Assembly: GCA_008729055.1 (NCBI GenBank)
Contig: SDUX01000002.1
Span: 6,363,485 to 6,427,484, forward strand
Direction: 5' to 3'
Origin: Pyropia haitanensis
Taxonomy: Eukaryota; Rhodophyta; Bangiophyceae; Bangiales; Bangiaceae
DNA length: 64,000 nt
Shown here: positions 1-64,000 of the stretch, in pieces
How positions within the stretch are numbered: the stretch's first letter is position 1
How the letters are laid out: each line of letters opens with the position of its first letter
Translations under genes and position numbers: made by a program
Notes under the pieces: generated by a model
The model's database searches: none
The model's input: only the letters and a program-made list of their open reading frames with translations
What the model was told of the DNA's origin: nothing

Positions 1-2158
1 GCGCGGCGGTCGCGGCGGCGAGCGTCGTCGACGTGCCCACCCCCGACCGGAGGGTGGCGAGGCGCCCGCGCTGCGCGTCCACCCCCGCCGCCGCGGCGCG
101 CAGCCGCTTCCGCTCCACGTCCATGTCCATGACCTGCGCGACAATGTCCATCCGCGCGCCCGCGGCGAGGAAGAAGCGGTTGAACGCGGCGGTGACCCGC
201 GGGTGCGCCCGGTAGCGGTACGACCAAAAGACGCAGCCGAGCTCCGTGGTGAGCTCCTCGGAGCGTTCCGCGAGGCGCGCCTTTTCCACCGCCACCACCA
301 CCGACGCGTTGACCGCGGAGAGGTCGGCCGACCAGTCGGCGTTGGCGGGGAAGCCCGTCCATGTGGTGATGTCCATGCCCCGCTCCAGCAGCTTGTAGAT
401 GCCCTCAAACGTGCACGACCGGCGGCGCACGAGCAGGATGTACGTCTTGACGTCCTTGACGCCCTTGAGGAACTCGCGCACGGCCTTGGAGGTCAGGTCG
501 CGGGTGCTCTTGGCGACCGTGCCAAACGCCTTGGACTCGCCAATCACCCCCGTCCCAGACGTCAGGAGGCCGAGGACCAGGTCAAACGTGGCGAGCGCGT
601 CCCTGCGCTCTTTCTCCTCCTCCCCCTCGGCGAGGCGCAGCTGCGCGTCGCCCAGCGAGGCGTTCATGGCGGCGACCAGCTCATCCGCGCCGCGCACAAG
701 GCGGGTGCGACGGGCGACGAGGCCCGCCTCGAGCCCCGCATAGTCGACCGCGGGGATGGAGACCGCCGCGGCGCGGGTGAGGACGCCCGCCAGCGAGGCG
801 GTCGTGTCCGCGTCGACGACGACCGCCGCGATGGCGGCGGCATAGTCGAGCGCCGCGGTCACCACGGGCGTCACCGCCGCCGGCGCGTGGCGGGCGGCGG
901 AGGAGGCACGCCCCCAGTAGCTTGCGCCCGCCGCGTCGCGGGAGCGGGCGGTGGCGACCGACGCGGCCAGCGCGGTGGCGTCGGCGGCGGGCTGCACCGC
1001 GGGCACCACGAGCGACAGCGTGTCGAGGACGTCCGCGGCGGGCGCGACCGCCCCCGCCGGCGCGGCGGCGGCGGCGGCGCCGGCCGCCGCCGCCGCCCCC
1101 AGCGCATCCACGGCGTACGTGTCGAGGAGCGTCGCAAAGACGCGCACGTGGTCGGCGGTGGCGTACGGGGTGTCCCCGACCGACGTCCAGCGCGCCCAGT
1201 TGAGCTGCTGCCCATGGGCGCCGGCCGCTCCGGCGGCGCCTGGCGGCCCCGCCTCGCCCGCCACGACCGGCGGCCGGCGCCTCAGGCCGCGGCGGTTGGC
1301 CGACCAGTCGCAGCACCGCGTCTCGCCCTGCCACTCGGCAATGGTCACGCCTGCGGCGCCGCCGTCGCCGCCCGCCCCGCCCCGCCCCGCCGTGCCGGCC
1401 GGGTTCCGAATCGTCAGTTGCCAACCCCCCCCCGCGTCTGTGCCGCCGCGTTCCTTGTTGAACAGGCTGACACGGCCGCCGGCCCCCCCCGCGCCGCCCG
1501 CTCCGCCCGCCCCGCCGCGGCCGCCGCTCGTCGACAGCCTGCCCATCCGCCCCGCCGTGATGATGCAGCGCACAGAGAGGCGGCCAGTGGCGCGGGACTC
1601 GCACCGGACGGGCACGGAGGGGGTGCCGTCGACGCCCGCGCCGCCGGCGCCGCCGTCCGCACCCGCCGCGCCGTCCCCGCCGGGCGCCTCGACGGTCAGC
1701 CGCAGCGCCGGGTCCACCCGCACGCAGTAGAGGGTGACGTAGCCGCCGCGGGTGCCGGCGCCCGCCGCGGCGGGCGTGACACCGGGCTGGCCCCGCACGG
1801 CGGTCTGCGGGGTGGCCGGCGTGGCGCCGCCCGCCGCGCCGGCCAGCCGCAGCGTCGCGGCCCGCCCCGTGCATACGTGCGCAAAGACGCGGAGGAAGGG
1901 GACGCCCGACAGGTTGGCGGTCGTGGGAAAGGTCACCGAGACGGCGTGGACGTCGAGCTCGGCCTTGGCCGCCACCGCCTGCGCAATGACCCGCGTCGCG
2001 GCGGGGGAGCCGAGGTCGACGGCGTAGCCAGAGATGCGCCACGCTACGCCGTTGGTCTCGTCAGGCGTCTCCACGCGGAGTGGCGTGACGGCATCACTTG
2101 GGGGGAGGACGGCCGCCGCGACCGCGGCGACCAGCAGGAGGGCCGTCGCCCAGCGCAT
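1..2158 (-). CDS. Secreted Gly-rich protein, 3' end missing (off window)
   Basis: An open frame of about 719 codons starts at the ATG complementary to 2156-2158 and runs without a stop to base 1, so the C terminus is outside the window. The first 23 residues (MRWATALLLVAAVAAAVLPP...) form a typical signal peptide, indicating entry to the secretory route. Residues about 120-330 are rich in collagen-like or spacer Gly/Ala runs (GGAGGAGG, PPGAAGAAGA) interspersed with Cys-containing segments. The remainder is alpha-helical in character (for example AEEEKERRDAL) with conserved-looking Trp, Tyr and Phe residues. I do not recognise the family. An extracellular matrix or cell-wall role is only inferred from the signal peptide and Gly-rich content. 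The opposite strand is also long and open here, but its translation is Arg/Gly/His noise. A TATA box lies about 120 bp upstream. Confidence 0.7.
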   Translation of the reverse strand, partial: MRWATALLLVAAVAAAVLPPSDAVTPLRVETPDETNGVAWRISGYAVDLGSPAATRVIAQAVAAKAELDVHAVSVTFPTTANLSGVPFLRVFAHVCTGRAATLRLAGAAGGATPATPQTAVRGQPGVTPAAAGAGTRGGYVTLYCVRVDPALRLTVEAPGGDGAAGADGGAGGAGVDGTPSVPVRCESRATGRLSVRCIITAGRMGRLSTSGGRGGAGGAGGAGGAGGRVSLFNKERGGTDAGGGWQLTIRNPAGTAGRGGAGGDGGAAGVTIAEWQGETRCCDWSANRRGLRRRPPVVAGEAGPPGAAGAAGAHGQQLNWARWTSVGDTPYATADHVRVFATLLDTYAVDALGAAAAAGAAAAAAPAGAVAPAADVLDTLSLVVPAVQPAADATALAASVATARSRDAAGASYWGRASSAARHAPAAVTPVVTAALDYAAAIAAVVVDADTTASLAGVLTRAAAVSIPAVDYAGLEAGLVARRTRLVRGADELVAAMNASLGDAQLRLAEGEEEKERRDALATFDLVLGLLTSGTGVIGESKAFGTVAKSTRDLTSKAVREFLKGVKDVKTYILLVRRRSCTFEGIYKLLERGMDITTWTGFPANADWSADLSAVNASVVVAVEKARLAERSEELTTELGCVFWSYRYRAHPRVTAAFNRFFLAAGARMDIVAQVMDMDVERKRLRAAAAGVDAQRGRLATLRSGVGTSTTLAAATAA

Positions 2159-2276
2159 CTTGGAGGGTGGGGGCGGTCGTGCCACCTGATCGGTGGGCGG
2201 TGGGTGTGGCTGAGCGGGTTCGACGAGGGTACCTGCTGCCCCAGCGTCCGGCTAGGGAGCGGTCTCGCGCCGTGCC

Positions 2277-2285
2277 CTTTTATAG
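2277..2285 (-). promoter_or_regulatory. TATA box of the secreted Gly-rich gene
   Basis: On the minus strand this reads CTATAAAAG, a close match to the eukaryotic TATA consensus. It lies about 120 bp upstream of the start codon of the gene ending at 2158, inside otherwise GC-rich DNA. Position and orientation fit a core promoter; the transcription start itself is not visible. Confidence 0.55.
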
Positions 2286-2287
2286 CC

Positions 2288-3300
2288 TTCTGCAGCTCGA
2301 TGCTGGGTTTGAGAGCACGCAGAAAAGGCAAATCCCGTCACCACGAGCGACACCCCTCCGCTCTCCACGGGACCAGGCAGGAGCCCATCTCACCATCACT
2401 GTGATGCGGGGTAGCGCCCTCACCTGAGGAGCGTGGCACGCACCGAGCCGGGCTCCCGTCGCAGGCATCCGGTTCCCTCGCACGGAGCGGGCGCGGGCCC
2501 CTCTCCACTGACGCGCGGGGAACCGCCAAGCCTCTCGCGAGGCGCGGGCCCCGCCCTCCCCATCCACGCGTGGCGGGAAGCCGGCGCACCCGCTCGCCGC
2601 CCGCCCCTGCGTGGGCCGACGGTGCGTCGGGCCCGCCGCAGCGGAGCTCACCCGCGGCGTGCCACGCAGCCCCCCGTCGGGCGGGGTGTCCGCTGGGTCT
2701 ACCGCGCTGCCAAGCATCCCTCGTTCTGCTGACGGCGTCGTATGCATAGCAATGAAAAGAAGGCAAAAACGTGCACCTGTCGACGCTCTCTTTTCTGGTG
2801 GGAGGACGCGGCTCGTCCCGTGACAGATGGACGTGTAATTGAGAAACCACAGCCGCTGCCTGAGCACCCACCTTTCGTACTGTCCGCTGCCTGAGCACCC
2901 ACCGTTCGTACTGTCCGCTGCCTTCGGACGGCGCTGACCAGGAGTCCGCGTCAGGCTGACGGTTTGCGTAAGAGAATCCGGCTCGGGCGGCCGGCCGCGG
3001 CTCGTTGCCCATATGAATATGGATGCACGTGAGAATACGCCCCTGCAGCTGCTGCACTCGCATCCGCCAGTCCCGCAGACTGTGGGGGGGGCCCTGCTCG
3101 GCGCAGTGGACTCACGACAACCAAGGTCGAAGACGAGGCGCGGTGGACCTCAAGGGGGCGCGCCGAGGACTGCGCACCGCTGCCGTTGGTGTGCAGGTGA
3201 ACGTGCGCGGTGTGCCTGTCGACGCGGCCATCGACCGCGCCGGAGGGCCGTGCATATTCCAACCGGATCACGGTCCAGGAATCTACCAGCATTCGGCCTG
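2288..3300. other. Intergenic, no gene seen
   Basis: GC-rich DNA with only short, mutually overlapping open frames whose translations are Arg/Pro/Ala noise. It contains a short tandem repeat at 2853-2925. I see no RNA gene or protein family here. Confidence 0.4.
2853..2925. repeat. 31-bp tandem repeat, two copies plus a partial
   Basis: The unit beginning CCGCTGCCTGAGCACCCACC occupies 2853-2883 and 2884-2914 with one substitution, and a third copy starts at 2915 but decays after CCGCTGCCTT. It looks like a recent local duplication; no function is evident. Confidence 0.75.
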
Positions 3301-3335
3301 GTGTCTATTCTACCCAGGGAGAGATTCATATGAAT
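3301..3335 (+). repeat. Solo terminus related to the 6.3-7.9 kb element
   Basis: GTGTCTATTCTACC at 3301-3314 matches all 14 bases of the left terminal repeat of the element at 6315-7861, in the same orientation. As there, it is followed by a short palindrome, here GATTCATATGAATC. No partner right end is visible downstream, so this is a degenerate or truncated copy of the same repeat family, or a shared end sequence. Confidence 0.55.
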
Positions 3336-3860
3336 CCGTCCATAGGTTCATAGCCACAAAGATCGAATGTCGAAAAATATTGGTTGACAGACATTACCGA
3401 GTGAAATAGCGCATATGTATGACCAATGATTATTCAAACAAAGGCCTGCTTGATACGAGCCCAGATATCTCCACGCTATTGCTCGGCCAAAGCAGAGGCT
3501 TCTGGTCTGGCGGTAGATTGAGCCATCAGAGACGGGCGAGAACGTGCTCTGATAGGCTGATGAGACGCAAGATTCGTGAAGAACCACAAGTTTGACATAC
3601 CTATCGAAATGTATGTTTTACAATAGAGGTTATTTTTGTGGATAGCCCGCATTGGTGGCCATTGATCCGTGGGGCTCATTTGAACCTCTTCCCGAATCGG
3701 CACCGTCCGCTGATGAAGTGGGGCATTCTGCGACAACAAAATCAGTCACTTGCGCTTCACGTTGGCCATGCTGCGTGATCTTCGGCTCGTGATTGCTCAT
3801 GACGAAGCTGAGGACCACAGTCTGGATGTGCTATAAATGTGCTCTCCTCCAACAGCGACG
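3336..3860. other. AT-rich island
   Basis: Base composition drops sharply compared with the flanks (stretches such as GAAAAATATTGG and ATGATTATTC). It follows the solo repeat terminus and may be the degraded interior of a mobile element. Short open frames here resemble no family I know. Confidence 0.45.
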
Positions 3861-6080
3861 CCATGTTTTGCCTTGTTGCCGCCCGGCCATGGCGCCCCGC
3901 GGCTTCGCAGCGTGTCGCGCTGGTGGCGCTGATCCCCCCTCTCCCCCGCCTGTCGACGGCTCCTGCGGCGGGAGGCGTCCAGACGGTCGCGGACGGGCGC
4001 GGCGGGCACGGGCGCGGCGGGTGCGAGCGTGGGGAACATTGCGGACGCGGCGGCAAAGCCCTCCCCTCTCGTCCGACCTGCTCCTGTCTCCCTGTCCGCA
4101 CCCGCGAGGAGGCAGGGATGATATTGCGTCCCTGCCTCCTCCCTTCGATGTGAATTTACTCCTCTGTGCGTACGGCCACGAGCCGTGGCGGGGCAAGTCG
4201 GCGTAGCCGGCGGCGCAGGGCTGCACCGGCTTGTTCGGAGCGGGGCGGTGGCTGATGCCCGCCTCAACCCTCCGCCGCTGTGGTTAAGGCGGCGGTGCTG
4301 CCGGTGCGCCTGGAAACCACCGTCGGCGCCGCCCGCGACGGCGACGGCGTCAGTGAAGCTGGCGGCGGCGAGGCGGCCACCGAGGTTCCCGCGTCGCTGG
4401 GCCTCGGCAGGGCGGCTGGGCGACGCAGTTGGCCTTGGGCGCCGCGCTCCGTTCCCGCAGACGTGCGGTTCGCCCTCGACGCGGCGGTGCGCGCGTCGGG
4501 CTCGGTGGTCAGCGGGGCTGACGTGGCCACCGACGCGGACGCCACTGTTGGCCTGCTCTGGTCACACCCAACCGCCGGGCCATCGACGCGGGCCTACTTG
4601 GCAGTACCGTCGGGAGAGGCGGCGCCGGAGCTGCCGGCCGCGGGTGGAGAGAAGGAAGGGGCGGGATCTGGAGGGGCGGGATGGGGGACGCCCGCCTGCT
4701 CGCCGCGGCCACTGACGAGTGCGGCGCGCGGGCGCCGGTCAGAGAGACGGCAGTCAGGCCACCACTCCTGCGGCTGCAGTCGTGATCGGCGGCGGGGGGT
4801 AGAGCGCCCTGATGTGCGGCAGCGCGAGCAGGCCGCGGCGGCGGCGCCAGCGGCAGCGGCGACGGCGGCGCAGGTGGTGGCGGCAGCGGCGGTGGCGGCG
4901 GCGGCGTTGGCGGCCGCCCCCTCCTTGGCGGCCGAGCTGTAGATGCTTGGCAAGGCGATGATGCTGCAGGGCAGCCAGCGGAGCTTGGTGGTCGTCGCCG
5001 CTCGCGCGACGGCTAAGCGGGACGTGCTGCAGCGAGCGCGGGACGACGAAGCCAGTGGCTGCGGCAGCGGCGCGGACGCCGCGGAGACAGGGAGGGGCGG
5101 GGTGCGGGGCGACGGCGAGGGGAAAGATCCTGACGGTGAGTAAAAGGAGGGTGAGGAGGGTAGGTGTGAGGGGGGTGGAAAGGGGGAGGTGCCGATGGGG
5201 CCGCCGACGCCGCCGTTCCCGGCCGCCCTCCCGCTTTTTGTGCTATTTTTTATTGTTGTCCATTGCCGTCACGTGGCATGGCGCTGCCTGCGCGGATGGG
5301 CGGGCGGGGGGGCGTGCGTGGACAGCCGTCTTTTCAATTCGCGTTACCCCCACCGTTGCCTCGGGGAGGGGAGGACGCCGGCAGCGGCGGCAACAGTCCG
5401 CGGTCGGCTGCGCGCCGCGCTCCTCCCGCCGTCGGCGTGGCCGCGCACACCCGACCTGGCGGCGGATGGAGCGGGGCAGTGGCGCGGCGTTCAAAGGAGC
5501 TGCCGCGGCGGAAGGGGTGGGGGGAGGTGTTCGGCTCGGTGGGCGCGAGCGGGTAGCTAGCGTAGCCCTTCAGAGCTGCTGCTGACGGCCACGACGTGGT
5601 GCGCTTCCACCTGGTGGACCATGAGCCCGCTGCCCAACCTTGGCCGCCTCTTCCCACCCCCCTGCCATACAGGCAATAGCGTGGATGGCCATGGTGACCG
5701 TACCGGTCGTAGTCGGCGCCCGCTTCCGCCCGTCTTTTGCCGCCTCCCCGCCCGCGGGCGTCTCATGGCCCCCACGGCGCGCTGTGCTCCCCGTCGCCGA
5801 CGTGCTCGCCGCGGCCGCCGTCACGCCCCCGGTGGCGCAGGCCATCCACCCCACGCCGACGCCGCGGCGGCTACGGGCGGACCACGCGTCGGAGCTGCGT
5901 CACCCGTTGAGTGCGATCCGAGTGAGGCCCGCGGCTGTATCTGTGAGAGAGTGCGTTCAACAGCCTCTTCGTGTTCGAAAGTTGACCTGTGCGAGTCTCC
6001 TGTCATCGTGTCATACTACATACGTTGAGGTCATGATGAATCATAGTCGTCATGTGCGGCCGCGAAGTCACCTAATTCAG
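3861..6080. other. No supported gene; GC-rich then AT-rich
   Basis: Several overlapping open frames of 90-220 codons exist on both strands between 3.8 and 5.9 kb, but their products are Ala/Arg/Gly/Pro-rich with no recognisable domain, and neither strand stands out. A perfect hairpin sits at 4106-4141. From about 5930 the sequence becomes AT-rich and leads into a tRNA gene. A protein gene cannot be excluded but is not supported. Confidence 0.35.
4106..4141. repeat. Perfect 13-bp inverted repeat (hairpin)
   Basis: GAGGAGGCAGGGA (4106-4118) and TCCCTGCCTCCTC (4129-4141) are exact reverse complements separated by the 10-base loop TGATATTGCG. It is not followed by a T run and lies in no identified gene. 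It could be a footprint of a small element or an RNA hairpin. Confidence 0.7.
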
Positions 6081-6082
6081 TG

Positions 6083-6163
6083 GCACCTTTGGTCTAGTGG
6101 TAGAATACGTGCTTGCCACGCACGAGACCCGGGTTCGATTGGGCGGATCTCCCGGAAGGCGCA
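6083..6163 (+). tRNA. tRNA-Gly(GCC) with a 10-base insertion at the T loop
   Basis: The sequence follows a plant-type tRNA-Gly(GCC). The acceptor strand GCACCTT is 6083-6089 and the D arm contains GTCTAGTGGTAGAA. The anticodon stem CGTGC/GCACG encloses the loop TTGCCAC (anticodon GCC). The T stem CCGGG is 6129-6133 and the T loop TTCGATT is 6134-6140. Ten extra bases (GGGCGGATCT, 6141-6150) then precede the 3' T-stem strand CCCGG, which pairs perfectly. The 3' acceptor strand AAGGCGC pairs with one A-C mismatch, and the discriminator is A6163. Removing the ten bases gives a canonical 71-nt molecule. The insert may be an ectopic intron; the alternative is a pseudogene. The second tRNA gene in this window (22822-22919) has an insert at the same place. 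Confidence 0.75.
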
Positions 6164-6314
6164 TCTGACAGGCAATCATTTTGTCAATGCCGCGTTGACA
6201 AATATGCGCCATCTCGTCAAAATATTGCGAAGCCAGCATGATGATTGGCTATCCAATATCTTGTCAACTGTCTCTGAATCTCAATCCTGACATACACTGC
6301 TTCCTTCGCGGCTA

Positions 6315-6365
6315 GTGTCTATTCTACCGACCGGATCATTTGATCCTTTTCGGATCAAATGATCC
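6315..6365. repeat. Left terminal and subterminal inverted repeats
   Basis: The 14-bp terminal repeat is followed by two oppositely oriented copies of GGATCATTTGATCC (6333-6346 and 6352-6365) separated by TTTTC, which could form a 14-bp hairpin. The same motif recurs at the right end, so it may be the transposase binding site. Confidence 0.75.
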
Positions 6366-7801
6366 GGTTTTTCAGTGTCTGTTTTCTTCTATTTCCCGCC
6401 ACCTGCCGCCTTTTCTGAGGCCAGAAACGAACTCAGCGCCATCTCTTTGCCCTTGGGGGAGCTTGGGTGCATGCAAGCCTGAGCAGAAGATGAGTTTGGC
6501 GCGCTTTTTGTCGAGTACCCGGGCCGGTCGCGCTGCACCTGGGATCGCCGCCCGCGGCACACTGTGCCAGGTCTTGCGCGCCCGCCGCGTGCCGCGGACG
6601 CACAGAAGCAGAGAGAGCCTGGCGCGTGCGGGTTCCGCACACCAGGGCCGAGCGCAGAGGGGGGGACGACGACGGGACAGGCCCCCTCAGCCGAACGGTT
6701 GCCAGTTTCCTCCTCCTCCTTGACAGGTCTTCCCCTCTGCCCAAACCCGCGCCACGGCGGCGGCGGGTGCCCCGCCGGCGGGGGACACCCCCCAGACGCC
6801 GGTGCGGGCGGGGTCGGGCGCCGCCCCGGCGGGCGGCGGCGCCTTCAGTGGCGGCACGCCGACGGCGGGCGGCGGCGGCGGGGTGGTGGCGGCGCCGCCG
6901 TTTGGGGCCACCCCCTTGACGTATGGGACGCCCTTTGGGGTGCGCCTGCGCGGCGGGGCGGCCACCCCCGGGGTGGGGCCCTTTGCGGGGGCCCTGCTGG
7001 GGGGATTCCGCTGTGGCGGCACGCCCCCCGCGGCGGCGTCCGAGGGCAGCGTTGCCGCCGCCGGCGGCAGCGGCAGCGGCAGGGGCAGCGGCAGCGGCAG
7101 CGGCAACGGCGGGGCGCCGTCGCGCGCGGCAGCGTCGCCAGCGCCCGCCGGCAGCGGCCGCGGCAGCAGCTGCCGGGTGTTGGCCCCACCGGCGGCCGGA
7201 AAGCGGGGAGGGCCGTCGCCCTTCCCGCCGGCGGCCTTCTCGCCCTTTTTGTCGCCCCTGCCGCCGCCGGCGACGGCGAAGTGGGACGGGGTTGGGGTCT
7301 GGCCGCCGGCGGAGGCGCCGTCGCCTCCGCCTCCTCCGCCGCGAAGCCGTCGCCGTCGACGCCGGCGTAGGGGTCGGAGGCGGCACAGGTGACGGCGGCT
7401 GTGCCGGCGGCGACGCGGCCGCGGCGGGGGGGGGGGCGCAACTCCGACGCCTCCGCCGGCGGGGGCGCCGCGGGCGCCCGTGTTTGGCACCCTCCCGGCA
7501 CCGGGCAGGGGGCTGTGGTGCTGGCCGTGGCGCGGCCGTCGTTTGGGGCGCCTGGTCCGGGCGCACCTGCGCTCGCTGCGCCGGGCGCGCTGGCCGCCAT
7601 GGCGGGGCCTCTGCCTGCCGCCCCTCTCGTGGCTCCCCCGTCGTCGCCTTTGTGGTCGTCTGCGCCGGCGCTGCGAACGGCGCCGCGACCGCCGGTCACC
7701 GCGGGCGCCCCTCAGGCTGTGTCTGTAGCTCTCCGTAGCCTGGTGGAGGACAAAAAACCCTCTCAGATGCATGGAATCGACGATTTCTGGTCAGGTCAGG
7801 C

Positions 7802-7861
7802 GAGGATCAAATGATCCTCAGGTGAGGATCATTTGATCCTCATCTCCGGTAGAATAGACAC
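7802..7861. repeat. Right subterminal and terminal inverted repeats
   Basis: GAGGATCAAATGATCCTC (7802-7819) and its reverse complement (7824-7841) are separated by AGGT and followed by the terminal repeat ending GGTAGAATAGACAC at 7861. This mirrors the left end and defines the element boundary. Confidence 0.75.
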
Positions 7862-7863
7862 TA

Positions 7864-8195
7864 GTCGTCTGGTCTGTGCGCCCTCCACAGGTGGCGGAAC
7901 AGGCGGTGCCCGCCGAGCGTGGCCGCCGCTGCCATACTCTTCTGACACCTGTTGCACACCTCCCGCATGCATGTATGTTTGTCGTTTGGGGGCGTGGGAA
8001 GGGGAGGGGCAACGGACTCGCCCACTATCGTCGCAACGGGGATGAAAACAGACCCTTCCAGCCGCCGGAGATAGCATAGGATTGTACATGACTTTTGGAC
8101 CCTCTCGAAGCAGCCGATGCTTCCAGAGGGGAAAAGCCTCAGATGACCTCAGAAGGAAAAGAGAGCGACGCGCGCAACTCTACATCGCATACCCC
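7864..8195. other. 3' flank of the CTP synthase gene, no gene seen
   Basis: About 330 bp between the mobile element and the stop codon of the minus-strand CTP synthase gene. It presumably holds that gene's 3' untranslated region; no further feature was recognised. Confidence 0.4.
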
Positions 8196-10486
8196 TCACA
8201 CCTGCACCACCGCGTTGACCTCCTCAGCCAGCAGTGACGCGGCAGTGCTGTCAAACGCCCACCCCCGCCCAATGACATCCCCCTCCCCCTCCGCGTCCCG
8301 CCACGGGTCCTGTAGCCGGATGGAGCGAAGGGTGGTGGCAACCGCGTCCCGCTCCAGCGACAGGCCCGACGAGGCCATGAGGAGGCCAAGGAAGGGCGGG
8401 CTTGGCCGCCCCGGGCGGCTCGTAAACTCGGGGTGAAACTGGGTGCCGAGGAAGAACGGGTGGTCCCGCCGCTCGAGCACCTCCATCCGCTTGCCGCTCT
8501 CGTCGCAGCCCACAAAGCGCAGGCCCGACTTCGCCTCCAGGTCCGTCACCAGCTCTGGGTTCACCTCGTACCGGTGGCGGTGACGCTCGTACACGTCCAA
8601 GCGGCCGTAGAGGGCGGCCGCCAGGGACAGCGGCTCGTCGCCACTCAGGACGGTCTTGCGGCTGCCCAGCCGCATCGTGCCGCCCAGCTTCTCCTTGTCA
8701 CCCTCCGGCATGTAAATGACCGCGTGAAGTGGGGCGGCCTTGGCAAACTCGCTCGAGTGCGCCGCGGGCTCGCCATACGACCACCGCACCGCCTCGACGG
8801 CGGCGAGCTGCATGCCCAGGCAGATGCCCAGGAAGGGGGTCTGGGACTCACGCGCGTAGCGGATGGCGGCGATCATGCCTTCCACCCCCCGGTCGCCAAA
8901 GCCGCCCGGCACCAGCACCCCATCGGCAGCGCGAATGAGCGCCCACGCAGCGTCGTAGCGGGCGCGCCGCTCCGCCCGCCCGCCCTTGCACCGCGACTCT
9001 GACCGGCTGCGGCCGGCCGCCACAATCGCAGCCGCCACGGGCGGCGGGGGCACCGCTCCCACCGGTAAGGGCACCGCGTGGCCATTGGCCGTGCCGGCGG
9101 TGGGGGTGTCCGCCTCGGGGGAGGGGCTCCGCTGACCCCCGCTGCGCGTATCGTCCGACGCGGCGTCGGGGTGGTCGGCCGCATCGTCCGGGTCCTCCAG
9201 GTGGGAGCTCTCCACCCAGCTGATGGACAGCCGCCGGCCGAGCGCCATGGCCGAGTGCTGCAACGCCCGCACCACCGACAGGTACGAGTCGGAGAGGTTA
9301 GTGTACTTGCCGACCAGCGCGATGGTCACCACCGGCATGCACCGGGGACGGCCACCAGCAGCGTCGGCGGCACCACCCCCAGCTGGGCCCCTGCTCTTCA
9401 GTGGCGTTGCCAGGTTGGCGGGGACCGCCCCCGCGGGGGGCGCTCCCGGAGCGGGCGCCCCCCCCCCCCCTCCCCCGCGTCCGAGGCAGCGTCTAACCGC
9501 TCCCGCGGCGCCGGCACCCGCAGCGGCGACGACGGCACGTGGTAGCCCACATAGTCCGCGTCGGCGGTGCGCGCCATGCGCGCCCACTTTTCCAGCCGCG
9601 TCGGCAGCCGCCACACCAGCCGCAGCGACCGGATGAGCAGGTTGCACACGCCCTGCGCGTGGAGCATCAGCGGGATGCGGTACGTGTTGGACACGTCGTG
9701 CACCGACACGACCGCGTCGGGGGGCACCTGGCAAAAGAGGCCGAGCTTGGCCTTGGTCTCGGCCAGCAGCGGCCGCGTCGAGCGGCACACAATGAGCTGC
9801 GGCGCGAGGCCCGACATGGACAGGTTCTTAACGCCGTGCTGGGTGGGCTTCGTCTTTTGCTCGCCAACGACGCCCAGCTCGGGGACGAGGGACACAAAGA
9901 CCGAGCAAAAGTTGGCCTCCCCCACCGCGTACCGCAGCTGCCGGAGGGCCTCGATAAAGGGCATGGACTCAATGTCCCCAACGGTGCCACCCAGCTCAAT
10001 GACCACCACCTCGGGGGGGAGCCCCGTGTCAGCGTCGGGGGTGGCGGCCACCCGCTGAATCCACGTGATGATCGCGTCGGTCACGTGGGGCACCACCTGG
10101 ACGGTCTTGCCGAGGTAGTCGCCCCGCCGCTCGGCGGTCAGCACCGCCTGATACACCTTGCCCGTCGTGATGTTGTTGCTCCGGTTGAGAGTGACGTCGA
10201 GGAACCGCTCGTAGTTGCCCAGGTCCAGATCCACCTCCCCTCCATCGTCCAGCACAAACACCTCGCCGTGCTCAAAGGGGCTCATCGTGCCCGCGTCGCA
10301 GTTGAGGTACGGGTCTACCTTGACCGCCGTCACCCGCCAGCCGCACGCCTTGAGCAGCACCCCGATGGAGGAGGCGGTGAGGCCCTTGCCAATGCCAGAG
10401 ATGACGCCGCCAGACACCAGCACGTACTTGACGTTGGAGGCGCCGCTGCTGCCACCGTGGCCAGGGCCTCCCACAAACGACTCCAT
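8196..10486 (-). CDS. CTP synthase
   Basis: Cytosolic CTP synthase aminates UTP to CTP using glutamine and ATP, the last step of de novo pyrimidine nucleotide synthesis. The N-terminal amidoligase domain starts at the ATG at 10486 (MESFVGGPG) and shows [41 protein letters not shown] and [12 protein letters not shown]. The C-terminal class I glutamine amidotransferase shows [13 protein letters not shown], the nucleophile motif GICLGMQLA and the His/Glu motif [10 protein letters not shown]. The two domains lie in different frames. The switch falls near a 13-base C run (9458-9470) in the interdomain linker, so it is a homopolymer frameshift or, less likely, a small intron. The amidotransferase domain carries an Asp/Ser/Pro-rich insertion of about 80 residues before [14 protein letters not shown]. 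The start is about 1 kb head-to-head from the beta-oxidation gene. Confidence 0.93.
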
Positions 10487-11479
10487 CCCCGCCTGACTGC
10501 TGGCAACTGGCCAGGGGAAGGGGTGAAGGGGGGAGGGAGGAAGGGGAGGGGGCAGAGGGGTGCGAAGCGGGGGGGGGGAACAGAGAAAGACGTGAACCCT
10601 TGCACAGGGTGCTGAAGGGGGATGAGCCGCAGCAGGCGACTACACAAGGCGGCGTATCGCCAAGCGCAGCGTCTGGTTCTACCCACCGGCAGTGACGTCG
10701 AGGCCGGCCACGAGGCCGCGCATGACCGCTGCGGAGAGGGAGGGGAGTCCCGGCGGCTCGGTTCTGACGCACGGGCGAGGCGCGGGGCCGACGGCGGGGC
10801 CGCAGTGGGTTCTGGCCTAGCAAATCGGGCAGTGTGCGGTGCACGGTGTTGACCTCGGGGTGCCACTTTTGCCCGACGACACCCTGCGCGGCGATCTATT
10901 CCCGCCAAAAGTGGAGCGAGAGGCAAGGGCAGGAATTGGCCCCTTTTCTGCGAGGGGTGTGATCATGTAAATGGTTCACAGCAGTCAATATTGGAAGTAG
11001 CTTCCACACGCCCGCAAGTGCACTATGACTCGCTTCTCGGGGAGAGGACGATGCACAGCAGGTGCAAGCAGAGGCTGTCGCGGTGGGGGGGGGCCCTCCA
11101 CGTGCTGGCCGAGTACCGCTGCAAGGGAGGGGGAACCCTACACGCCTCGGCCACCAAAGTCCTGCGTGTAGTGCGGTGTGCTGTCTTGACGGGCCGGCGC
11201 TGCACGTCGCGGCCTCGACGGGCACGGCGACCACTGCGAGCCAGCTGCGTCCGGTCCGTTCTCCGCCGCGGCAGCCCCTCGGCCAGTCCGCACCGCTTGC
11301 GGGCGCTTGTTCCCGTCGCGGCGGTCCCGCCCGCTGCCGCCGCACGGGGTCCCCAGCGCCGGTGTGCCCCCCTCGCGCCTCTCGCTCCCTCCCTCTCTCC
11401 GCGGACACCGCCTCGGCGGCGGGCGGAGGTTGCCGGGCGTGGCGCCAGCGGCGGTGCCGCCCCGGCCGCGGCCGCCACG
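10487..11479. other. Divergent intergenic region (CTP synthase / beta-oxidation enzyme)
   Basis: A 1-kb spacer between two divergently transcribed genes, expected to contain both promoters. I see no clear TATA box. The frame upstream of the ATG at 11480 stays open for 163 codons but reads Arg/Pro/Ala-rich sequence and is treated as leader. Confidence 0.4.
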
Positions 11480-14400
11480 ATGGGCGCCAGCTACACCATC
11501 ACCACCGCGGTGCGGCCCGACGGCGTCGCGGTGGTGACGTTTGCCAACCCGCCGGTCAACGCGCTGGCGACGGCCGTCCAGCGGGCGCTGGGCGCTGAGC
11601 TCGCCCGCCTCGCCGCCACCCCGTCGGTCCGCGGGGCGGTGCTGTACGGGGATGCGGCGGGGGGCTTTTTTTCGGGCGGCGCGGACATTGCCGAGTTTGC
11701 GTCGATCGGGTCGGGCGGCGCGGCGGACCCGTTTGCCGACCCGGCAACGACGGCGGTGTACGGGGTGGCCGAGACGGGCCGCCTGCCCGTCGTGGCCGCG
11801 GTCGGGGGGGTGTGCTTTGGCGGCGGCCTGGAGCTGGCGCTCGCGTGTGCCGCCCGCGTCGCGACGCCGGCGGCGTCGTTTGGGCTGCCCGAGCTCAAGC
11901 TGGGCATCATCCCGGGGCTTGGCGGCACGCAGCGGCTGCCGCGGCTGATTGGGTTTGAGCCCGCCCTCCGCGCGATACTCCACTCGTCGGTGCTGCCCGC
12001 GGCCAAGGCCGCCTCGGCGGGGTTGGTGGACGTGCTGCTGCCACCGGGGGAGGGGCCGGGTGCGCTCGTGGATGCCGCCGCGGGGGTGGCGCTGGAGATG
12101 GCGGCCGGCCGCCGCCGGCGGGTGGTGCCCCTCGAGGAGACCTCCCGGCTGGGCTCCCTCGCCGCGTGCCAGGCGGTGGCCGCCAAGCTCCGCGCCACCG
12201 ACGTGGCGCGCCTGTCCAAGGGCGGCGTGCTGCCACAGTACGAGGCCGCCGTGGCGGTGGCGCTGGAGGGCGTCGCGGCGGGCGGCCAGGCGGGGCTCGC
12301 CGCCGAGGCGGCCGCGTTTGCCAAGCTGGTGGCGTCGCCCACCTCCAAGGCGCTCGTGCACTTTTTTTTCGCCTCCCGCGGCGCGTCCAAGCTGCCGCCG
12401 GGCATGGCCGGCGTGCCCGCCGCCCGCGCGCCGCGACGGCTGGCCGTCATTGGTGGGGGGCTGATGGGCGCGGGCATCGCGACAGCGCTGCTGGAGAGCG
12501 GCGCGACGGTGGTCATCAAGGAGATCAATGCGGGCGCGGCGGCGGCGGCGCGGGAGCGGGTGGCCAAGAACCTGGGCGCCCGCGGCGCGGCCGCGCTCGC
12601 CCGCCTGTCGGTGACGACCACGTACGACGCGGCCACGTTTGGGGGCCTGGAGATGGTCATTGAGGCGGCGCTGGAGAATGTCAAGCTCAAGCAGGCCATC
12701 TTTGTGGAGCTCGAGCGGGTCACCCCGGCGGCGTGCGTGCTCGCCACCAACACGTCGACGCTCAACCTGGACATTATTGGTGCGGCGGTGCCCGCCGCGC
12801 ACGCCGCGGGGCGCGTGGTGGGCGCGCACTTTTTCGCGCCTGCCCACCGGATGCCGCTGCTGGAGGTGGTCCGCGCCGACGCAACGGCGCCCGCGGTGCT
12901 CGCATCGGTCCTCGCGCTGGGCAAGAAGATGCGCAAGACGGCGGTGGTGGTGGGCAACTGCCCGGGCTTTGCGGTGAACCGGATGTTCTTCCCGCAGGGC
13001 AACGTGGCCCACTTTTTGGTCACCGAGTGCGGGGTGGACCCGTACGAGCTGGACGCGGCGTGCGAGGCGTTTGGGCTGCCCATGGGGCCGTTCCGGCTGC
13101 AGGACTTTGTCGGCCTGGACATTACGGTGGCCGTTGGGGGCACGTTTGGGGCGGCGTTTGCGGACCGCGCGTACCGCGCCAACTTTGTGCCGGCCATGAT
13201 CGAGGCGGGGAAGCTCGGCCGCAAGTCGGGGTCGGGCTTTTATACCTACCCGCCGTCGGCGCCGCGGGCGCCCGGCACGCCAGACAAGTCAGTCGTTGCC
13301 AAGTTTCTCGCGCCCGCCGCGGCGGACGCGCCGCCAGTTTACCCTCGCGGCCGGGCGCCGCTGTCGCCGGCCGACATGGTGGACTTGACGCTGCTGCCGT
13401 GTGTCAACGAGGCGTGCCGGCTGCTGGAGGAGGAGGTGGCGTCCTCCCCTGGGGACCTGGACGTCGCGTCTGTGCTGGGCATGGCCTTTCCCGCCCACCG
13501 CGGGGGCCTACTACACTGGGCCATCACTGCGCACGGCGGGCCAGCTGGCATCCTGGCCCGCCTGCGTACGCTTGACGGCCTGACGGGTCACCGTTGCGCG
13601 CTGCTCAAGCCGTCGTTTGCGCTGCTGCGGGCGGCGGCGGCTGGGTCTGGCAGCCTGGCCCGCCCGCCACGGCCCGCCCGCACGCCCGGTGCGCCAGACG
13701 ACATTGTCATTGTTGCGGCTGCCCGCACGGCGGTGGGGCGTGCGGGGCGTGGGGGTTTCCGCAATACCAGCGCGGACAACCTGCTCGCGCCTGTCCTGGC
13801 AGACCTCCTCCGCCGCACGCAGCTGTCCCCCGCCGACGTTGGCGACGTCGTCATGGGCACCGTCCTCCCCCGCGGCGACTCGGGGGCGGTCCAGACGCGG
13901 GTGGCGGCCATCCTGGCGGGCCTCCCTGAGATGGTGCCGGTGCGGACGGCCAACCGGCTGTGCTCGTCGGGCCTCCAGGCGATTGCCGACGCGGCTGCGG
14001 CGGTCGCGCGGGGGGACCACGCGGTGGCCATTGCCGGGGGGTACGAGTCGATGAGCGAGAACGCGTTTACCAACAAGTCGCTGGTGCCTAACCCCAAGGT
14101 GCGGGGCAATCCGACCGCGGCCAGCTGCTACGTGTCGATGGGCCAGACGTCGGAGAATGTGGCCAGCCGCTACGGTGTCGGCCGCGTGGAGCAAGACGTG
14201 GTGGCGGTGGTGAGCCACGCCCGCGCCGCCGCGGCGATGCTGTCCGGCCGCCAGTCGGGGGAGATTGTGCCCGTGACGACGCGCGTTAAGCCGTTGCCCG
14301 CCAAGGGCGCGGCGCCAACCCCCAAGGGCACCCCCCCTGCGTGGGAGACCGTGACCGTCGCCCGCGACGAGGGCGTCCGCGTTGGCGTGACGCTCGCGCA

Positions 14401-14956
14401 GCTGTCGACGCTGCGGCCGGCCTTTTCCAAGGCCGGCACCACCACCGCGGGCAACTCGTCGCAGGTGTCGGATGGCGCGGCGGGGGTGGTGCTGATGCGC
14501 CGCTCCGAGGCCCACACCCGTGGCCTCCCCGTGCTGGGCTGCTTCCGCGCGTACGCGGTGGCGGGCGTGGACCCGTCGGTCATGGGCATTGGCCCCGCCG
14601 TCGCCATCCCCGCGGTGCTGGAAAAGGCGGGCGTGCTGCTGTCGGCGGTGGACCTCATTGAGCTCAACGAGGCGTTTGGGAGCCAGGCGCACTACGTGGC
14701 GCAGCAGCTGGGCCTCAACGCGGACATTGTGAATGTGAATGGGGGTGCCATTGCGATTGGCCACCCGCTGGGCATGACGGGCGCGCGGCAGACCGTGTCA
14801 CTGTTGGCCGAGCTCGGCCGCCGCGGCGGGCGGTACGGGCTGGTGAGCATGTGCATTGGCACGGGGATGGGGGCGGCCGCGCTGTACGAGGTCAACTCGG
14901 ACGCACCAGCGGCGGCGGGGATGGGCGGGCGTGCGGTGGTCAATGGCAAGCTTTGA
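11480..14956 (+). CDS. Fused enoyl-CoA hydratase / 3-hydroxyacyl-CoA dehydrogenase / 3-ketoacyl-CoA thiolase
   Basis: One uninterrupted frame of 1158 codons encodes three consecutive fatty-acid beta-oxidation activities. Residues 1-200 are a crotonase domain with catalytic Glu118 (GGGLELALA) and Glu138 (PELKLGIIPGLGG), 20 residues apart as in enoyl-CoA hydratase. Residues about 320-620 are the dehydrogenase: NAD motif GGGLMGAG at 325-332 and catalytic His450 in AHFFAPAHRMPLLE. Residues about 740-1145 are a complete thiolase with nucleophile Cys828 (RLCSSGLQA), His1095 (GHPLGMTGAR) and Cys1125 (CIGTGMG). Hydratase-dehydrogenase fusions are normal for peroxisomal MFP and bacterial FadB, but thiolase is normally a separate chain. 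The start was chosen at the Kozak-like gccgccacgATGG. The protein ends GKL, only a weak resemblance to a peroxisomal PTS1, and I find no PTS2, so location is uncertain. Confidence 0.93.
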   Translation: MGASYTITTAVRPDGVAVVTFANPPVNALATAVQRALGAELARLAATPSVRGAVLYGDAAGGFFSGGADIAEFASIGSGGAADPFADPATTAVYGVAETGRLPVVAAVGGVCFGGGLELALACAARVATPAASFGLPELKLGIIPGLGGTQRLPRLIGFEPALRAILHSSVLPAAKAASAGLVDVLLPPGEGPGALVDAAAGVALEMAAGRRRRVVPLEETSRLGSLAACQAVAAKLRATDVARLSKGGVLPQYEAAVAVALEGVAAGGQAGLAAEAAAFAKLVASPTSKALVHFFFASRGASKLPPGMAGVPAARAPRRLAVIGGGLMGAGIATALLESGATVVIKEINAGAAAAARERVAKNLGARGAAALARLSVTTTYDAATFGGLEMVIEAALENVKLKQAIFVELERVTPAACVLATNTSTLNLDIIGAAVPAAHAAGRVVGAHFFAPAHRMPLLEVVRADATAPAVLASVLALGKKMRKTAVVVGNCPGFAVNRMFFPQGNVAHFLVTECGVDPYELDAACEAFGLPMGPFRLQDFVGLDITVAVGGTFGAAFADRAYRANFVPAMIEAGKLGRKSGSGFYTYPPSAPRAPGTPDKSVVAKFLAPAAADAPPVYPRGRAPLSPADMVDLTLLPCVNEACRLLEEEVASSPGDLDVASVLGMAFPAHRGGLLHWAITAHGGPAGILARLRTLDGLTGHRCALLKPSFALLRAAAAGSGSLARPPRPARTPGAPDDIVIVAAARTAVGRAGRGGFRNTSADNLLAPVLADLLRRTQLSPADVGDVVMGTVLPRGDSGAVQTRVAAILAGLPEMVPVRTANRLCSSGLQAIADAAAAVARGDHAVAIAGGYESMSENAFTNKSLVPNPKVRGNPTAASCYVSMGQTSENVASRYGVGRVEQDVVAVVSHARAAAAMLSGRQSGEIVPVTTRVKPLPAKGAAPTPKGTPPAWETVTVARDEGVRVGVTLAQLSTLRPAFSKAGTTTAGNSSQVSDGAAGVVLMRRSEAHTRGLPVLGCFRAYAVAGVDPSVMGIGPAVAIPAVLEKAGVLLSAVDLIELNEAFGSQAHYVAQQLGLNADIVNVNGGAIAIGHPLGMTGARQTVSLLAELGRRGGRYGLVSMCIGTGMGAAALYEVNSDAPAAAGMGGRAVVNGKL

Positions 14957-15245
14957 ACGTGAGAAAGACGAGGGGTTGTTCATGTGTGGGTGGGCGCCCA
15001 ACACTTCAGCGTTTTTTGTTTTTTTTTGTCCACTTTGCGGATCACGCGCTCACGCTCCGTGGCAGGGACGGCTGGTCTTGCGTGTTCCGCACCCCTCTGG
15101 TATGCACGTAGTAGGAAGCCTCCTTGCACGTCCGTCCACCGCACGAGGCACAATTGCACGCGCCTACACTGTACATCGACTTGCACACAGCTCACCATGC
15201 ATACATCTACACACCCTACGGCTCTTGAATCAACGGCCGCTGGCC

Positions 15246-16226
15246 TCATGCAGGGACCGCCGCCGCCGACGCACCCCGCTCCCCCGGCGCCGCCTCGGCC
15301 GCCACATCCACCTCCACGGGCACATGAATCTCGTTGGTCTTGGTCCACGGCAGACTAAACGGCGGGTTGTACCGCTGGAGCGTCCACGGCCCCGTCGTCG
15401 CCACGCCGTCACGGGCGAGGGCATCGAGGAGGCCCTTGACTTGCTCCCAGCAGCTGCCCATCGTCGTGTTGCCCGAGTACTTGCGCACCGCCACCGTCCG
15501 GGGGGGCACGTCCATCAGGTGCACCTTGTCGTTGGTTGGCCGCGGCGCGTCCGCGGCCGCCTTGTACTTGGACGGCAGGAGAAAGGCCATCGTGAAGCCA
15601 CCGGCCGTCGTTGCCGTCGCGGGCTCGCCGCCGTCGCCGCCGCCCGCGACCGCGGCCGCCGCCTCGCCGGTAGTGGAACCCATCACCACTGGCGCGGTCA
15701 TCGCCATCTTCTCCGGTTTGCCGCCGTCGCCGTCGCCCGCGGCCGCCGCCTCGCCGGGAGTGGAACCCATCACCACTGGCGCGGTCATCGCCATCTTCTC
15801 CGCTTTGCCGCCGTCGCCGTCGCCCGCGCCCACCGCCCCGTCGGGGGTGGAAGCCATCACGACTGGTGCGGTCATGGCCATCTTTTCGGGCTTGCCGCCG
15901 TCGCCACCGGCGGCGGGCGCGGCGGCGGCGCCCGCGTCGGCGCCGTCCGCGGCGCACGCGGCGGCGTCGGCGTCGGCGTCGGCGTCGGCCCCCCCCCCAC
16001 GGGCCACGTTCTCGCCATCCCCAAACACCCCAATGTACCGCGCGAGCGTCGGGAAGGCGACCTTGGAAAACTCCCGCTCGCTCATCCCCGCCGCCCAGTC
16101 GGCGGAGCGCACCTCGGCCGCCACCGACGAGCCGTACTGCCGGATTTCGTACGCGCCGTCGGCGGCAGCGCGGACGACGGCGTGGGAGGGGGTCTCGACC
16201 GTGACTTTGCCCAAGACTATGCCCAT
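15246..16226 (-). CDS. SOUL-family haem-binding protein
   Basis: Codes for 326 residues from the ATG at 16226 (MGIVLGKVTVETPSH). The sequence follows the SOUL/HEBP family, whose members bind haem or tetrapyrroles: YEIRQYGSSVAAEVR near the N terminus, FPTLARYIGVFGDG, the hallmark KMAMTAPVVM, FLLPSKYK, and the C-terminal VRKYSGNTT and WTLQRYNPPFSLPWTKTNEIHVPV. The unusual feature is that the block around EKMAMTAPVV is present three times in tandem, separated by Gly/Asp/Ala-rich linkers, whereas the family normally has it once. No transit peptide is obvious, suggesting a cytosolic form. The gene is tail-to-tail with the beta-oxidation gene (290 bp apart) and head-to-head with the endonuclease III gene. 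Confidence 0.88.
   Translation of the reverse strand: MGIVLGKVTVETPSHAVVRAAADGAYEIRQYGSSVAAEVRSADWAAGMSEREFSKVAFPTLARYIGVFGDGENVARGGGADADADADAAACAADGADAGAAAAPAAGGDGGKPEKMAMTAPVVMASTPDGAVGAGDGDGGKAEKMAMTAPVVMGSTPGEAAAAGDGDGGKPEKMAMTAPVVMGSTTGEAAAAVAGGGDGGEPATATTAGGFTMAFLLPSKYKAAADAPRPTNDKVHLMDVPPRTVAVRKYSGNTTMGSCWEQVKGLLDALARDGVATTGPWTLQRYNPPFSLPWTKTNEIHVPVEVDVAAEAAPGERGASAAAVPA
15655..15905 (-). repeat. In-frame tandem triplication within the SOUL gene
   Basis: Three near-identical blocks of roughly 85-90 bp each encode (K/A)(P/A)EKMAMTAPVVM plus a Gly/Asp-rich linker. Copies differ by a few substitutions, so the duplication is recent but not brand new. The blocks keep the reading frame. Confidence 0.8.
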
Positions 16227-16784
16227 GATGGCTGGCAAAGGGGGGGAGGAGGAGAGCCCAGGCGACAGGAGGGGCAAGAGGACAGAGGGGAGCGGCGACA
16301 AGTCACCAAAAACAGCGGTCGCCTGGCGAACAGACGGGAGAAGCAACAGGCAGGCAGACTAGGAGCAATGCCCAAGAACGCCAACGGGGTGGATGACGTC
16401 GATGAGCTACGTCTCGGATGCAAGCGGGCCTGTTCGCACCGAGATGGGTGGTGGCGCGGACCAGGATCACCACGTCCGCATGATGGCACGCTGATGCACG
16501 TCGGATGGATGGTGGAACGGCGATCCATTCCATCTGGGCGCACAGCGATGTACCGCCGCTGCGCCGCACGTTCCGAAATGGACGGAGTGCATGCGCAAAT
16601 ACGCAGGCAGGGTGAGCCTCCTCCTCTTCACAATTCACAGCAACTCACTAACTTGTCGCACTGATTTCAAATAGAGCACTTAATATTCAGCCGCTATGGA
16701 GTTGCGGTCGGCTTGGGCGCCCGAGACAGCTGGGTCCACCCCCCCCTCCAACGCGCCGCGTGGCGGTGGGTCGCGCCGCTGCCG
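16227..16784. other. Divergent intergenic region (SOUL / endonuclease III)
   Basis: About 560 bp between two divergently transcribed genes. It becomes AT-rich at 16640-16690 (TTTCAAATAG, TTAATATTC), which may mark the promoter of the plus-strand gene. An alternative ATG at 16696 in a different frame precedes a C run at 16740 and could be the true start of the endonuclease gene. Confidence 0.4.
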
Positions 16785-17079
16785 ATGCGCCCCGCCGCGG
16801 GACGCCGGCGGCCGATTGCCGCGCGCGCGGCGCGCTCGGGTGGGGGTCGCGGCCGCCCGCCGCCGCCGCCGCCCCCGCCGCCGCCGCCCGGCGCACGCTC
16901 GCGGCCGGCTGCACGGCCTCGGCGCGCCGGCGGCGGCGCCCGCGTCGTCGTTGCCGCCGCGGCCGCGGCGGGTATGCTCGCCCGCACCCGCGCGGCCGGT
17001 GCAGCTGCTGCTGCCGCCGCCGCCGCCGCCGCGGCAACCCCCCCGCGCTGGCCCCCGCCCGCGTGGGCGCCGCCGCCCC

Positions 17080-17119
<40 letters not shown>

Positions 17120-17259
17120 GTGTCGTCCCGCCGCGGCCGGCCGGCCGGTGGGCGCCCGCGCCGCACCGTTGGCGCGGCGGGGAGACCCGCTGCGGCGGGC
17201 GGCCGGCTGGGCGGCCGGCGCGCCGCCCGCCCTGTGGGTGGCGGCGGGCGCCACGCGGC

Positions 17260-17313
<54 letters not shown>

Positions 17314-17532
17314 TGGCGCCCCGGCGGCGGGGCGCGCGGGGGGCGGCGGCGGCGACAGCGGCGGCGGCGGCGACGGCGGCCACGGGCGCTGCACCCGGCC
17401 CGCCCGCCGGTGGTGGCGGTGGTGGCGGCGACGCCGGCGGGGGTGGCGGCGGCGACGGCGAGCGCGTGGCGGCGGCGGCGGCGGCGGCCGCGCCAGACGC
17501 CGCGCCCGCGGCGGTCGACGCGCCGGCGGCAC

Positions 17533-17563
<31 letters not shown>

Positions 17564-20500
17564 CCGCCGTGGCGGCCGGCGGTCTGCGTCGGCGGCAGCC
17601 AAGCAGGGCGCACCGGCGGCCGTGCCGGTGCCGCCGCCGTCGGGCGGTGGTGTGGCCAATGGGGCAGGGGGGACACCCCCGGTGGCAAAGGTGGAGGGGA
17701 CGCCAGCCGCCGCCACCGGCGGGGCAGACGCGGCGGACGCGCGGCCGCCCGCGTTGGCGGCCAAGGCCAACCTCATCCTGTCGGTGCTCAAGGCGACCTA
17801 CCCGACCATCCCCCGGTCCTTCCTCGACCACACCGACGCGTTTACGCTGCTGGTGGCGGTGCTGCTGTCGGCGCGCAACCGGGACACGCGGGTCAACGAG
17901 GTGACGCCCGCCCTCTTTGCGGCGGCACCCACGCCCGACGCGCTCGCGAGCATGACCGTCCCGGAGGTGCTCGACCACATCCGCACGCTCGGGCTGGCGT
18001 CCCAAAAAGCGACTGCCCTCGTGCAGCTGGGCCGGCAGCTGGTGGAGCTCCATGGCGGCGTCGTGCCGTCCGACGCGGACGCCCTCACCGCCCTCCCCGG
18101 CGTCGGCTCCAAGACCGCCGCGGTGGTGCGGTGCCTGGCGTTTGGGGTGCCGACGTTCCCCGTCGACACGCACATCCTCCGCCTGTCCAACCGGTGGGGC
18201 CTGTCGACGGGGGCGGATACGGACAAGGCGTCTGAGGCGCTGCGCGCGGCCTTCCCCGACCCGGCCGAGTGGCACGGCCTGCACCTGCGGCTGATCCTCT
18301 TTGGCCGCGAGCACTGCCCGTCGCAGCGGCACGACATGGACGCGTGTCCAATGTGCTCGTGGGCGGCCACCGCCGAGTCCGTCGCCGCCAACCGCCGCGG
18401 CAGCAAGTTTGTGCCCGTCGCCAAGCACGCGGCGCCGTGGGCCATCCGCGGGCCGGGCGTCGGTGGCGTCGCCGCCGCCGCGGCGGCCGCGCAGGCTGTC
18501 GCGGCGGTGGACGCGGCGGCCGCGCGGGCCAACGGGGACGCCCCGGCCGCGCGGGCCAACGGGGGGGGCGCCGCGGCCGCTGACGGCGCCGCCGGCGCCG
18601 CCGACGCGGCACCCGCCGCGGCACGGGCGGCCCGCAAGTCCACGGGCCGGCCGCGGCGGGGGGTCAAGGCGGAACCGCCAGCCGCCGTGGCCGCCGACGC
18701 GGCCGCGGCCGACACGCCGGCTGCCGCCGCCGCCACCGTGGCAGACCCCGTGCCGACGGCGCCGGCGCCGGCCGCTGCCGCCACGGGCCGGCCGCGGCGG
18801 GGGGCCCAGGCGGACCCGCCCGCCGCCGCGGCGGCCGACGCGCCCGCGGCTGACGCGGCCGTGTCGGCCGCGCCGCCGCCAGCGCCGCGCGCGACGCGCG
18901 GGCGCCGGCGCAAGTCCCCGCCGCCGCCGCCGCCGCCAGCCGTTGCGGACGCGGCGGTGGTGGGGGCGGACGCCGCGGGGGAGCCCGCCGCGGCGCCCGT
19001 TCCGGCCGGCGCTGCGCCTGCCGCTGCCGCTGCCGCGCCACGCGCGGCGCGTGGCCGCAAGCGCAAGGCGTCCCCGCCGCCACCGCCGGCGGCCGACGCC
19101 GCCGCTGCTGCCGTCGACGCAGACGCAGACGCGGCCGCCGCGGCGGCGGTGCCAGCGGTGGCCGCCGCGCCTGCCGTCGCAGACGCTGCGGCGCCCGCGC
19201 CACGCGCGGCGCGTGGCCGCAGGCGCAAGGCCTCCCCGCCCGCGCCGGCTGCAGCCGCCGCTGGGGCGGCCGCGCCGGTCGAGCCGGCGGCCGCCCCCGC
19301 GCCCGGCGAGGCTGCCGCTGCGGTGGCCTCACCCCGCGCGGCGCGCAGCCGCAAGCGCAGGGCGTCTGCATCACCCTCGGCCGCCGCCGCGGCGGCCGCC
19401 GCCGCCGCCTCGGACGTAGACGCCGCGGCCGCCGCGGCGGTCGAGCCGGAGCCCGCCGCCACGCCCGATGCCGCGACCGCTGCCGCGGGCGCGCCCCGCG
19501 CGGCGCGCAGCCGCGCGCGCAAGGCGTCCCTGCTGCCGCCACTGGCGCCTGCCACCGCCGCGGAGGTGGCCGCCGCCACGCCCACCGCCGCGGCGGCCGA
19601 GCCGGCGGCGGCGCCCGCGGCCGCGCCTCGCGCCTCCCCACGTGGCCGGAAACGCAAGTCGCCGCCCGCGCCGGCCGCGCCGCCCGTCACCGCCGCGGCT
19701 GCCGCGCCGCCGGCCGACGCGGCGGCGACGCCCCGGCGGCAGCGCGCGCGCCGCGCCAGCCGCGACGGCGGCGGCGGCGACGCGTCACCGGTGGCGGGCC
19801 CGCCGCCGTTGGTGACGGGCCCGCCGCCGCCGGCGGCCGCGCCCGCCGCCAACACGATCGCGGTCGTCGACGCGGTGGCGGCAGAGGTGTTTGGGTCGCC
19901 CGAGTCGGACGCGCCCGCCGACGGCGTGGACGACGTGCACGCGGTGACGGCAGAGGTGTTTGGCTCCCCGCTGCGCGACGACGTGGGCGGCGGCCGGGAC
20001 GCCGCCGCCAACGGTGCTGTCGCCGCCGCCGACGGCGAGGACGCTGGCGATGGCAGCAGTGGCGGTGGGGGGCGGCGGGGTGGGGCGGCGCCGCCGCCGC
20101 CGCCGGGGGCGGTGGCTGCCGACGCGCCCGCTGCTGCGGGTGGCGTGCCGGCGGCGGTGCGCGGCCGACCAGTGCAGGCGCGCGGGGCGGCGGCGGCCAA
20201 GGCGGCGGCTGGCGCAGCGGCGGCCCAGGCGGCAGCAGGCCCAGCGGCAGCTAAGGGAGCAGCAGGAAACGCGGCAGCTGGAAAGACAGCAGCTGGCAAG
20301 GCGGCAGCTGGCAAGGCGGCCGTAGGCAAGGCAGCGGCAGGAAGAGCGGCAGCGGGAAAGGCGGCGGCAAAAAAAGCGGCACCAGGAAAGGCGGCAGCGA
20401 GCAAGGCGGCGGCCAAGGCGGCGCCCGCCCGCCGTGCGCCGCGCCGCGCCGCCGCCGTGCCGCCCGCCGCTGACGCGGCGCCCCCCGCCGAGGCGGCGTC

Positions 20501-20588
20501 TGTGGACGCGCCCGCGGCGGCGGCGGCGACGGGGGGCGCGTCGCCCGCCCGCCGGAGCAACCGGTCTCGGGCGGCCAAGCAGGCGTGA
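16785..20588 (+). CDS. Endonuclease III-like DNA glycosylase with AT-hook and H1-like tail
   Basis: The catalytic core, residues about 325-525 counting from 16785, is a HhH-GPD endonuclease III that excises oxidised pyrimidines and nicks the abasic site. It shows LLVAVLLSARNRDTRVN, the helix-hairpin-helix LPGVGSKTAAVV with catalytic Lys443, and FPVDTHI with Asp461; the 18-residue spacing matches E. coli Nth K120/D138. The iron-sulphur loop reads C-x8-C-x2-C, and the usual fourth Cys is not seen. After the core come about 740 residues of Ala/Pro-rich sequence. These carry about nine evenly spaced basic motifs (GRPRRG, RGRRRK, RGRKRKASP), two AEVFGSP motifs, and a histone-H1-like AAAGK repeat ending in PARRAPRRAA. 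The roughly 320-residue N terminus is poly-Ala/Gly, so the start is uncertain (16696, 16785 or 17313). Presumably nuclear and chromatin-bound. Confidence 0.88.
18640..20460 (+). repeat. Periodic basic motifs and AAAGK repeats in the endonuclease III tail
   Basis: Basic motifs of the AT-hook type recur at about 150-bp intervals near 18650, 18790, 18900, 19045, 19210, 19345, 19500, 19640 and 19740, separated by Ala/Asp/Val-rich spacers. From about 20190 to 20440 the code switches to a pentapeptide-like repeat AAAGK/AAVGK. This is protein-level and DNA-level repetition inside one open frame. Confidence 0.75.
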
Positions 20589-21208
20589 GCGGGCGTTGGC
20601 CCTAGTGGGAGGAGGGGGTGCGGGGGGAGCCGTGCGGGGGGAGCCGGCGGGGGTGTTGGTCGTTGCGTCATCGTGCCGTGCGGGTGTGGCCGCTCTGGTT
20701 GGCGGAGCGATGGGCGGCGCGTAGTGTCGGGGGGGAGGGCGACCGCGCTGCCGCGGCGCCCCAGTGCTATCGTCTGTACTGTGTGTGTACTCGGCGCACA
20801 GCGCGGAGGGGGTGTTCGTTTTTCTATGACGGCGCGGCCGGCCGGCGTCACGCCTGGGACGCGGTGCTGCGGGGGCGCCGTGAAGCCATAGAGGCGCGCC
20901 CTCTCGGACGCGGAAGAAAGAGCTGTCGTCAGCCGCCAAACAGTCCTTCACAGTCACAGCAGGCACACAGTGTTCCTTTTGCGTGGATGACCCACCGCGG
21001 GGGGGAGTGTACTATCCGACACTGCTGAAGAAGAGCGCTGGACACTGGCGCCGTGAACAACGAGACTGATGCACGGAGCAAGCCCGGATCTGGGTGAGCA
21101 CGGTCTCGGGACGCTCGTATACTGTCCCACGCCACCCCATCGCACCCTATCCCACTTTGTCACCTCACCGCACCCTACGCTCCCCACCCGTCCCCCTCCC
21201 CACCTCCC
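20589..21208. other. Convergent 3' spacer (endonuclease III / SET gene)
   Basis: About 620 bp between two convergent stop codons. It should contain both 3' untranslated regions. I see no canonical AATAAA and no other gene. Confidence 0.4.
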
Positions 21209-22612
21209 TCATTCCGCCGGCCGCAGCGCCTGCGCCAAGCACCGCTTCATCGCCACGCGAAACGTCAGCACCTGCCGCATGGCCGGCGACAGGTCCGCCC
21301 CCCCCGCCAGCCGCGCCTCGTCCGCCTCGAGGCTCGTGGAGAACCCGTCCTTGACTGCCCGCACCGCGTCGAGCAGCTGCGCCTCGGCCGCGTTGACGCC
21401 GCCACCGCCGCCGTCGCCACCACCACCCCCCACCGCCGCCACGTGCTGCGACTTGGTGCGGCCGCCGGTGGCCCCACGGAGGATGGCGCGGAGGTCCGCG
21501 TCAAAGTTGTCGTTGCCATTGACAAAGCCGTAATCCATCAGCAGCCGGTCGTTGCCGAGCCCCGCGGACCCCCCATACACAAGGCAAATCTCTTCGCCCG
21601 CCGCGACGGGCGCGCCCGCGAGCAGCTGGAAGACCCCCCCGCGGCAGGTCATGGTGTGCGGCGACGCCGGGTGGTGGTTGGCCATGTCAAACAGCGGCAG
21701 CAGGTACTTTCGTGGCGGCGCCCCCGACGCGTCGGCGATTGTGTAGGAGCGGGAGACGACGATAAAGACCGCCCACAGGTACCGCTCGTAGCCACCCATC
21801 CGCTCGAGCCGCTCCGCGACGGCCGCGTCGGCAGACACCGCGTCCTCGTAGGTGGAGCGGAGGAGCTGCTGGCGGGCGAGCACCTCCGTCACCACCGGCC
21901 GGTACTCGAGCGCGTCCAGCTCCGCCGCCGTGTACCAGTCCGGGGTGAGCACCTCGGCCGAGCCGAGCGCGGGGAGGCAGTCAAAGACGGGCGCCAGCGG
22001 CCGCCCGCTGCCGCCACCCCCACCGCCCGCGGCGGCGTCCATGAGGCGGAGCAGCTCGAGCGCGGCCACCCCCGGGTTAGCGCCCTCCGTGCCCAGGTCC
22101 ACCGCCAGCGACCGGGGCAAGCTGCACAGCACCCCCCCCGCTGGGATGGCCTCGGTCGCGATCACGCCCCGCAGCGCCGCGCCGCCGCCGCCGCCGCCCG
22201 CCACGGGGATGTCCGCGACCGCCACCCGCCGCACGTCCGCCGCGCCGGCGAGCAGGTACCGCGACAGGGCGGTGAGGGCGGCTGACTGCAGCGGCCGCGC
22301 GCCGGTCGCGGCGGCGGGGGCGCCGCCAAAGCCGCGCGCCGCGATGCGGCCGCCGCCGCCGCCGCGGCCGCCGCCAGCCGCGGCGGCGGCCTTGCCAGAC
22401 CGGCGTTTCTTGGACGCGGCCATAACTGGCGGGGTGGGAGGGGGGGTGAGGGGGGGGGAGGGGGGGGTTGGGAGACGGCGGGGGCTCGCCGCCGACGGCG
22501 CCACGGCCGCGCCGCGGCGCGCCGGCAGGGCGGCGCCGTGCCAGGCGCGGCGGCCGGCAGCGGCGGCGGGGGTGGGCGGTGGCGCCGCCAAGGGGGTCCC
22601 GATGAACGCCAT
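21209..22612 (-). CDS. SET-domain protein methyltransferase (Rubisco LSMT/SETD3 type)
   Basis: Codes for 467 residues from the ATG at 22612 (MAFIGTPLAAPPP). The first 60 residues are rich in Ala, Pro, Arg and Ser with few acids, compatible with a plastid transit peptide; a second ATG (MAASKKRRSGK) would give a shorter form without it. The SET domain, which transfers methyl groups from S-adenosylmethionine to lysine or histidine, shows RGVIATEAIPAG near residue 150, LLPLFDMANHHP about residue 360 and EEICLVYGGSAGLGNDRLLMDYGFV. The arrangement DMANHH followed by NDRLLMDYGF is that of the Rubisco large-subunit methyltransferase/SETD3 group, whose members have a C-terminal substrate-binding domain; here only a short tail follows. 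The substrate cannot be told from sequence. It lies about 200 bp upstream of a tRNA gene. Confidence 0.85.
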   Translation of the reverse strand: MAFIGTPLAAPPPTPAAAAGRRAWHGAALPARRGAAVAPSAASPRRLPTPPSPPLTPPPTPPVMAASKKRRSGKAAAAAGGGRGGGGGRIAARGFGGAPAAATGARPLQSAALTALSRYLLAGAADVRRVAVADIPVAGGGGGGAALRGVIATEAIPAGGVLCSLPRSLAVDLGTEGANPGVAALELLRLMDAAAGGGGGGSGRPLAPVFDCLPALGSAEVLTPDWYTAAELDALEYRPVVTEVLARQQLLRSTYEDAVSADAAVAERLERMGGYERYLWAVFIVVSRSYTIADASGAPPRKYLLPLFDMANHHPASPHTMTCRGGVFQLLAGAPVAAGEEICLVYGGSAGLGNDRLLMDYGFVNGNDNFDADLRAILRGATGGRTKSQHVAAVGGGGGDGGGGGVNAAEAQLLDAVRAVKDGFSTSLEADEARLAGGADLSPAMRQVLTFRVAMKRCLAQALRPAE

Positions 22613-22813
22613 GGAGGCGGCGGGCAGCTGTAGAGCACGGGAGAAAGGGGAGCGCTGAGGCACCAGCAGCTCTTCGTAGGGCAGACGGCGGGCCTCACGG
22701 GAAGGTCCCAAGCGGGCAGCGGGTGCCAGTTTGGTAACGCGAGCATGACCTCCGGCACGCGCGTCGTCGCCCATTGTGCTGATCCGGCAAAAAGTAAGTT
22801 GCCGTAGAATTCC

Positions 22814-22819
22814 AAAAAA
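22814..22819 (-). terminator. RNA polymerase III terminator of tRNA-Met
   Basis: Six T residues on the minus strand begin three bases after the discriminator base, the usual Pol III stop signal. Its presence supports the tRNA gene being active. Confidence 0.75.
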
Positions 22820-22821
22820 TT

Positions 22822-22919
22822 TGCCTCCGGCGGGGAGATCGAGGGGCTCGAACCCGCGACCTTCAGATAGCTGAGTTATTCATATGAGACTGACGCTCTG
22901 CCAACTGAGCCACAGAGAC
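22822..22919 (-). tRNA. tRNA-Met(CAT), elongator type, with two insertions
   Basis: Reading the minus strand from 22919: the acceptor strand GTCTCTG pairs fully with CGGAGGC (22829-22823), allowing two G-U wobbles. The D arm is GCTC/GAGC. The anticodon stem TCAGT/TCTGA encloses CTCATAA. A 14-base intron (TGAATAACTCAGCT, 22882-22869) lies between positions 37 and 38, the canonical eukaryotic intron site. The T stem GCGGG (22857-22853) and T loop TTCGAGC are followed by 11 extra bases (CCCTCGATCTC, 22845-22835) before the pairing strand CCCGC. The discriminator is A22822. With both inserts removed the cloverleaf is canonical. Because every stem is preserved, the second insert looks like an ectopic intron and not decay. 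Confidence 0.85.
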
Positions 22920-24729
22920 TGCTGACGGGCGCACTTTTTGATTATTCTTATTTCGCGGTATACATATTCTTCCTGACATGTGCGCACGATGCACCCGTTC
23001 AGCCTCTCATTCCTACTGCGTCATCCAAAAGGATGTTCACTCATTCTTAATGAGCAGCACTGTTCCAGCCTATTGGTCGTGTGGGTGGCTCACTGGCAGC
23101 GTCGGTAGGTGCACGCCAAGAGAGGGAGCGTGCCCATACGACACGGGAAGAGTCAGCAGCCTCTCTGTGCGTCGTTGGCGGCGCACGCTCCTTGCCACTC
23201 GTCCCTCCCATCCGGCGCAGTTTCCCATAGAGTATCTCCACCAATGCAGTCAAAAGCCAAAAGCCAACTACGTGGCAGCCGTTTCACCGGTTTGGCTTTG
23301 GCTCTGACTGGTGGGCCGTGTGACGGTCCAAAACAAAGATCGTATCACGATTCTCAATCGCTCTAGAGACCACCTTAATGGGCCTGGAGAGCACTCCAGT
23401 TTTTGGCTCTCAACGGCAGCGGAGCCAACCCCCGCGCCAAACCAGCCTGTTTGGCGCGGTGTTTTGGCTTTTGGCCCAACGCGGAGCCAACCTGCGCCAA
23501 TAGGAAGCGTGACCCGTGGCTTCTTGACAGTCACACAGGACGCTAGCTAGTACGGCGTGGAATCGGCTACTCTCTCCAGGCGCCCCACTAGATGCTTTGT
23601 TTGAGACGTGACGTGCGCGGCGTTGGCCTCTCAGTTGGAGTGGCCATTCAGGGTCGCCCACGTTGCGCCACGTGTCTCGTTGGGTTGGCTTTTGGCTCCA
23701 TTGGTGGAGATGCTCTCACACTATCAAAAAAAACAGACGGGCACGACCGCTTGCGGGCCGGCCCAAGAAACGGAAAAGCAGGTTTTCTTTGAGACGGTTT
23801 AGCAGGCACTGCACCGTCTGCGTGTAGCGGCCCCTCCGCAGGATGTCGGTGCGTGATCCCAATCTTGATACTCCGGCCGCCGATTGAGCGGCACGCCGTG
23901 ACCCGCATCCGCTGTCCCGCTCGACAGTTCCTCGGCGGGTGGCCGGATGCCACCCCCCTTGCTGTTTGCAGGCGAGGCGGGCACTCGAGATCGCCTGGTC
24001 GATGGCGCGAACGATCGAGTCGGCGGCGGGAGGACCTCGGCGTTGGAGCGCCGCGTACTATCCAGTTCAAAGCAAACCGCAACCGTGACCTTGCCCGCGG
24101 GACTGCCGAGGGAGAATTCAAACCTGCCGCGGCGGCACCAATCCTGCCCGCCGCCCTCACCCACCCGCCACACTCCTCACCCCTACCACCGGTGCCGCCA
24201 TGACGACCCGGCGGCGACGCGCCGCCGCGACACGCCGCCGTCTCCGGCCAAGGCGACTCCCGCCTCCCCTTTTTCGACCCCCCCCTCGCTGGGGGGGACA
24301 CCGGCCGGCACCCCCGTGGTGGTGAGCACCTGGTGGACACCCCTGCCGCGTTGTCCCGCCGCTCACCGGTGGTGCGCGACGCGTACGCGTGGGGGCCACG
24401 CGGCCTCAGGCGGCCCTCCGCGCGCTGCCGCCTGCTAGTCGCTACCCATTGGGCGGTCGGGGGTGGGGGCGGCGGGGGCAAGGGCGCATGCTCTCGCGCG
24501 CTGCGATGGTTGCGCCCCCTCACTCATCCCCGCCGCCACTCTGGGCGTATCGGCAGGGTGGTCCCGCCGTGTCTGTGCCCGCCGCCGCCGCCGCGCCAGT
24601 CCATCGTGCCAGCCGGCGGTCCGCTTCACGGGCATCCCCACTTCCCACCTTTTTTGTTCACACCTCCACCCTCCGATCCTCACCGGCAGGCACCGCCCGC
24701 CACGACATCGGCGCCGTGCCCGTCACACC
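22920..24729. other. Intergenic, lower GC, dispersed TTGGCT words
   Basis: No gene is supported. From about 23245 to 23710 the words GGCTTTTGGC / GCCAAAAGCC and GGAGCCAAC recur many times in both orientations, including a perfect hairpin at 23434-23457, suggesting an old mobile element or repeat. An open frame on the minus strand (23648-24523) reads Arg/Pro/Ser-rich noise. The last 500 bp form the leader of the gene starting at 24730. Confidence 0.4.
23434..23457. repeat. Perfect 9-bp hairpin within the TTGGCT repeat cluster
   Basis: GCGCCAAAC (23434-23442) and GTTTGGCGC (23449-23457) are exact reverse complements around a 6-base loop. It lies among many inverted copies of related words, as in the subterminal regions of some DNA transposons. 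Confidence 0.6.
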
Positions 24730-27700
24730 ATGGACGCCGACGCCGTCGCGGCCGTCCCCCCCCGCCCTGGGTCTCCACTGGTCACCCCGGCGGTGGCATC
24801 CGCCTTTTCCCCCATCCCCTCCGCCCCCTCCCCCAGCCGCACCTTCCCCTCCCCCAGCCGCACCTCTCCTTCCCACTGTCGCGGCCCCCCTTCCCCCAGC
24901 CGCGCTTCCCCCTCTCCCAGTCGCGCCTCCCCCCCCCCTGGCCATGCCTTCCCCTCCCCCGTCCGCGCCTCCCCCTCCCCCGGCGGCGACTGTCCCTGCC
25001 CCGACCCCTGCCGCTCCCCCGCCCGCTCCCCCTCCCCCTCCCCGCTGCCGACGTACCGCCCCCCCCGCCGCGGCGACGCCCGTCCTGACTGGGAGTACCG
25101 GGCACCGCGGTCCTACCCACTGGGCGCCACGGACCCGCCGCCGGCTCGGGCGGTAGCCGCTGCCGCCGCCGCCGCTGAGGCGTACCTGCCCCCCGAGGCG
25201 GTCGTCGCGACGCTCCTCGCCGCTGCCCGCGACGGGCGCAAAGGCCTCCTCGATGCCGCCGCCGAGGCGGCGGGGTGGCGGGCGTACCTGGCCCGCGCGG
25301 GGTGTCCCGTCAGCTGGGAGGCGGTGGTGGAGGGGGTGCTACTGGGCAGCAAGGGCGCTTGGGGGGGGTGGGGGGGGGAGATGGCGAAGCGGACGATGAT
25401 GAGGACGATGAGGGAGAGGAGAACGAGGACGATGACGCGTTCGACGCGCTCGACGCGGTGGCGCGCGCAAGGGTAACCGTCAGCAGCTTGGAGGGGGAGG
25501 AGTCGCCGCAGGGAAGGGGGGGTGGGGGGTGGCGAGGCACCACGGCTCGCTCTCCCGAGACGGAGATTGGACGCTGGGGCAGCCGCAGCACAACGGGGGA
25601 GGGGGTGGAGGAGGTCGCCTCCACTACCACTGTCGACCACGACATGGACGATGGGCGGGCAGTCGACATTGCCGCTGTCGATGGAGGGCGGAGGAACGAC
25701 GACCGGTTGGACGGCGGCTCCCTGCCAACGTCGCCAACCGGCGGCTGGGCTGCGCAGGCCACCCCTCGCTGCGGTGCCGGGGCCTCCCCGGCCCCCGTCC
25801 GGTCAGCGAGCTCCCCCCCGGGCAATGCCCTTACCCGGGCGCCCTCCCATGCAAGCGAAGGAGTTGAAAGGGGTGCCCTGGAAGCGGCGGACGTGTACGG
25901 AGAGCTGGCGCGCCTCACCCCCGTGCGCCGCGGCGGCGGCAGCTGCGGCGGCGGCCGCGGCGACAGCGGCGGCGGCAGCGGCGGGGGCAGCGGCTGCGAC
26001 CGAGGCAGTGAGAGTGGCCGCCGCCGCTGTGCGAGCGCGGGCGGCCGCCCCGGCGCAGGCGACGGGGGTCGCGGCAGCAGCGGCGACGGTTCGCGCGCTG
26101 CCGCAGCCACCGGGTACGGCGTGTCGGACGTGACGCCGCCGTCGTCGGGGAGCTCCCCAACGATCACCAGCGGTCGGGACGCGGGCGTCGGCAGCGCCGG
26201 CGGGTCGGACGAGTCGACGCCGCCCGTGTCGCCGTCGATGGGCTGCCTGGGGGATGGGGGCGGGGCGGCGGTCAGGGTGTGGCCTCCCCCTGGGGCAGGC
26301 GGTGGCACTGCCGCCACCGCAGCTGCCGCTGTCGTACAGGCCATGGAGGCGGCGACGGTGAGGGCGGCCGTGGAGGCCGCCGCATCGATGGCGACGGCGG
26401 CGGCGGCGGTGGGGCAACACGACCCACCCGCCGACACCCATTCCCGCTCTCCTGGCGTGGACCCGCCTTCCCCACCCCCACCCCGCCTTGCGCCCGCCAC
26501 GGGTGTTCGCCCAACCCGGCACCGCCGACGGCGGCGGCAGCCGCGGCGTCGCCCGCGGCGGCGGGCGAGCGAGCCACCCCGGCGGCGGCCACGACGGGGC
26601 CCCGCCGCCGCCGCCCAAGGCGTCGTTGACAGTGGCAGCTGCAGCAGCAGTTCTGGTGGCGGCGGGCGCGCCTGGGGGTGGAGGGGGTGGGGGGACGCCA
26701 ATGGCAACAGCGAAGGCAGTAGCGACGTGGCCGCGGTCGGTGTGGGGGCAGCAGCAGCGGAAGAAGCGGCGGCGGTGGCGGGGGTGCCAGACGCGGCGGC
26801 GATGGTCAGCGTGCCAGATGCGACACCGTCGTGGTGGGGGCAATCGGCGCACCTGCCGGAGGCGTCAGACGACTGGTCTGATGGCTGGGAAGTGGGGGCG
26901 TCTACGGCGCGGCCACCCGTCCGTGTGCGGCGAGTGGTGAACCTGGAGGCAGAGGGGGGCGAGGCGGATGACGAGGGCGCCGGCGGAGGCGGCGGCGGCG
27001 GCGGCCGGCGGGGCGATCGCGATCCCCGACGGCGTAGCAGCGTCAGCGGCGTCAGCGGAAGCAGCCTCCACCACAGCCACAGCCGCAGCCTCTCATTCGC
27101 GGCCGCACCGGGCGCCGCGCCGGCGGCTACGCCGGCAGCCACCCCGCGTGGAAGGACGGACGGCGGCGTGCCGCGCGCGTTGCTTCCGGGTGGTGGTTCT
27201 TCGTGTGCTACCTCTGGCGCGACTACCCGGGACACACCACCGCACGCCACGCCGCCGGGCGCCCCCCCGCGTGGCGCGGAGGCAGACCTGTCGGTCGCCA
27301 CCCCGTACACCACGTGGGCGTACACGCCGGACACTTCAACAGCCGCCGCTCACGACACGGCCTCATCTGTCATCATGTCCGGCACGGCGTCGGTGGCAGC
27401 TACTCTCGGAACAACAGCAGTCGCGCTACCCGCCGCGTCGGCGGTCGAAACGCCCCATACTCCATCATCGGCCACGTCGGCAGGCCGGGGGGGTAGTGCC
27501 TCTCCGCCTAGGAAAGCGGTCGACGAGGCGGCGGCGGCGGCGGCGGCGTCGGTGGCGGCGGCAGCGGCGGCACTGGCACAGCTGCGATTTCACGGCGGCT
27601 CCTCGCCCTTGGATGTGGCGCCACACTCGCCCGACCACTCCTCACCGCCAAGGCCCGACCTTCCAGAGCGGCGGCCACCCATGGCGGATGCCGGGGGCAC

Positions 27701-29065
27701 GAGCAGCACTAGCAGCACCAGCGGAACCAAGAGCGCCAGCACCAGCCGCGACAACCACAGCCACACCAGCTGCAGCCTCACCGGCGGTGGCCACGGCCGT
27801 GGTGCCGCTGCTGCCCCTCCGCCACCCACTCCCCCGCCCCCCACTTCCCCCCGCCTCGCCGACGACCCCGCCGCGAGGGCACTCGCCGCCGCCCTCCGCG
27901 CCGCGGACCGAGCCACCGGCTGGGCCGCCACCGCCGCCGCCGTCACCGCCGTCGGGGACGCCCTGACGGGCCTCGCCGCGGAACCGGCGGCGGCAGCCGT
28001 CGCCGCCGCCGCTGAAGGCGGCGGCAGCACCCCCGCCCGCGGGGATGAGACGACTGCAAGGGGTGGCGGCGGAAGAGAGGGGGGCGGAGGGAGCCACCGG
28101 CGCACGCTTTTGCGAAACCGGGAGCGGTGGGAGACGGCAGCGGAGGCACCGGCGGCGGCGGCGGCGGCGCAAACGGCCGACGCGTCCGCACCGCTGGGTC
28201 CGTCGGCAGCGGCCGCGGGCGGCCGCCCCCCCCCCCTTTGCCCGCGCCGTCCCCCCGCGCGTGGCGGGCGGTGCGGCACCCCCCCCCCCCCCACCCTGCC
28301 GGGCCACCCTCGCCACCGCCGCGGCCGCGGCCACCCTCTCCGCCCTCCGCCACGGCCACCCCGCGGTGGTGGCGGCGGGCCTCGGCGCCGCCGCCGCCGC
28401 GCTCCGCTCCGCGCCGTCGCCGGCGGCGGTGGCGCTGCGGGCGGCGCTGCACAGCGGCCGCGTCGACGCGGGGCGGGCGGCGCGGGCGGTGGCGCTCGCC
28501 GCAGACGGCGCGGGCTGGGGGGGGCGGCAGCCCGTGGGGGCTGACGTGCACCCCCCGCGGGGCGGGCGCGGCAGCGGCGGCAGCGGTGGCAGCGGTTGCA
28601 GCGGTGGCAGTAGTGGCAGCGGCGGGAACGTTGGCGGGCGCAGTGATGGTGGGGGCGGCGGCGGCGGCGGCGGTGGCGGGGCGACCTCCCCACGACGGGC
28701 GCCGCCCTCCCGGCGGCGGCGGCGGCCGCGGGCGGCGGCGGGCCCACCGGCGCCACCGTCCGCGGCGGCTGCTGCGGCGGCCGCTGCACTCGCCGCGGCG
28801 CTGACGCCCGCCGACGCGGTGGCGGTGGCGCGGTCCGTCCTCCGCGCCTGTGGCCGCGACGCCGCGGCGGTCGCGGCGGCGGCACGCCTCGCCACCGCCG
28901 CCGCCGCGGCCGCCGCGGGTGGTGCTGACACCCCCCCCGCCACCACCGCTGCCACCACCACCACCACCACCGTCACCGCCGCCGCGACTACCCTATGCAC
29001 CACGGCCGCCGCTGGCGGCGGGGGTGGCGGCGCGGCCGCGACGAGTGCCACCACCGCGGTCGGGT

Positions 29066-29102
<37 letters not shown>

Positions 29103-29259
29103 GGCGGGCGTCCCGCTCGCGTCGTGGCGGTCACTCGCGTCGGCACTGGCCGCCGCCGCCGACAGGCGGGGCGCCGCGGGCGGCGGTGGCCGGCCGCTCG
29201 CCGCCGCCGCCGCGGCGGTGCGGGCGGTGATACCGGCCGGGGGAGGGGGGGGGTGGTGA
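24730..29259 (+). CDS. Large low-complexity protein of unknown function, two frame breaks
   Basis: A good start (cacaccATGG, 24730) opens a frame reading MDADAVAAVPPRPGSP. It continues through Ser/Pro/Arg repeats (SPSRASPSPSRASP) into a helical block (EAVVATLLAAARDGRKGLLDAAAEAAGWRA, given here only as a landmark in shortened form: LLDAAAEAAGWRAYLARAG). At G runs near 25360-25378 the frame must change to reach an acidic region (DDDEDDEGEENEDDD). That frame stays open to about 28220 with Ser/Gly/Thr-rich sequence and a conserved-looking WSDGWEVGA. Near C runs at 28220-28290 it switches back to the first frame and ends at 29259 after Ala-rich helices. I do not recognise a family. The total would be about 1500 residues. 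Frames, introns and even the unity of this gene need transcript evidence. Confidence 0.45.
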
Positions 29260-29858
29260 TCGTGACCGGGGCAGGCAGAGGTGGAAAGGGGAGGGTGGAG
29301 AGCGGCGTGGGTGGGAGGGATGAGGACGGACCAGACGGGGTGGGTAGGAAGGTGGGAAGGAGGGGGGGGTTGTTGCTGGCTCATGCTCCGCGGCCGGTCA
29401 GCAGGCCGGACGGTTTGGGGGTAGGGCGCCGTCGGCGAGCGCCCCGCTTGGCGAGTGGCCGGACTAGGCCGGAAAGTGTGATCTTTGGATGCACGCAACT
29501 TGCCTACTGCGGATGCACCGCCACACTCCCTCGCCCCACCCTCCGCGCCAACTCGATCGCAGACCCCTCACAGCAACAGCAGCCGCCACCGTTCCCGTCG
29601 ACCCGCTCCGCCCAGACGACGACACCAGCACCTGGACGTGCCTCGTGCCCTCTGCCCCGAACCCCAGGCCGCCGTCCCCCCCTCCTTTCCTTTCCTTGCC
29701 GTCGCTGCTGTCGTCGCCCTGCTTCGCCACCTTCCCGTGGTATTTTTGTCCGAGGGGCTCGCTCTCCTGTCCTTTTTTTTTTCTTGCTCTGCCTTTGTGT
29801 GTTTGTCGTCGAGGCGCGCGCGACTCCCGGCGGAAGGGGAGGGCGGGGAGGCGGGTGC
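29260..29858. other. Leader region upstream of the RAD18-like gene
   Basis: About 600 bp between the preceding stop and the start of the next plus-strand gene. The last 200 bp are pyrimidine-rich on the plus strand (CTTTTTTTTT near 29780). No gene was recognised. Confidence 0.4.
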
Positions 29859-30543
29859 ATGGTCCCCGACATGGATCCTGCTGAGGCGCCGCCGCCGCCG
29901 CGGCCGCCGTCGTTGCCGTCGTCGCCGTCGTCGCCGCCGCGGCCGCAGTCGTCGTTGGCGCCGCCGCCGCCGCGGCCGCCGTCGTCGCCACCGCCGCCGT
30001 CGTCGTTGCCGCCGTCACCGTCTTCCCCGCCGCCGCCTTGTGCCGCCCCCCCCCGCGGCGCGGGCGCCACTGGCGACGCTCCCGTCGGAGCGCCGCCTCC
30101 GCGTGCCGCCGCCGCCGCGGCGCGGGTGCCCTCGCCGGTGGCGGGGGCGCCACGCTCGCCGTCGTCGCCGCCGCCGCCGCCGCCGTCGCTGCCATCGGCG
30201 CCGCCGTCCCGGCCGCCGGCCCCACCGCCGGTCACGCCCCCCCCGTCCCCATCGCGGCTGCCGGCGCACCTTCAGGCGCCTGCGGCCGCTGTCTCGCCCG
30301 CCGTGCTGGCGGGGGGTGGTGCGCCCGCCGGCGGGCGGGGTGGCGTGGGGGGGGTCGCGGCGGGTGCCGCCGCCGCCGCCGTCGGCAAGGCGGAGGCTAT
30401 GGGGCAGAATGGCGGTAGCAGTGGCGGTGGCGGCGACGGCGGCGGGGATGACAGCGGTGCCGGCGGTGGCTGCGCCGGCGGCGAAGCCGCGGGCGGTGGC
30501 GACGGCGGTGACGGCGACGGCAGTGGGGACGGCGGTGGCGGCA

Positions 30544-30583
<40 letters not shown>

Positions 30584-31897
30584 CGGCGGCGCGACAGCGG
30601 TGCTAGTGGCGGAGCTGGAAGGCCTGGCGCATTGTCCCATCTGTCGCGAGTACTTCTCTGCGCCCGTCGAGTGCGTGAGTGGTGGGGGGGGGGGCGGGGG
30701 CGCGTGGCTGGTGTTTGGTGGAGGGGGAGGGGGGGGTGGCGTGGGGGGTGCTCCCGTCTCTTGCTGCTGGCAAAGAAACGGAAGGGAGCGTAAGGTGGCA
30801 CCGTGTGGATCGCTGGCGGTGACCGCTTGCTTGGGCGAGGCAGCGGCTCTGTCACGACCGCGGTGTGGGATGGAGCTGCAGGCGATGGTTGTGCGGCGAG
30901 CGCGCGCGGCGGCCGGGTCTGCGTGGTGCGACTTGGCCGGCGCACGTCGGCTGGTGCAGCGCTGTTTGTGATGGTCGTCAGGATGGTTTTTTTATTGTGT
31001 CATGGACTGACGACCCGACCTTGTCTTGCCGCCCTTCCCGTTATGTGCACTGCCGCTCCTCCTTCGGTGCGCCTCCCCCACTCTTTTTTTATTCTTGTGT
31101 CCTTTGGATTGCCCTGTGCTCAACCTCGCCTCCCCCTTTCCCCTCCCCTGTCCCCCCCTTCCCCCCACCCCTCTGCTTTGCAGCCTCCGCTGTGGCCACA
31201 CCTACTGCAGCCTGTGCCTCCGTCGGTGGCTCCTCACCCGTGCCGAGTGCCCCGCGTGCCGGCGCCCCGCCAACACCGCCCATTTTGTCGTCAACGCGGT
31301 GGCGCACGGGGTGGTGGGCGCGCTTCGACGGTACCGCGGGCTGCCGGCGCCGCCGCCCGTCGTCATCCCCCCGGCCGTGGCCGCCGGTGGTGGCAGGGAC
31401 GACGCCGGTGGCGCCGCTGCTGCCACCGCCGCCACCGCCGCCACCGCTCCCGCCGACGCGCCCGCCCGCCCCGCGTACCTGCCCTTCCTCCCCGCCAACC
31501 TCACGTCCGTGGCGACGTTCCGCGCCGCCCTGGCGGCGGCGGGCCTGCCAACCACCGGCGACCGGCCGGCGCTCGCCGCCCGCCACGCCGAGTACGTGGT
31601 GCGGCACAACGCGGCGGTGGACGCGCCCGCGGCGGTGCGGCCGACGGCGGCGGAGCTGGCGCGGCAGGTGCGGTCGTGGGAGACGGCGACGGGGGGCGGG
31701 GGGGCGGCCGCCGCCCGGGGGGCGTCCGCGTCGATCGACGCGTTCCTGGCGCCCCGCCGTGGGGCGGGCGCCGCGGCGCCGGGCAGCGGCGGCGGCGGCG
31801 GGGGTGCGGGGGGCGTCGTCCCTCCGGGCGCCTCGTCGTTCCCAGCGCTGATTGCCGCCGCCCGGGCGTCGGCGGCGCGGCACAAGCGGCCGCGGGA

Positions 31898-31930
<33 letters not shown>

Positions 31931-32288
31931 ACCGTCGCCGCCGCCGCCGTCTTCATCGCCACCACCGCCGCCCGTCGACGCACCGGATGGGGCACCCCCG
32001 GTGGTGGCGGGCCCTGCAGATGCCACGGCGCCCCGGGCACTCACGCCCGAAGAGTTGGCACGGGTGCGGCGCAACCACGAGGCCGCCCGCGAGCGGCGGC
32101 GGGCGTCGATCCGGCGGCGGGCCGCGGCGGCGGCCGAGGCAGAGGGGGTGGGGGGGGGCGAGCGGCGGCCGCAGGGGGGGGGGGCGCCCGCCCCGCCGCC
32201 GCCACCGCCACAGACGTTGCGACCGCCGCTGCCGCTGACACCGGGGGGGGGGCGGGGGGGGGGGACGCCCGCCGGACCGCCAGGCTGA
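29859..32288 (+). CDS. RAD18-like RING/SAP E3 ubiquitin ligase, two exons
   Basis: RAD18, with RAD6, mono-ubiquitinates PCNA to start translesion synthesis at stalled replication forks. Exon 1 (29859-30670) encodes a Pro/Ser- then Gly-rich N terminus and the first half of a RING finger (residue 259 on: LAHCPICREYFSAPVD). Exon 2 (31184-32288) completes it (LRCGHTYCSLCLRRWL, CPACRRPA). Removing the GT-AG intron restores both the frame and the C-x2-C-x11-C-x-H spacing typical of RAD18. Residues about 372-417 form a SAP-type DNA-binding motif (LAAAGLPTTGDRPALAARH, YVVRHNAAVD), as in RAD18. No UBZ zinc finger is seen between them, and the C terminus is Ala/Pro/Gly-rich with an Arg-rich helix. The product is about 638 residues. 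A second ATG lies at 29871. Confidence 0.83.
30671..31183 (+). other. Intron of the RAD18-like gene (513 bp)
   Basis: Donor GTGCGT and acceptor CTTTGCAG. This splice gives the residue order APVD-LRCGHTYC, matching RING spacing; the alternative donor GTGAGT four bases downstream would put exon 2 out of frame. Confidence 0.8.
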
Positions 32289-33418
32289 CTGCTCCGTGCC
32301 ACGGGCTGCTGTGGCTTGTGATCGGCACTGGGGAGGGAAGAGGCGGCACCCGCCGTCGCGCGGGCGACGCCGGCGGCGCTCCCCCCAGACGGGCGGATTG
32401 ACTTTTTTTGGGGGGGGGGGAAAAGAGATGGGAGGGGGCGTGGCGCTCCCCTCCCGGGTGGTGGCGGCAGCTGCTTGGGCCTGGTCGACCGAAGATGGCG
32501 TGCCCGTACGTTTGGTCCTGGAGGCTGGAGTGGGAGGGGACGGGTGGCTTTGGCGGGCGACCCGGCAGGAAGGGGGCATCATCGAGGGACGCACCGCCTC
32601 AAACCGCGAGGCGGACGCGTTGGAGAAGCCCGACCCGTGGGTGTAGGCGCGCGTGTCTCGCCGCGGTCGCCCGCCAGCTCCCTTGCGCTGCTGGCGTGCC
32701 CCACAGGAAGACATCCTGCTACTTGTTCCGCCGACGGAGAAAACACAAGCGACACAGCTCTCCCGTTGACGGCACCGTAGGACGACGGCGGGTGTGTGGC
32801 ACTGCACCCGTGTGAGGGGCGGGCCGCAGCCATGGGCAGCGGGCGTGCCGCGATGCCAGGGTCCGCTTCAGGCATGCCGTAGGGCGCCACAGTGGGGGAT
32901 TCACCAGCCTGTCCACCCGCCAGCTCGTGCCCATCAGCCGTCTGGGTGTGGGGCGCCCGCCCGCCTCACCCACCACGCCCGCGAGCAACCGGCAGATGCC
33001 AAGCTCTCTCTTCTCGTCGGGTAGCGCGCCCAAGTGAGGTGCCCACCTTGCTGTGCTGGCGCCGTCGCCTCCCACGCCCGGTCCGGCCCAATCAGATAGT
33101 CTCGACGGCAATCGACCCGCGCAGGCGACCGCGATCACGCAGAGCTCTGGCGTGAGCGTTTGCAGGTCAAGTCCCTCGTGGGCCGACGTCACCCCCGTCC
33201 CATCTCCAGTCCCGTGCTCGCCGCGGCGCCGCGACGCCTGCCGCCGCCCGCATACTCTGCCCCCGCGCGGCCTGCTGGTGAGGGTGGTGCACGCGCCTGG
33301 CCGCCTCCCCCGCCAACGTCCCGCCGCCGCCCCGCTGCTTCCCCCCCGCCCGGCCTCTCCCCTCCATTCTTCCCTCCTCCCCTCACGTCCTCTGCCCGTC
33401 CCCGTCAACCCCTGCGCC
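32289..33418. other. Intergenic, no gene seen
   Basis: About 1.1 kb between two plus-strand genes. Only overlapping short frames with Arg/Pro-rich products. The final 150 bp are pyrimidine-rich leader (CCCCTCACGTCC) before the next start codon. Confidence 0.4.
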
Positions 33419-35128
33419 ATGGACCCCCCCGCGGACGGCGCCGCCCGGGTGGTGGCGAGCACCTCCACCACCGCCCCCGACGGCGCCGTCACGGTCACGC
33501 GGGTGGCGACCGCGACGCGGCCGCCAGCGCCGCCGGCGCAGGTGATTGGCATCGTCGGGTTTGGCAACTTTGGCCAGTTCCTCGCCGGGACGTTTGTCAA
33601 GCAGGGCCACCAGTACGTTTCAGGCGGTGGGGGGAGACGTGTGGCGCTGGTGGCGGGGCACACGTGCGCGCGCGCGCGGCCGTGATGGGGTGTTGGAGCT
33701 ATGCTTGTTTTTCCTGTCTGGTGTTTCTTCCCTTGTCGCGGGGGCGGGGGCAGAAACGCTTCAGCGCCGTTGCTGGTGCATGCGCGTTGACGCACGCGCG
33801 CTGTTGCCAGGTGCTGCGCGGCGGGTCGCCGTCCGTGCTTGTGCCGCGCGCCGTCTTCTCACGTGTGCCTGGCGGTCGCGTTGCTTCTGTCTGGATGCGC
33901 TCCCTGCCATCCTCCATTCGACGGCCCTCGCGCGCGGTGCCTGCGTCTCTCTCTGTCCCCCTCTGTTCCGTTTTTCTTTTTTCCATACCAGAGTCATTGG
34001 TATGAGCCGCGGGGACTACTCGGCGGCCGCTACCAAACTGGGCGCCACCTACACGCGCGACGCGGCGGCCCTGGTCGCCGCGAAGCCCGACGTGGTCATC
34101 TTTTGCACGTCCATCATGTCCCTCGCGTCGGTGCTGCGCGCCTTCCCGCTCGCCGCCCTGGCCGACACGCTCGTCGTAGACGTGCTGTCGGTCAAGGTGC
34201 ACGCCGCGACGCTGCTGACGGAGCTCCTCCCCGCCGCCGCTGACATCCTGTGCACGCACCCCATGTTTGGACCCGAGTCGGGGCGCGCCGGCTGGGGGGG
34301 GCTCCCGTTTGTGTACGACCGCCTCCGCGTCCGCGACGGGCCGCGGTGCGACCGGTTCCTCGCCGTCTGGGCGGCAGAGGGCTGCCGGATGGTCGACATG
34401 CCCGTCGCCACGCACGACGCGTACGCCGCGTCGACGCAGTTTATTACGCACACGACGGGGCGGCTGCTGGCGGGGCTGGGGGTGGGCGGCACGCCCATCA
34501 ACACCAAGGGCTATGAGAGCCTCCTGGGCGTGGTGGACACGACCGTCAGTACGTTTGGCTGGTGGGGTGGGAGGGGGGTGGGGGGGGAGTGGTCGGGGCG
34601 TCGGGAACTGGAGAGCGTTTGGGGGGTTCGTGGTGTGCGGGGGACGCGGCGCGCCACCCACGGGCACTTCCTGCGAGCGTGGGTAGGTGGCCGGTGTCTG
34701 CGCTACCGGCGGAGCGGGCAAGCGGCACCGCTGGGAGGACTGACTGACCGCCGACTCGACGCCAACGGACCCCCCCGTCCCCCCCTCTCCCCCTCTCTGC
34801 CCGCCCCTCCACAGAGGACTCCTTTGACCTCTACTACGGCCTGTACAAGTACAACCCGATGGCACGGGCGCAGCTGGACCGGATGGAGGCGTCCCTTGCG
34901 ACCATCCGCTCGCGCCTGGACGAGTGCGAGGCGGCAGAGGCGGCGGCCGCCAATGGCCAAGCCGCGACCGCCGCCAAGCGCGACGAGCCGTCGTCCTTGG
35001 TCGCTGACGCCCCGCCGCCAGCGTCGGCGTGCAGCGGTGGCGCCGCCGCTGCCGCCGACGCCGACGCCGCGGCCGACACGCCCGCGGCGGGGGCGCGCGC
35101 GGGGGATGCGGCCGGGGCGGGCGTCTAG
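33419..35128 (+). CDS. Arogenate dehydrogenase (TyrA family), three exons
   Basis: Catalyses NADP-dependent oxidative decarboxylation of arogenate to tyrosine, the last step of the plant-type tyrosine pathway, normally in plastids. Exons are 33419-33612, 33992-34548 and 34815-35128, giving 354 residues. The Rossmann motif GIVGFGNFGQFLA is at about residues 44-56. It is followed by GHQVIGMSR across intron 1, TSIMSLASVL, VDVLSVK, the family signature LCTHPMFGPESG, FVYD, STQFITHTTGRLLAGL, INTKGYESLL, and DSFDLYYGLYKYN across intron 2. These match the plant arogenate dehydrogenases closely in order and spacing, more so than prephenate dehydrogenases. The N-terminal 40 residues are Ala/Thr/Val-rich and may be a short transit peptide. 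The C-terminal 70 residues are a nonconserved Ala/Asp tail. Confidence 0.93.
33613..33991 (+). other. Intron 1 of arogenate dehydrogenase (379 bp)
   Basis: Donor GTACGT, acceptor CATACCAG. The splice restores frame and the family-typical spacing between the Gly-His and Ser-Arg of the cofactor domain. Confidence 0.85.
34549..34814 (+). other. Intron 2 of arogenate dehydrogenase (266 bp)
   Basis: Donor GTACGT, acceptor CTCCACAG. It joins DTTV to KDSFDLYYGL in frame, the same length as plant homologues. Confidence 0.85.
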
Positions 35129-35593
35129 GTGCGACGCGGGTCACCCTTGGCGACCGGCCCGCTGGGGGGGGTGTGCGTGAGAGGCGACGACGACCACGCG
35201 TGGCGGGCGCCGTCCCCTGTGGCGGGGGTCAGCCCCGCCGCCGCCGCCGCCGGCCGCCGCGCGGGCCGTGGCGGCGGCCGTGCGTGACGCTGCGCCGCGG
35301 GGGCTGGCGCAGGGGCGCGCCGGCGGTGGCGCCGCGGCGGGCACGCCCCGCCCCCCTCGACGGGCAGGTGGGGGAGGCGACGGCGGCTGCCGGCCTGCGC
35401 CCGGCCCCAGCACGCGCCGCGGCCAGAAGCGCCCACGCGCCGCAGCGGCGGGCCGCTCACAGCACGGCGCACCACACGGGGACAGGGCCAGTGGACAAAG
35501 AGACAAGTACAAAAAAAAAAAAAAGGACGACGCAATCGACAGAGCGCACCCCCCGCGAGGCCGGGTGCCCGGCAGAGCCGCCGCCCGCCACCC
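35129..35593. other. Convergent 3' spacer
   Basis: Lies between the arogenate dehydrogenase stop and the tentative end of the uL18 gene on the other strand. It contains a run of 15 A at about 35512-35526 on the plus strand. No gene was recognised. Confidence 0.35.
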
Positions 35594-36696
35594 CTACCAA
35601 CCGCGGCGCGCCCATTGCTCAGGCTCGGGATGACGCGTCCCGGCCGTCCCCCCCCCCCCCTCCTCCCCGTCCCCGTCCACCTCCGCGTCGCCCTGCCGGT
35701 CGCCCCCCCCCCCCCCCTCCGCCGCGCCCTCCTCCCACACCACCTGGACCGTGGTCCCCCCCCCCCCCGGCCGTCGCCCCCCCCTCCCCTCCGCGGCGGC
35801 GGCGGCGCGTGCGCCGGGACGGGCCCCCCCGCGGGCTCCCCCCGCGAGTAGACGGTCACCCCGCCCGCGGCGAGCGCGTCGACCACCGCCTTGACCTTGC
35901 CGTGGTACCGCGGCGGCGGGTGGGTCTTCCACACCACCCCCGCCACGCCCGCCGCGGCCGCGCGGGACGCGAGGGCGGCGCCAACGATGCGGGCGGCGGC
36001 GACCGAGGCGGTCGCGTAGGAGCCAAAGTCGTAGGGGCGGGGGGTGGGGGGGGGGGGGGGGGACCGGCGGCGGTGGGCGCGAGCGGGGGGGGGGGGGGGG
36101 TCGGGGGGGGGGGGGGGGCGCGGTGGGAGCGCCCGCCGAAGGGGGGGTGGGGGGGGGGGGGGGGGTGAGCCCGGGAAAGGGGTCGCCGGCAGAGGGGCGC
36201 GCGGCCGCCGCGGATGCCGCCGCCGCCGCCGGCGCCGTCGCAGCCGATGCTTGCTGGAAAATCTTGTACCGCAGCGCCTATGGGGGGGCAGGGGGGGAAC
36301 GGAGGGCACCCACCCAAGCACACACACACACACCCCACGCGCGGACGGCGGCGGCACGCAGCGTCAGGGGGGGGCAGCACAGCAGCCACACGGGAGCGCC
36401 ATGGGCGCGCCGTCGGCCACGCCTGGTCAGCGCCAGCGCCCGGCCTACCCGCGCAAAAAAAAGCAAAAAAACGCACCCACACAAAAAAAAGCAGGGGACA
36501 GAAGGGGGTCCCCCCCCCCCCCGTGTCACCGCCACGCCCAGCCCAACGCAGGACGTACCGGCTCGACCGAGTGCGCCGCAACGACCACCCGGTGGGTGGC
36601 GCGGTCCCACAGCTGCGTCTTGACGTGGCGGTTGCTGAGGGTGATGACCAGCTCCGCGACCGACGGCGGCAGCCGCCGGACACGGAAGCGGCCCAT
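35594..36696 (-). CDS. Mitochondrial-type ribosomal protein uL18, two exons
   Basis: uL18 binds 5S rRNA in the large ribosomal subunit. Exon 1 (36559-36696) encodes 46 residues from MGRFRVRRLPPS, including the family's first strands VAELVITLSNRHVKTQLWD and VVVAAHSVE. After an intron, exon 2 starts at 36277 (ALRYKIFQQAS). It continues through a low-complexity stretch interrupted by long C runs, and reaches the conserved second half: ASVAAARIVGAALASRAAA, GVAGVVWKT and RYHGKVKAVVDALAAGG. The two halves of exon 2 are out of frame with each other, and the shift must lie in the C runs at 36040-36170. The C terminus is also uncertain; an acidic tail in another frame would end at 35594. Red-algal plastids encode their own L18, so this nuclear copy is more likely mitochondrial. 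Confidence 0.75.
36278..36558 (-). other. Intron of the uL18 gene (281 bp)
   Basis: Donor GTACGT and acceptor CCCATAG on the minus strand, phase 0. It contains CA/TG dinucleotide repeats and A-rich stretches. Confidence 0.75.
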
Positions 36697-38355
36697 GGTC
36701 GTTGCGAGGGGGGGGGGGGGGGGGGGGCAGACGCGCCTGCGCCGCGACCGGCGAGGGAGGAGCGCGACGCGGAGGTCCGCGGGAGGGGGGGGACACACCA
36801 CGAGGGCGAGGAGGGTCGGCGTCGCGCTCACGGGCCGGGTCGAGCGCGACCACGACGCGGTCTGCCACCACACTTTCGGCTGGATCAAGAACAGTACTTC
36901 ACAAATTTTTCTGGTAATTAAAAGCAGCCCTTCCAAATGTCAGCAACCGAGTGGAAAATAAAATCCTGTTGAAGAATTGTCATGGCACCGCGTGCGGGAT
37001 GACTTGTCTGGTCGAGAGATCCAAGCACAAGACCGGCGATTGTGCCAAGAAGTGTCCCACCCAGCCGTCCTTTTGGCTGCCACGGCACGCACCGGCCCGC
37101 ACGTGTAAACCACTGCTGTCGACCACAACCGCCGCCAGCAGCGGTCTTGGCGCGTGGCCCCCATTCGACACCCATCGGATCGCGGTGGGAGGGAGGGAAG
37201 GGAGAGGGGGAGCACACCGGGCCGGACCGTCCCGCGGCCGTCCGCCAGACCCACCGCGCTGCCACGGTTCCCCTGTTTGCGTGCCGCCCGCGTGGCGACG
37301 CCGTCCCGCCCCCCCCCCCCCCCCCCTCCGGCGTGCGCCGCGGTGGGTGCAAACCGCCGTCACTGGCCGCCGCCGCCGGTGCCTGCCTGGCACCACCGCC
37401 GGCCAGGCCGCGTCGCCCGCTGGCCGCGCACCCACACCCCCCCGCCGCCACGGGGAGCGCCCCGCCCCGCGGCGCGGTGGCAGTGTCAGGCGGCGGCGCC
37501 ATGGGCGCGTCCGCCCCACCGCCCCCCCCCCCCCCCCCCCGTCCGCGGTGTGCCACGCCCGCGGCGGTGGCGGTCACCCTCCGCTTGGCGGCTGGCGGCG
37601 CTCCCGCACCTCCCCCCCCCCCCCCCCCCCCCCCCCCACCCCTCCCTCCCCCCCCTCCCCCCCCCGCCCCGCCACCCGCCTGGACCGCCACGGCGGGCCC
37701 TCGTTACAGCAAGGGCGGTCGCCCCACCCCCACCGCCCCGCCCCGGCAATGCCCGTGGCACCCGCGCCCGCAACGCCGGGCGGCGCGCCGTCGGCCGCCA
37801 CGCGGCGCGGGCGGCGTCGCCGGCCGCGCCTGCCGCGCGCGGCGGGGTGGATGGGTGCGCTCTTAGGGCGCGCCCCGCCGCCGCCCCCCCCCGCGGCGCG
37901 TCGTTGCCGCCAAGCCGCCGCCGCCCGCGTCGACAGTCGCTGCCGCCCGCCCCGGTACAGTAGCGCTCCCCGTCGGCGTCGCGGGGCCCGCGGGTGTCTG
38001 CCTCCCCACGCGTCCCCGCCGAGCGCTGCCGCTGGCCGACACCCCGCCTCCGCCGCCTCCCCTCCTTGACGGTGTCGGTGACAAGCGCCCCCCGCCGGGT
38101 CATCCCGTCCTTTCAGGCGGCCGCCCCCCCCCCCCCCCCCCCCCCCCCCCCGCCCACCCTTACTTGACGCCCGCCCTCCCCGCCCCTCCCGCCTGCGCGT
38201 GTCGCCCGTCCCCTTGCCCCTCTCCCTCGCCGCCACCCCTGTCGCGTCTTGCCCGTTGCCCTCTTGCCCTCCCTCCCGCCCACGCCTTCTTATCTTTGCC
38301 CCCCCCCCAACCCCCTCCCCCCCCCCTCGCTCCTCTCCTTCCCCCCCCCCTCGCA
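36697..38355. other. Divergent intergenic region, poly-C rich
   Basis: About 1.7 kb between the uL18 start and the next plus-strand start. An AT-rich patch at 36890-36970 may hold the uL18 promoter. C runs of 15-20 bases occur near 37310, 37520, 37615 and 38130. Long frames on both strands are Pro/Arg/Gly noise and no gene is supported. Confidence 0.4.
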
Positions 38356-38570
38356 ATGGCGGTGAGGAGGGCGACGCGGGTGGCGGTGCTCGCCGCCGTC
38401 GCCGCCGCGGCGGCGGCGGTGGCCGCCACCACCACTTCCGCGGCGCCTTCCCCCACGGCCGCCGCCGCTGCCGCCGCGGCTGCGGCTCCCCCCCCCCCCC
38501 CCCCCCCCCCGCCGCCGCCGCCGCCGCGGCGGCGGCCGCCGCCACCCCAGGCGACGACCCGGACGACGAC

Positions 38571-38615
<45 letters not shown>

Positions 38616-39323
38616 GCGGCCACCTGTGCCGGTCGGGGTGGCCACTACGCCGCCCGTGACGGCCGCCTGGCGGTGGCGCCCGCGTGGGAGGCGGCCGCCG
38701 CGTCGACGCCCGGCTGGGTGCGGTCGGCGGTCCCCCAGGCGGCGTCCTTTCCCCCCACCGCCCCCGCCCTCACCTGGCAGCCGACCGCGTCGATCCTCTC
38801 ACCGACGCTCGAGCCCGGCGTGGCGGGCGTCCTCCGGCTGCCCTTTTCGGTCGACGTGGCGGGCCACTACCGGGTGCTCCTGCACTCGGCGTCGGCGGGG
38901 GTGACGGACGCCAACGACGTGTGGTTTTCGCTCAACTGGCCCCGCCGCCGCAGCGCGTTTGTGCGCGACCGCGGCAACGCGGACGACCGGTCGCTGGTGG
39001 CGATGGACACGGTCGCGACGGGCGGGTACGTCAAGATGTACCAGAATGTGGGGGCGGGCCGGTGGACGTGGGAGACCAACACCGTCGACGAGAATGACCA
39101 CATCCTCGTCACCCGCTGGCTCGTGCCGGACCGCGTGTACGTGGCGCGGCTGGCCGCGCGGAGCGCGGTCTACTCGGTGGACCGGCTGGTGCTGTTCCGG
39201 TGTGACAAGGACCTGGAGGGGGAGGGCAGCTGTGATGATAGTACGGGCACGTGGCTGCGGGCGGTCGAGGCGGATGACGCGGTGTGCGTCGGTGCCGACG
39301 GGGGCGGCAAGGCGGACGCCTAG
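38356..39323 (+). CDS. Secreted beta-sandwich (carbohydrate-binding-like) protein, one frame break
   Basis: The ATG at 38356 starts a clear signal peptide (MAVRRATRVAVLAAVAAAAA). A poly-C/poly-Ala region at 38480-38600 then forces a change of frame. The downstream frame encodes about 220 residues with the pattern of a galactose-binding/CBM6-like sandwich: LRLPFSVDVAGHYRVLLHSA, NDVWFSLN, VKMYQNVGAGRWTWETN, and a final strand VYVARLAARSAVYSVDRLVLFRC. The Y-x-N-x-G-x-x-x-WTW motif followed by a long strand and D-R-x-V-L-F is typical of secreted bacterial and algal domains thought to bind polysaccharide. The C terminus is Asp/Gly-rich with three Cys. A role in the cell wall or mucilage is inference. 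Confidence 0.65.
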
Positions 39324-40122
39324 GGGGGCGGCTGCGGCGTGGCGGCGGAGGTGGTGCTGGTGCCGGGGGGGGGGGGGGGGGGGGGAGGGAGGGGGCGGGT
39401 CGTGGCACGCCCGCGGTGACTATTTAACTCTTGTCTGCTGTTGCTAGCTGTGGGGCTGTTGTGTACTCTTACCATGTGGGGGGGAGGGGGGGGCGGGGCG
39501 GAGGGGAGCAGAGGAGCGTGTGCGGTTGGCGTACGACTGGGAAGCGCCGCCCACTGTACTTTTTCGGTCGATGGCACAAGCTCGTGTGCGGGTGCGGTTT
39601 GCTCTCACGTTTTGCTGTTGCGGCCGTCGGTCGGGCCCTGCTACGGCGGGCGAGTGGGTCTTTGGCCGCGAGGCACGCCAACCTCACCAGCACACTCTCA
39701 GCTGTGAAGCTTGTCCTCCCCCCACTACGGTGTGTGTGTTGCCCTGTCTGTTTTGCGGGCCCATGCTTTGCCGAGTACAGTCGGCATCTACATGGTGAGC
39801 GGTCTGTTCCGGTAGAGCTCTATTTACTGACGCTTGCTATACGCTGCGCGTCTGCCTGCTCTTTGCATACTTTTCTGGCCTGTGTACCTCCCTGCCGTTC
39901 AGATCCGTATGGAGCTTTGCTTTATCGCCGGGCTGGTCACGGCAGAGGCGCGTCGGGCAGCCAAGCAGACATGGGAATGCACAAACTGTGGGCCATGGAG
40001 TGCTATGAGGCGGCCGCCACCCACCGCGTTCAGGCGGCACTGCGCGTGCGTCCCTGGTCTGTACAGACCGGCCGCGGCGCTGGCCGCGTGGAGCGGCCAC
40101 CCCACCGCCGCGTCCCGCCCCA
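39324..40122. other. Convergent 3' spacer, no gene seen
   Basis: About 800 bp of moderately GC-rich DNA between two convergent genes. It contains a long G run at 39366-39385. Open frames here are short and unlike any family. Confidence 0.4.
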
Positions 40123-41057
40123 TCAGGCCTCATTCAGCCGCAGCGCACGGGGCCCAAACGAAAGCACCCGTGGCGGGGAGCACTGCAGCACCACCCGCAG
40201 CGCCCGGCCGCGCTGCATGTCCAGCGGCCGCTCCAGCGTCTCTGCCGCCACCGCCGCCGGCCAGTGGCGGTACTCGTGGACCGAGTGGATGAGGATGCAC
40301 CCGGTCAGCGGGTCGACCATCCAGACCACCTCGGCCAGCGGGAGGCCGGCCTTGCCGACGCGCTTGACCTCATCCGCCGGCCACCGCCACTGCTGCCACG
40401 GCCCCTGCATGCCCTCGCACCGGATGCCCCACATAGCCACCCGCAGCGACACGGCCGCCGTCTCCCACGCGTTCCCCGTGCCGCCGCCGGCATCCAGCGG
40501 CGGGGCGGCAGACGGGGGGGGACTCCCCTCCCCCAACGCGGCCTGGTGCGAACTCCTGCCCAATGCGTGCCAGCTGCGGCGACTCGGCGGTGCGTTCTGG
40601 CCAAAATATTTTCAAACTTTCGCGAGAACTAAGAAAACACGATGCAATCAACAACTCCGACCAGCGACTTGCCGGCAAGATCAAGTCGTCCGGCGCGGGC
40701 CCACACGGTCGGGTATGGCCCAAAATCTGGATGCCGCCTGACGTTCTACCGCCCGCCTCCCAGCCCCGCTGGACCCACCCGGTGGCAGCCGGCCGACGAG
40801 AGTGCCCCACCTGCCCGCCGCCCCGCCGGCAGCGCCACCGCCCAATCCACGCTGTCCACGCGGACGCCGACCGTGCGGTGGCCCGCCGTCGCGGACGCGC
40901 TGTCGGCGAGCGGGCGCGTTGGGGGCTCGACGGCGCCGCGTTGGACGCCGCGCCGCGCCCGGCGCGCCGCCGCTGTCGACCGCCGTGCAGCGTTGGCGGC
41001 CGCGGGCGGCCGGCGGCGCGGGTGCGCCGCCCACTGCCAGCCACGCGGACACAGCAT
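40123..41057 (-). CDS. Unknown protein, possibly mitochondrial, two exons
   Basis: Exon 1 (40811-41057) starts MLCPRGWQWAAH and is rich in Arg, Ala and Ser without acids for 40 residues, like a mitochondrial presequence. It then reads ASATAGHRTVGVRVDSVDWA. A 214-bp intron (donor GTGGGG, acceptor TGGCCAG) joins it in frame to exon 2 (40123-40596), beginning RTAESPQLARIGQEFAPGR. A C run of eight on the minus strand near 40514-40521 then shifts the frame. The rest is a well-structured, Trp-rich sequence: WETAAVSLRVAMWGIRCEG, WPADEVKRVGKAGLPLAEVV, WMVDPLTGCILIHSVHEYRH and ERPLDMQRGRALRVVLQC. Codon choice and the hydrophobic pattern support a real gene of about 235 residues. I do not recognise the family. 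Confidence 0.55.
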
Positions 41058-44000
41058 GCATCGTCACGTTGTCCCCGGGCATGCATCGCGCACTACTTTC
41101 GTTAGCGCGGCGGTGGGGCAAAATCGCCTAACGCGCACCCCCTTTGTTGGACCTTGTTGGGGTCGAGGGGTTACCGGACCGATGGGCGTCCGGTGGGCCC
41201 GAGTGCACCGGCGGAACCGCTCTGCCATGTCACAAACGGTCAGCCGTGACAGCCTTCTGGGCCAATCACAGAGCTCGGATCCGTAGTGCAGCTCCAGGTT
41301 GAGGAGTTGAGACTTGCGGTACTCACGGGAAGGGCAATTCGTCCTCGGAAAAATCAATACAGGGCGGCCGCCAGGGCTGGCGCACAACTATTTCCTGGGA
41401 CCTCTAGGCAACTGCGTTTGTGATGCCCACCGGCCGCCCCGTTTCTGTGCTCCCCGTCACGTGGCTCCTACATGGCGTCAAGAGCACGTTTTATTGTTTG
41501 TTGTATCTGTTGTTGGCGAGCCTCCTCACCGCCCCACCGTAGCGGCGCCCTTCCCGCTGACGGTGGGGAGGGGGAGAAGCCTGCTCGCCTCTCGCACTTC
41601 CCCACATCTCCACCCCCCGCCCACAAGAGCTTTACGCCGTCGCCACCCTCTTGGCAACCCAACCCCCCCACCCACATCAACGCACCCCCCATCTTGAGCC
41701 TCTCTCCCGTCATCGACCCCGCCTTCCATCCTAAATGCTTCTCTCTCTCTCCGAATCCCCTCACTTCTTGCCTCTGGATGCGTCCACCAACTCCAGGCAG
41801 CACAGCTTCACCAGCGCCCCCGTTCATGCCTTGTCTTCTTGACCGATCCACGCACAAAAGACCCACACGCATGCAAAGAACGAACAAAAAAAGAAATACC
41901 AAAACACGCAGCAAAACACACGGCCTAAACACACAGTTAGACACCATGATGCCACTCATGCAGTACGAGGCACAGATGCACAAACAGATACGCGCGTCCA
42001 TTCCCTCCAGCTGCTCGGGACCCCGGCGAGTCATCAAGAACTAGCGCTGGCGCTTCACATCTCCCATAACCTTGCCCAACGGTAGGGCAGACGTGGACCC
42101 GAGCACCTACAGCGATGCCGCCGATGATCGATGTCGACTCGAGCAAGTGGAAGGTCATCGGGAGCCTCGCGGGGAGAGAGGCGAGGGGCGTGCGTGCAGG
42201 CGCGCGTCAGCGTGGGGGACCGTGCCAACTCGGTGTGAGACGGCGAGCGGCGGTTGGAAGCCAGTCTACGGCACGGCCTGCGACTCAAGCTCCAGGGCGC
42301 GCGGCGTCTCGATTCTGAGACGTTGGGATCGGACCTTCTCGAGAAAGAATTTGGTGATCGACTCCGAAGCCTTGGAAGGCAAGTCTGATCGATGCACTAA
42401 TTTGTCACGTCTGCGACCTGCCTATTGGTTGATGAGCCGGAACCTCCCCCCCTCCCCTTACTTGGGGTGCATCCAAGTGTTCCATGAAGAGTGCAGACGC
42501 TGCAACGCCTTCCGTAATTTGCTGCCCGCGAGATTGTCACTCGGCAACCTCGCGGCACGTCACGCGCGGCCGCGTGATCGTCGAAGTGCGGGGAGCTCCC
42601 GAACTCGCCCAGTCACAGGCCCACCACGTGGCGACGAGCCGTTCGTGAGTGGACATAGCGAGGCACAAGGGGCCCCCCGTACATGCCCCAGGCGGCTCGG
42701 GGTGTCCAGAGAAGAGACACCCGAGCTGTAAAGCAGTCGCGTCTCGCGGATCCAAGTATGACTTGTGGGAGACTGTTGACTTGTACAAGCGATGTGTGTA
42801 TGTGTGTGGGCTGTGTAGGCCTTGCGTAGCGGATTCGGGCTTTAGTGACAGTGGCTGCAGCCGCGGGCCCGCGTGGCCCCCTATCCGCCATGTTCCTCGA
42901 CGGCATCTCTCTCGCGCACCGCCATGACAGCGCTTGTCGGTGCTGTCTGTGCCGTCGCCCCCCTCGCTGCCGCTACCCCTGTGCTGCCGCTTCATGAGCG
43001 GTGTTGCGCCCGCCACGCTGGCCCGCCGTCGCTTTAGCGGCCGGCTTGCCCTTCGTACGCAGCGGGCAAGAAAAGGTAGCGTGGGCTAGCGAAGCAACCG
43101 GGAAGCTGTGTGGGCACGGCAGCAACCGCATTGCCAAATGGTCGCGGTGGCCGTGACCAGGTCAGAGGTAGCCAAGTCCTATCTCCGCGCCTGAACTTAG
43201 GCACTTGGATTAAATTTTAAATGTCTTGCGTAAGTTGTTTCTTTAACGGTCCAATGAGAGCGTAGGACTGTTGGCCGTCACCCCGCGACACGCCAGTGAC
43301 ACGGGCGCCCTCACGAGTCTTAGTCGCGGGAGGGGTGTCGTCGCCAGCTCCGGGGTGAGAAACGAGCCCATCGCCAGAGGCAGTCGATGGCCTGCGCGTT
43401 AGGCCAAACTGGGCCAGTCCGGAAGCCAACGAAGGCCCATTCCGATGGGCCGGTAGCCATCGCGCGGCGCGTTGGGCTGCCGATGGGAAACCGGGGGAAA
43501 CGTGACGATGGCTGGGGGGATCCCTTCCATCCATATCCCGCGGGTCCACGCGCTCACCCCACCCGGCCGGCTGCTTTGCCGTCGGGGACGCGCGGCGGAC
43601 GCCCGGGTCCCGCCATCCACCACCAGACCCCCTCCGTCGGTGGTGGACGCGCGTGGCCTACGCGGGACACTGCCGAGCCGTGGGCCGCCACTTGGCACGT
43701 TGCACCTGCGCTCATGACACCCGTGGCTCTTTCCGGTGGACGCTCCCACGGGGTGACGCCGACGAGCCGCCGCGGGCTCTCTCGCCCCGGCGGCTTCCCA
43801 CCGTTGATGCGGGCCGGCAGTGCCCTGCGCCCCGTCTTAACCTCCCCAGACTGCCTCGTGTGGGAACAGTTGATGGACCCGATTTTGATGGTGTAGGACG
43901 CGGTTTTCCCGCCCCAGTACGAGGTCCGAGGGTGACGCATCCAGCCCAGCAATGACTTGCGCGACGGCGCTCATTACAGACGGTGATGTCGTTGGCGGCG

Positions 44001-44487
44001 GCGGGGCGGCGCCAGCCGCGTGAAGGGGGTGGTCCCACCCCGACCTCGGCTATCGGGCAGGCCAGCACGGGGTGTGCCGCGGCGGATCGCCGACTGTTGT
44101 CCTCTCGAAAGCCGCCGCGGCCGCCGCCTCCCGTCCTCCACTCCCTCGCCCCCGTGACGGTGCGCCGTCAGCCGTGGCTGCATGCTGCCTCCTTGTTGCG
44201 GCCGTACATACCCCGCCGCGCAGAATGGGGTGACTCGATATCGTGCGACCGCCGCACGAGGCAGGTCTGCTCGACAAACGGAAGGCGTCTGACGGTAGTC
44301 ACGAGGGGGTGGGTCGCAGGGGCTGCCGGCTTGTCTCTTTTGTTGGTGCCTCCACCGCGCGGCGGACCGCCCCCCGGTCCACAGGCAATGCAACGAGGGG
44401 CCTCGCGCTGGCTGGCTCTCGCTGGCGGCTGCGCGCCCTCCGCGCAACCCAGGACGTTTCGCGGCGCCACCGCTGCTGGCCGCGGCG
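41058..44487. other. 3.4-kb region without a supported gene
   Basis: Composition is less extreme than elsewhere (AT-rich patches near 42400 and 43200). Open frames up to about 210 codons exist on both strands (for example plus 41472-42044 and 42072-42731), but none shows a domain, a transit or signal peptide with a sensible continuation, or biased codon use. The region may be decayed mobile DNA. I found no tRNA or other RNA gene. Confidence 0.4.
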
Positions 44488-44494
44488 TATAAAT
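44488..44494 (+). promoter_or_regulatory. TATA box of the Cys/Lys-rich secreted gene
   Basis: TATAAAT lies 171 bp upstream of the ATG at 44665 inside GC-rich DNA, and the sequence between is a pyrimidine-rich leader. Position and match fit a core promoter. Confidence 0.6.
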
Positions 44495-44664
44495 GCGCGG
44501 TGCACCTCTCCCCCGACGGATAGCCGCGGTCCATCATCGCACACGCCAACGGCTCACCCACCGCACCCCTCGGCGCACTGCATCGCGACCTCGGCACGCC
44601 ACGGGCGCACCCCCTCTGCCTTCCCTTCCCCCCCTCCCCCCCGCACTTCCTTGCCCCTCACGTC

Positions 44665-45321
44665 ATGGCCATCGGGCGCACGACCCGCTGGGCACTGGCC
44701 GCGGTGGCGGTGGCGGTCGCCGCGGTGGCGGTCGCCGCCCCCGCCGCCGCCAGCAGTGACGACGCGTGCGTCGTCGAGACCAAGCGCTGCTGCTGGCACC
44801 CGTACGTGTGCGGCGTGGTGAAGAAGACCTACGTCAAGTTTGTCAAGCACGAGTGCCTCAAGAAGCTTGTCAAGCCCGTGCGCGTGCCCTGCCACTATGG
44901 TGGCGGCGGCCGCTCCTACCGCTTGGCGGAGGTGCCCGACCACGCGGACGCCGCGGACGCCTCCAGTGCTGTCTCGGACACGGCTGCGCCCGCCGACGCC
45001 ACCACCGGCACCACCGACGAGGCTGTGTCGCTGCCTGTCATGGACGCGGTGGCGCGCCGCGCGTACACGTACCGCGACCCGGAGCACAAGCGCAAGTGGT
45101 GCTGGAAGAAGCGGGTCATCGCGTACAAGTCCACCTGCGACAAGAAGGTGGTGCGCGTCAAGTACTTCCCCAAGATCTGCTACAAGAAGAAGTGCACGGT
45201 GGTGGTCCACGGTCACGGCCGCGGGAAGCGGTCGTACGTGGACTACAACCGCGGGGTGGACGATGACAAGGTGGGCGGGGGGGGCGCCAAGGGGTACTTC
45301 CACCGCACGCTCGGGTACTGA
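44665..45321 (+). CDS. Secreted Cys/Lys-rich basic protein
   Basis: A single-exon gene of 218 residues. The N terminus is a strong signal peptide (MAIGRTTRWALAAVAVAVAA...) cleaved near AAASS. The mature protein has two similar Cys- and Lys-rich blocks: residues 33-75 (CVVETKRCCWHPYVC, FVKHECLKKLVKPVRVPC) and residues 145-175 (KWCWKKRVIAYKSTC, FPKICYKKKC). They are separated by an acidic Ala/Asp/Thr linker. Both blocks have paired Cys and alternating Lys/Val, suggesting an internal duplication and disulphide-bonded strands. I recognise no family; a wall-bound or polyanion-binding extracellular protein would fit the charge. TATA box upstream, candidate poly(A) signal downstream. Confidence 0.8.
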   Translation: MAIGRTTRWALAAVAVAVAAVAVAAPAAASSDDACVVETKRCCWHPYVCGVVKKTYVKFVKHECLKKLVKPVRVPCHYGGGGRSYRLAEVPDHADAADASSAVSDTAAPADATTGTTDEAVSLPVMDAVARRAYTYRDPEHKRKWCWKKRVIAYKSTCDKKVVRVKYFPKICYKKKCTVVVHGHGRGKRSYVDYNRGVDDDKVGGGGAKGYFHRTLGY

Positions 45322-45481
45322 GCGGGGGGCGTAAGCGCGGAGAAGACTGATGAGCCTGACGAGGGTGGGGCGGCCGTGAACAGCACGGGGACACGCGGCG
45401 GGCCTGGTGAACGGGAACGGCGGACACAGAGGACACCCGAGTCATAACGGGTACTTGCAATGCGGGCGCTGTGCCCGCATC

Positions 45482-45487
45482 AATAAA
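45482..45487 (+). promoter_or_regulatory. Candidate polyadenylation signal
   Basis: AATAAA occurs about 160 bp after the stop codon of the Cys/Lys-rich gene. It is a rare hexamer in DNA of this composition, so chance is less likely, but use is unproven. Confidence 0.4.
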
Positions 45488-45906
45488 CTCAGCACATGCA
45501 TGTGACAACTCGATACAAGTGACCCATGGCAAGCGCCGCGGCACAGCGGCACTGTTGGTAAACGACGCACACCGAAAGGAGGGAAGCGTAGTGTTCAACT
45601 GCCAGCTAGGCAGCCGTGCGGGGGCGGGCGATCCCACAAAAAAAAACACAACATCGAGAAGCAAGAGGACCACAAAAAAACAAGAGAATCGGTATACGCA
45701 GATAACGCGCATGAGAATGGAAAGAAAAAACTAAGAAGCATCACACACGGAAAGGGCCGCCTCGACCCCCCCCTGTGCATGACCACACACCCTGCCCCCA
45801 ATCCCCCCCCAAGAAGCTTGTCCCCCTCCGCCGGCCCGGCGGACAATCGAGTCCCCCCCCGCTCTCGGAAGGCACCCACCGCTCGTACAGGCCACGTGCC
45901 ACCACC
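45488..45906. other. Convergent 3' spacer, no gene seen
   Basis: About 420 bp between two convergent genes, with A-rich stretches (AAAAAAAACACAAC near 45640) that are probably 3' untranslated or flanking DNA. Confidence 0.4.
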
Positions 45907-46806
45907 CTACTCGGCGTCAAACGACACGACAATGCCGCCCTTCTCCCCCCGCTGGACCATCTTGAAGCCCTCTGTGGAGCGCTCCGGCCCGGCCACCGCA
46001 GGCAGCGCCTCGCGCTTCCAAAACGCCCCATCGCCCTGCTCCTTGCCCACAATGATCGCCGACGCCGGGTACTTGCCCTTCTTCCCCGAAAAGTCCGCCG
46101 CGCCAATCGACGCGAGGTAGGCAGTGCCGGGCACTTCGGTCTGCGGGCGCCCGTCGACGCCGCCCGTCACTGGGTGGTTCTTGATCTTTTGGAGGCGCGC
46201 GTACTCGACGGCGTGCTGGCCCTCGAGCGTCAGCTTGAAGCCCTCGGAGAGGTCGCCCGCCAGCTTGGCCACCGTCGCGTCCGTCACGCGGTCCGAGGCC
46301 GCCAGCGCCGCCGCCCGGTCAGCCGCGCAGGCGGCGCGGAAGGACGCAAACGCCGCCTCCTCCGCCTCGGCAGACGCCTCCTCGCTCAGGCCCGCGTACT
46401 CGGGGTTGTCATAGTTCTTGTCCCACGACCACACCGCGCCGTCCGCCTCGGCGACGCGCGGGTCGGCGGGCGCGTCGTCCGACCGGCCGAGGCCGTCCTC
46501 CACCTGCTGCGGGACGCCCGTCTTGGGCACCAGCACCGCCCCCTTGGAGCTCCGCCCATACATGGCCGACGCGTCGGTGCGCGCGACGCCGCGGGTAAAG
46601 TCGGACGAGCGGCGGAACTTGTCCGCGTAGTAGTTGCCGACGGGCGCCTTGGTCTCGTCCGTCAGGATGGAGTAGTCGCCGTAGCCCATGCGGGGGCCCG
46701 CCGCGACAGCCGCCGCGCCGGGCGCGCGCAGCGCAGTAGTGGCCGACGGGCGCGCCACGGGCGCGCCGCGGAGGACGGTAGCGGAGCTGGGAACAAACGC
46801 CGCCAT
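45907..46806 (-). CDS. Probable plastid-targeted protein, family not recognised
   Basis: An intact frame of 299 residues from the ATG at 46806. The first 45 residues (MAAFVPSSATVLRGAPVARP...) are rich in Ala, Ser, Pro, Thr and Arg without acids, as in plastid transit peptides. The mature part starts near MGYGDYSILTDETKAPVG. It contains YYADKFRRSSDFTRG, WSWDKNYDNPEYAGL, a helical Ala/Glu block, a segment EGFKLTLEGQHAVEYARLQ, and the end RSTEGFKMVQRGEKGGIVVSF. Codon bias is strong and clean, as expected for a highly expressed gene. A lumenal or stromal protein tied to photosynthesis, for example a phycobilisome-associated protein, is a guess from this character and not a motif match. It has a poly-C leader and no introns. 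Confidence 0.75.
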   Translation of the reverse strand: MAAFVPSSATVLRGAPVARPSATTALRAPGAAAVAAGPRMGYGDYSILTDETKAPVGNYYADKFRRSSDFTRGVARTDASAMYGRSSKGAVLVPKTGVPQQVEDGLGRSDDAPADPRVAEADGAVWSWDKNYDNPEYAGLSEEASAEAEEAAFASFRAACAADRAAALAASDRVTDATVAKLAGDLSEGFKLTLEGQHAVEYARLQKIKNHPVTGGVDGRPQTEVPGTAYLASIGAADFSGKKGKYPASAIIVGKEQGDGAFWKREALPAVAGPERSTEGFKMVQRGEKGGIVVSFDAE

Positions 46807-48617
46807 GGTGGTGGTGCGGGTGGGGTAGGGGCCGCGAAACAAGGGGGGGGGGGGGGGAGGGGGGGGGAAGGCGATAGGGAGGGAGGTGGCAAAGGCGCTG
46901 CGGCACGGACAGGGTGGGGTGGGGGGGGGGGGGGGGGGTGTGTACGAGCGGGTGTGGGACACGGCACGCGCACAGCACCGACGCGGAAACCGTTGGGCTC
47001 TGCGTGGGCGACGCTGGTCACCGTGTGGGGGCACAAGCGTGACGCTGGGCGGGTCGCCTGATGCGCTCTGGGGTCCACCAATGGGCCCCTCGGAAAGATA
47101 TCCCCACGGGGATGTGCTCTCAGCAGCACGCTGGGGGAGAGACGCGAGGGGGTCCTGTGGGGGGTCCGAAGGGGGGGGGGAGACCTCCGTTAAAGCAAGG
47201 CTATGATATGAGCCCGCGCAGAGCGTGTCGATCAAACCGGCGCGGGGTGGGACGGGGGGGGGGGTTGCCGGAGCTCCGCGAGGACGTCCCCTCCTTCCTT
47301 TCTCCCGCAGCGACTGGCCCGCCGAGCCGGCCTCGGAGAGCGCGGCGAGATGACATGGGGGGAGCGTGATCTCGGCTGCCTTGGAATCACGGATGTGGCG
47401 TGGGGCCGCCCTGGCCGCACGCTTTGGGCTGTGGGGGGACCGTCCTCCCAGCCAGGGGCTCTGTCGTCCGTCAACGGCAAGTAGCCCTCTACACTGCAGT
47501 AGCTGCCGCCCCACGGAACGGTATTTACCAAGACTCAGAAATACATTGTGTCACCACATCAAAAATCAAGAATTGTCAGCGTATCTCCTGGCTGCCGCAT
47601 GCCACGTGGTCGTCTGCCACGTGACACTGACATCCGCTCACCTTCCACTGTATCACGGACACGGCAGAGACGCGGCTGTCGGACATGGATGTCACGCAAG
47701 ACCAGACAGCCTGGCATCTGGCCTGTCCATTCCGAAAGGCCAGACGGCCACATCTTGGCGTTGACCATACAGTGTGTACGCGGTTATATGACAGGTCCAT
47801 GTGTACAAGTAGCCCACTGAGGTTCATCACTGTACGCCATGTGTACACAGCTGTTCGGGTCACCTGTACATGAAAATACTTTACTTACTTTTGCAAGCCA
47901 AGGACTGCCTTTCGCTGCGGGGCTGCTGGAGAGCGAGCTACCTTGCGTTCCGACCAAGTGCCTGATGGCGGAGGGGGAGGCGGCGACAGGGAAAGAGAAG
48001 AGAGGTTGCTGCACCCCAGCAAAGAACCGTTCCAGAGAAAAAAAAATGTATACATTTTATTCCCCGTCATCTTCCCCACCCAGTACCATATCCACCGTTT
48101 CGTCTATGGCCTCCACATCGTGGGATGATGAAGCGTCAGGGAAGCACCCCGAAATAGATTGCGGCGAACGCCGGCGGGTACATGTATGTACAGTAGCAGG
48201 TGATGTTGCGGGTGGCGGCGCAGCGGACGACGCGGCCGCACCCTGTTTGTCGCTGCCGTATTGCTCGGATGGACTTCGTAACAGCGCGCGCATTTGTCGA
48301 CTCAAATATGTGTTGGGTTTTGTCGCGGAACATTTCTGTCAACCTGAGGACGGATCTCGTGCGATGTGCGGCTCGGTTATGTGAGGGGGGTCATATAATC
48401 AAGCCGCACATAGTCGAATACGGACTGTACCCAAAAGGTGGGAGACGACACAGCACTCTCCATGCCCCTCACGCCGGCCAGTCCGGCACGCGCTCTCTCC
48501 CCCATCCGCCACAGCCGTTGCTCGCGTCGTCCGTGCGCACCAGACGCCGCCGCCAAGCAGGCAGGTCGGATCCCCCCCCCTCCCCTCCCCCCCCCCCCCC
48601 CCCCAGGCCGCCGCCCC
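46807..48617. other. Intergenic, no supported gene
   Basis: Poly-C and GC-rich to about 47500, then AT-rich (47520-48420). A minus-strand frame at 48057-48293 (MRALLRSPSEQYGSD... with an acidic end GGEDDGE) looks somewhat protein-like, but has no partner exon or domain. No RNA gene was recognised. Confidence 0.35.
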
Positions 48618-49361
48618 TCACCCCCGCCCCGTCACCTCGAGCACGTGCGCGAGGAGCCCCACGCACGCGTCCACCACCGTCGACAGCAGGAGGCGGACCA
48701 CCTCTGGGCGCGTCGGGTCGCGGCCGCCGAGCCCCTTCCCCCGCAGCCGGCGCTCGCCACAAAAATCCGACAGCAGCACCACCTTGGCCTCCACCCGCTC
48801 CTCGTGCACGCCGTCGGCGGCCGCCGCGAGGCTCACCACCGCCGTGCGCGTCGGCTCGTCGGCAACGACGAGCAGGTCGTACGTGCCGACGTCCGCCGCC
48901 GCCAGCCGCACCGCCGCGTGGTCCGCGACGCGCAGGCGGCGGCGGTAGGCGAGGCCGTCCGCGACGGCCACCGCCGGCGGCGACCCCGTCACCGCCCGGG
49001 TGCCCGCGGAGAAGCACGCGACCGCCGACGGCGGGATGGAGCGGCGGGCGAGGAGGTCCCCAAAGACCGCCTCGGCCGCCACCGACGTGCACGTGTTGTA
49101 CGTGTCGACAAAGAGGATGGTGTAGGGGCCGCCGCCGCCGCCGCCGCCAGCCGCCGCCATGGACGGCGTCGGGGGGGTCTCCCCGCGGGAGCGGGCGAGC
49201 GCCCACTCGGACAGCGCCGCGTCGACGGTCAGCGGGGGGGGCGGGTCCCCGGCCGCGTCGCCGTCGGGGGGGGACGGCTCCCCGCCAGGCGGCGACGCCG
49301 CCGCGGCCGCCGCCGCCACCGCCGCGTCGCCGGCAACGGCGGCGGCGGCGGCGGCGGGCAC

Positions 49362-49412
<51 letters not shown>

Positions 49413-49615
49413 GGCGGTGGCCCGCCGCGCCGCCGCGCGCGGCGGTGGCCGCCAGCGGCGGCTGCCGCCGGCGGCGCGTCGGCGGCGGCCACCGCACGCG
49501 GCGGCGGCGGCGGTCGCGGCGGCGGCGGCGGCGGGGGGGCGGGTGGCGGTGGTGGGGGCGGCCGCGCGGGGGGGGGGGGGGGGGGGGGGGGAGCCCAGCA
49601 CAGGGCGGCGGCCAT
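48618..49615 (-). CDS. Low-molecular-weight phosphatase-like protein, catalytic residues lost
   Basis: The C-terminal 165 residues have the order of the LMW protein tyrosine phosphatase fold: YTILFVDTYNTCTSVAAEAVF, FSAGTRA, RVADHAAVRLAAADVGTYDLLVV, KVVLLSDFC, GRDPTRPEVVRLLL and VVDACVGLLAHV. In active enzymes the P-loop is CxxxxxRS. Here the Cys is Asp and the Arg is Thr (D-T-Y-N-T-C-T-S), so phosphate transfer by the known mechanism is impossible, while the DP motif of the acid loop is kept. It is therefore a pseudophosphatase, perhaps a binding or regulatory protein. The N terminus is about 160 residues of Ala/Pro low complexity. The likely start (MAAALCWAPPPP, 49615) precedes G/C runs near 49570-49590 that shift frame. 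The organelle is unclear. Confidence 0.7.
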
Positions 49616-51743
49616 GGGGAAGAGGACGGGAAAGGGGGGAAGGGGGGGGGGGGGGGGGGGGGTGTGGCCGCCCGCGGCGTCGTGGCGGTGCGACGGGACG
49701 GGACGGGACGGGCGGGGACGGGACGGGCGGGGGCGGGACGGCCGGGGAGGGAGGGGGGGGGGCGGGAGGGTCTCGGCAGCTCGGCTGGCGGGAGCCGCCG
49801 GAACGCCACGGCACCGCCGACGCGTGCGCGCGGCGACGCGGCGCGCGGGCGGCCGCGCGGCGGGGCGGATCAGCAGCCGTCACAGCGCCCCAGAAGTTTA
49901 CCCGACGGGGTAGCCAAATACATATTCCCGAAAGCATATTCCTTGAGTCGAAAGCACACTTCTTCTGTGTAGACGTTTGTGATCTAGAATTTAAAGCTGA
50001 GCATGTGTCGTGAGTAGGTAGTCATGACTATGCATGAACAATACTGTTTGGCAAGGACAATGCGGGTACATACGCGCAAGTATACTTCCGATCCTGTGTC
50101 TCAAACGTCTGTCATGGTATTTTCCTGCAAGATGTGTTTTATTTGCTATCTGCAGCATCCCCCTGCCCTCCCCGACCGCCAAGCACTTCCGGTGCAACAA
50201 AAAAAAATGGAAGCAGACGAACACGGCAAGATGACAACAGCAGCCAGACCAAGATGGAGCGAGTATGTATCCAAGCGACGCGAGAGGGACGGACAAGGTC
50301 AGTCAGTGTCAGCACACCATCGCAGCACAGAGGATGCTCGCAGCATGAGCAAGTAAGCACACCCCGCATCGCCGGCGGTGCGGTGACCGTTACACCGAGC
50401 GCCCACCCTCTCCCCCCCCGATGGCCGCCCGCCCCTCCCGCGGCATTCCCCCCTCGCTGTCCTACCCCTTCCGCTAGCGTCCGCGAGGAGACCTTGGCCC
50501 ACGCACCTCTCGCGGCGTAGGCTGCAGACCAGTCGGGCACGCCGCCACTGCCGCTGCCGCCGCCACTGCCGCAGCCGCCACCGATGTCGAAGTGGATGAG
50601 AAGGTAGTGTGAAGTGTGAGGTGGGGCGGGGTCAAGAGAGAGGGAGGAGCGGAAAGGGAGGGGGGAGGAGGGTGGGATGGGGAGGACGCGGGACGGGGAG
50701 GGGTGTGAAGAGGAGAAGAGACAGGGAAAGTGGGCCCGCAGGACCCATAAGACATGCAAGGCTCGAAGTAGGCGTCAGTATCATGGCCGCGTCGCATGTC
50801 CGCGGCGCCCCCACACGGGGAGCCGCTCTCCACAGAGACGCGGAGTGGGCTCGCGGCGGCGATGCAAGCAGCGGCAACGGAAACAGAGGCGGAGACGATG
50901 GCGACAGTGGCGGCAGAGACACCGGCGGTGGTGAGCCGCGAGAGGATAGTACACCTCGCCCGTCCCTGCACCTTCCTTCCTGGCCCTTGCCCCATCCTGG
51001 CTCCTTCCGCTCTCCCACTCCCCCTCCGTCCCACCCAAACTTACCGCCAAGAGTGGCCTCGCCAAGGGAACGGCCCACGTCATGCACCGCCGCCTTCGAT
51101 CCCGCCGCACGCGTCCAGGCGGGACGGACAGTGCAGCGCACAAAGCAGAGGGAGGGGTGAAGTAGAAGGGTGGGAGTGGTGGGACAGAGCCCGTGGCGAG
51201 CAAGCGAGGGAAAGGCAGTGGAGAGGCGCACGAGAGGGGGTGGGAGGCGGGGGGGCAGGATGGCAAGGGCGGGATGGGGGAGGATTCGGGGCGGTCGGCT
51301 TGCACTGGGACGACCCAAGGTGGGGAGAGACGTGCAAGCGACCACTTGCACCGCTGCATTCTCGATTCTCAGGAAATGAGGGGTGCCAATTATTGAGTGC
51401 GACTCAACGTGCTGACCACCAACCGGCGACTGCGTGTGGTACCGGTGATGGAGTGGAATCTATCGCGTGAAGAGGAAAAAGCGTCGCAACACAACCCTAT
51501 GGTGGTATATTTGTCAAAATCATGTATTCATTTACCCCGCTAGTTTCAAAACGGGGTGCTGCGGTGCCGGCCGCCCGCTGGGCGGGGCCGCCGCTGCCGC
51601 CGCCGCGGGGCGGTCCGCGGGTGCGCGACGCGGCGGACCAGCACCCCCCCCCCCCCCCGCCGCCCGCCCGCCCGCCCGCCCGCGTCGCGCGCGTCCCCTC
51701 CGTGGCCCCCCCCTCTTGCCCATCCCCCCCTCTGCACACGACT
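49616..51743. other. Divergent intergenic region, no supported gene
   Basis: About 2.1 kb. AT-rich at 49900-50160 and 51440-51540, GC-rich between. Overlapping frames of up to 240 codons on both strands show no domain. It should hold the promoters of the pseudophosphatase and FANCL-like genes. Confidence 0.4.
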
Positions 51744-52650
51744 ATGCCCCCCCCCACCCCCCCCCCCCCCCCCACCCCCCCCCTGCCGCCCTTGCCCTCC
51801 TGGCAACGCACCCAACGCTGGTGCGGCTTCCCCCCCCCCCCCCCCCCCCCTCCCGGCGCCCCCCCCCACGTACATTGGCCTCCTCCACGGCGTCCGCGTG
51901 CGCCTGACGCTGCCACCACACCCGTCCCCTGCCTCACCGGTGGGCGTGGCACTGCCGCCGGCCGCCGCCGCCGCCGTTGCCGTGGCGGTGCCCGACCTCG
52001 GCGGCCGCCTCGCCGCCGCCGCCGCCGCCGCCGACCCGGCCGCCGCGGCGGCCGCCGTCGCCGCCGCGCTCGTCACGGCGGGCGTCGCCGTGGCGGGCGC
52101 CGCCACCGCCACCGCCACCGCCGCCGCCACCGCCACCACCGCCGCCGCCGCCGCCGGCGCCCCGCCCCCGCCGCTCGCCGCCGACCACTACGCCGCCGTC
52201 GCCGCCGACGTGGCGGCGCTGCGGCGGGTCCCCCCCGGCGGCCGCGCCGTCTCGCTCGACGCGGCCGCCTCGCGGCTGGGCGTGGCCGTCACCGACGCCG
52301 CGGGGCGGGTGCACCCGCTGACGGTGACCATCCCGGCCGCCTACCCGGCGGGCCCCGCCGCCGTGGCCATTGCCGCCAACGTGCCGGCCGCGCTGGGCGT
52401 GCCGCCCGTCGCGCTGCCGCTCGCCACCCCGAGGGAGGGCGGCGGCATCGCCGCCGCCGTCGCCGCCGCCGCCGCCGCCCTGTCCGCCCCGGCGGCGCAG
52501 CTGTTTTTTGCAGTCCTGGACGACCTCGACGCGGCGTGCCACGTCCTCGACCCGCCGCCGCGCGCCGCCCGCCGCCGCGCCGTCGCGTACCGGCGGCTGT
52601 CGCTGGTCGCCCCCACCGCCGCCGCCGCCGACGCGGCCGCGGCCACCACC

Positions 52651-52688
<38 letters not shown>

Positions 52689-53222
52689 CACAGACACCGA
52701 CGCGGCGGCGGCGGCGGCGGCGGCGGCCGCCGCCGCCGCCCCCACCCGCCACCTGAGCGTGCGCGTCGGGGTGGCGCCGGCCGACGCGGCGGCGCTGCCG
52801 ACCATCTCCCTCCTCGGCGCCGCGCCGACGGTGCGCGCGCTGCGGGCGGCCGTGAACGCGCGGGCGGGGAGCTGGGCGGGCGCCCGCGGCGGCAGCATCC
52901 GCGCCGCGCTGGGGGAGGTGCTCGGGCTGGGCGGCGCGGCGGGGCTGCCGCCGCCGCCCGCCGATGGGGGGGGGGGGAGATGGCGTGTGGCGTGTGTGGC
53001 ACTGGCGGCGGCGGCGGCGGCGTGGCTCCCCCGCCCGACGGCGGCGCGCACGCCTACACCGTCTGTGACGTGCCGTCGTGCGCGCGGCTGTTCCACCGGC
53101 GGTGTGTGGTGGGGTGGTTGCGCCGGCGGGGGGGCACCGCCCGCGCGGCTGGCGGCGCCCTCGGCGGCGGGTGCCCCTGCTGTCGGGGGGAACCGCGGCT
53201 GGCCGTGCCGCGGGGCGGGTGA
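51744..53222 (+). CDS. FANCL-like E3 ubiquitin ligase, broken by C/G runs
   Basis: FANCL is the E3 subunit of the Fanconi anaemia core complex and ubiquitinates FANCD2/FANCI during interstrand crosslink repair. Three features support it. The N-terminal segment (THPTLVRLP, then TYIGLLHGVRVRLTLP) resembles the ELF region. A central double-RWD-like part contains LFFAVLDDLDAACHVLDPP, VAYRRLSL, a poly-Ala insertion, HLSVRVGV, LPTISLLGA and IRAALGEVLGL, in the order of the FANCL URD domain. The C terminus is a FANCL-type RING: CGVC, VCDVPSCARLFHRRCVVGWL, CPCC. The frame changes at C runs near 51750-51780 and 51830-51850, and at a run of 12 G (52966-52977) just before the RING. The probable start is the ATG at 51744. 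Unlike RAD18, no intron is needed. Confidence 0.8.
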
Positions 53223-53733
53223 GCGGCCGGCGGTGGCGGCGGCGGGCCCGCCGCGGCGGCAGCAGCAGCAGCGGCGGCAGCGGCAGCGGCAGCGGCGGCG
53301 GCGGTGGCGGTGGCGGCGGCACCACCTCACAGCCGGCCGCACCCTACCCCCCCCCGCTGTGACCGCGGCGGTGGCGGCGGCGGCGGCGGCAACGGCGGGC
53401 GGCGCGGCGCGCGGGCGTGGCCGACCCGCCGCCGTGTCGCGGGGCGGTGGGCGCCGCAGCGCCGGCGCCCCCCCCCCCCCCCCAGCAAACGTGGACGCCA
53501 CCCCCACCGCGGCGCGCCGCCACCCCCCGCCACCCCCCCCCCCGGCATTGCTCGCACCCGCCCGCAGCGAGCCACGCGCCCGACCCGTAGCGGCCGCCGG
53601 CGGCTGCGCCGCGCCGCGCCGCCCGCCACCCGCCCGCCGCGCAGGCGGCCGCCGCCACGGCGGGCGCGGGGGTGCGCGGCGGGGGGGGGGCCGCCGGCGG
53701 GCCGACGCGCGGCCGCGGCCCCCCCCCCCGTCC

Positions 53734-53772
<39 letters not shown>

Positions 53773-54142
53773 GTGCGCGCGGCGGCGCCGCCCCCCCGCG
53801 GACCGCGGCGGGGCGCGGCCGGCGCGTGCCGCGCGCGCGGGGGCCACCGCGGGGGGGGGGGGGGCACCGGCAGCGGGGGGCGGCCGCGGCCGCGCGGGCC
53901 GCGCGCCGCCGCGGCGGCCGCGCCCGCGTGGCGGCGGGCCGGGCGCCGGCGCGGGCGCGCCGGCCGCGTGGTTTTGGTTTGGCACACGGCGCGGCCGCGC
54001 GCGGCGGGGCCGCCGCCGCGGCTCTGCCGACGCACACAGTGGCGCACGAGCACATAAATCGCCCCTTTTCCACTCCCTCCTCTCCCCCCCCCCTGGTCAA
54101 ACCCCACGCAGCCGTGCCCTACCCCCCGCGACAGCCGCACCC
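53223..54142. other. Convergent 3' spacer, extremely GC-rich
   Basis: About 900 bp dominated by CCG/GCG triplets and C runs. Frames are open on both strands because stop codons are rare at this composition, and they show no family. The last 100 bp (54040-54140) are less extreme. Confidence 0.4.
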
Positions 54143-55787
54143 TCAGGACGGCTGCAAGAATGGGTGGGCAGCCAGCTCCGCAGCCAGCCCGCCCGTGCTG
54201 TCGCCGCCGTCGCGCCCTCCGCTGCCCCCCCCCCCCCCCCCCCCCGGCCCTGCCCCCCACTCTTGCACGCCAGCATGCGCGCCAGCAGCGCCCACCCCCC
54301 CCCCCCCGCTCGTCCAAAAACCGTACCGCGGGCGCCCACTCCTCCCCCTCCACCATGTACTCGCGCACTCTCGCCACATCCCCCCCGTGCACATCCTCAA
54401 TCAGCCGCACCAGCGCGGCCTGGGAGGTGGCGGGCCCGACGCCGGCGAGCGCCCCAAACACCAGCTCCGCCGCCGCCACGCCCAGCGCGTAGACGTCCTC
54501 GGCCTCGGCGGCCGCCCGCACCGCGGCGGCGACGCCCGCGACCGAGCCCGCCGCGCCGCGGGCGGCGGCGAGCGCGGCGGGGTCGCCCGCCGCCGCGGCG
54601 GTCGGCCGCGCAAACCCAAAGTCCCGCACCTTGACGCCCACCGACGCCGCCAGCCGCTCCTCGCCCGTGTTGAGCAGCAGCGACGACAGGCCGAGCGACC
54701 GGTGGGTCACCCCCGCCGCGTGGACGTGCGCGACGGCGGCCGCGGCGCCGGCGAGGATGGCGCGGAGGAACGCCGCGCGCCGCCGGTACGCGCCGTCGGG
54801 GAAGAGCGTGTCGATAAAGCCGACGCCAGAGACGCCCGCCGCGGCGGCGGCGGCGGGGGTGGTGGACGCGAGGTAGGACGCGGCGGTGGTGTTGCCCTCC
54901 CACCGAAAGACCAGCCAGGGGGTGTTGGGCAGCGGCGGCGCGCCGGCGGTCGGGAAGGAGCGCCGCCACGAGTCGCGAAAGTCGGGCGACCCAAACGCGT
55001 CGTCCGACAGGAAGCTGCCGAGGAGCGTCGCGACCGGCGGGCCGCCGACGGGCGTCTGGCGAACGCCTCCCGGCCCGACCGGCCCGCCCGCAGCGGGCGG
55101 CCCCGCCGCCTCCCCCGCCGCCGTCATGGACGCCAGCTTCTCGTACGCTTCCGCCTCGGCAACGCCCAGCTCCCGCCCGCCCGGTAGGAACTCCTTGAGC
55201 ATCACCCGCGTGTTGCGGGCGGGCCCCGGCGCGACGATCGTCGCGTCGTAGAGCCGGACGGCGGGCTCGGACGGCGCAGCGGTGCGCGTCGGGGCGGTCG
55301 GGTCAAACACCTCGGCGCCCGACTCGGCGTCGCGGTACGTCCACTCGGTGAGGGCGACGTAGCCTTGGGACGCGACCGGCCGGCGGATGAGAAAGTCTTT
55401 GGCCGAGTAGGACGCGAGGATGGCGGTGGGGGTGGTGGTGGTGGTGGTGGTGGTGGTGGTGGTGGTGGTGGTGGTGGTGGTGGTGGTGGTGGTGGTGGTG
55501 GTGGTGGTGGTGATGCCGGGAGAAGGGGGAGATGCGGTGGAGGAGCGACCACCGGCGGGGGGGAGCCCCACCGCCGCGCCTGCCAAGCCGCCGGCGGTGG
55601 CGCCAGCCACCACCGCCGCCCGCCCCCCCACCCACTCGCACGGCGCCACCCGCCACGCCGGCAGCGGCCGCCGAGGCGGCGCCGCCGCCGCCGCCGTCGC
55701 CGCCACCGCCGCCGGGCGGCGGCGGCCGGGAGCCGCCGCCGCGGCGGCGGCCGGGGCGGCCACCACCCAGGCGGCGGTCGTGGTCAT
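54143..55787 (-). CDS. Probable plastid protein kinase-like protein (HRD motif altered)
   Basis: Starts at 55787 (MTTTAAWVVAAP) with an Ala/Arg/Pro-rich transit-like region and a possible membrane segment (AAVVAGATAGGLAGAAVG). A run of about 27 Thr is encoded by a triplet microsatellite. The kinase fold follows: NTRVMLKEFL (candidate ATP-binding Lys), ELGVAEAEAYEKL, PWLVFRWEG (hinge), HAAGVTHRSLGLSSLLLN (catalytic loop), VKVRDFGFA (DFG), EAEDVYALGVAAAELVFG, and the terminal ELAAHPFLQ. The catalytic-loop HRD is HRS, so the base Asp is missing and the protein may be a pseudokinase. The 3' part needs a frame change at C/G runs near 54230-54310 to reach the HPFLQ end at 54143. Substrate unknown. 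Confidence 0.75.
55431..55512. repeat. (GGT)n microsatellite, about 27 units
   Basis: An uninterrupted GGT/ACC triplet repeat inside the kinase-like gene, read on the minus strand as poly-Thr. Its length keeps the frame, and it is likely polymorphic. Confidence 0.95.
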
Positions 55788-57590
55788 GGTCGCGAGAAGG
55801 GAAAGGAGGGGCGAGGGCGGTAAACCACACGCGTCGGCAGGTGGGAAGGAGGTCGTCCACGCGGCAACGGCGGGGACGGGGGTGGACAAGGCGGAAGGGG
55901 GCGGGGGGGGGGGGGCGGCACGGGGCGCCGCTTGGGGACGCGGCGGGTAACTCGGCGGTTCCAGCGTTCCCCGACGCGGGCGGCACGCACGGCCAAGGGC
56001 CATGATCCGAGCACCGCGTGGCAGCAGTCCAGACGCGGACTTACGGGGGGTCGTTTCACTTCCGATTGACAGGAACAGCTTTCGGTAGTAGGATTTGCCG
56101 CATCAGTAGCCACTTGAGGTGGCGGTGCGCTCGTCTGCTGCGGTTAGTAGGGTTGGGGTAGCGTTCCTTGCCCAAGCCGTCGCCTCAACTCTGGACGCGT
56201 ACGACTGGTGTGGGACGAGAGCGCGCCCGACACCATCCCACCCCCGCCACACAGGCACGCAAGGAAGGGAGGGGAACGACAGCGGTGGAGAAGGGAAGTG
56301 ACGCGGTGCGCGTCGCGGACGGTGACATTGGTGGCCAGTGGGAGGCACGGCGACGTCAGCGGTGGACGGCGCGCTGGAGGGCTTGCATGCGGCCGACGGG
56401 GCGAGCCCGCCAGCATACCCCGACGTCCGCGGTGTGGTCTTGCTGGCAGGTGCCGCCGCCGCCGCCGTCACGGTGGTGGCACGCGGCGGCTGGGGTATCC
56501 CCGGTCGTCCTCCCCAGCGGGCGCCGATTGGGGACCGTGCGGTTGGCGGCGGAGGGGACACTCGGGCGCCAGAGACGGCCGCGCGGAGGGGGGAACCGTG
56601 AGGAAGGGCAGAGGGGGGGAGGGGAGGGGGGGGGGGGGCGCGCCCCCGCCAGAGGTGCGTGGCGCTGGGGAATGGGGAGGTGCGTCTGCCGCGGCCGCCG
56701 CCCCGCTGTCGCCGTCCCCATCGAGGACGTTGTTGGAGGAGGCGGCGGGGGGGGGCGGGGGGGGCGGGCGGGTGGTCGCCGCGGGCGGCCCCGCCGCCCC
56801 CCATCGACGCTGTGCCCCCCTCTGGTGCCGCTGCAGTGGCCGCTGCAGCGGGGAGGTCGGGGCGACCGCGACGCTCGCCCGCACACAACGACCAAAAAAA
56901 AAAAAAAAAAAAAAAAAGGGAAAACGAAGAGGCGCCCGCGCGCCGCCTGTCGACCGTGCCCCCGCCGCCACGCATCCGCCGCGCCGGCCGACCCCGCCGC
57001 GGCCCGCGCGGGGCACGGCGGTCGGCGACGCGCTCTGCGCTGGCGCCGCGCCGCCGCGGGCGGGCCCGGCCGCGGGTGCGGCCGCGGCCGCGGCGGTCCG
57101 CCGCCGCTCACCTCGCCGCCGGCCGCAACGCCCCCCCCCCGCGCCGCGCAACCCCACGCAGAGGCACCGCCCACCACAGGGGACGGGTGGGGTCCGTCTG
57201 GACGCGCGGGCGGGGCTCCCGCCATTGCCAGGCGGATGCCTGCGGGCGTACCGTCGTTCCCCCCGCGACGCGCGTGCGCTCTCTCGCGCGGATTGCGCGG
57301 GGGAGCGGCGGCGCGCTCCCGCCCCCGTTGCCTGGGCGGGCTCGGGCAGCCGCGACGCTGTTCAAGGCGGCGCGCCCCCGGCGCTGCGCCGTCCCGCGGT
57401 TGCCCTACCCCCGCGGCGGCTTTGCCGACCCGCCGCCCACGGGGTTGTCGTCGTCCCCTCTCTAGCCACGCACCCCTTTGGCGTGCTCTCACCCAAAGAC
57501 CCCCCCCCCCCGCCCCTCCGCGAGCGGACCCCTTTTTTTTCCCCCTCCGTCCCCATCCGTCTCCGCCTCCCCCCGCGGCAGGTCCCCATC
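55788..57590. other. Divergent intergenic region with a 24-A run
   Basis: About 1.8 kb between two divergent genes. It contains A24 at 56894-56917 and several G runs. Overlapping frames of up to 380 codons on both strands are Arg/Pro/Gly-rich with no domain. Promoters of both neighbours should be here; I see no clear TATA box. Confidence 0.4.
56894..56917. repeat. Homopolymer A24
   Basis: Twenty-four consecutive A on the plus strand in otherwise very GC-rich DNA. It could be the tail of a retroposed sequence or simple slippage; no flanking duplication was recognised. Confidence 0.8.
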
Positions 57591-59761
57591 ATGGACCCGC
57601 CGGCGGTCCCCCCCGGCGTCGCCCCCACGCCGACGGTCATTGTGGGTGGCGGCCCGGTCGGCCTGACGGTCGCGCTCGGCCTCGTCGCCCGCGGCTGGGA
57701 GGAGGTGGTCGTCGTCGAGCGGGCGCCCGCGCTCGTCGCCCCCGACTCCCTCCGCACCTACGCCATGGGCGTCAGCCACCGGGGGCAGGCGGTCCTCGCG
57801 GCGGTGGAGGCCGCCGCCGCGGCACGGTCGACGGCGGCGGCGGCGGCGGCGGCGACGGTGGCAGCGGAGGCGGCCATGGCACAGCCCACCCGCACCGGTG
57901 GCGGCGTCCCCGCCGGGGAAGGGGCTACCGGCTGCAACAACGGAACCGGCGCCAGCGCGGGCGGCGGGCACGACGCGAGCGGCGACGGCGGGGGCACTCC
58001 CCGCCGCGGCGGCGGCGGCGGCGGCGGCGGCGGCCGGCGGGTTGACCTGCTCGCCCCCCTCCGCCGCCACGCGCACATCGCGCCGACCGGCCTGCGCGTG
58101 TGGAGCTACGCGCCCGGCGGCGGCGGCGCGGCGTCGGTCTACACGCGGCCGCCGCTGCCGGGACGGCGGCCGTCTTGGCTCGTCCGCCGGCAGCGGCTGC
58201 AAGAGGTGCTCGCCACGGCCGCGGAAGCGGCGGGCGTGCGGGTGCTGCTGGGCATGTCCGTCGTCGGCGTCACGTGGGGGACGGACGGAGCCGCGGGGGC
58301 GGGGCTCCCCATGGGCGTCCGCGTGGCGCCAGCCGACGGTGGGGAGGGGGGGGAGACGCTCCTGCGGGCGGCGCTCCTCCTCGGCTGCGACGGCTGCTCG
58401 TCGGTGGTGCGGGACGCGCTGGGGGCGGCGCCGACCGCGGCGGGGGTGGCCATCGAGACGGAAGGCACCGCCGCGGGGCCGGGCGGGTGGGCGCGCCGCC
58501 GCCGGGCCGGCGCGTGGCGCTTTTCCGCGGCCTGCCGGCCGCCGGCCGGGGCGGACGCGCTGCCCGCGCGCATCGCCGCCCGCCACGGCGTGCGCTTTAC
58601 CCGTGGCGGGGTGCGGGTGGAGGTGCCGTTTGGGTGTGGCGCCAGCCACTACCCGTACCGCACGCAGGGGTGGCACTACAAGGCCATCCCGCTGCCCGTC
58701 GGGCACCCCTTTCTGGGTCACCCGCCGCCCGCCGCGGTGGCCGCGCCGGCCGCGGCGGCGGCGGCGCACCCGCCGCCGTCCGCGGCGGGCGCGCCGCCGC
58801 CCAGCCCCCCCCGGCGCCCGCCACGCCCCTCCCCGACGTTGTGTCGGCCGCGGGCGTCGGCTGGGCGGGCGGCGCCCCCCGCCGCCGCCGCCGCCGCTTC
58901 CGCCTCACCGCCTTCCGCACCGGCGACGATGACGCCGGGCGGGTGCCGCTCGCGGCGGTGATGGCGCCGCCCGACCACGCGGTCTGGGCGGTGCGCTCCG
59001 CGGCGGCGCTGCGCGAGCTGTTTGTCGAGAACTTTCCGGGCGTGCCGGGGGGGGGGGCGTCGCTCTTGCCAGACGATGCCCTCGCGGCGGGGGTGGTCGC
59101 CGCCCCGCCGGGCACCCTCCCGCGCATGGTCGTGCCGCACTCGCTGGTGGCGGCGGTGGGGGGGGTGCGTGGGGGGGCCACCCCCGTGGGGGGGGTCGCC
59201 CTCCTCGGCGACGCCGCCCACCCGGTGCCGCCCGACCTGGGCCAGGGCGTCAACGCGGGGCTCGAGGACGCGGGCGCCTTTCTTGCCGCGCTCGACGCGG
59301 GCGCCCCCCCGGCCGCCGAGATGGCGGTCAGCAGCAGCGGCGGCGGCGGCGGCGGCAGCACGGGCGGCCCGCCGGCGCTTCCCCCCCTCCACGCCGCCCT
59401 GGCCGCCTACGCGGCGGCACGCTCCGCCGAGGCCGCCGCCCTGTGCACGCTGTCCGCCCGCGCCAACCGCCGCGCGTACGCGACGGCCGGCGCGCCCGAC
59501 GGCCTCCTCGGCTGGGCGGTGGACGCGGCGTACGGGGCGGCGGTGCGCGCGCGGGGGCGGCTGCACATGGCCGCGTGGGCGCGCACGCGTGGCGCGGGCG
59601 GGCTCCTCCCGCCGCCCGTGACGGTGTGCCTCTTCCGGGGGGACCCGTTCGCGGCGGTGGTGGCCGCGCAGGAGGCGGCCGCGCGGCGGGTGTGGTGGGG
59701 GGGGGTGGCGCTGGGGGGGGGGGTCGCCGCTGCGCTGGCCGCCCAGTGGCTGAGGGGGTGA
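57591..59761 (+). CDS. FAD-dependent monooxygenase, kynurenine 3-monooxygenase type
   Basis: Flavoprotein aromatic hydroxylase. The N-terminal FAD-binding Rossmann fold is at residues 14-32 (TVIVGGGPVGLTVALGLVA), followed by ERAPALVAPDSLRTYAMG, WLVRRQRLQEVLATAAEAAG, a GCDGCSSVVRDAL motif (the GD/DG signature), and HYPYRTQGWHYKAIPLP. Near residue 540 the second FAD motif, GDAAHPVPPDLGQGVNAGLED, closely follows the GDAAHxxxPxxGQGxNxGxED pattern of kynurenine 3-monooxygenase. A C-terminal hydrophobic stretch (WWGGVALGGGVAAALAAQW) resembles that enzyme's outer-mitochondrial-membrane anchor. Two low-complexity insertions are present. The frame changes at a C run of eight near 58804-58811. The substrate is not certain; other FAD monooxygenases share these motifs. 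The start is at 57591 (catcATGG). Confidence 0.85.
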
Positions 59762-62143
59762 CGGAGGGGGGGGGCGGGGGCGGGGGGGGGGGGTGCCCGG
59801 TACGGCACGCCCACTTGCTGAGGGGGGCGCCCGGCTGGCGACGGTGCGAAGAGCGGCCGTCCTCGTCCGCGGCCGGCGCCGTGGTCAGCGACAGGGGGCT
59901 GGGGGGGAGGGAGGGAGCGGCGGTGGAGAGGGGTTGACGGGAAAGAAGAGAGACACCAGCGCCGTCGCGCACCCACCAAAAGGGACTCGCACGCCAACGC
60001 CACGTCGTGGCCCGCGCCGGGTACGCCGCGTCGCTGGGCGCGGCATTGTCGACCGCGGCGGCCGACCGTCCGTGCCAGACGGAGGATGGAGACGCGAGGG
60101 TGGGGGGGGGGGGGGGGAGGAGTTGGGGAGAACAGAGGCGGCCGAAAATGGCGACGTGCGGCCGCCATTGCCGGGCCGACGAGGACGGCAATGCCACGCC
60201 GTGTCGTGCGACGGCTCGTTGCGAGGTGCGGGGGCGGCGGCCGCCTGTGGGGGTGGGGGACAGGGGTGGACGCCGCGACGCGGGCGGGAGTCGACGGGAC
60301 GCCAGAGCGCGGCGAGCGCGGCCGCGGCGGCCGCGTGATCCGCCTGCCTCGCGCCCGCGGCGTGCTCCGTTGCAGTCCGCGCGGCACGCTCTCGAGGCGC
60401 GAGCGGCGCTTGGCGTCACGCGGCGTCCGAGCCAGCCACCGCCCAGCTGGCACGTTGCGGGCGGCTCGGCAATCGGGAGTATTGGCCGCCCACAGCTACG
60501 CCACGGTAGCAGCTCGCTCGTGGGTACTCCGCAACACCCGGGAACGTTCAGACAGTCCACACCGTCACATCCCAATCTGGCAGGTCGGAACACGACAATA
60601 GAGAACGACCGTGGTCTCTGTTGTCGGACTGCGCGGCATGGCCAGAGTGCACCCCGTAGTCCTGGACGGGCAGACCACTCAGCCAAAGCCACCGAGTGCC
60701 TCATGGCCGGCGCTTGGCCGCGGTCACCTCGCTCCGAGACAACGCAGCCTCCGCCCTGCATCCTCTCGCTCGCTCGCGCCCATGCGCACATATGGAGAGG
60801 AATCACGCGGCCTCACACATGAGGCTGGCGCATCGCTCACCCATATGTTCTTAGCATCCTCCCCTAATCAGCCCAGCGGCCAAGTTTCCAGGGTTTGCCC
60901 ATTGGTGCCTCAGGCCGATCCCCCACTGTTGTCACTTGGCAGTTTCCAGACACAAGGAGAAAAAACTTGGCCCTGGCTATTCCTCTCGTCCAGCGGCCGA
61001 CCGACACTGTCGGGGGGGGGTTGAAGTACCACTGCGGGAGGCGCAGCGTCGCGCGCCCAGCTCTCAAGGCGGCCTCAACCCGCCCTTGTGTTCCCGGCAC
61101 ATAGGCCGGCGGGTGTGCGCCAAATACTGGCCGCAGCGGTCGTTCGCGCGCGCGACTCGGCGGCGGCGGTGCCTGTGCAGGATGGATGATGGAGAAGATG
61201 GAAGATGAGGAATGACAATGTCCCCCACCGTGGGAGCTCAAGCTTCTTGGGGGCCAGCACAGCTGTGGTCCCTGCTGGCGGATACTAACTGCTCAGTTTC
61301 AGCCGCGGTCAGCCGCGACGGCCAGAGAGCAAGTCCAATAGTGGGCGGGAGATTTACTGCCTGCGTGTCGTCTCGATTTTCATCCGATGTAGCCTGCATC
61401 ACCGTAGCCTACGTACAACGGTCAGCCAACAAGAAGAGACGAGACCTGGTCAGCCGCACCTCTCCCCCCTCGAACACTGATGGAGGTCCCATCCCATAAT
61501 CGCCCATTGGGGGTGAGAGCTGCCAACCTTCCGCCGTGCGTTGGCGCCACGGTGCGGGGCCTGGTGGCGATGATAATCGTGGCGGCTGGCCCGGCGATCT
61601 GGGTCGGCACAGCGTTGACACGACGGCAACCCCCTCGCCTGGACGCTCGCAGGGGGCACGCACCGTGGTGAAAGTCGGGCATGTCTCAGGTGGGGGAACG
61701 ACCTGTCCGGTGCTGGACTTGGCCTGCCCCCGCCACCGGCTCGCCGGGCTCTCGCCGCGCTCGCAGGCGGCCGGAAGGCTGCTGCGGTGGACCAACGAGA
61801 CTCACGGCCCTTGGTGCGCAGAGCGTCCATGTGGCTGCCTGGCTTCCTGCGCCACAATCCGTGGACGCCCCACCCGCCAAGGACACCTTCGAAGCGTCAG
61901 CCCCGTTCCGTCTGGCGCGTTCGGAACGTTCCCCTTCTCCCATTCCCGCCCCCTACAAACGACCAACCCGCTGAGGGCGCCGCGGCAGCTCGGGACCCCT
62001 CACCCGGCAGAGATCGGAGAGATCTTGCCCACCATTCCTTTCTCCGGCATCCTCAGACGGGTCCGCTCCACTCCCGCCCTTCCTCCTCCGACGCGCCCTG
62101 ACACCCGCCCACCTCCGCCTAACGGCGGCTGCGGGTGAGCTCG
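59762..62143. other. Intergenic, no supported gene
   Basis: About 2.4 kb. G runs near 59770-59790 and 60105-60118 give way to less biased DNA from 60500. Frames on both strands are Arg/Ser/Pro-rich and unlike known families. The last 150 bp are a pyrimidine-rich leader for the next gene. Confidence 0.4.
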
Positions 62144-64000
62144 ATGGTCGGCGCTATGGCGAGTCGCGCCGCCGCCGCCGCCGCGGCGACGCCGACCATG
62201 CCGCCGCCCTTCGCGCACCCCGCCGCGCACCCGCCGTCGGCCACCGACGCGCCGCCGCCGCCGCCGCCGCGACGGCACCGCGTCCGGTTCCTGGCGCGCC
62301 CCGCCCGCGCGGCGATCGCCTACCGGCAACGCCCCGCGGATGACGACTATGTGGTAGCCTTTCCCCCGGCGGCGGACCCGCGGCCAGTGGCCAACGGCGG
62401 CGGCAGCGGCGGCGGCGGCGGCGGCTGGCCCTCCACCTCTCCGTGGTTCCAGCCTACCACAGCGGGGACTGCGATCTCGGCTGGCAGCAGGGGCGGCGCC
62501 CTTCAGGAGCGCCCGGCCTCACCGGAAGAGCGCCAGGTGGACTGGTGGCGTCCGGTCACCACCGCCGCCACCGCCACCGCTGCCGCCGCCGTCACTGCTG
62601 CCGCCTGTCCCGCCGCTGCTGCCACCAGTGGGGCCGCCCCAACTGGAGAAGGAGTCCCGGCGTGGGCTCTCATTCGCCAGCTGCCGCGGGTGCAGTCGGA
62701 GGTGGACGTGCAGCTGATGGTGCCCCTGCGGTGGGCGGCCGCCGGGCGGCTGGTCGTGCGGCCGCCCCGCAAAGCGGGCAGCCACTGGCATGGGGCGGCG
62801 GAAGAGGAAGCAGTGGTGCCGCCGGAACGGGTGGTCGTGATGGGTCCTCCCCGGGTCCAGCCGGGTGGCCCAGGCGTTCCTCCCCCTAACCCAGACGGGG
62901 CCTCCAGCCGCGGCCACGCCCGAGAAGTCACGTGCCGCCGCACCGCGGCCGCCCCTGCCGACGGCCCGAGCGCGCGGCTGCGGGAGCAGAACAGCGAGCC
63001 GTTGGTCGCCTCCCGTGCCACCCGCGCGTGGGTAGCCGCCACACAAGACACGTACAGTGCCACCGCCACCGACGGCGGTCGCCCCGCGACGCGCCCTGCT
63101 CATGAACCGCCGTCACGAGACAATGGCGGGCCGCCGCGGCGGCCGCAGCGAAACGAGGAGGACCCGACCTTGGCCTGGCAGACCACCGGCCTGTTCCCGA
63201 CGCTCCCACCTCCCGACGTTGACGTTCCGCTCGTCCGGGTGGACACGAACCCTCCCACGGCGCGCACGACGGTCCAACCACTTGGGGATGCGCGCAGCGG
63301 CGTTGACGGCTGGCCACTTCCCCGGCCGCCCGCCGCCCTCCCCCAACGGTGTGTCGCGTCGTTTTCCTCTCCGCTACCCGCCGCGGGGTCGTGTTCGGCA
63401 GTGGCGTTCTCCTTCCTCGGCGTCCTCGCGCCGTTCGTGTCGACAGTCGGCGGCGTCGCGGCGTTGCGGCTTGAGTGGGCCACCCTCCGCTTTGCCGCAG
63501 CGCCCGTCGACGGTGGTGTTACAGGCGACAGTGGCGGCGGCGGCGGCGGCCGCGGCGGTGACGGCGGCGGTCGCGGCCGCGCCCCGGCGGCGGTTGTGGA
63601 CATGGTCGACTTTGGGGTCCGCCTCCACGGCGACGCCGCCGCCGCTGGCTGGGTGGTGAGCGCGGTGGAGCCACGGCCCAGCTACGAAGTGGCGCTGCTC
63701 ACCGCCGCCGCGCCCGACGTTTCCGTCGCGGCGGGCCCCAGTGGCGTGTCGCTCTCGCGCGCGGGCGGCCGCTCCATCGAGACTGCCCGCCCGCCCTACG
63801 CCGTCGCCGCCACCGTCGGCACGGACCGGGTGGCGCACAGCGCGGACTGGCGGTGGGAGCTGACCGGCCTCGACGACGGGTCCCCCTACTATGCTCACCG
63901 GGGCGGCGGCGGCGGGCGTCGGCGGGCGGCGGGGCACGGCTGGCGCCACGCCGCGTCGGCCGCCGCCGCGCCGGCGGCGGCGACGCAGAGCCACGCGGCG
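62144..64000 (+). CDS. Unknown protein, 3' end missing (off window)
   Basis: From the ATG at 62144 (MVGAMASRAAAAAAATPTM) a single frame stays open for 619 codons to the last base of the window; I followed it codon by codon and found no stop. The product has an Ala/Pro-rich N terminus, then RRHRVRFLARPARAAIAYR and DDDYVVAFPP. A conserved-looking VQSEVDVQLMVPLRWAAAGR and a possible membrane or buried segment SCSAVAFSFLGVLAPFVSTV follow. Next comes a beta-rich part: VVDMVDFGVRLHG, AGWVVSAVEPRPSYEVALL and SADWRWELTGLDDGSPYY. Composition is more mixed than in the spurious frames, which supports a real gene. I do not recognise the family. No signal peptide is seen. Confidence 0.6.
   Translation, partial: MVGAMASRAAAAAAATPTMPPPFAHPAAHPPSATDAPPPPPPRRHRVRFLARPARAAIAYRQRPADDDYVVAFPPAADPRPVANGGGSGGGGGGWPSTSPWFQPTTAGTAISAGSRGGALQERPASPEERQVDWWRPVTTAATATAAAAVTAAACPAAAATSGAAPTGEGVPAWALIRQLPRVQSEVDVQLMVPLRWAAAGRLVVRPPRKAGSHWHGAAEEEAVVPPERVVVMGPPRVQPGGPGVPPPNPDGASSRGHAREVTCRRTAAAPADGPSARLREQNSEPLVASRATRAWVAATQDTYSATATDGGRPATRPAHEPPSRDNGGPPRRPQRNEEDPTLAWQTTGLFPTLPPPDVDVPLVRVDTNPPTARTTVQPLGDARSGVDGWPLPRPPAALPQRCVASFSSPLPAAGSCSAVAFSFLGVLAPFVSTVGGVAALRLEWATLRFAAAPVDGGVTGDSGGGGGGRGGDGGGRGRAPAAVVDMVDFGVRLHGDAAAAGWVVSAVEPRPSYEVALLTAAAPDVSVAAGPSGVSLSRAGGRSIETARPPYAVAATVGTDRVAHSADWRWELTGLDDGSPYYAHRGGGGGRRRAAGHGWRHAASAAAAPAAATQSHAA

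Follow-up and report, generated by a model that had tools for sequence, protein, structure and literature searches.

Introns in the T arm of tRNA genes are on record from the red-algal lineage. In Cyanidioschyzon merolae, itself a red alga, T-arm tRNA introns are reported (PMC9602550, PMC3978253), and the accessible text describes introns of the D, anticodon and T arms, several of them per gene, together with bulge-helix-bulge (BHB)-type motifs; the order of their excision was examined by RT-PCR in work of 2007 and 2013 (PMC3978253, PMC4090602, PMC9602550). The introns and junctions of this alga are scattered (the T-loop intron of tRNA-Gly(CCC), for example, lies at 55/56), and it has permuted genes as well. 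In the nucleomorph of Guillardia theta, of red-algal lineage, inserts of 3–24 nt at non-canonical places include T-arm inserts whose excision was confirmed by RT-PCR, and three introns interrupt the gene for elongator tRNA-Met (Kawach et al. 2005, PMC4090602); many introns of this nucleomorph are described as having no defined BHB (PMC3978253). A further precedent is archaeal: the crenarchaeon Thermofilum pendens uses the 59/60 joint that is also found here, in its case as a permutation junction listed without a central helix (PMC3978253).

Here we describe T-loop inserts in the tRNA genes of Pyropia haitanensis, starting from a stretch of 64,000 nt (the window; contig SDUX01000002.1) and extending the search to the eukaryotic assembly of 53 Mb in 136 contigs. 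Whereas the introns and junctions of Cyanidioschyzon are scattered, the T-loop inserts of Pyropia all fit 59/60, and isodecoders with identical exons differ in both the presence and the sequence of the intron. Two genes of the window, an elongator tRNA-Met and a tRNA-Gly, are interrupted in this way (Table 1). Elsewhere in the window, one open frame (10853–14953, plus strand) encodes enoyl-CoA hydratase, 3-hydroxyacyl-CoA dehydrogenase and thiolase domains (beta-oxidation) as a fusion; the protein is 91% identical to a Pyropia yezoensis protein and 52–55% identical to named Porphyridium, Agarophyton and Chondrus proteins, and other red algae have named proteins with the same set of domains.

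Table 1. Interrupted tRNA genes of the window, their inserts, and the D-loop inserts read elsewhere in the genome (window positions unless a contig is given)
Feature	Location	Strand	Basis
Elongator tRNA-Met(CAT) gene with two inserts (37/38 and T loop 59/60)	22822-22919	-	acceptor 7/7, T stem 5/5
tRNA-Met T-loop insert, 11 nt, CCCCTCGATCT at 59/60	22836-22846	-	sequence reading
tRNA-Met 37/38 intron, 14 nt, TGAATAACTCAGCT	22869-22882	-	sequence reading
T6 run, putative Pol III terminator of tRNA-Met	22814-22819	-	sequence reading
tRNA-Gly(GCC) gene with T-loop insert	6083-6163 (= C11:6369567-6369647)	+	exons letter-identical to uninterrupted C3:601997-602067
tRNA-Gly T-loop insert, 10 nt, TGGGCGGATC at 59/60	6140-6149	+	sequence reading
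D-loop inserts placeable one letter before the 3' D-stem strand	L037, L039, L042, L028, L088, L100 on C9, C10, C4, C3, C7, C120		

The minus strand from 22919 to 22822 can be drawn as a full cloverleaf with the anticodon CAT, in which the acceptor stem is GTCTCTG/CGGAGGC (G-U counted as a pair) and the T stem GCGGG/CCCGC. The letters GGTTCGAG are followed by 11 extra letters and then by C60 and the 3' strand of the T stem. This insert can be written in two ways, as CCCTCGATCTC at 60/61 or as CCCCTCGATCT at 59/60, the mature RNA being identical; we adopted the 59/60 placing because it is permitted by the Gly and Asn genes, which have plain relatives. The preliminary description had read the gene as a tRNA-Met with a normal 14-base intron at 37/38 and 11 extra bases at the insert site of tRNA-Gly, with intact stems and a Pol III terminator, and the letters bear this out: the intron occupies 22869–22882, both T-loop inserts are placed at 59/60, and the fully paired acceptor and T stems are followed just downstream by a T6 run. 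Searching with the window gene as query found three further elongator Met genes, so that the T-loop insert is present in 4/4, at the same place, as CGAACAGATCT in both copies on C4 and as AAAGCGGTTA in the copy on C8; their 37/38 introns differ from copy to copy in sequence and length. A plain D-arm pattern (at most 3 mismatches) matched at 24 places, as compared with 16 for the reversed control, and the Met D arm occurs in exactly four of these 24, which are the same four Met genes.

Standard predictors pass over these genes. ARAGORN reported no tRNA genes in the whole window, and Rfam found no tRNA there at its gathering score; in a lax Rfam search the Met gene scored 25.9 bits, short of the cut-off of 29, and the window Gly gene was absent from the matches. 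The Rfam match to the Met gene spans model positions 8–63 only, as might be expected of a degenerate pseudogene; we rejected that reading, the acceptor strand being found behind the insert and three relatives being built alike. Across the genome the Rfam tRNA model places 7 of the 39 T-loop insert sites above its cut-off, and ARAGORN recovered none of the first six such loci submitted to it.

The tRNA-Gly and tRNA-Asn genes serve as controls, as they include uninterrupted relatives with the same exons. A Gly exon query found ten genes, four of plain length and six that are longer by 10–11 nt. Five of the interrupted genes have 71-nt exons that are letter-identical to those of the plain gene C3:601997-602067, and these five carry five different inserts (CAGTCGAGTC, TGGGCGGATC, AGTTCGGATG, AAACACGAATG and GGCTGCGAAAG); the remaining three plain genes diverge from the query by 3–6%. 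For Asn, two plain genes were found, together with one gene whose sole difference is an insert of 11 nt in the T loop, and another that differs only by one D-loop and one T-loop insert. An uninterrupted relative therefore defines the insert exactly in five Gly and two Asn genes. The sixth interrupted Gly gene (L087; C7:1142295-1142376) has two exon changes, one of which creates an Asp anticodon (GTC); it retains a Gly-type body, with C at position 8, and a T-loop insert that still pairs 4/4.

The survey of the assembly yielded T-loop inserts at 39 places in 11 isoacceptor groups, 33 of the inserts being distinct and their lengths ranging from 10 to 44 nt. All 39 are compatible with the single site 59/60, and in all 39 the parts of the gene stand in normal, unpermuted order. 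The insert is present at 15/15 Asp places, in 2/2 Glu genes (28 and 30 nt), and in 6/10 Gly and 4/4 elongator Met genes; one further insert was read in Val(TAC) and two in Gln(TTG). A search with a class-II D-arm pattern gave 41 matches (21 for the reversed control), and of the eight newly read places with at most two mismatches, seven are tRNA genes, namely four Ser(CGA), one Ser(AGA), one Ser(GCT) and one Leu(TAA), all with a T-loop insert; three other matches proved to be Ser(AGA) and Ser(GCT) genes of the plain type. Exon and D-arm pattern searches found no plain gene for Asp (0/15), Glu (0/2) or elongator Met (0/4). Seven groups (Met, Asp, Glu, Val(TAC), Gln(TTG), Ser(CGA) and Leu(TAA)) have no plain relative among the genes read, and in these the joint is deduced from the seven-letter T loop.

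It had been asked in the preliminary description whether most other tRNA genes lack such inserts. An uninterrupted T loop was read in 43 of 82 tRNA genes, which is about an even split in a sample that is non-exhaustive and biased: plain genes are more readily picked up by the Rfam search, and no gene came to light for several isoacceptors, among them Pro, Phe, His and initiator Met. The reading did not extend to two low-scoring Rfam matches (C11:3713800 and C7:3829920) or to 30 class-II places with three mismatches, and one pattern match (L113) was discarded, there being no tRNA at that place. C76 and C83, two small contigs with bacterial genes and CCA-encoding tRNAs, are probable assembly contamination; their tRNAs were left out of all counts because they are located among bacterial genes. 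We also observed five near-identical repeats (L076 and L078–L081, on C6, C9, C10, C11 and C59) that start with TGGTCGGTAGCCCAGTCGGTAAAGC and have a tRNA-like head without a tRNA body; they are perhaps tRNA-derived.

The interrupted genes are well preserved. The T stem is paired 5/5 in all 32 distinct insert-bearing genes tested, and the acceptor stem has at least 6/7 pairs in 29 of them; the three exceptions are two Asp genes without a 5' strand (L097, L104) and the Gly-type gene with the Asp anticodon, whose acceptor stem was missed by the search anchor. A run of at least four T follows within 60 nt in 32/32 and within 40 nt in 31/32, as compared with 4.5–6% of random stretches drawn from the GC-rich window, a rough control since the flanks of genes may be richer in A+T than the window. 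The intact stems and terminators of these genes are more than chance would give. The 33rd insert, in the second Gln(TTG) gene, has the same build as the other 32 and a TTTT.

Eight of the Asp places are complete at the 5' end, whilst 7/15 (7/39 overall) lack a normal 5' acceptor strand, and function cannot be expected of these seven. In two Asp genes (L098, L099), acceptor and anticodon stem changes occur, as judged by eye, in compensating pairs, which suggests selection on the product. Some tRNA-Asp copies are spaced about 7.5 kb apart on C3:1575084-1597703, with others on C120 and C40 (L093, L095–L097, L101–L103 in all), and several of this set share a sequence in place of the 5' acceptor strand; the arrangement looks like tandem units or a tRNA-abutting element. 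Separately, the inserts start directly after GGTTCRAN (as in the gene at 6083–6163), such that the B box core is kept and its last letters are often lost; the altered final letters in many copies might lower transcription.

The preliminary description had pointed to GATCT(C), common to the 3' side of both window inserts. This holds for Met and Gly in the window, but most other copies are without it, and GATCT was rejected as a splicing signal on that ground; the signal lies instead in a pairing of intron letters -6 to -3 with exon letters 54–57 (TTCG or TTCA). In the window Gly gene, the insert letters CGGA (6144–6147) are able to pair with T54 T55 C56 G57 (6134–6137). With the joint set uniformly at 59/60, the mean over the 33 distinct inserts is 3.39 of 4 pairs, 16 being perfect and 30 having at least three, as compared with a mean of 1.83 (sd 0.16, maximum 2.42 in 20000) when the intron letters are shuffled. 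This sets the inserts apart from the many Guillardia introns without a defined BHB. Two pairs only are possible in 3/33 (one Met, the Ser(GCT) and one Ser(CGA)). Other spacings give means of 1.15–2.42, and the best is that of the BHB motif, which has a 4-bp central helix and 3-nt bulges in the description accessible in PMC3978253; the next spacing (3), with a mean of 2.42, is also above the shuffles, so the register is not perfectly sharp.

The rule was first noticed by eye in 16 inserts and was fixed in writing before 16 more were fetched. For these later inserts the mean is 3.12, against 1.91 on shuffling (sd 0.22, maximum 2.75), with at least three pairs in 14/16, and the last insert read, the 33rd, pairs 4/4. 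As inserts inside one isoacceptor may be related, each isoacceptor was also weighted once (32 inserts), giving 3.47 against 1.77 (sd 0.22). The paired letters covary: an A at exon 57 is accompanied by T at intron -6 in 11/15 and a G by C in 11/18, so that 57:-6 is a Watson-Crick pair in 22/33 (permutation p 0.00015). Minimum-energy folds reproduce the exact 4-bp helix and 3-nt bulge, as read by eye, in 11/32 and lack it in 21/32. The latter include the window Gly gene, for which the T arm folded alone favours a different pairing; the window Met gene has 3/4 pairs in the strict register and uses a shifted 5-bp helix in its minimum-energy fold. The pairing of the T-loop inserts has the bulge-helix-bulge spacing, in a relaxed form.

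Inserts in the other two arms can be described in similar terms. With the joint set one letter ahead of the 3' D-stem strand, six D-loop inserts (three Lys, Arg(TCG), Asn and Asp) pair at 3.83 of 4 on average, with 1.89 after shuffling. We regard this as weaker evidence because the placing was partly chosen: the joint was set by us, Lys allows another placing and no plain relative of Arg(TCG) was read, so the test is partly circular. The Trp (L047, L048) and Arg(ACG) (L046, L054) inserts in the D arm were excluded, as the boundary of their D stem is uncertain. Pairing is weaker in six 37/38 introns, half of which come from related Met genes, at 2.5 of 4 as compared with 1.12 (L106, L107, L041 and L060 were excluded from this test). 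The Lys(CTT) genes comprise two plain copies, one with a 37/38 intron and three with a D-loop insert. Both 37/38 and 59/60 follow the sixth of seven loop letters; the place of 59/60 in the T stem-loop is thus that of 37/38 in the anticodon stem-loop, and the T arm may on this ground be regarded as a second anticodon-arm-like substrate. Ordinary eukaryotic 37/38 introns are alike in place relative to their stem-loop, and differ from the inserts of the red alga in that the latter sit in the T arm and pair better (3.39 against 2.5 of 4 for the six 37/38 introns tested in the same genome). The contact at -3 of the T-loop inserts resembles the anticodon-intron pair of 37/38 introns.

Candidate enzymes are encoded in the genome. 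PF01974 has two matches, of which L057 has Sen2 as its best PDB match and L056, with Tyr, His and Lys at the motif places, we take to be of the Sen34 kind; judged by sequence, Sen2/Sen34-type splicing endonuclease genes are present. An RtcB-type ligase is predicted on C3 (E 1.3e-118). The endonuclease of the Cyanidioschyzon type is a three-subunit enzyme that includes Sen54 and lacks Sen15. In the Pyropia precursor, intron letters -6 to -3 would pair with exon letters 54–57, adding four base pairs to the T stem. The 3' side would carry a bulge of three letters, N60 and two from the intron, while A58-N59 and the 5' letters of the intron would stay unpaired on the 5' side, giving a relaxed bulge-helix-bulge. 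The Sen2/Sen34 endonuclease would then cut at both ends of the intron, directly behind 59 and directly in front of 60, and the exons would be joined into a normal seven-letter T loop by a ligase, probably RtcB; the six D-loop inserts would be handled in the same way, with a joint that precedes the 3' D-stem strand by one letter.

The inserts are, in our judgement, very probably true introns in functional nuclear tRNA genes that are removed by the tRNA-splicing endonuclease; we infer that the genes are transcribed and that the inserts are excised and the exons ligated at a joint placed to within one letter. Were the inserts instead kept in the mature RNA, they would define a tRNA class with T loops of at least 17 letters. 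Intact stems and terminators would suit such molecules too, excision being deduced; however, the inserts vary from 10 to 44 nt and differ in sequence between genes whose Gly and Asn exons are identical, their constrained letters pair with U54-U55-C56-R57, and uninterrupted isodecoders exist. The folded T loop requires U54-U55-C56-R57 to be free. Retention is accordingly a very improbable account. That the majority of the interrupted copies are pseudogenes hit by random insertions would agree with the missing 5' acceptor strand at 7/15 Asp places and with the Gly body bearing an Asp anticodon (L087), but deserves scarcely any credence in view of the single site, T stems and terminators perfect in 32/32, exons that are conserved and compensated, and a pairing rule that held on later copies. 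Moreover, dead interrupted genes would leave the cell without tRNA-Asp, tRNA-Glu and elongator tRNA-Met, because no plain gene for any of these was found, unless such genes were missed.

It is also conceivable, if unlikely, that the inserts are introns for whose excision a different enzyme, not the Sen endonuclease, is responsible. A Sen enzyme of the yeast type measures the distance to 37/38, so that a cut in the T loop is not expected, and the Guillardia introns without a defined BHB point the same way (both from the accessible text of PMC3978253). Against this, the pairing has the BHB spacing described for the Sen endonuclease and fits the D-loop inserts too, and BHB motifs are reported, in the text available to us, for the T- and D-introns of Cyanidioschyzon. 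Removal by the Sen endonuclease is the reading that we prefer.

How the introns came to differ between otherwise identical genes is a separate matter. Plain and differently interrupted copies coexist, and a repeated, recent gain of introns at 59/60 of otherwise identical isodecoder genes is a possibility that we put forward tentatively and with some doubt. On such a history the T arm would be a second anticodon-like landing and splicing site, with one rule for three arms. Alternatively, old introns may drift whilst the exons are held identical by gene conversion or selection.

The preliminary description had proposed a systematic class of T-loop introns from two genes. The class is supported by 39 places in 11 groups, with one site, intact T stems and terminators, though it is not unprecedented, given the accounts from Cyanidioschyzon merolae and the Guillardia theta nucleomorph in the portions of the literature available. 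In literature of which coverage was partial, we found no report of nuclear tRNA introns in the Bangiales; in the accessible part of the Neoporphyra haitanensis genome paper, 'tRNA' occurs only within 'aminoacyl-tRNA biosynthesis', at both of its occurrences. The kind of intron is therefore known; what appears new is the use of one site, 59/60, the size of the gene set involved and the occurrence, in a seaweed, of identical isodecoders that are polymorphic for the intron.

Since such genes readily escape ARAGORN and Rfam, red-algal tRNA inventories may be undercounts. The isodecoders that combine the same exons with different introns are natural test constructs for the recognition of non-canonical sites by Sen, and the same sets bear on the question of tRNA intron origin. 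Eukaryotic tRNA splicing is commonly pictured as a ruler fixed on 37/38. A multicellular red alga nevertheless appears to pass its whole Asp, Glu and elongator Met families, as found here, through a T-loop intron, whose letters are able to pair with U54-U55-C56 and so would block the normal elbow until the intron is removed.
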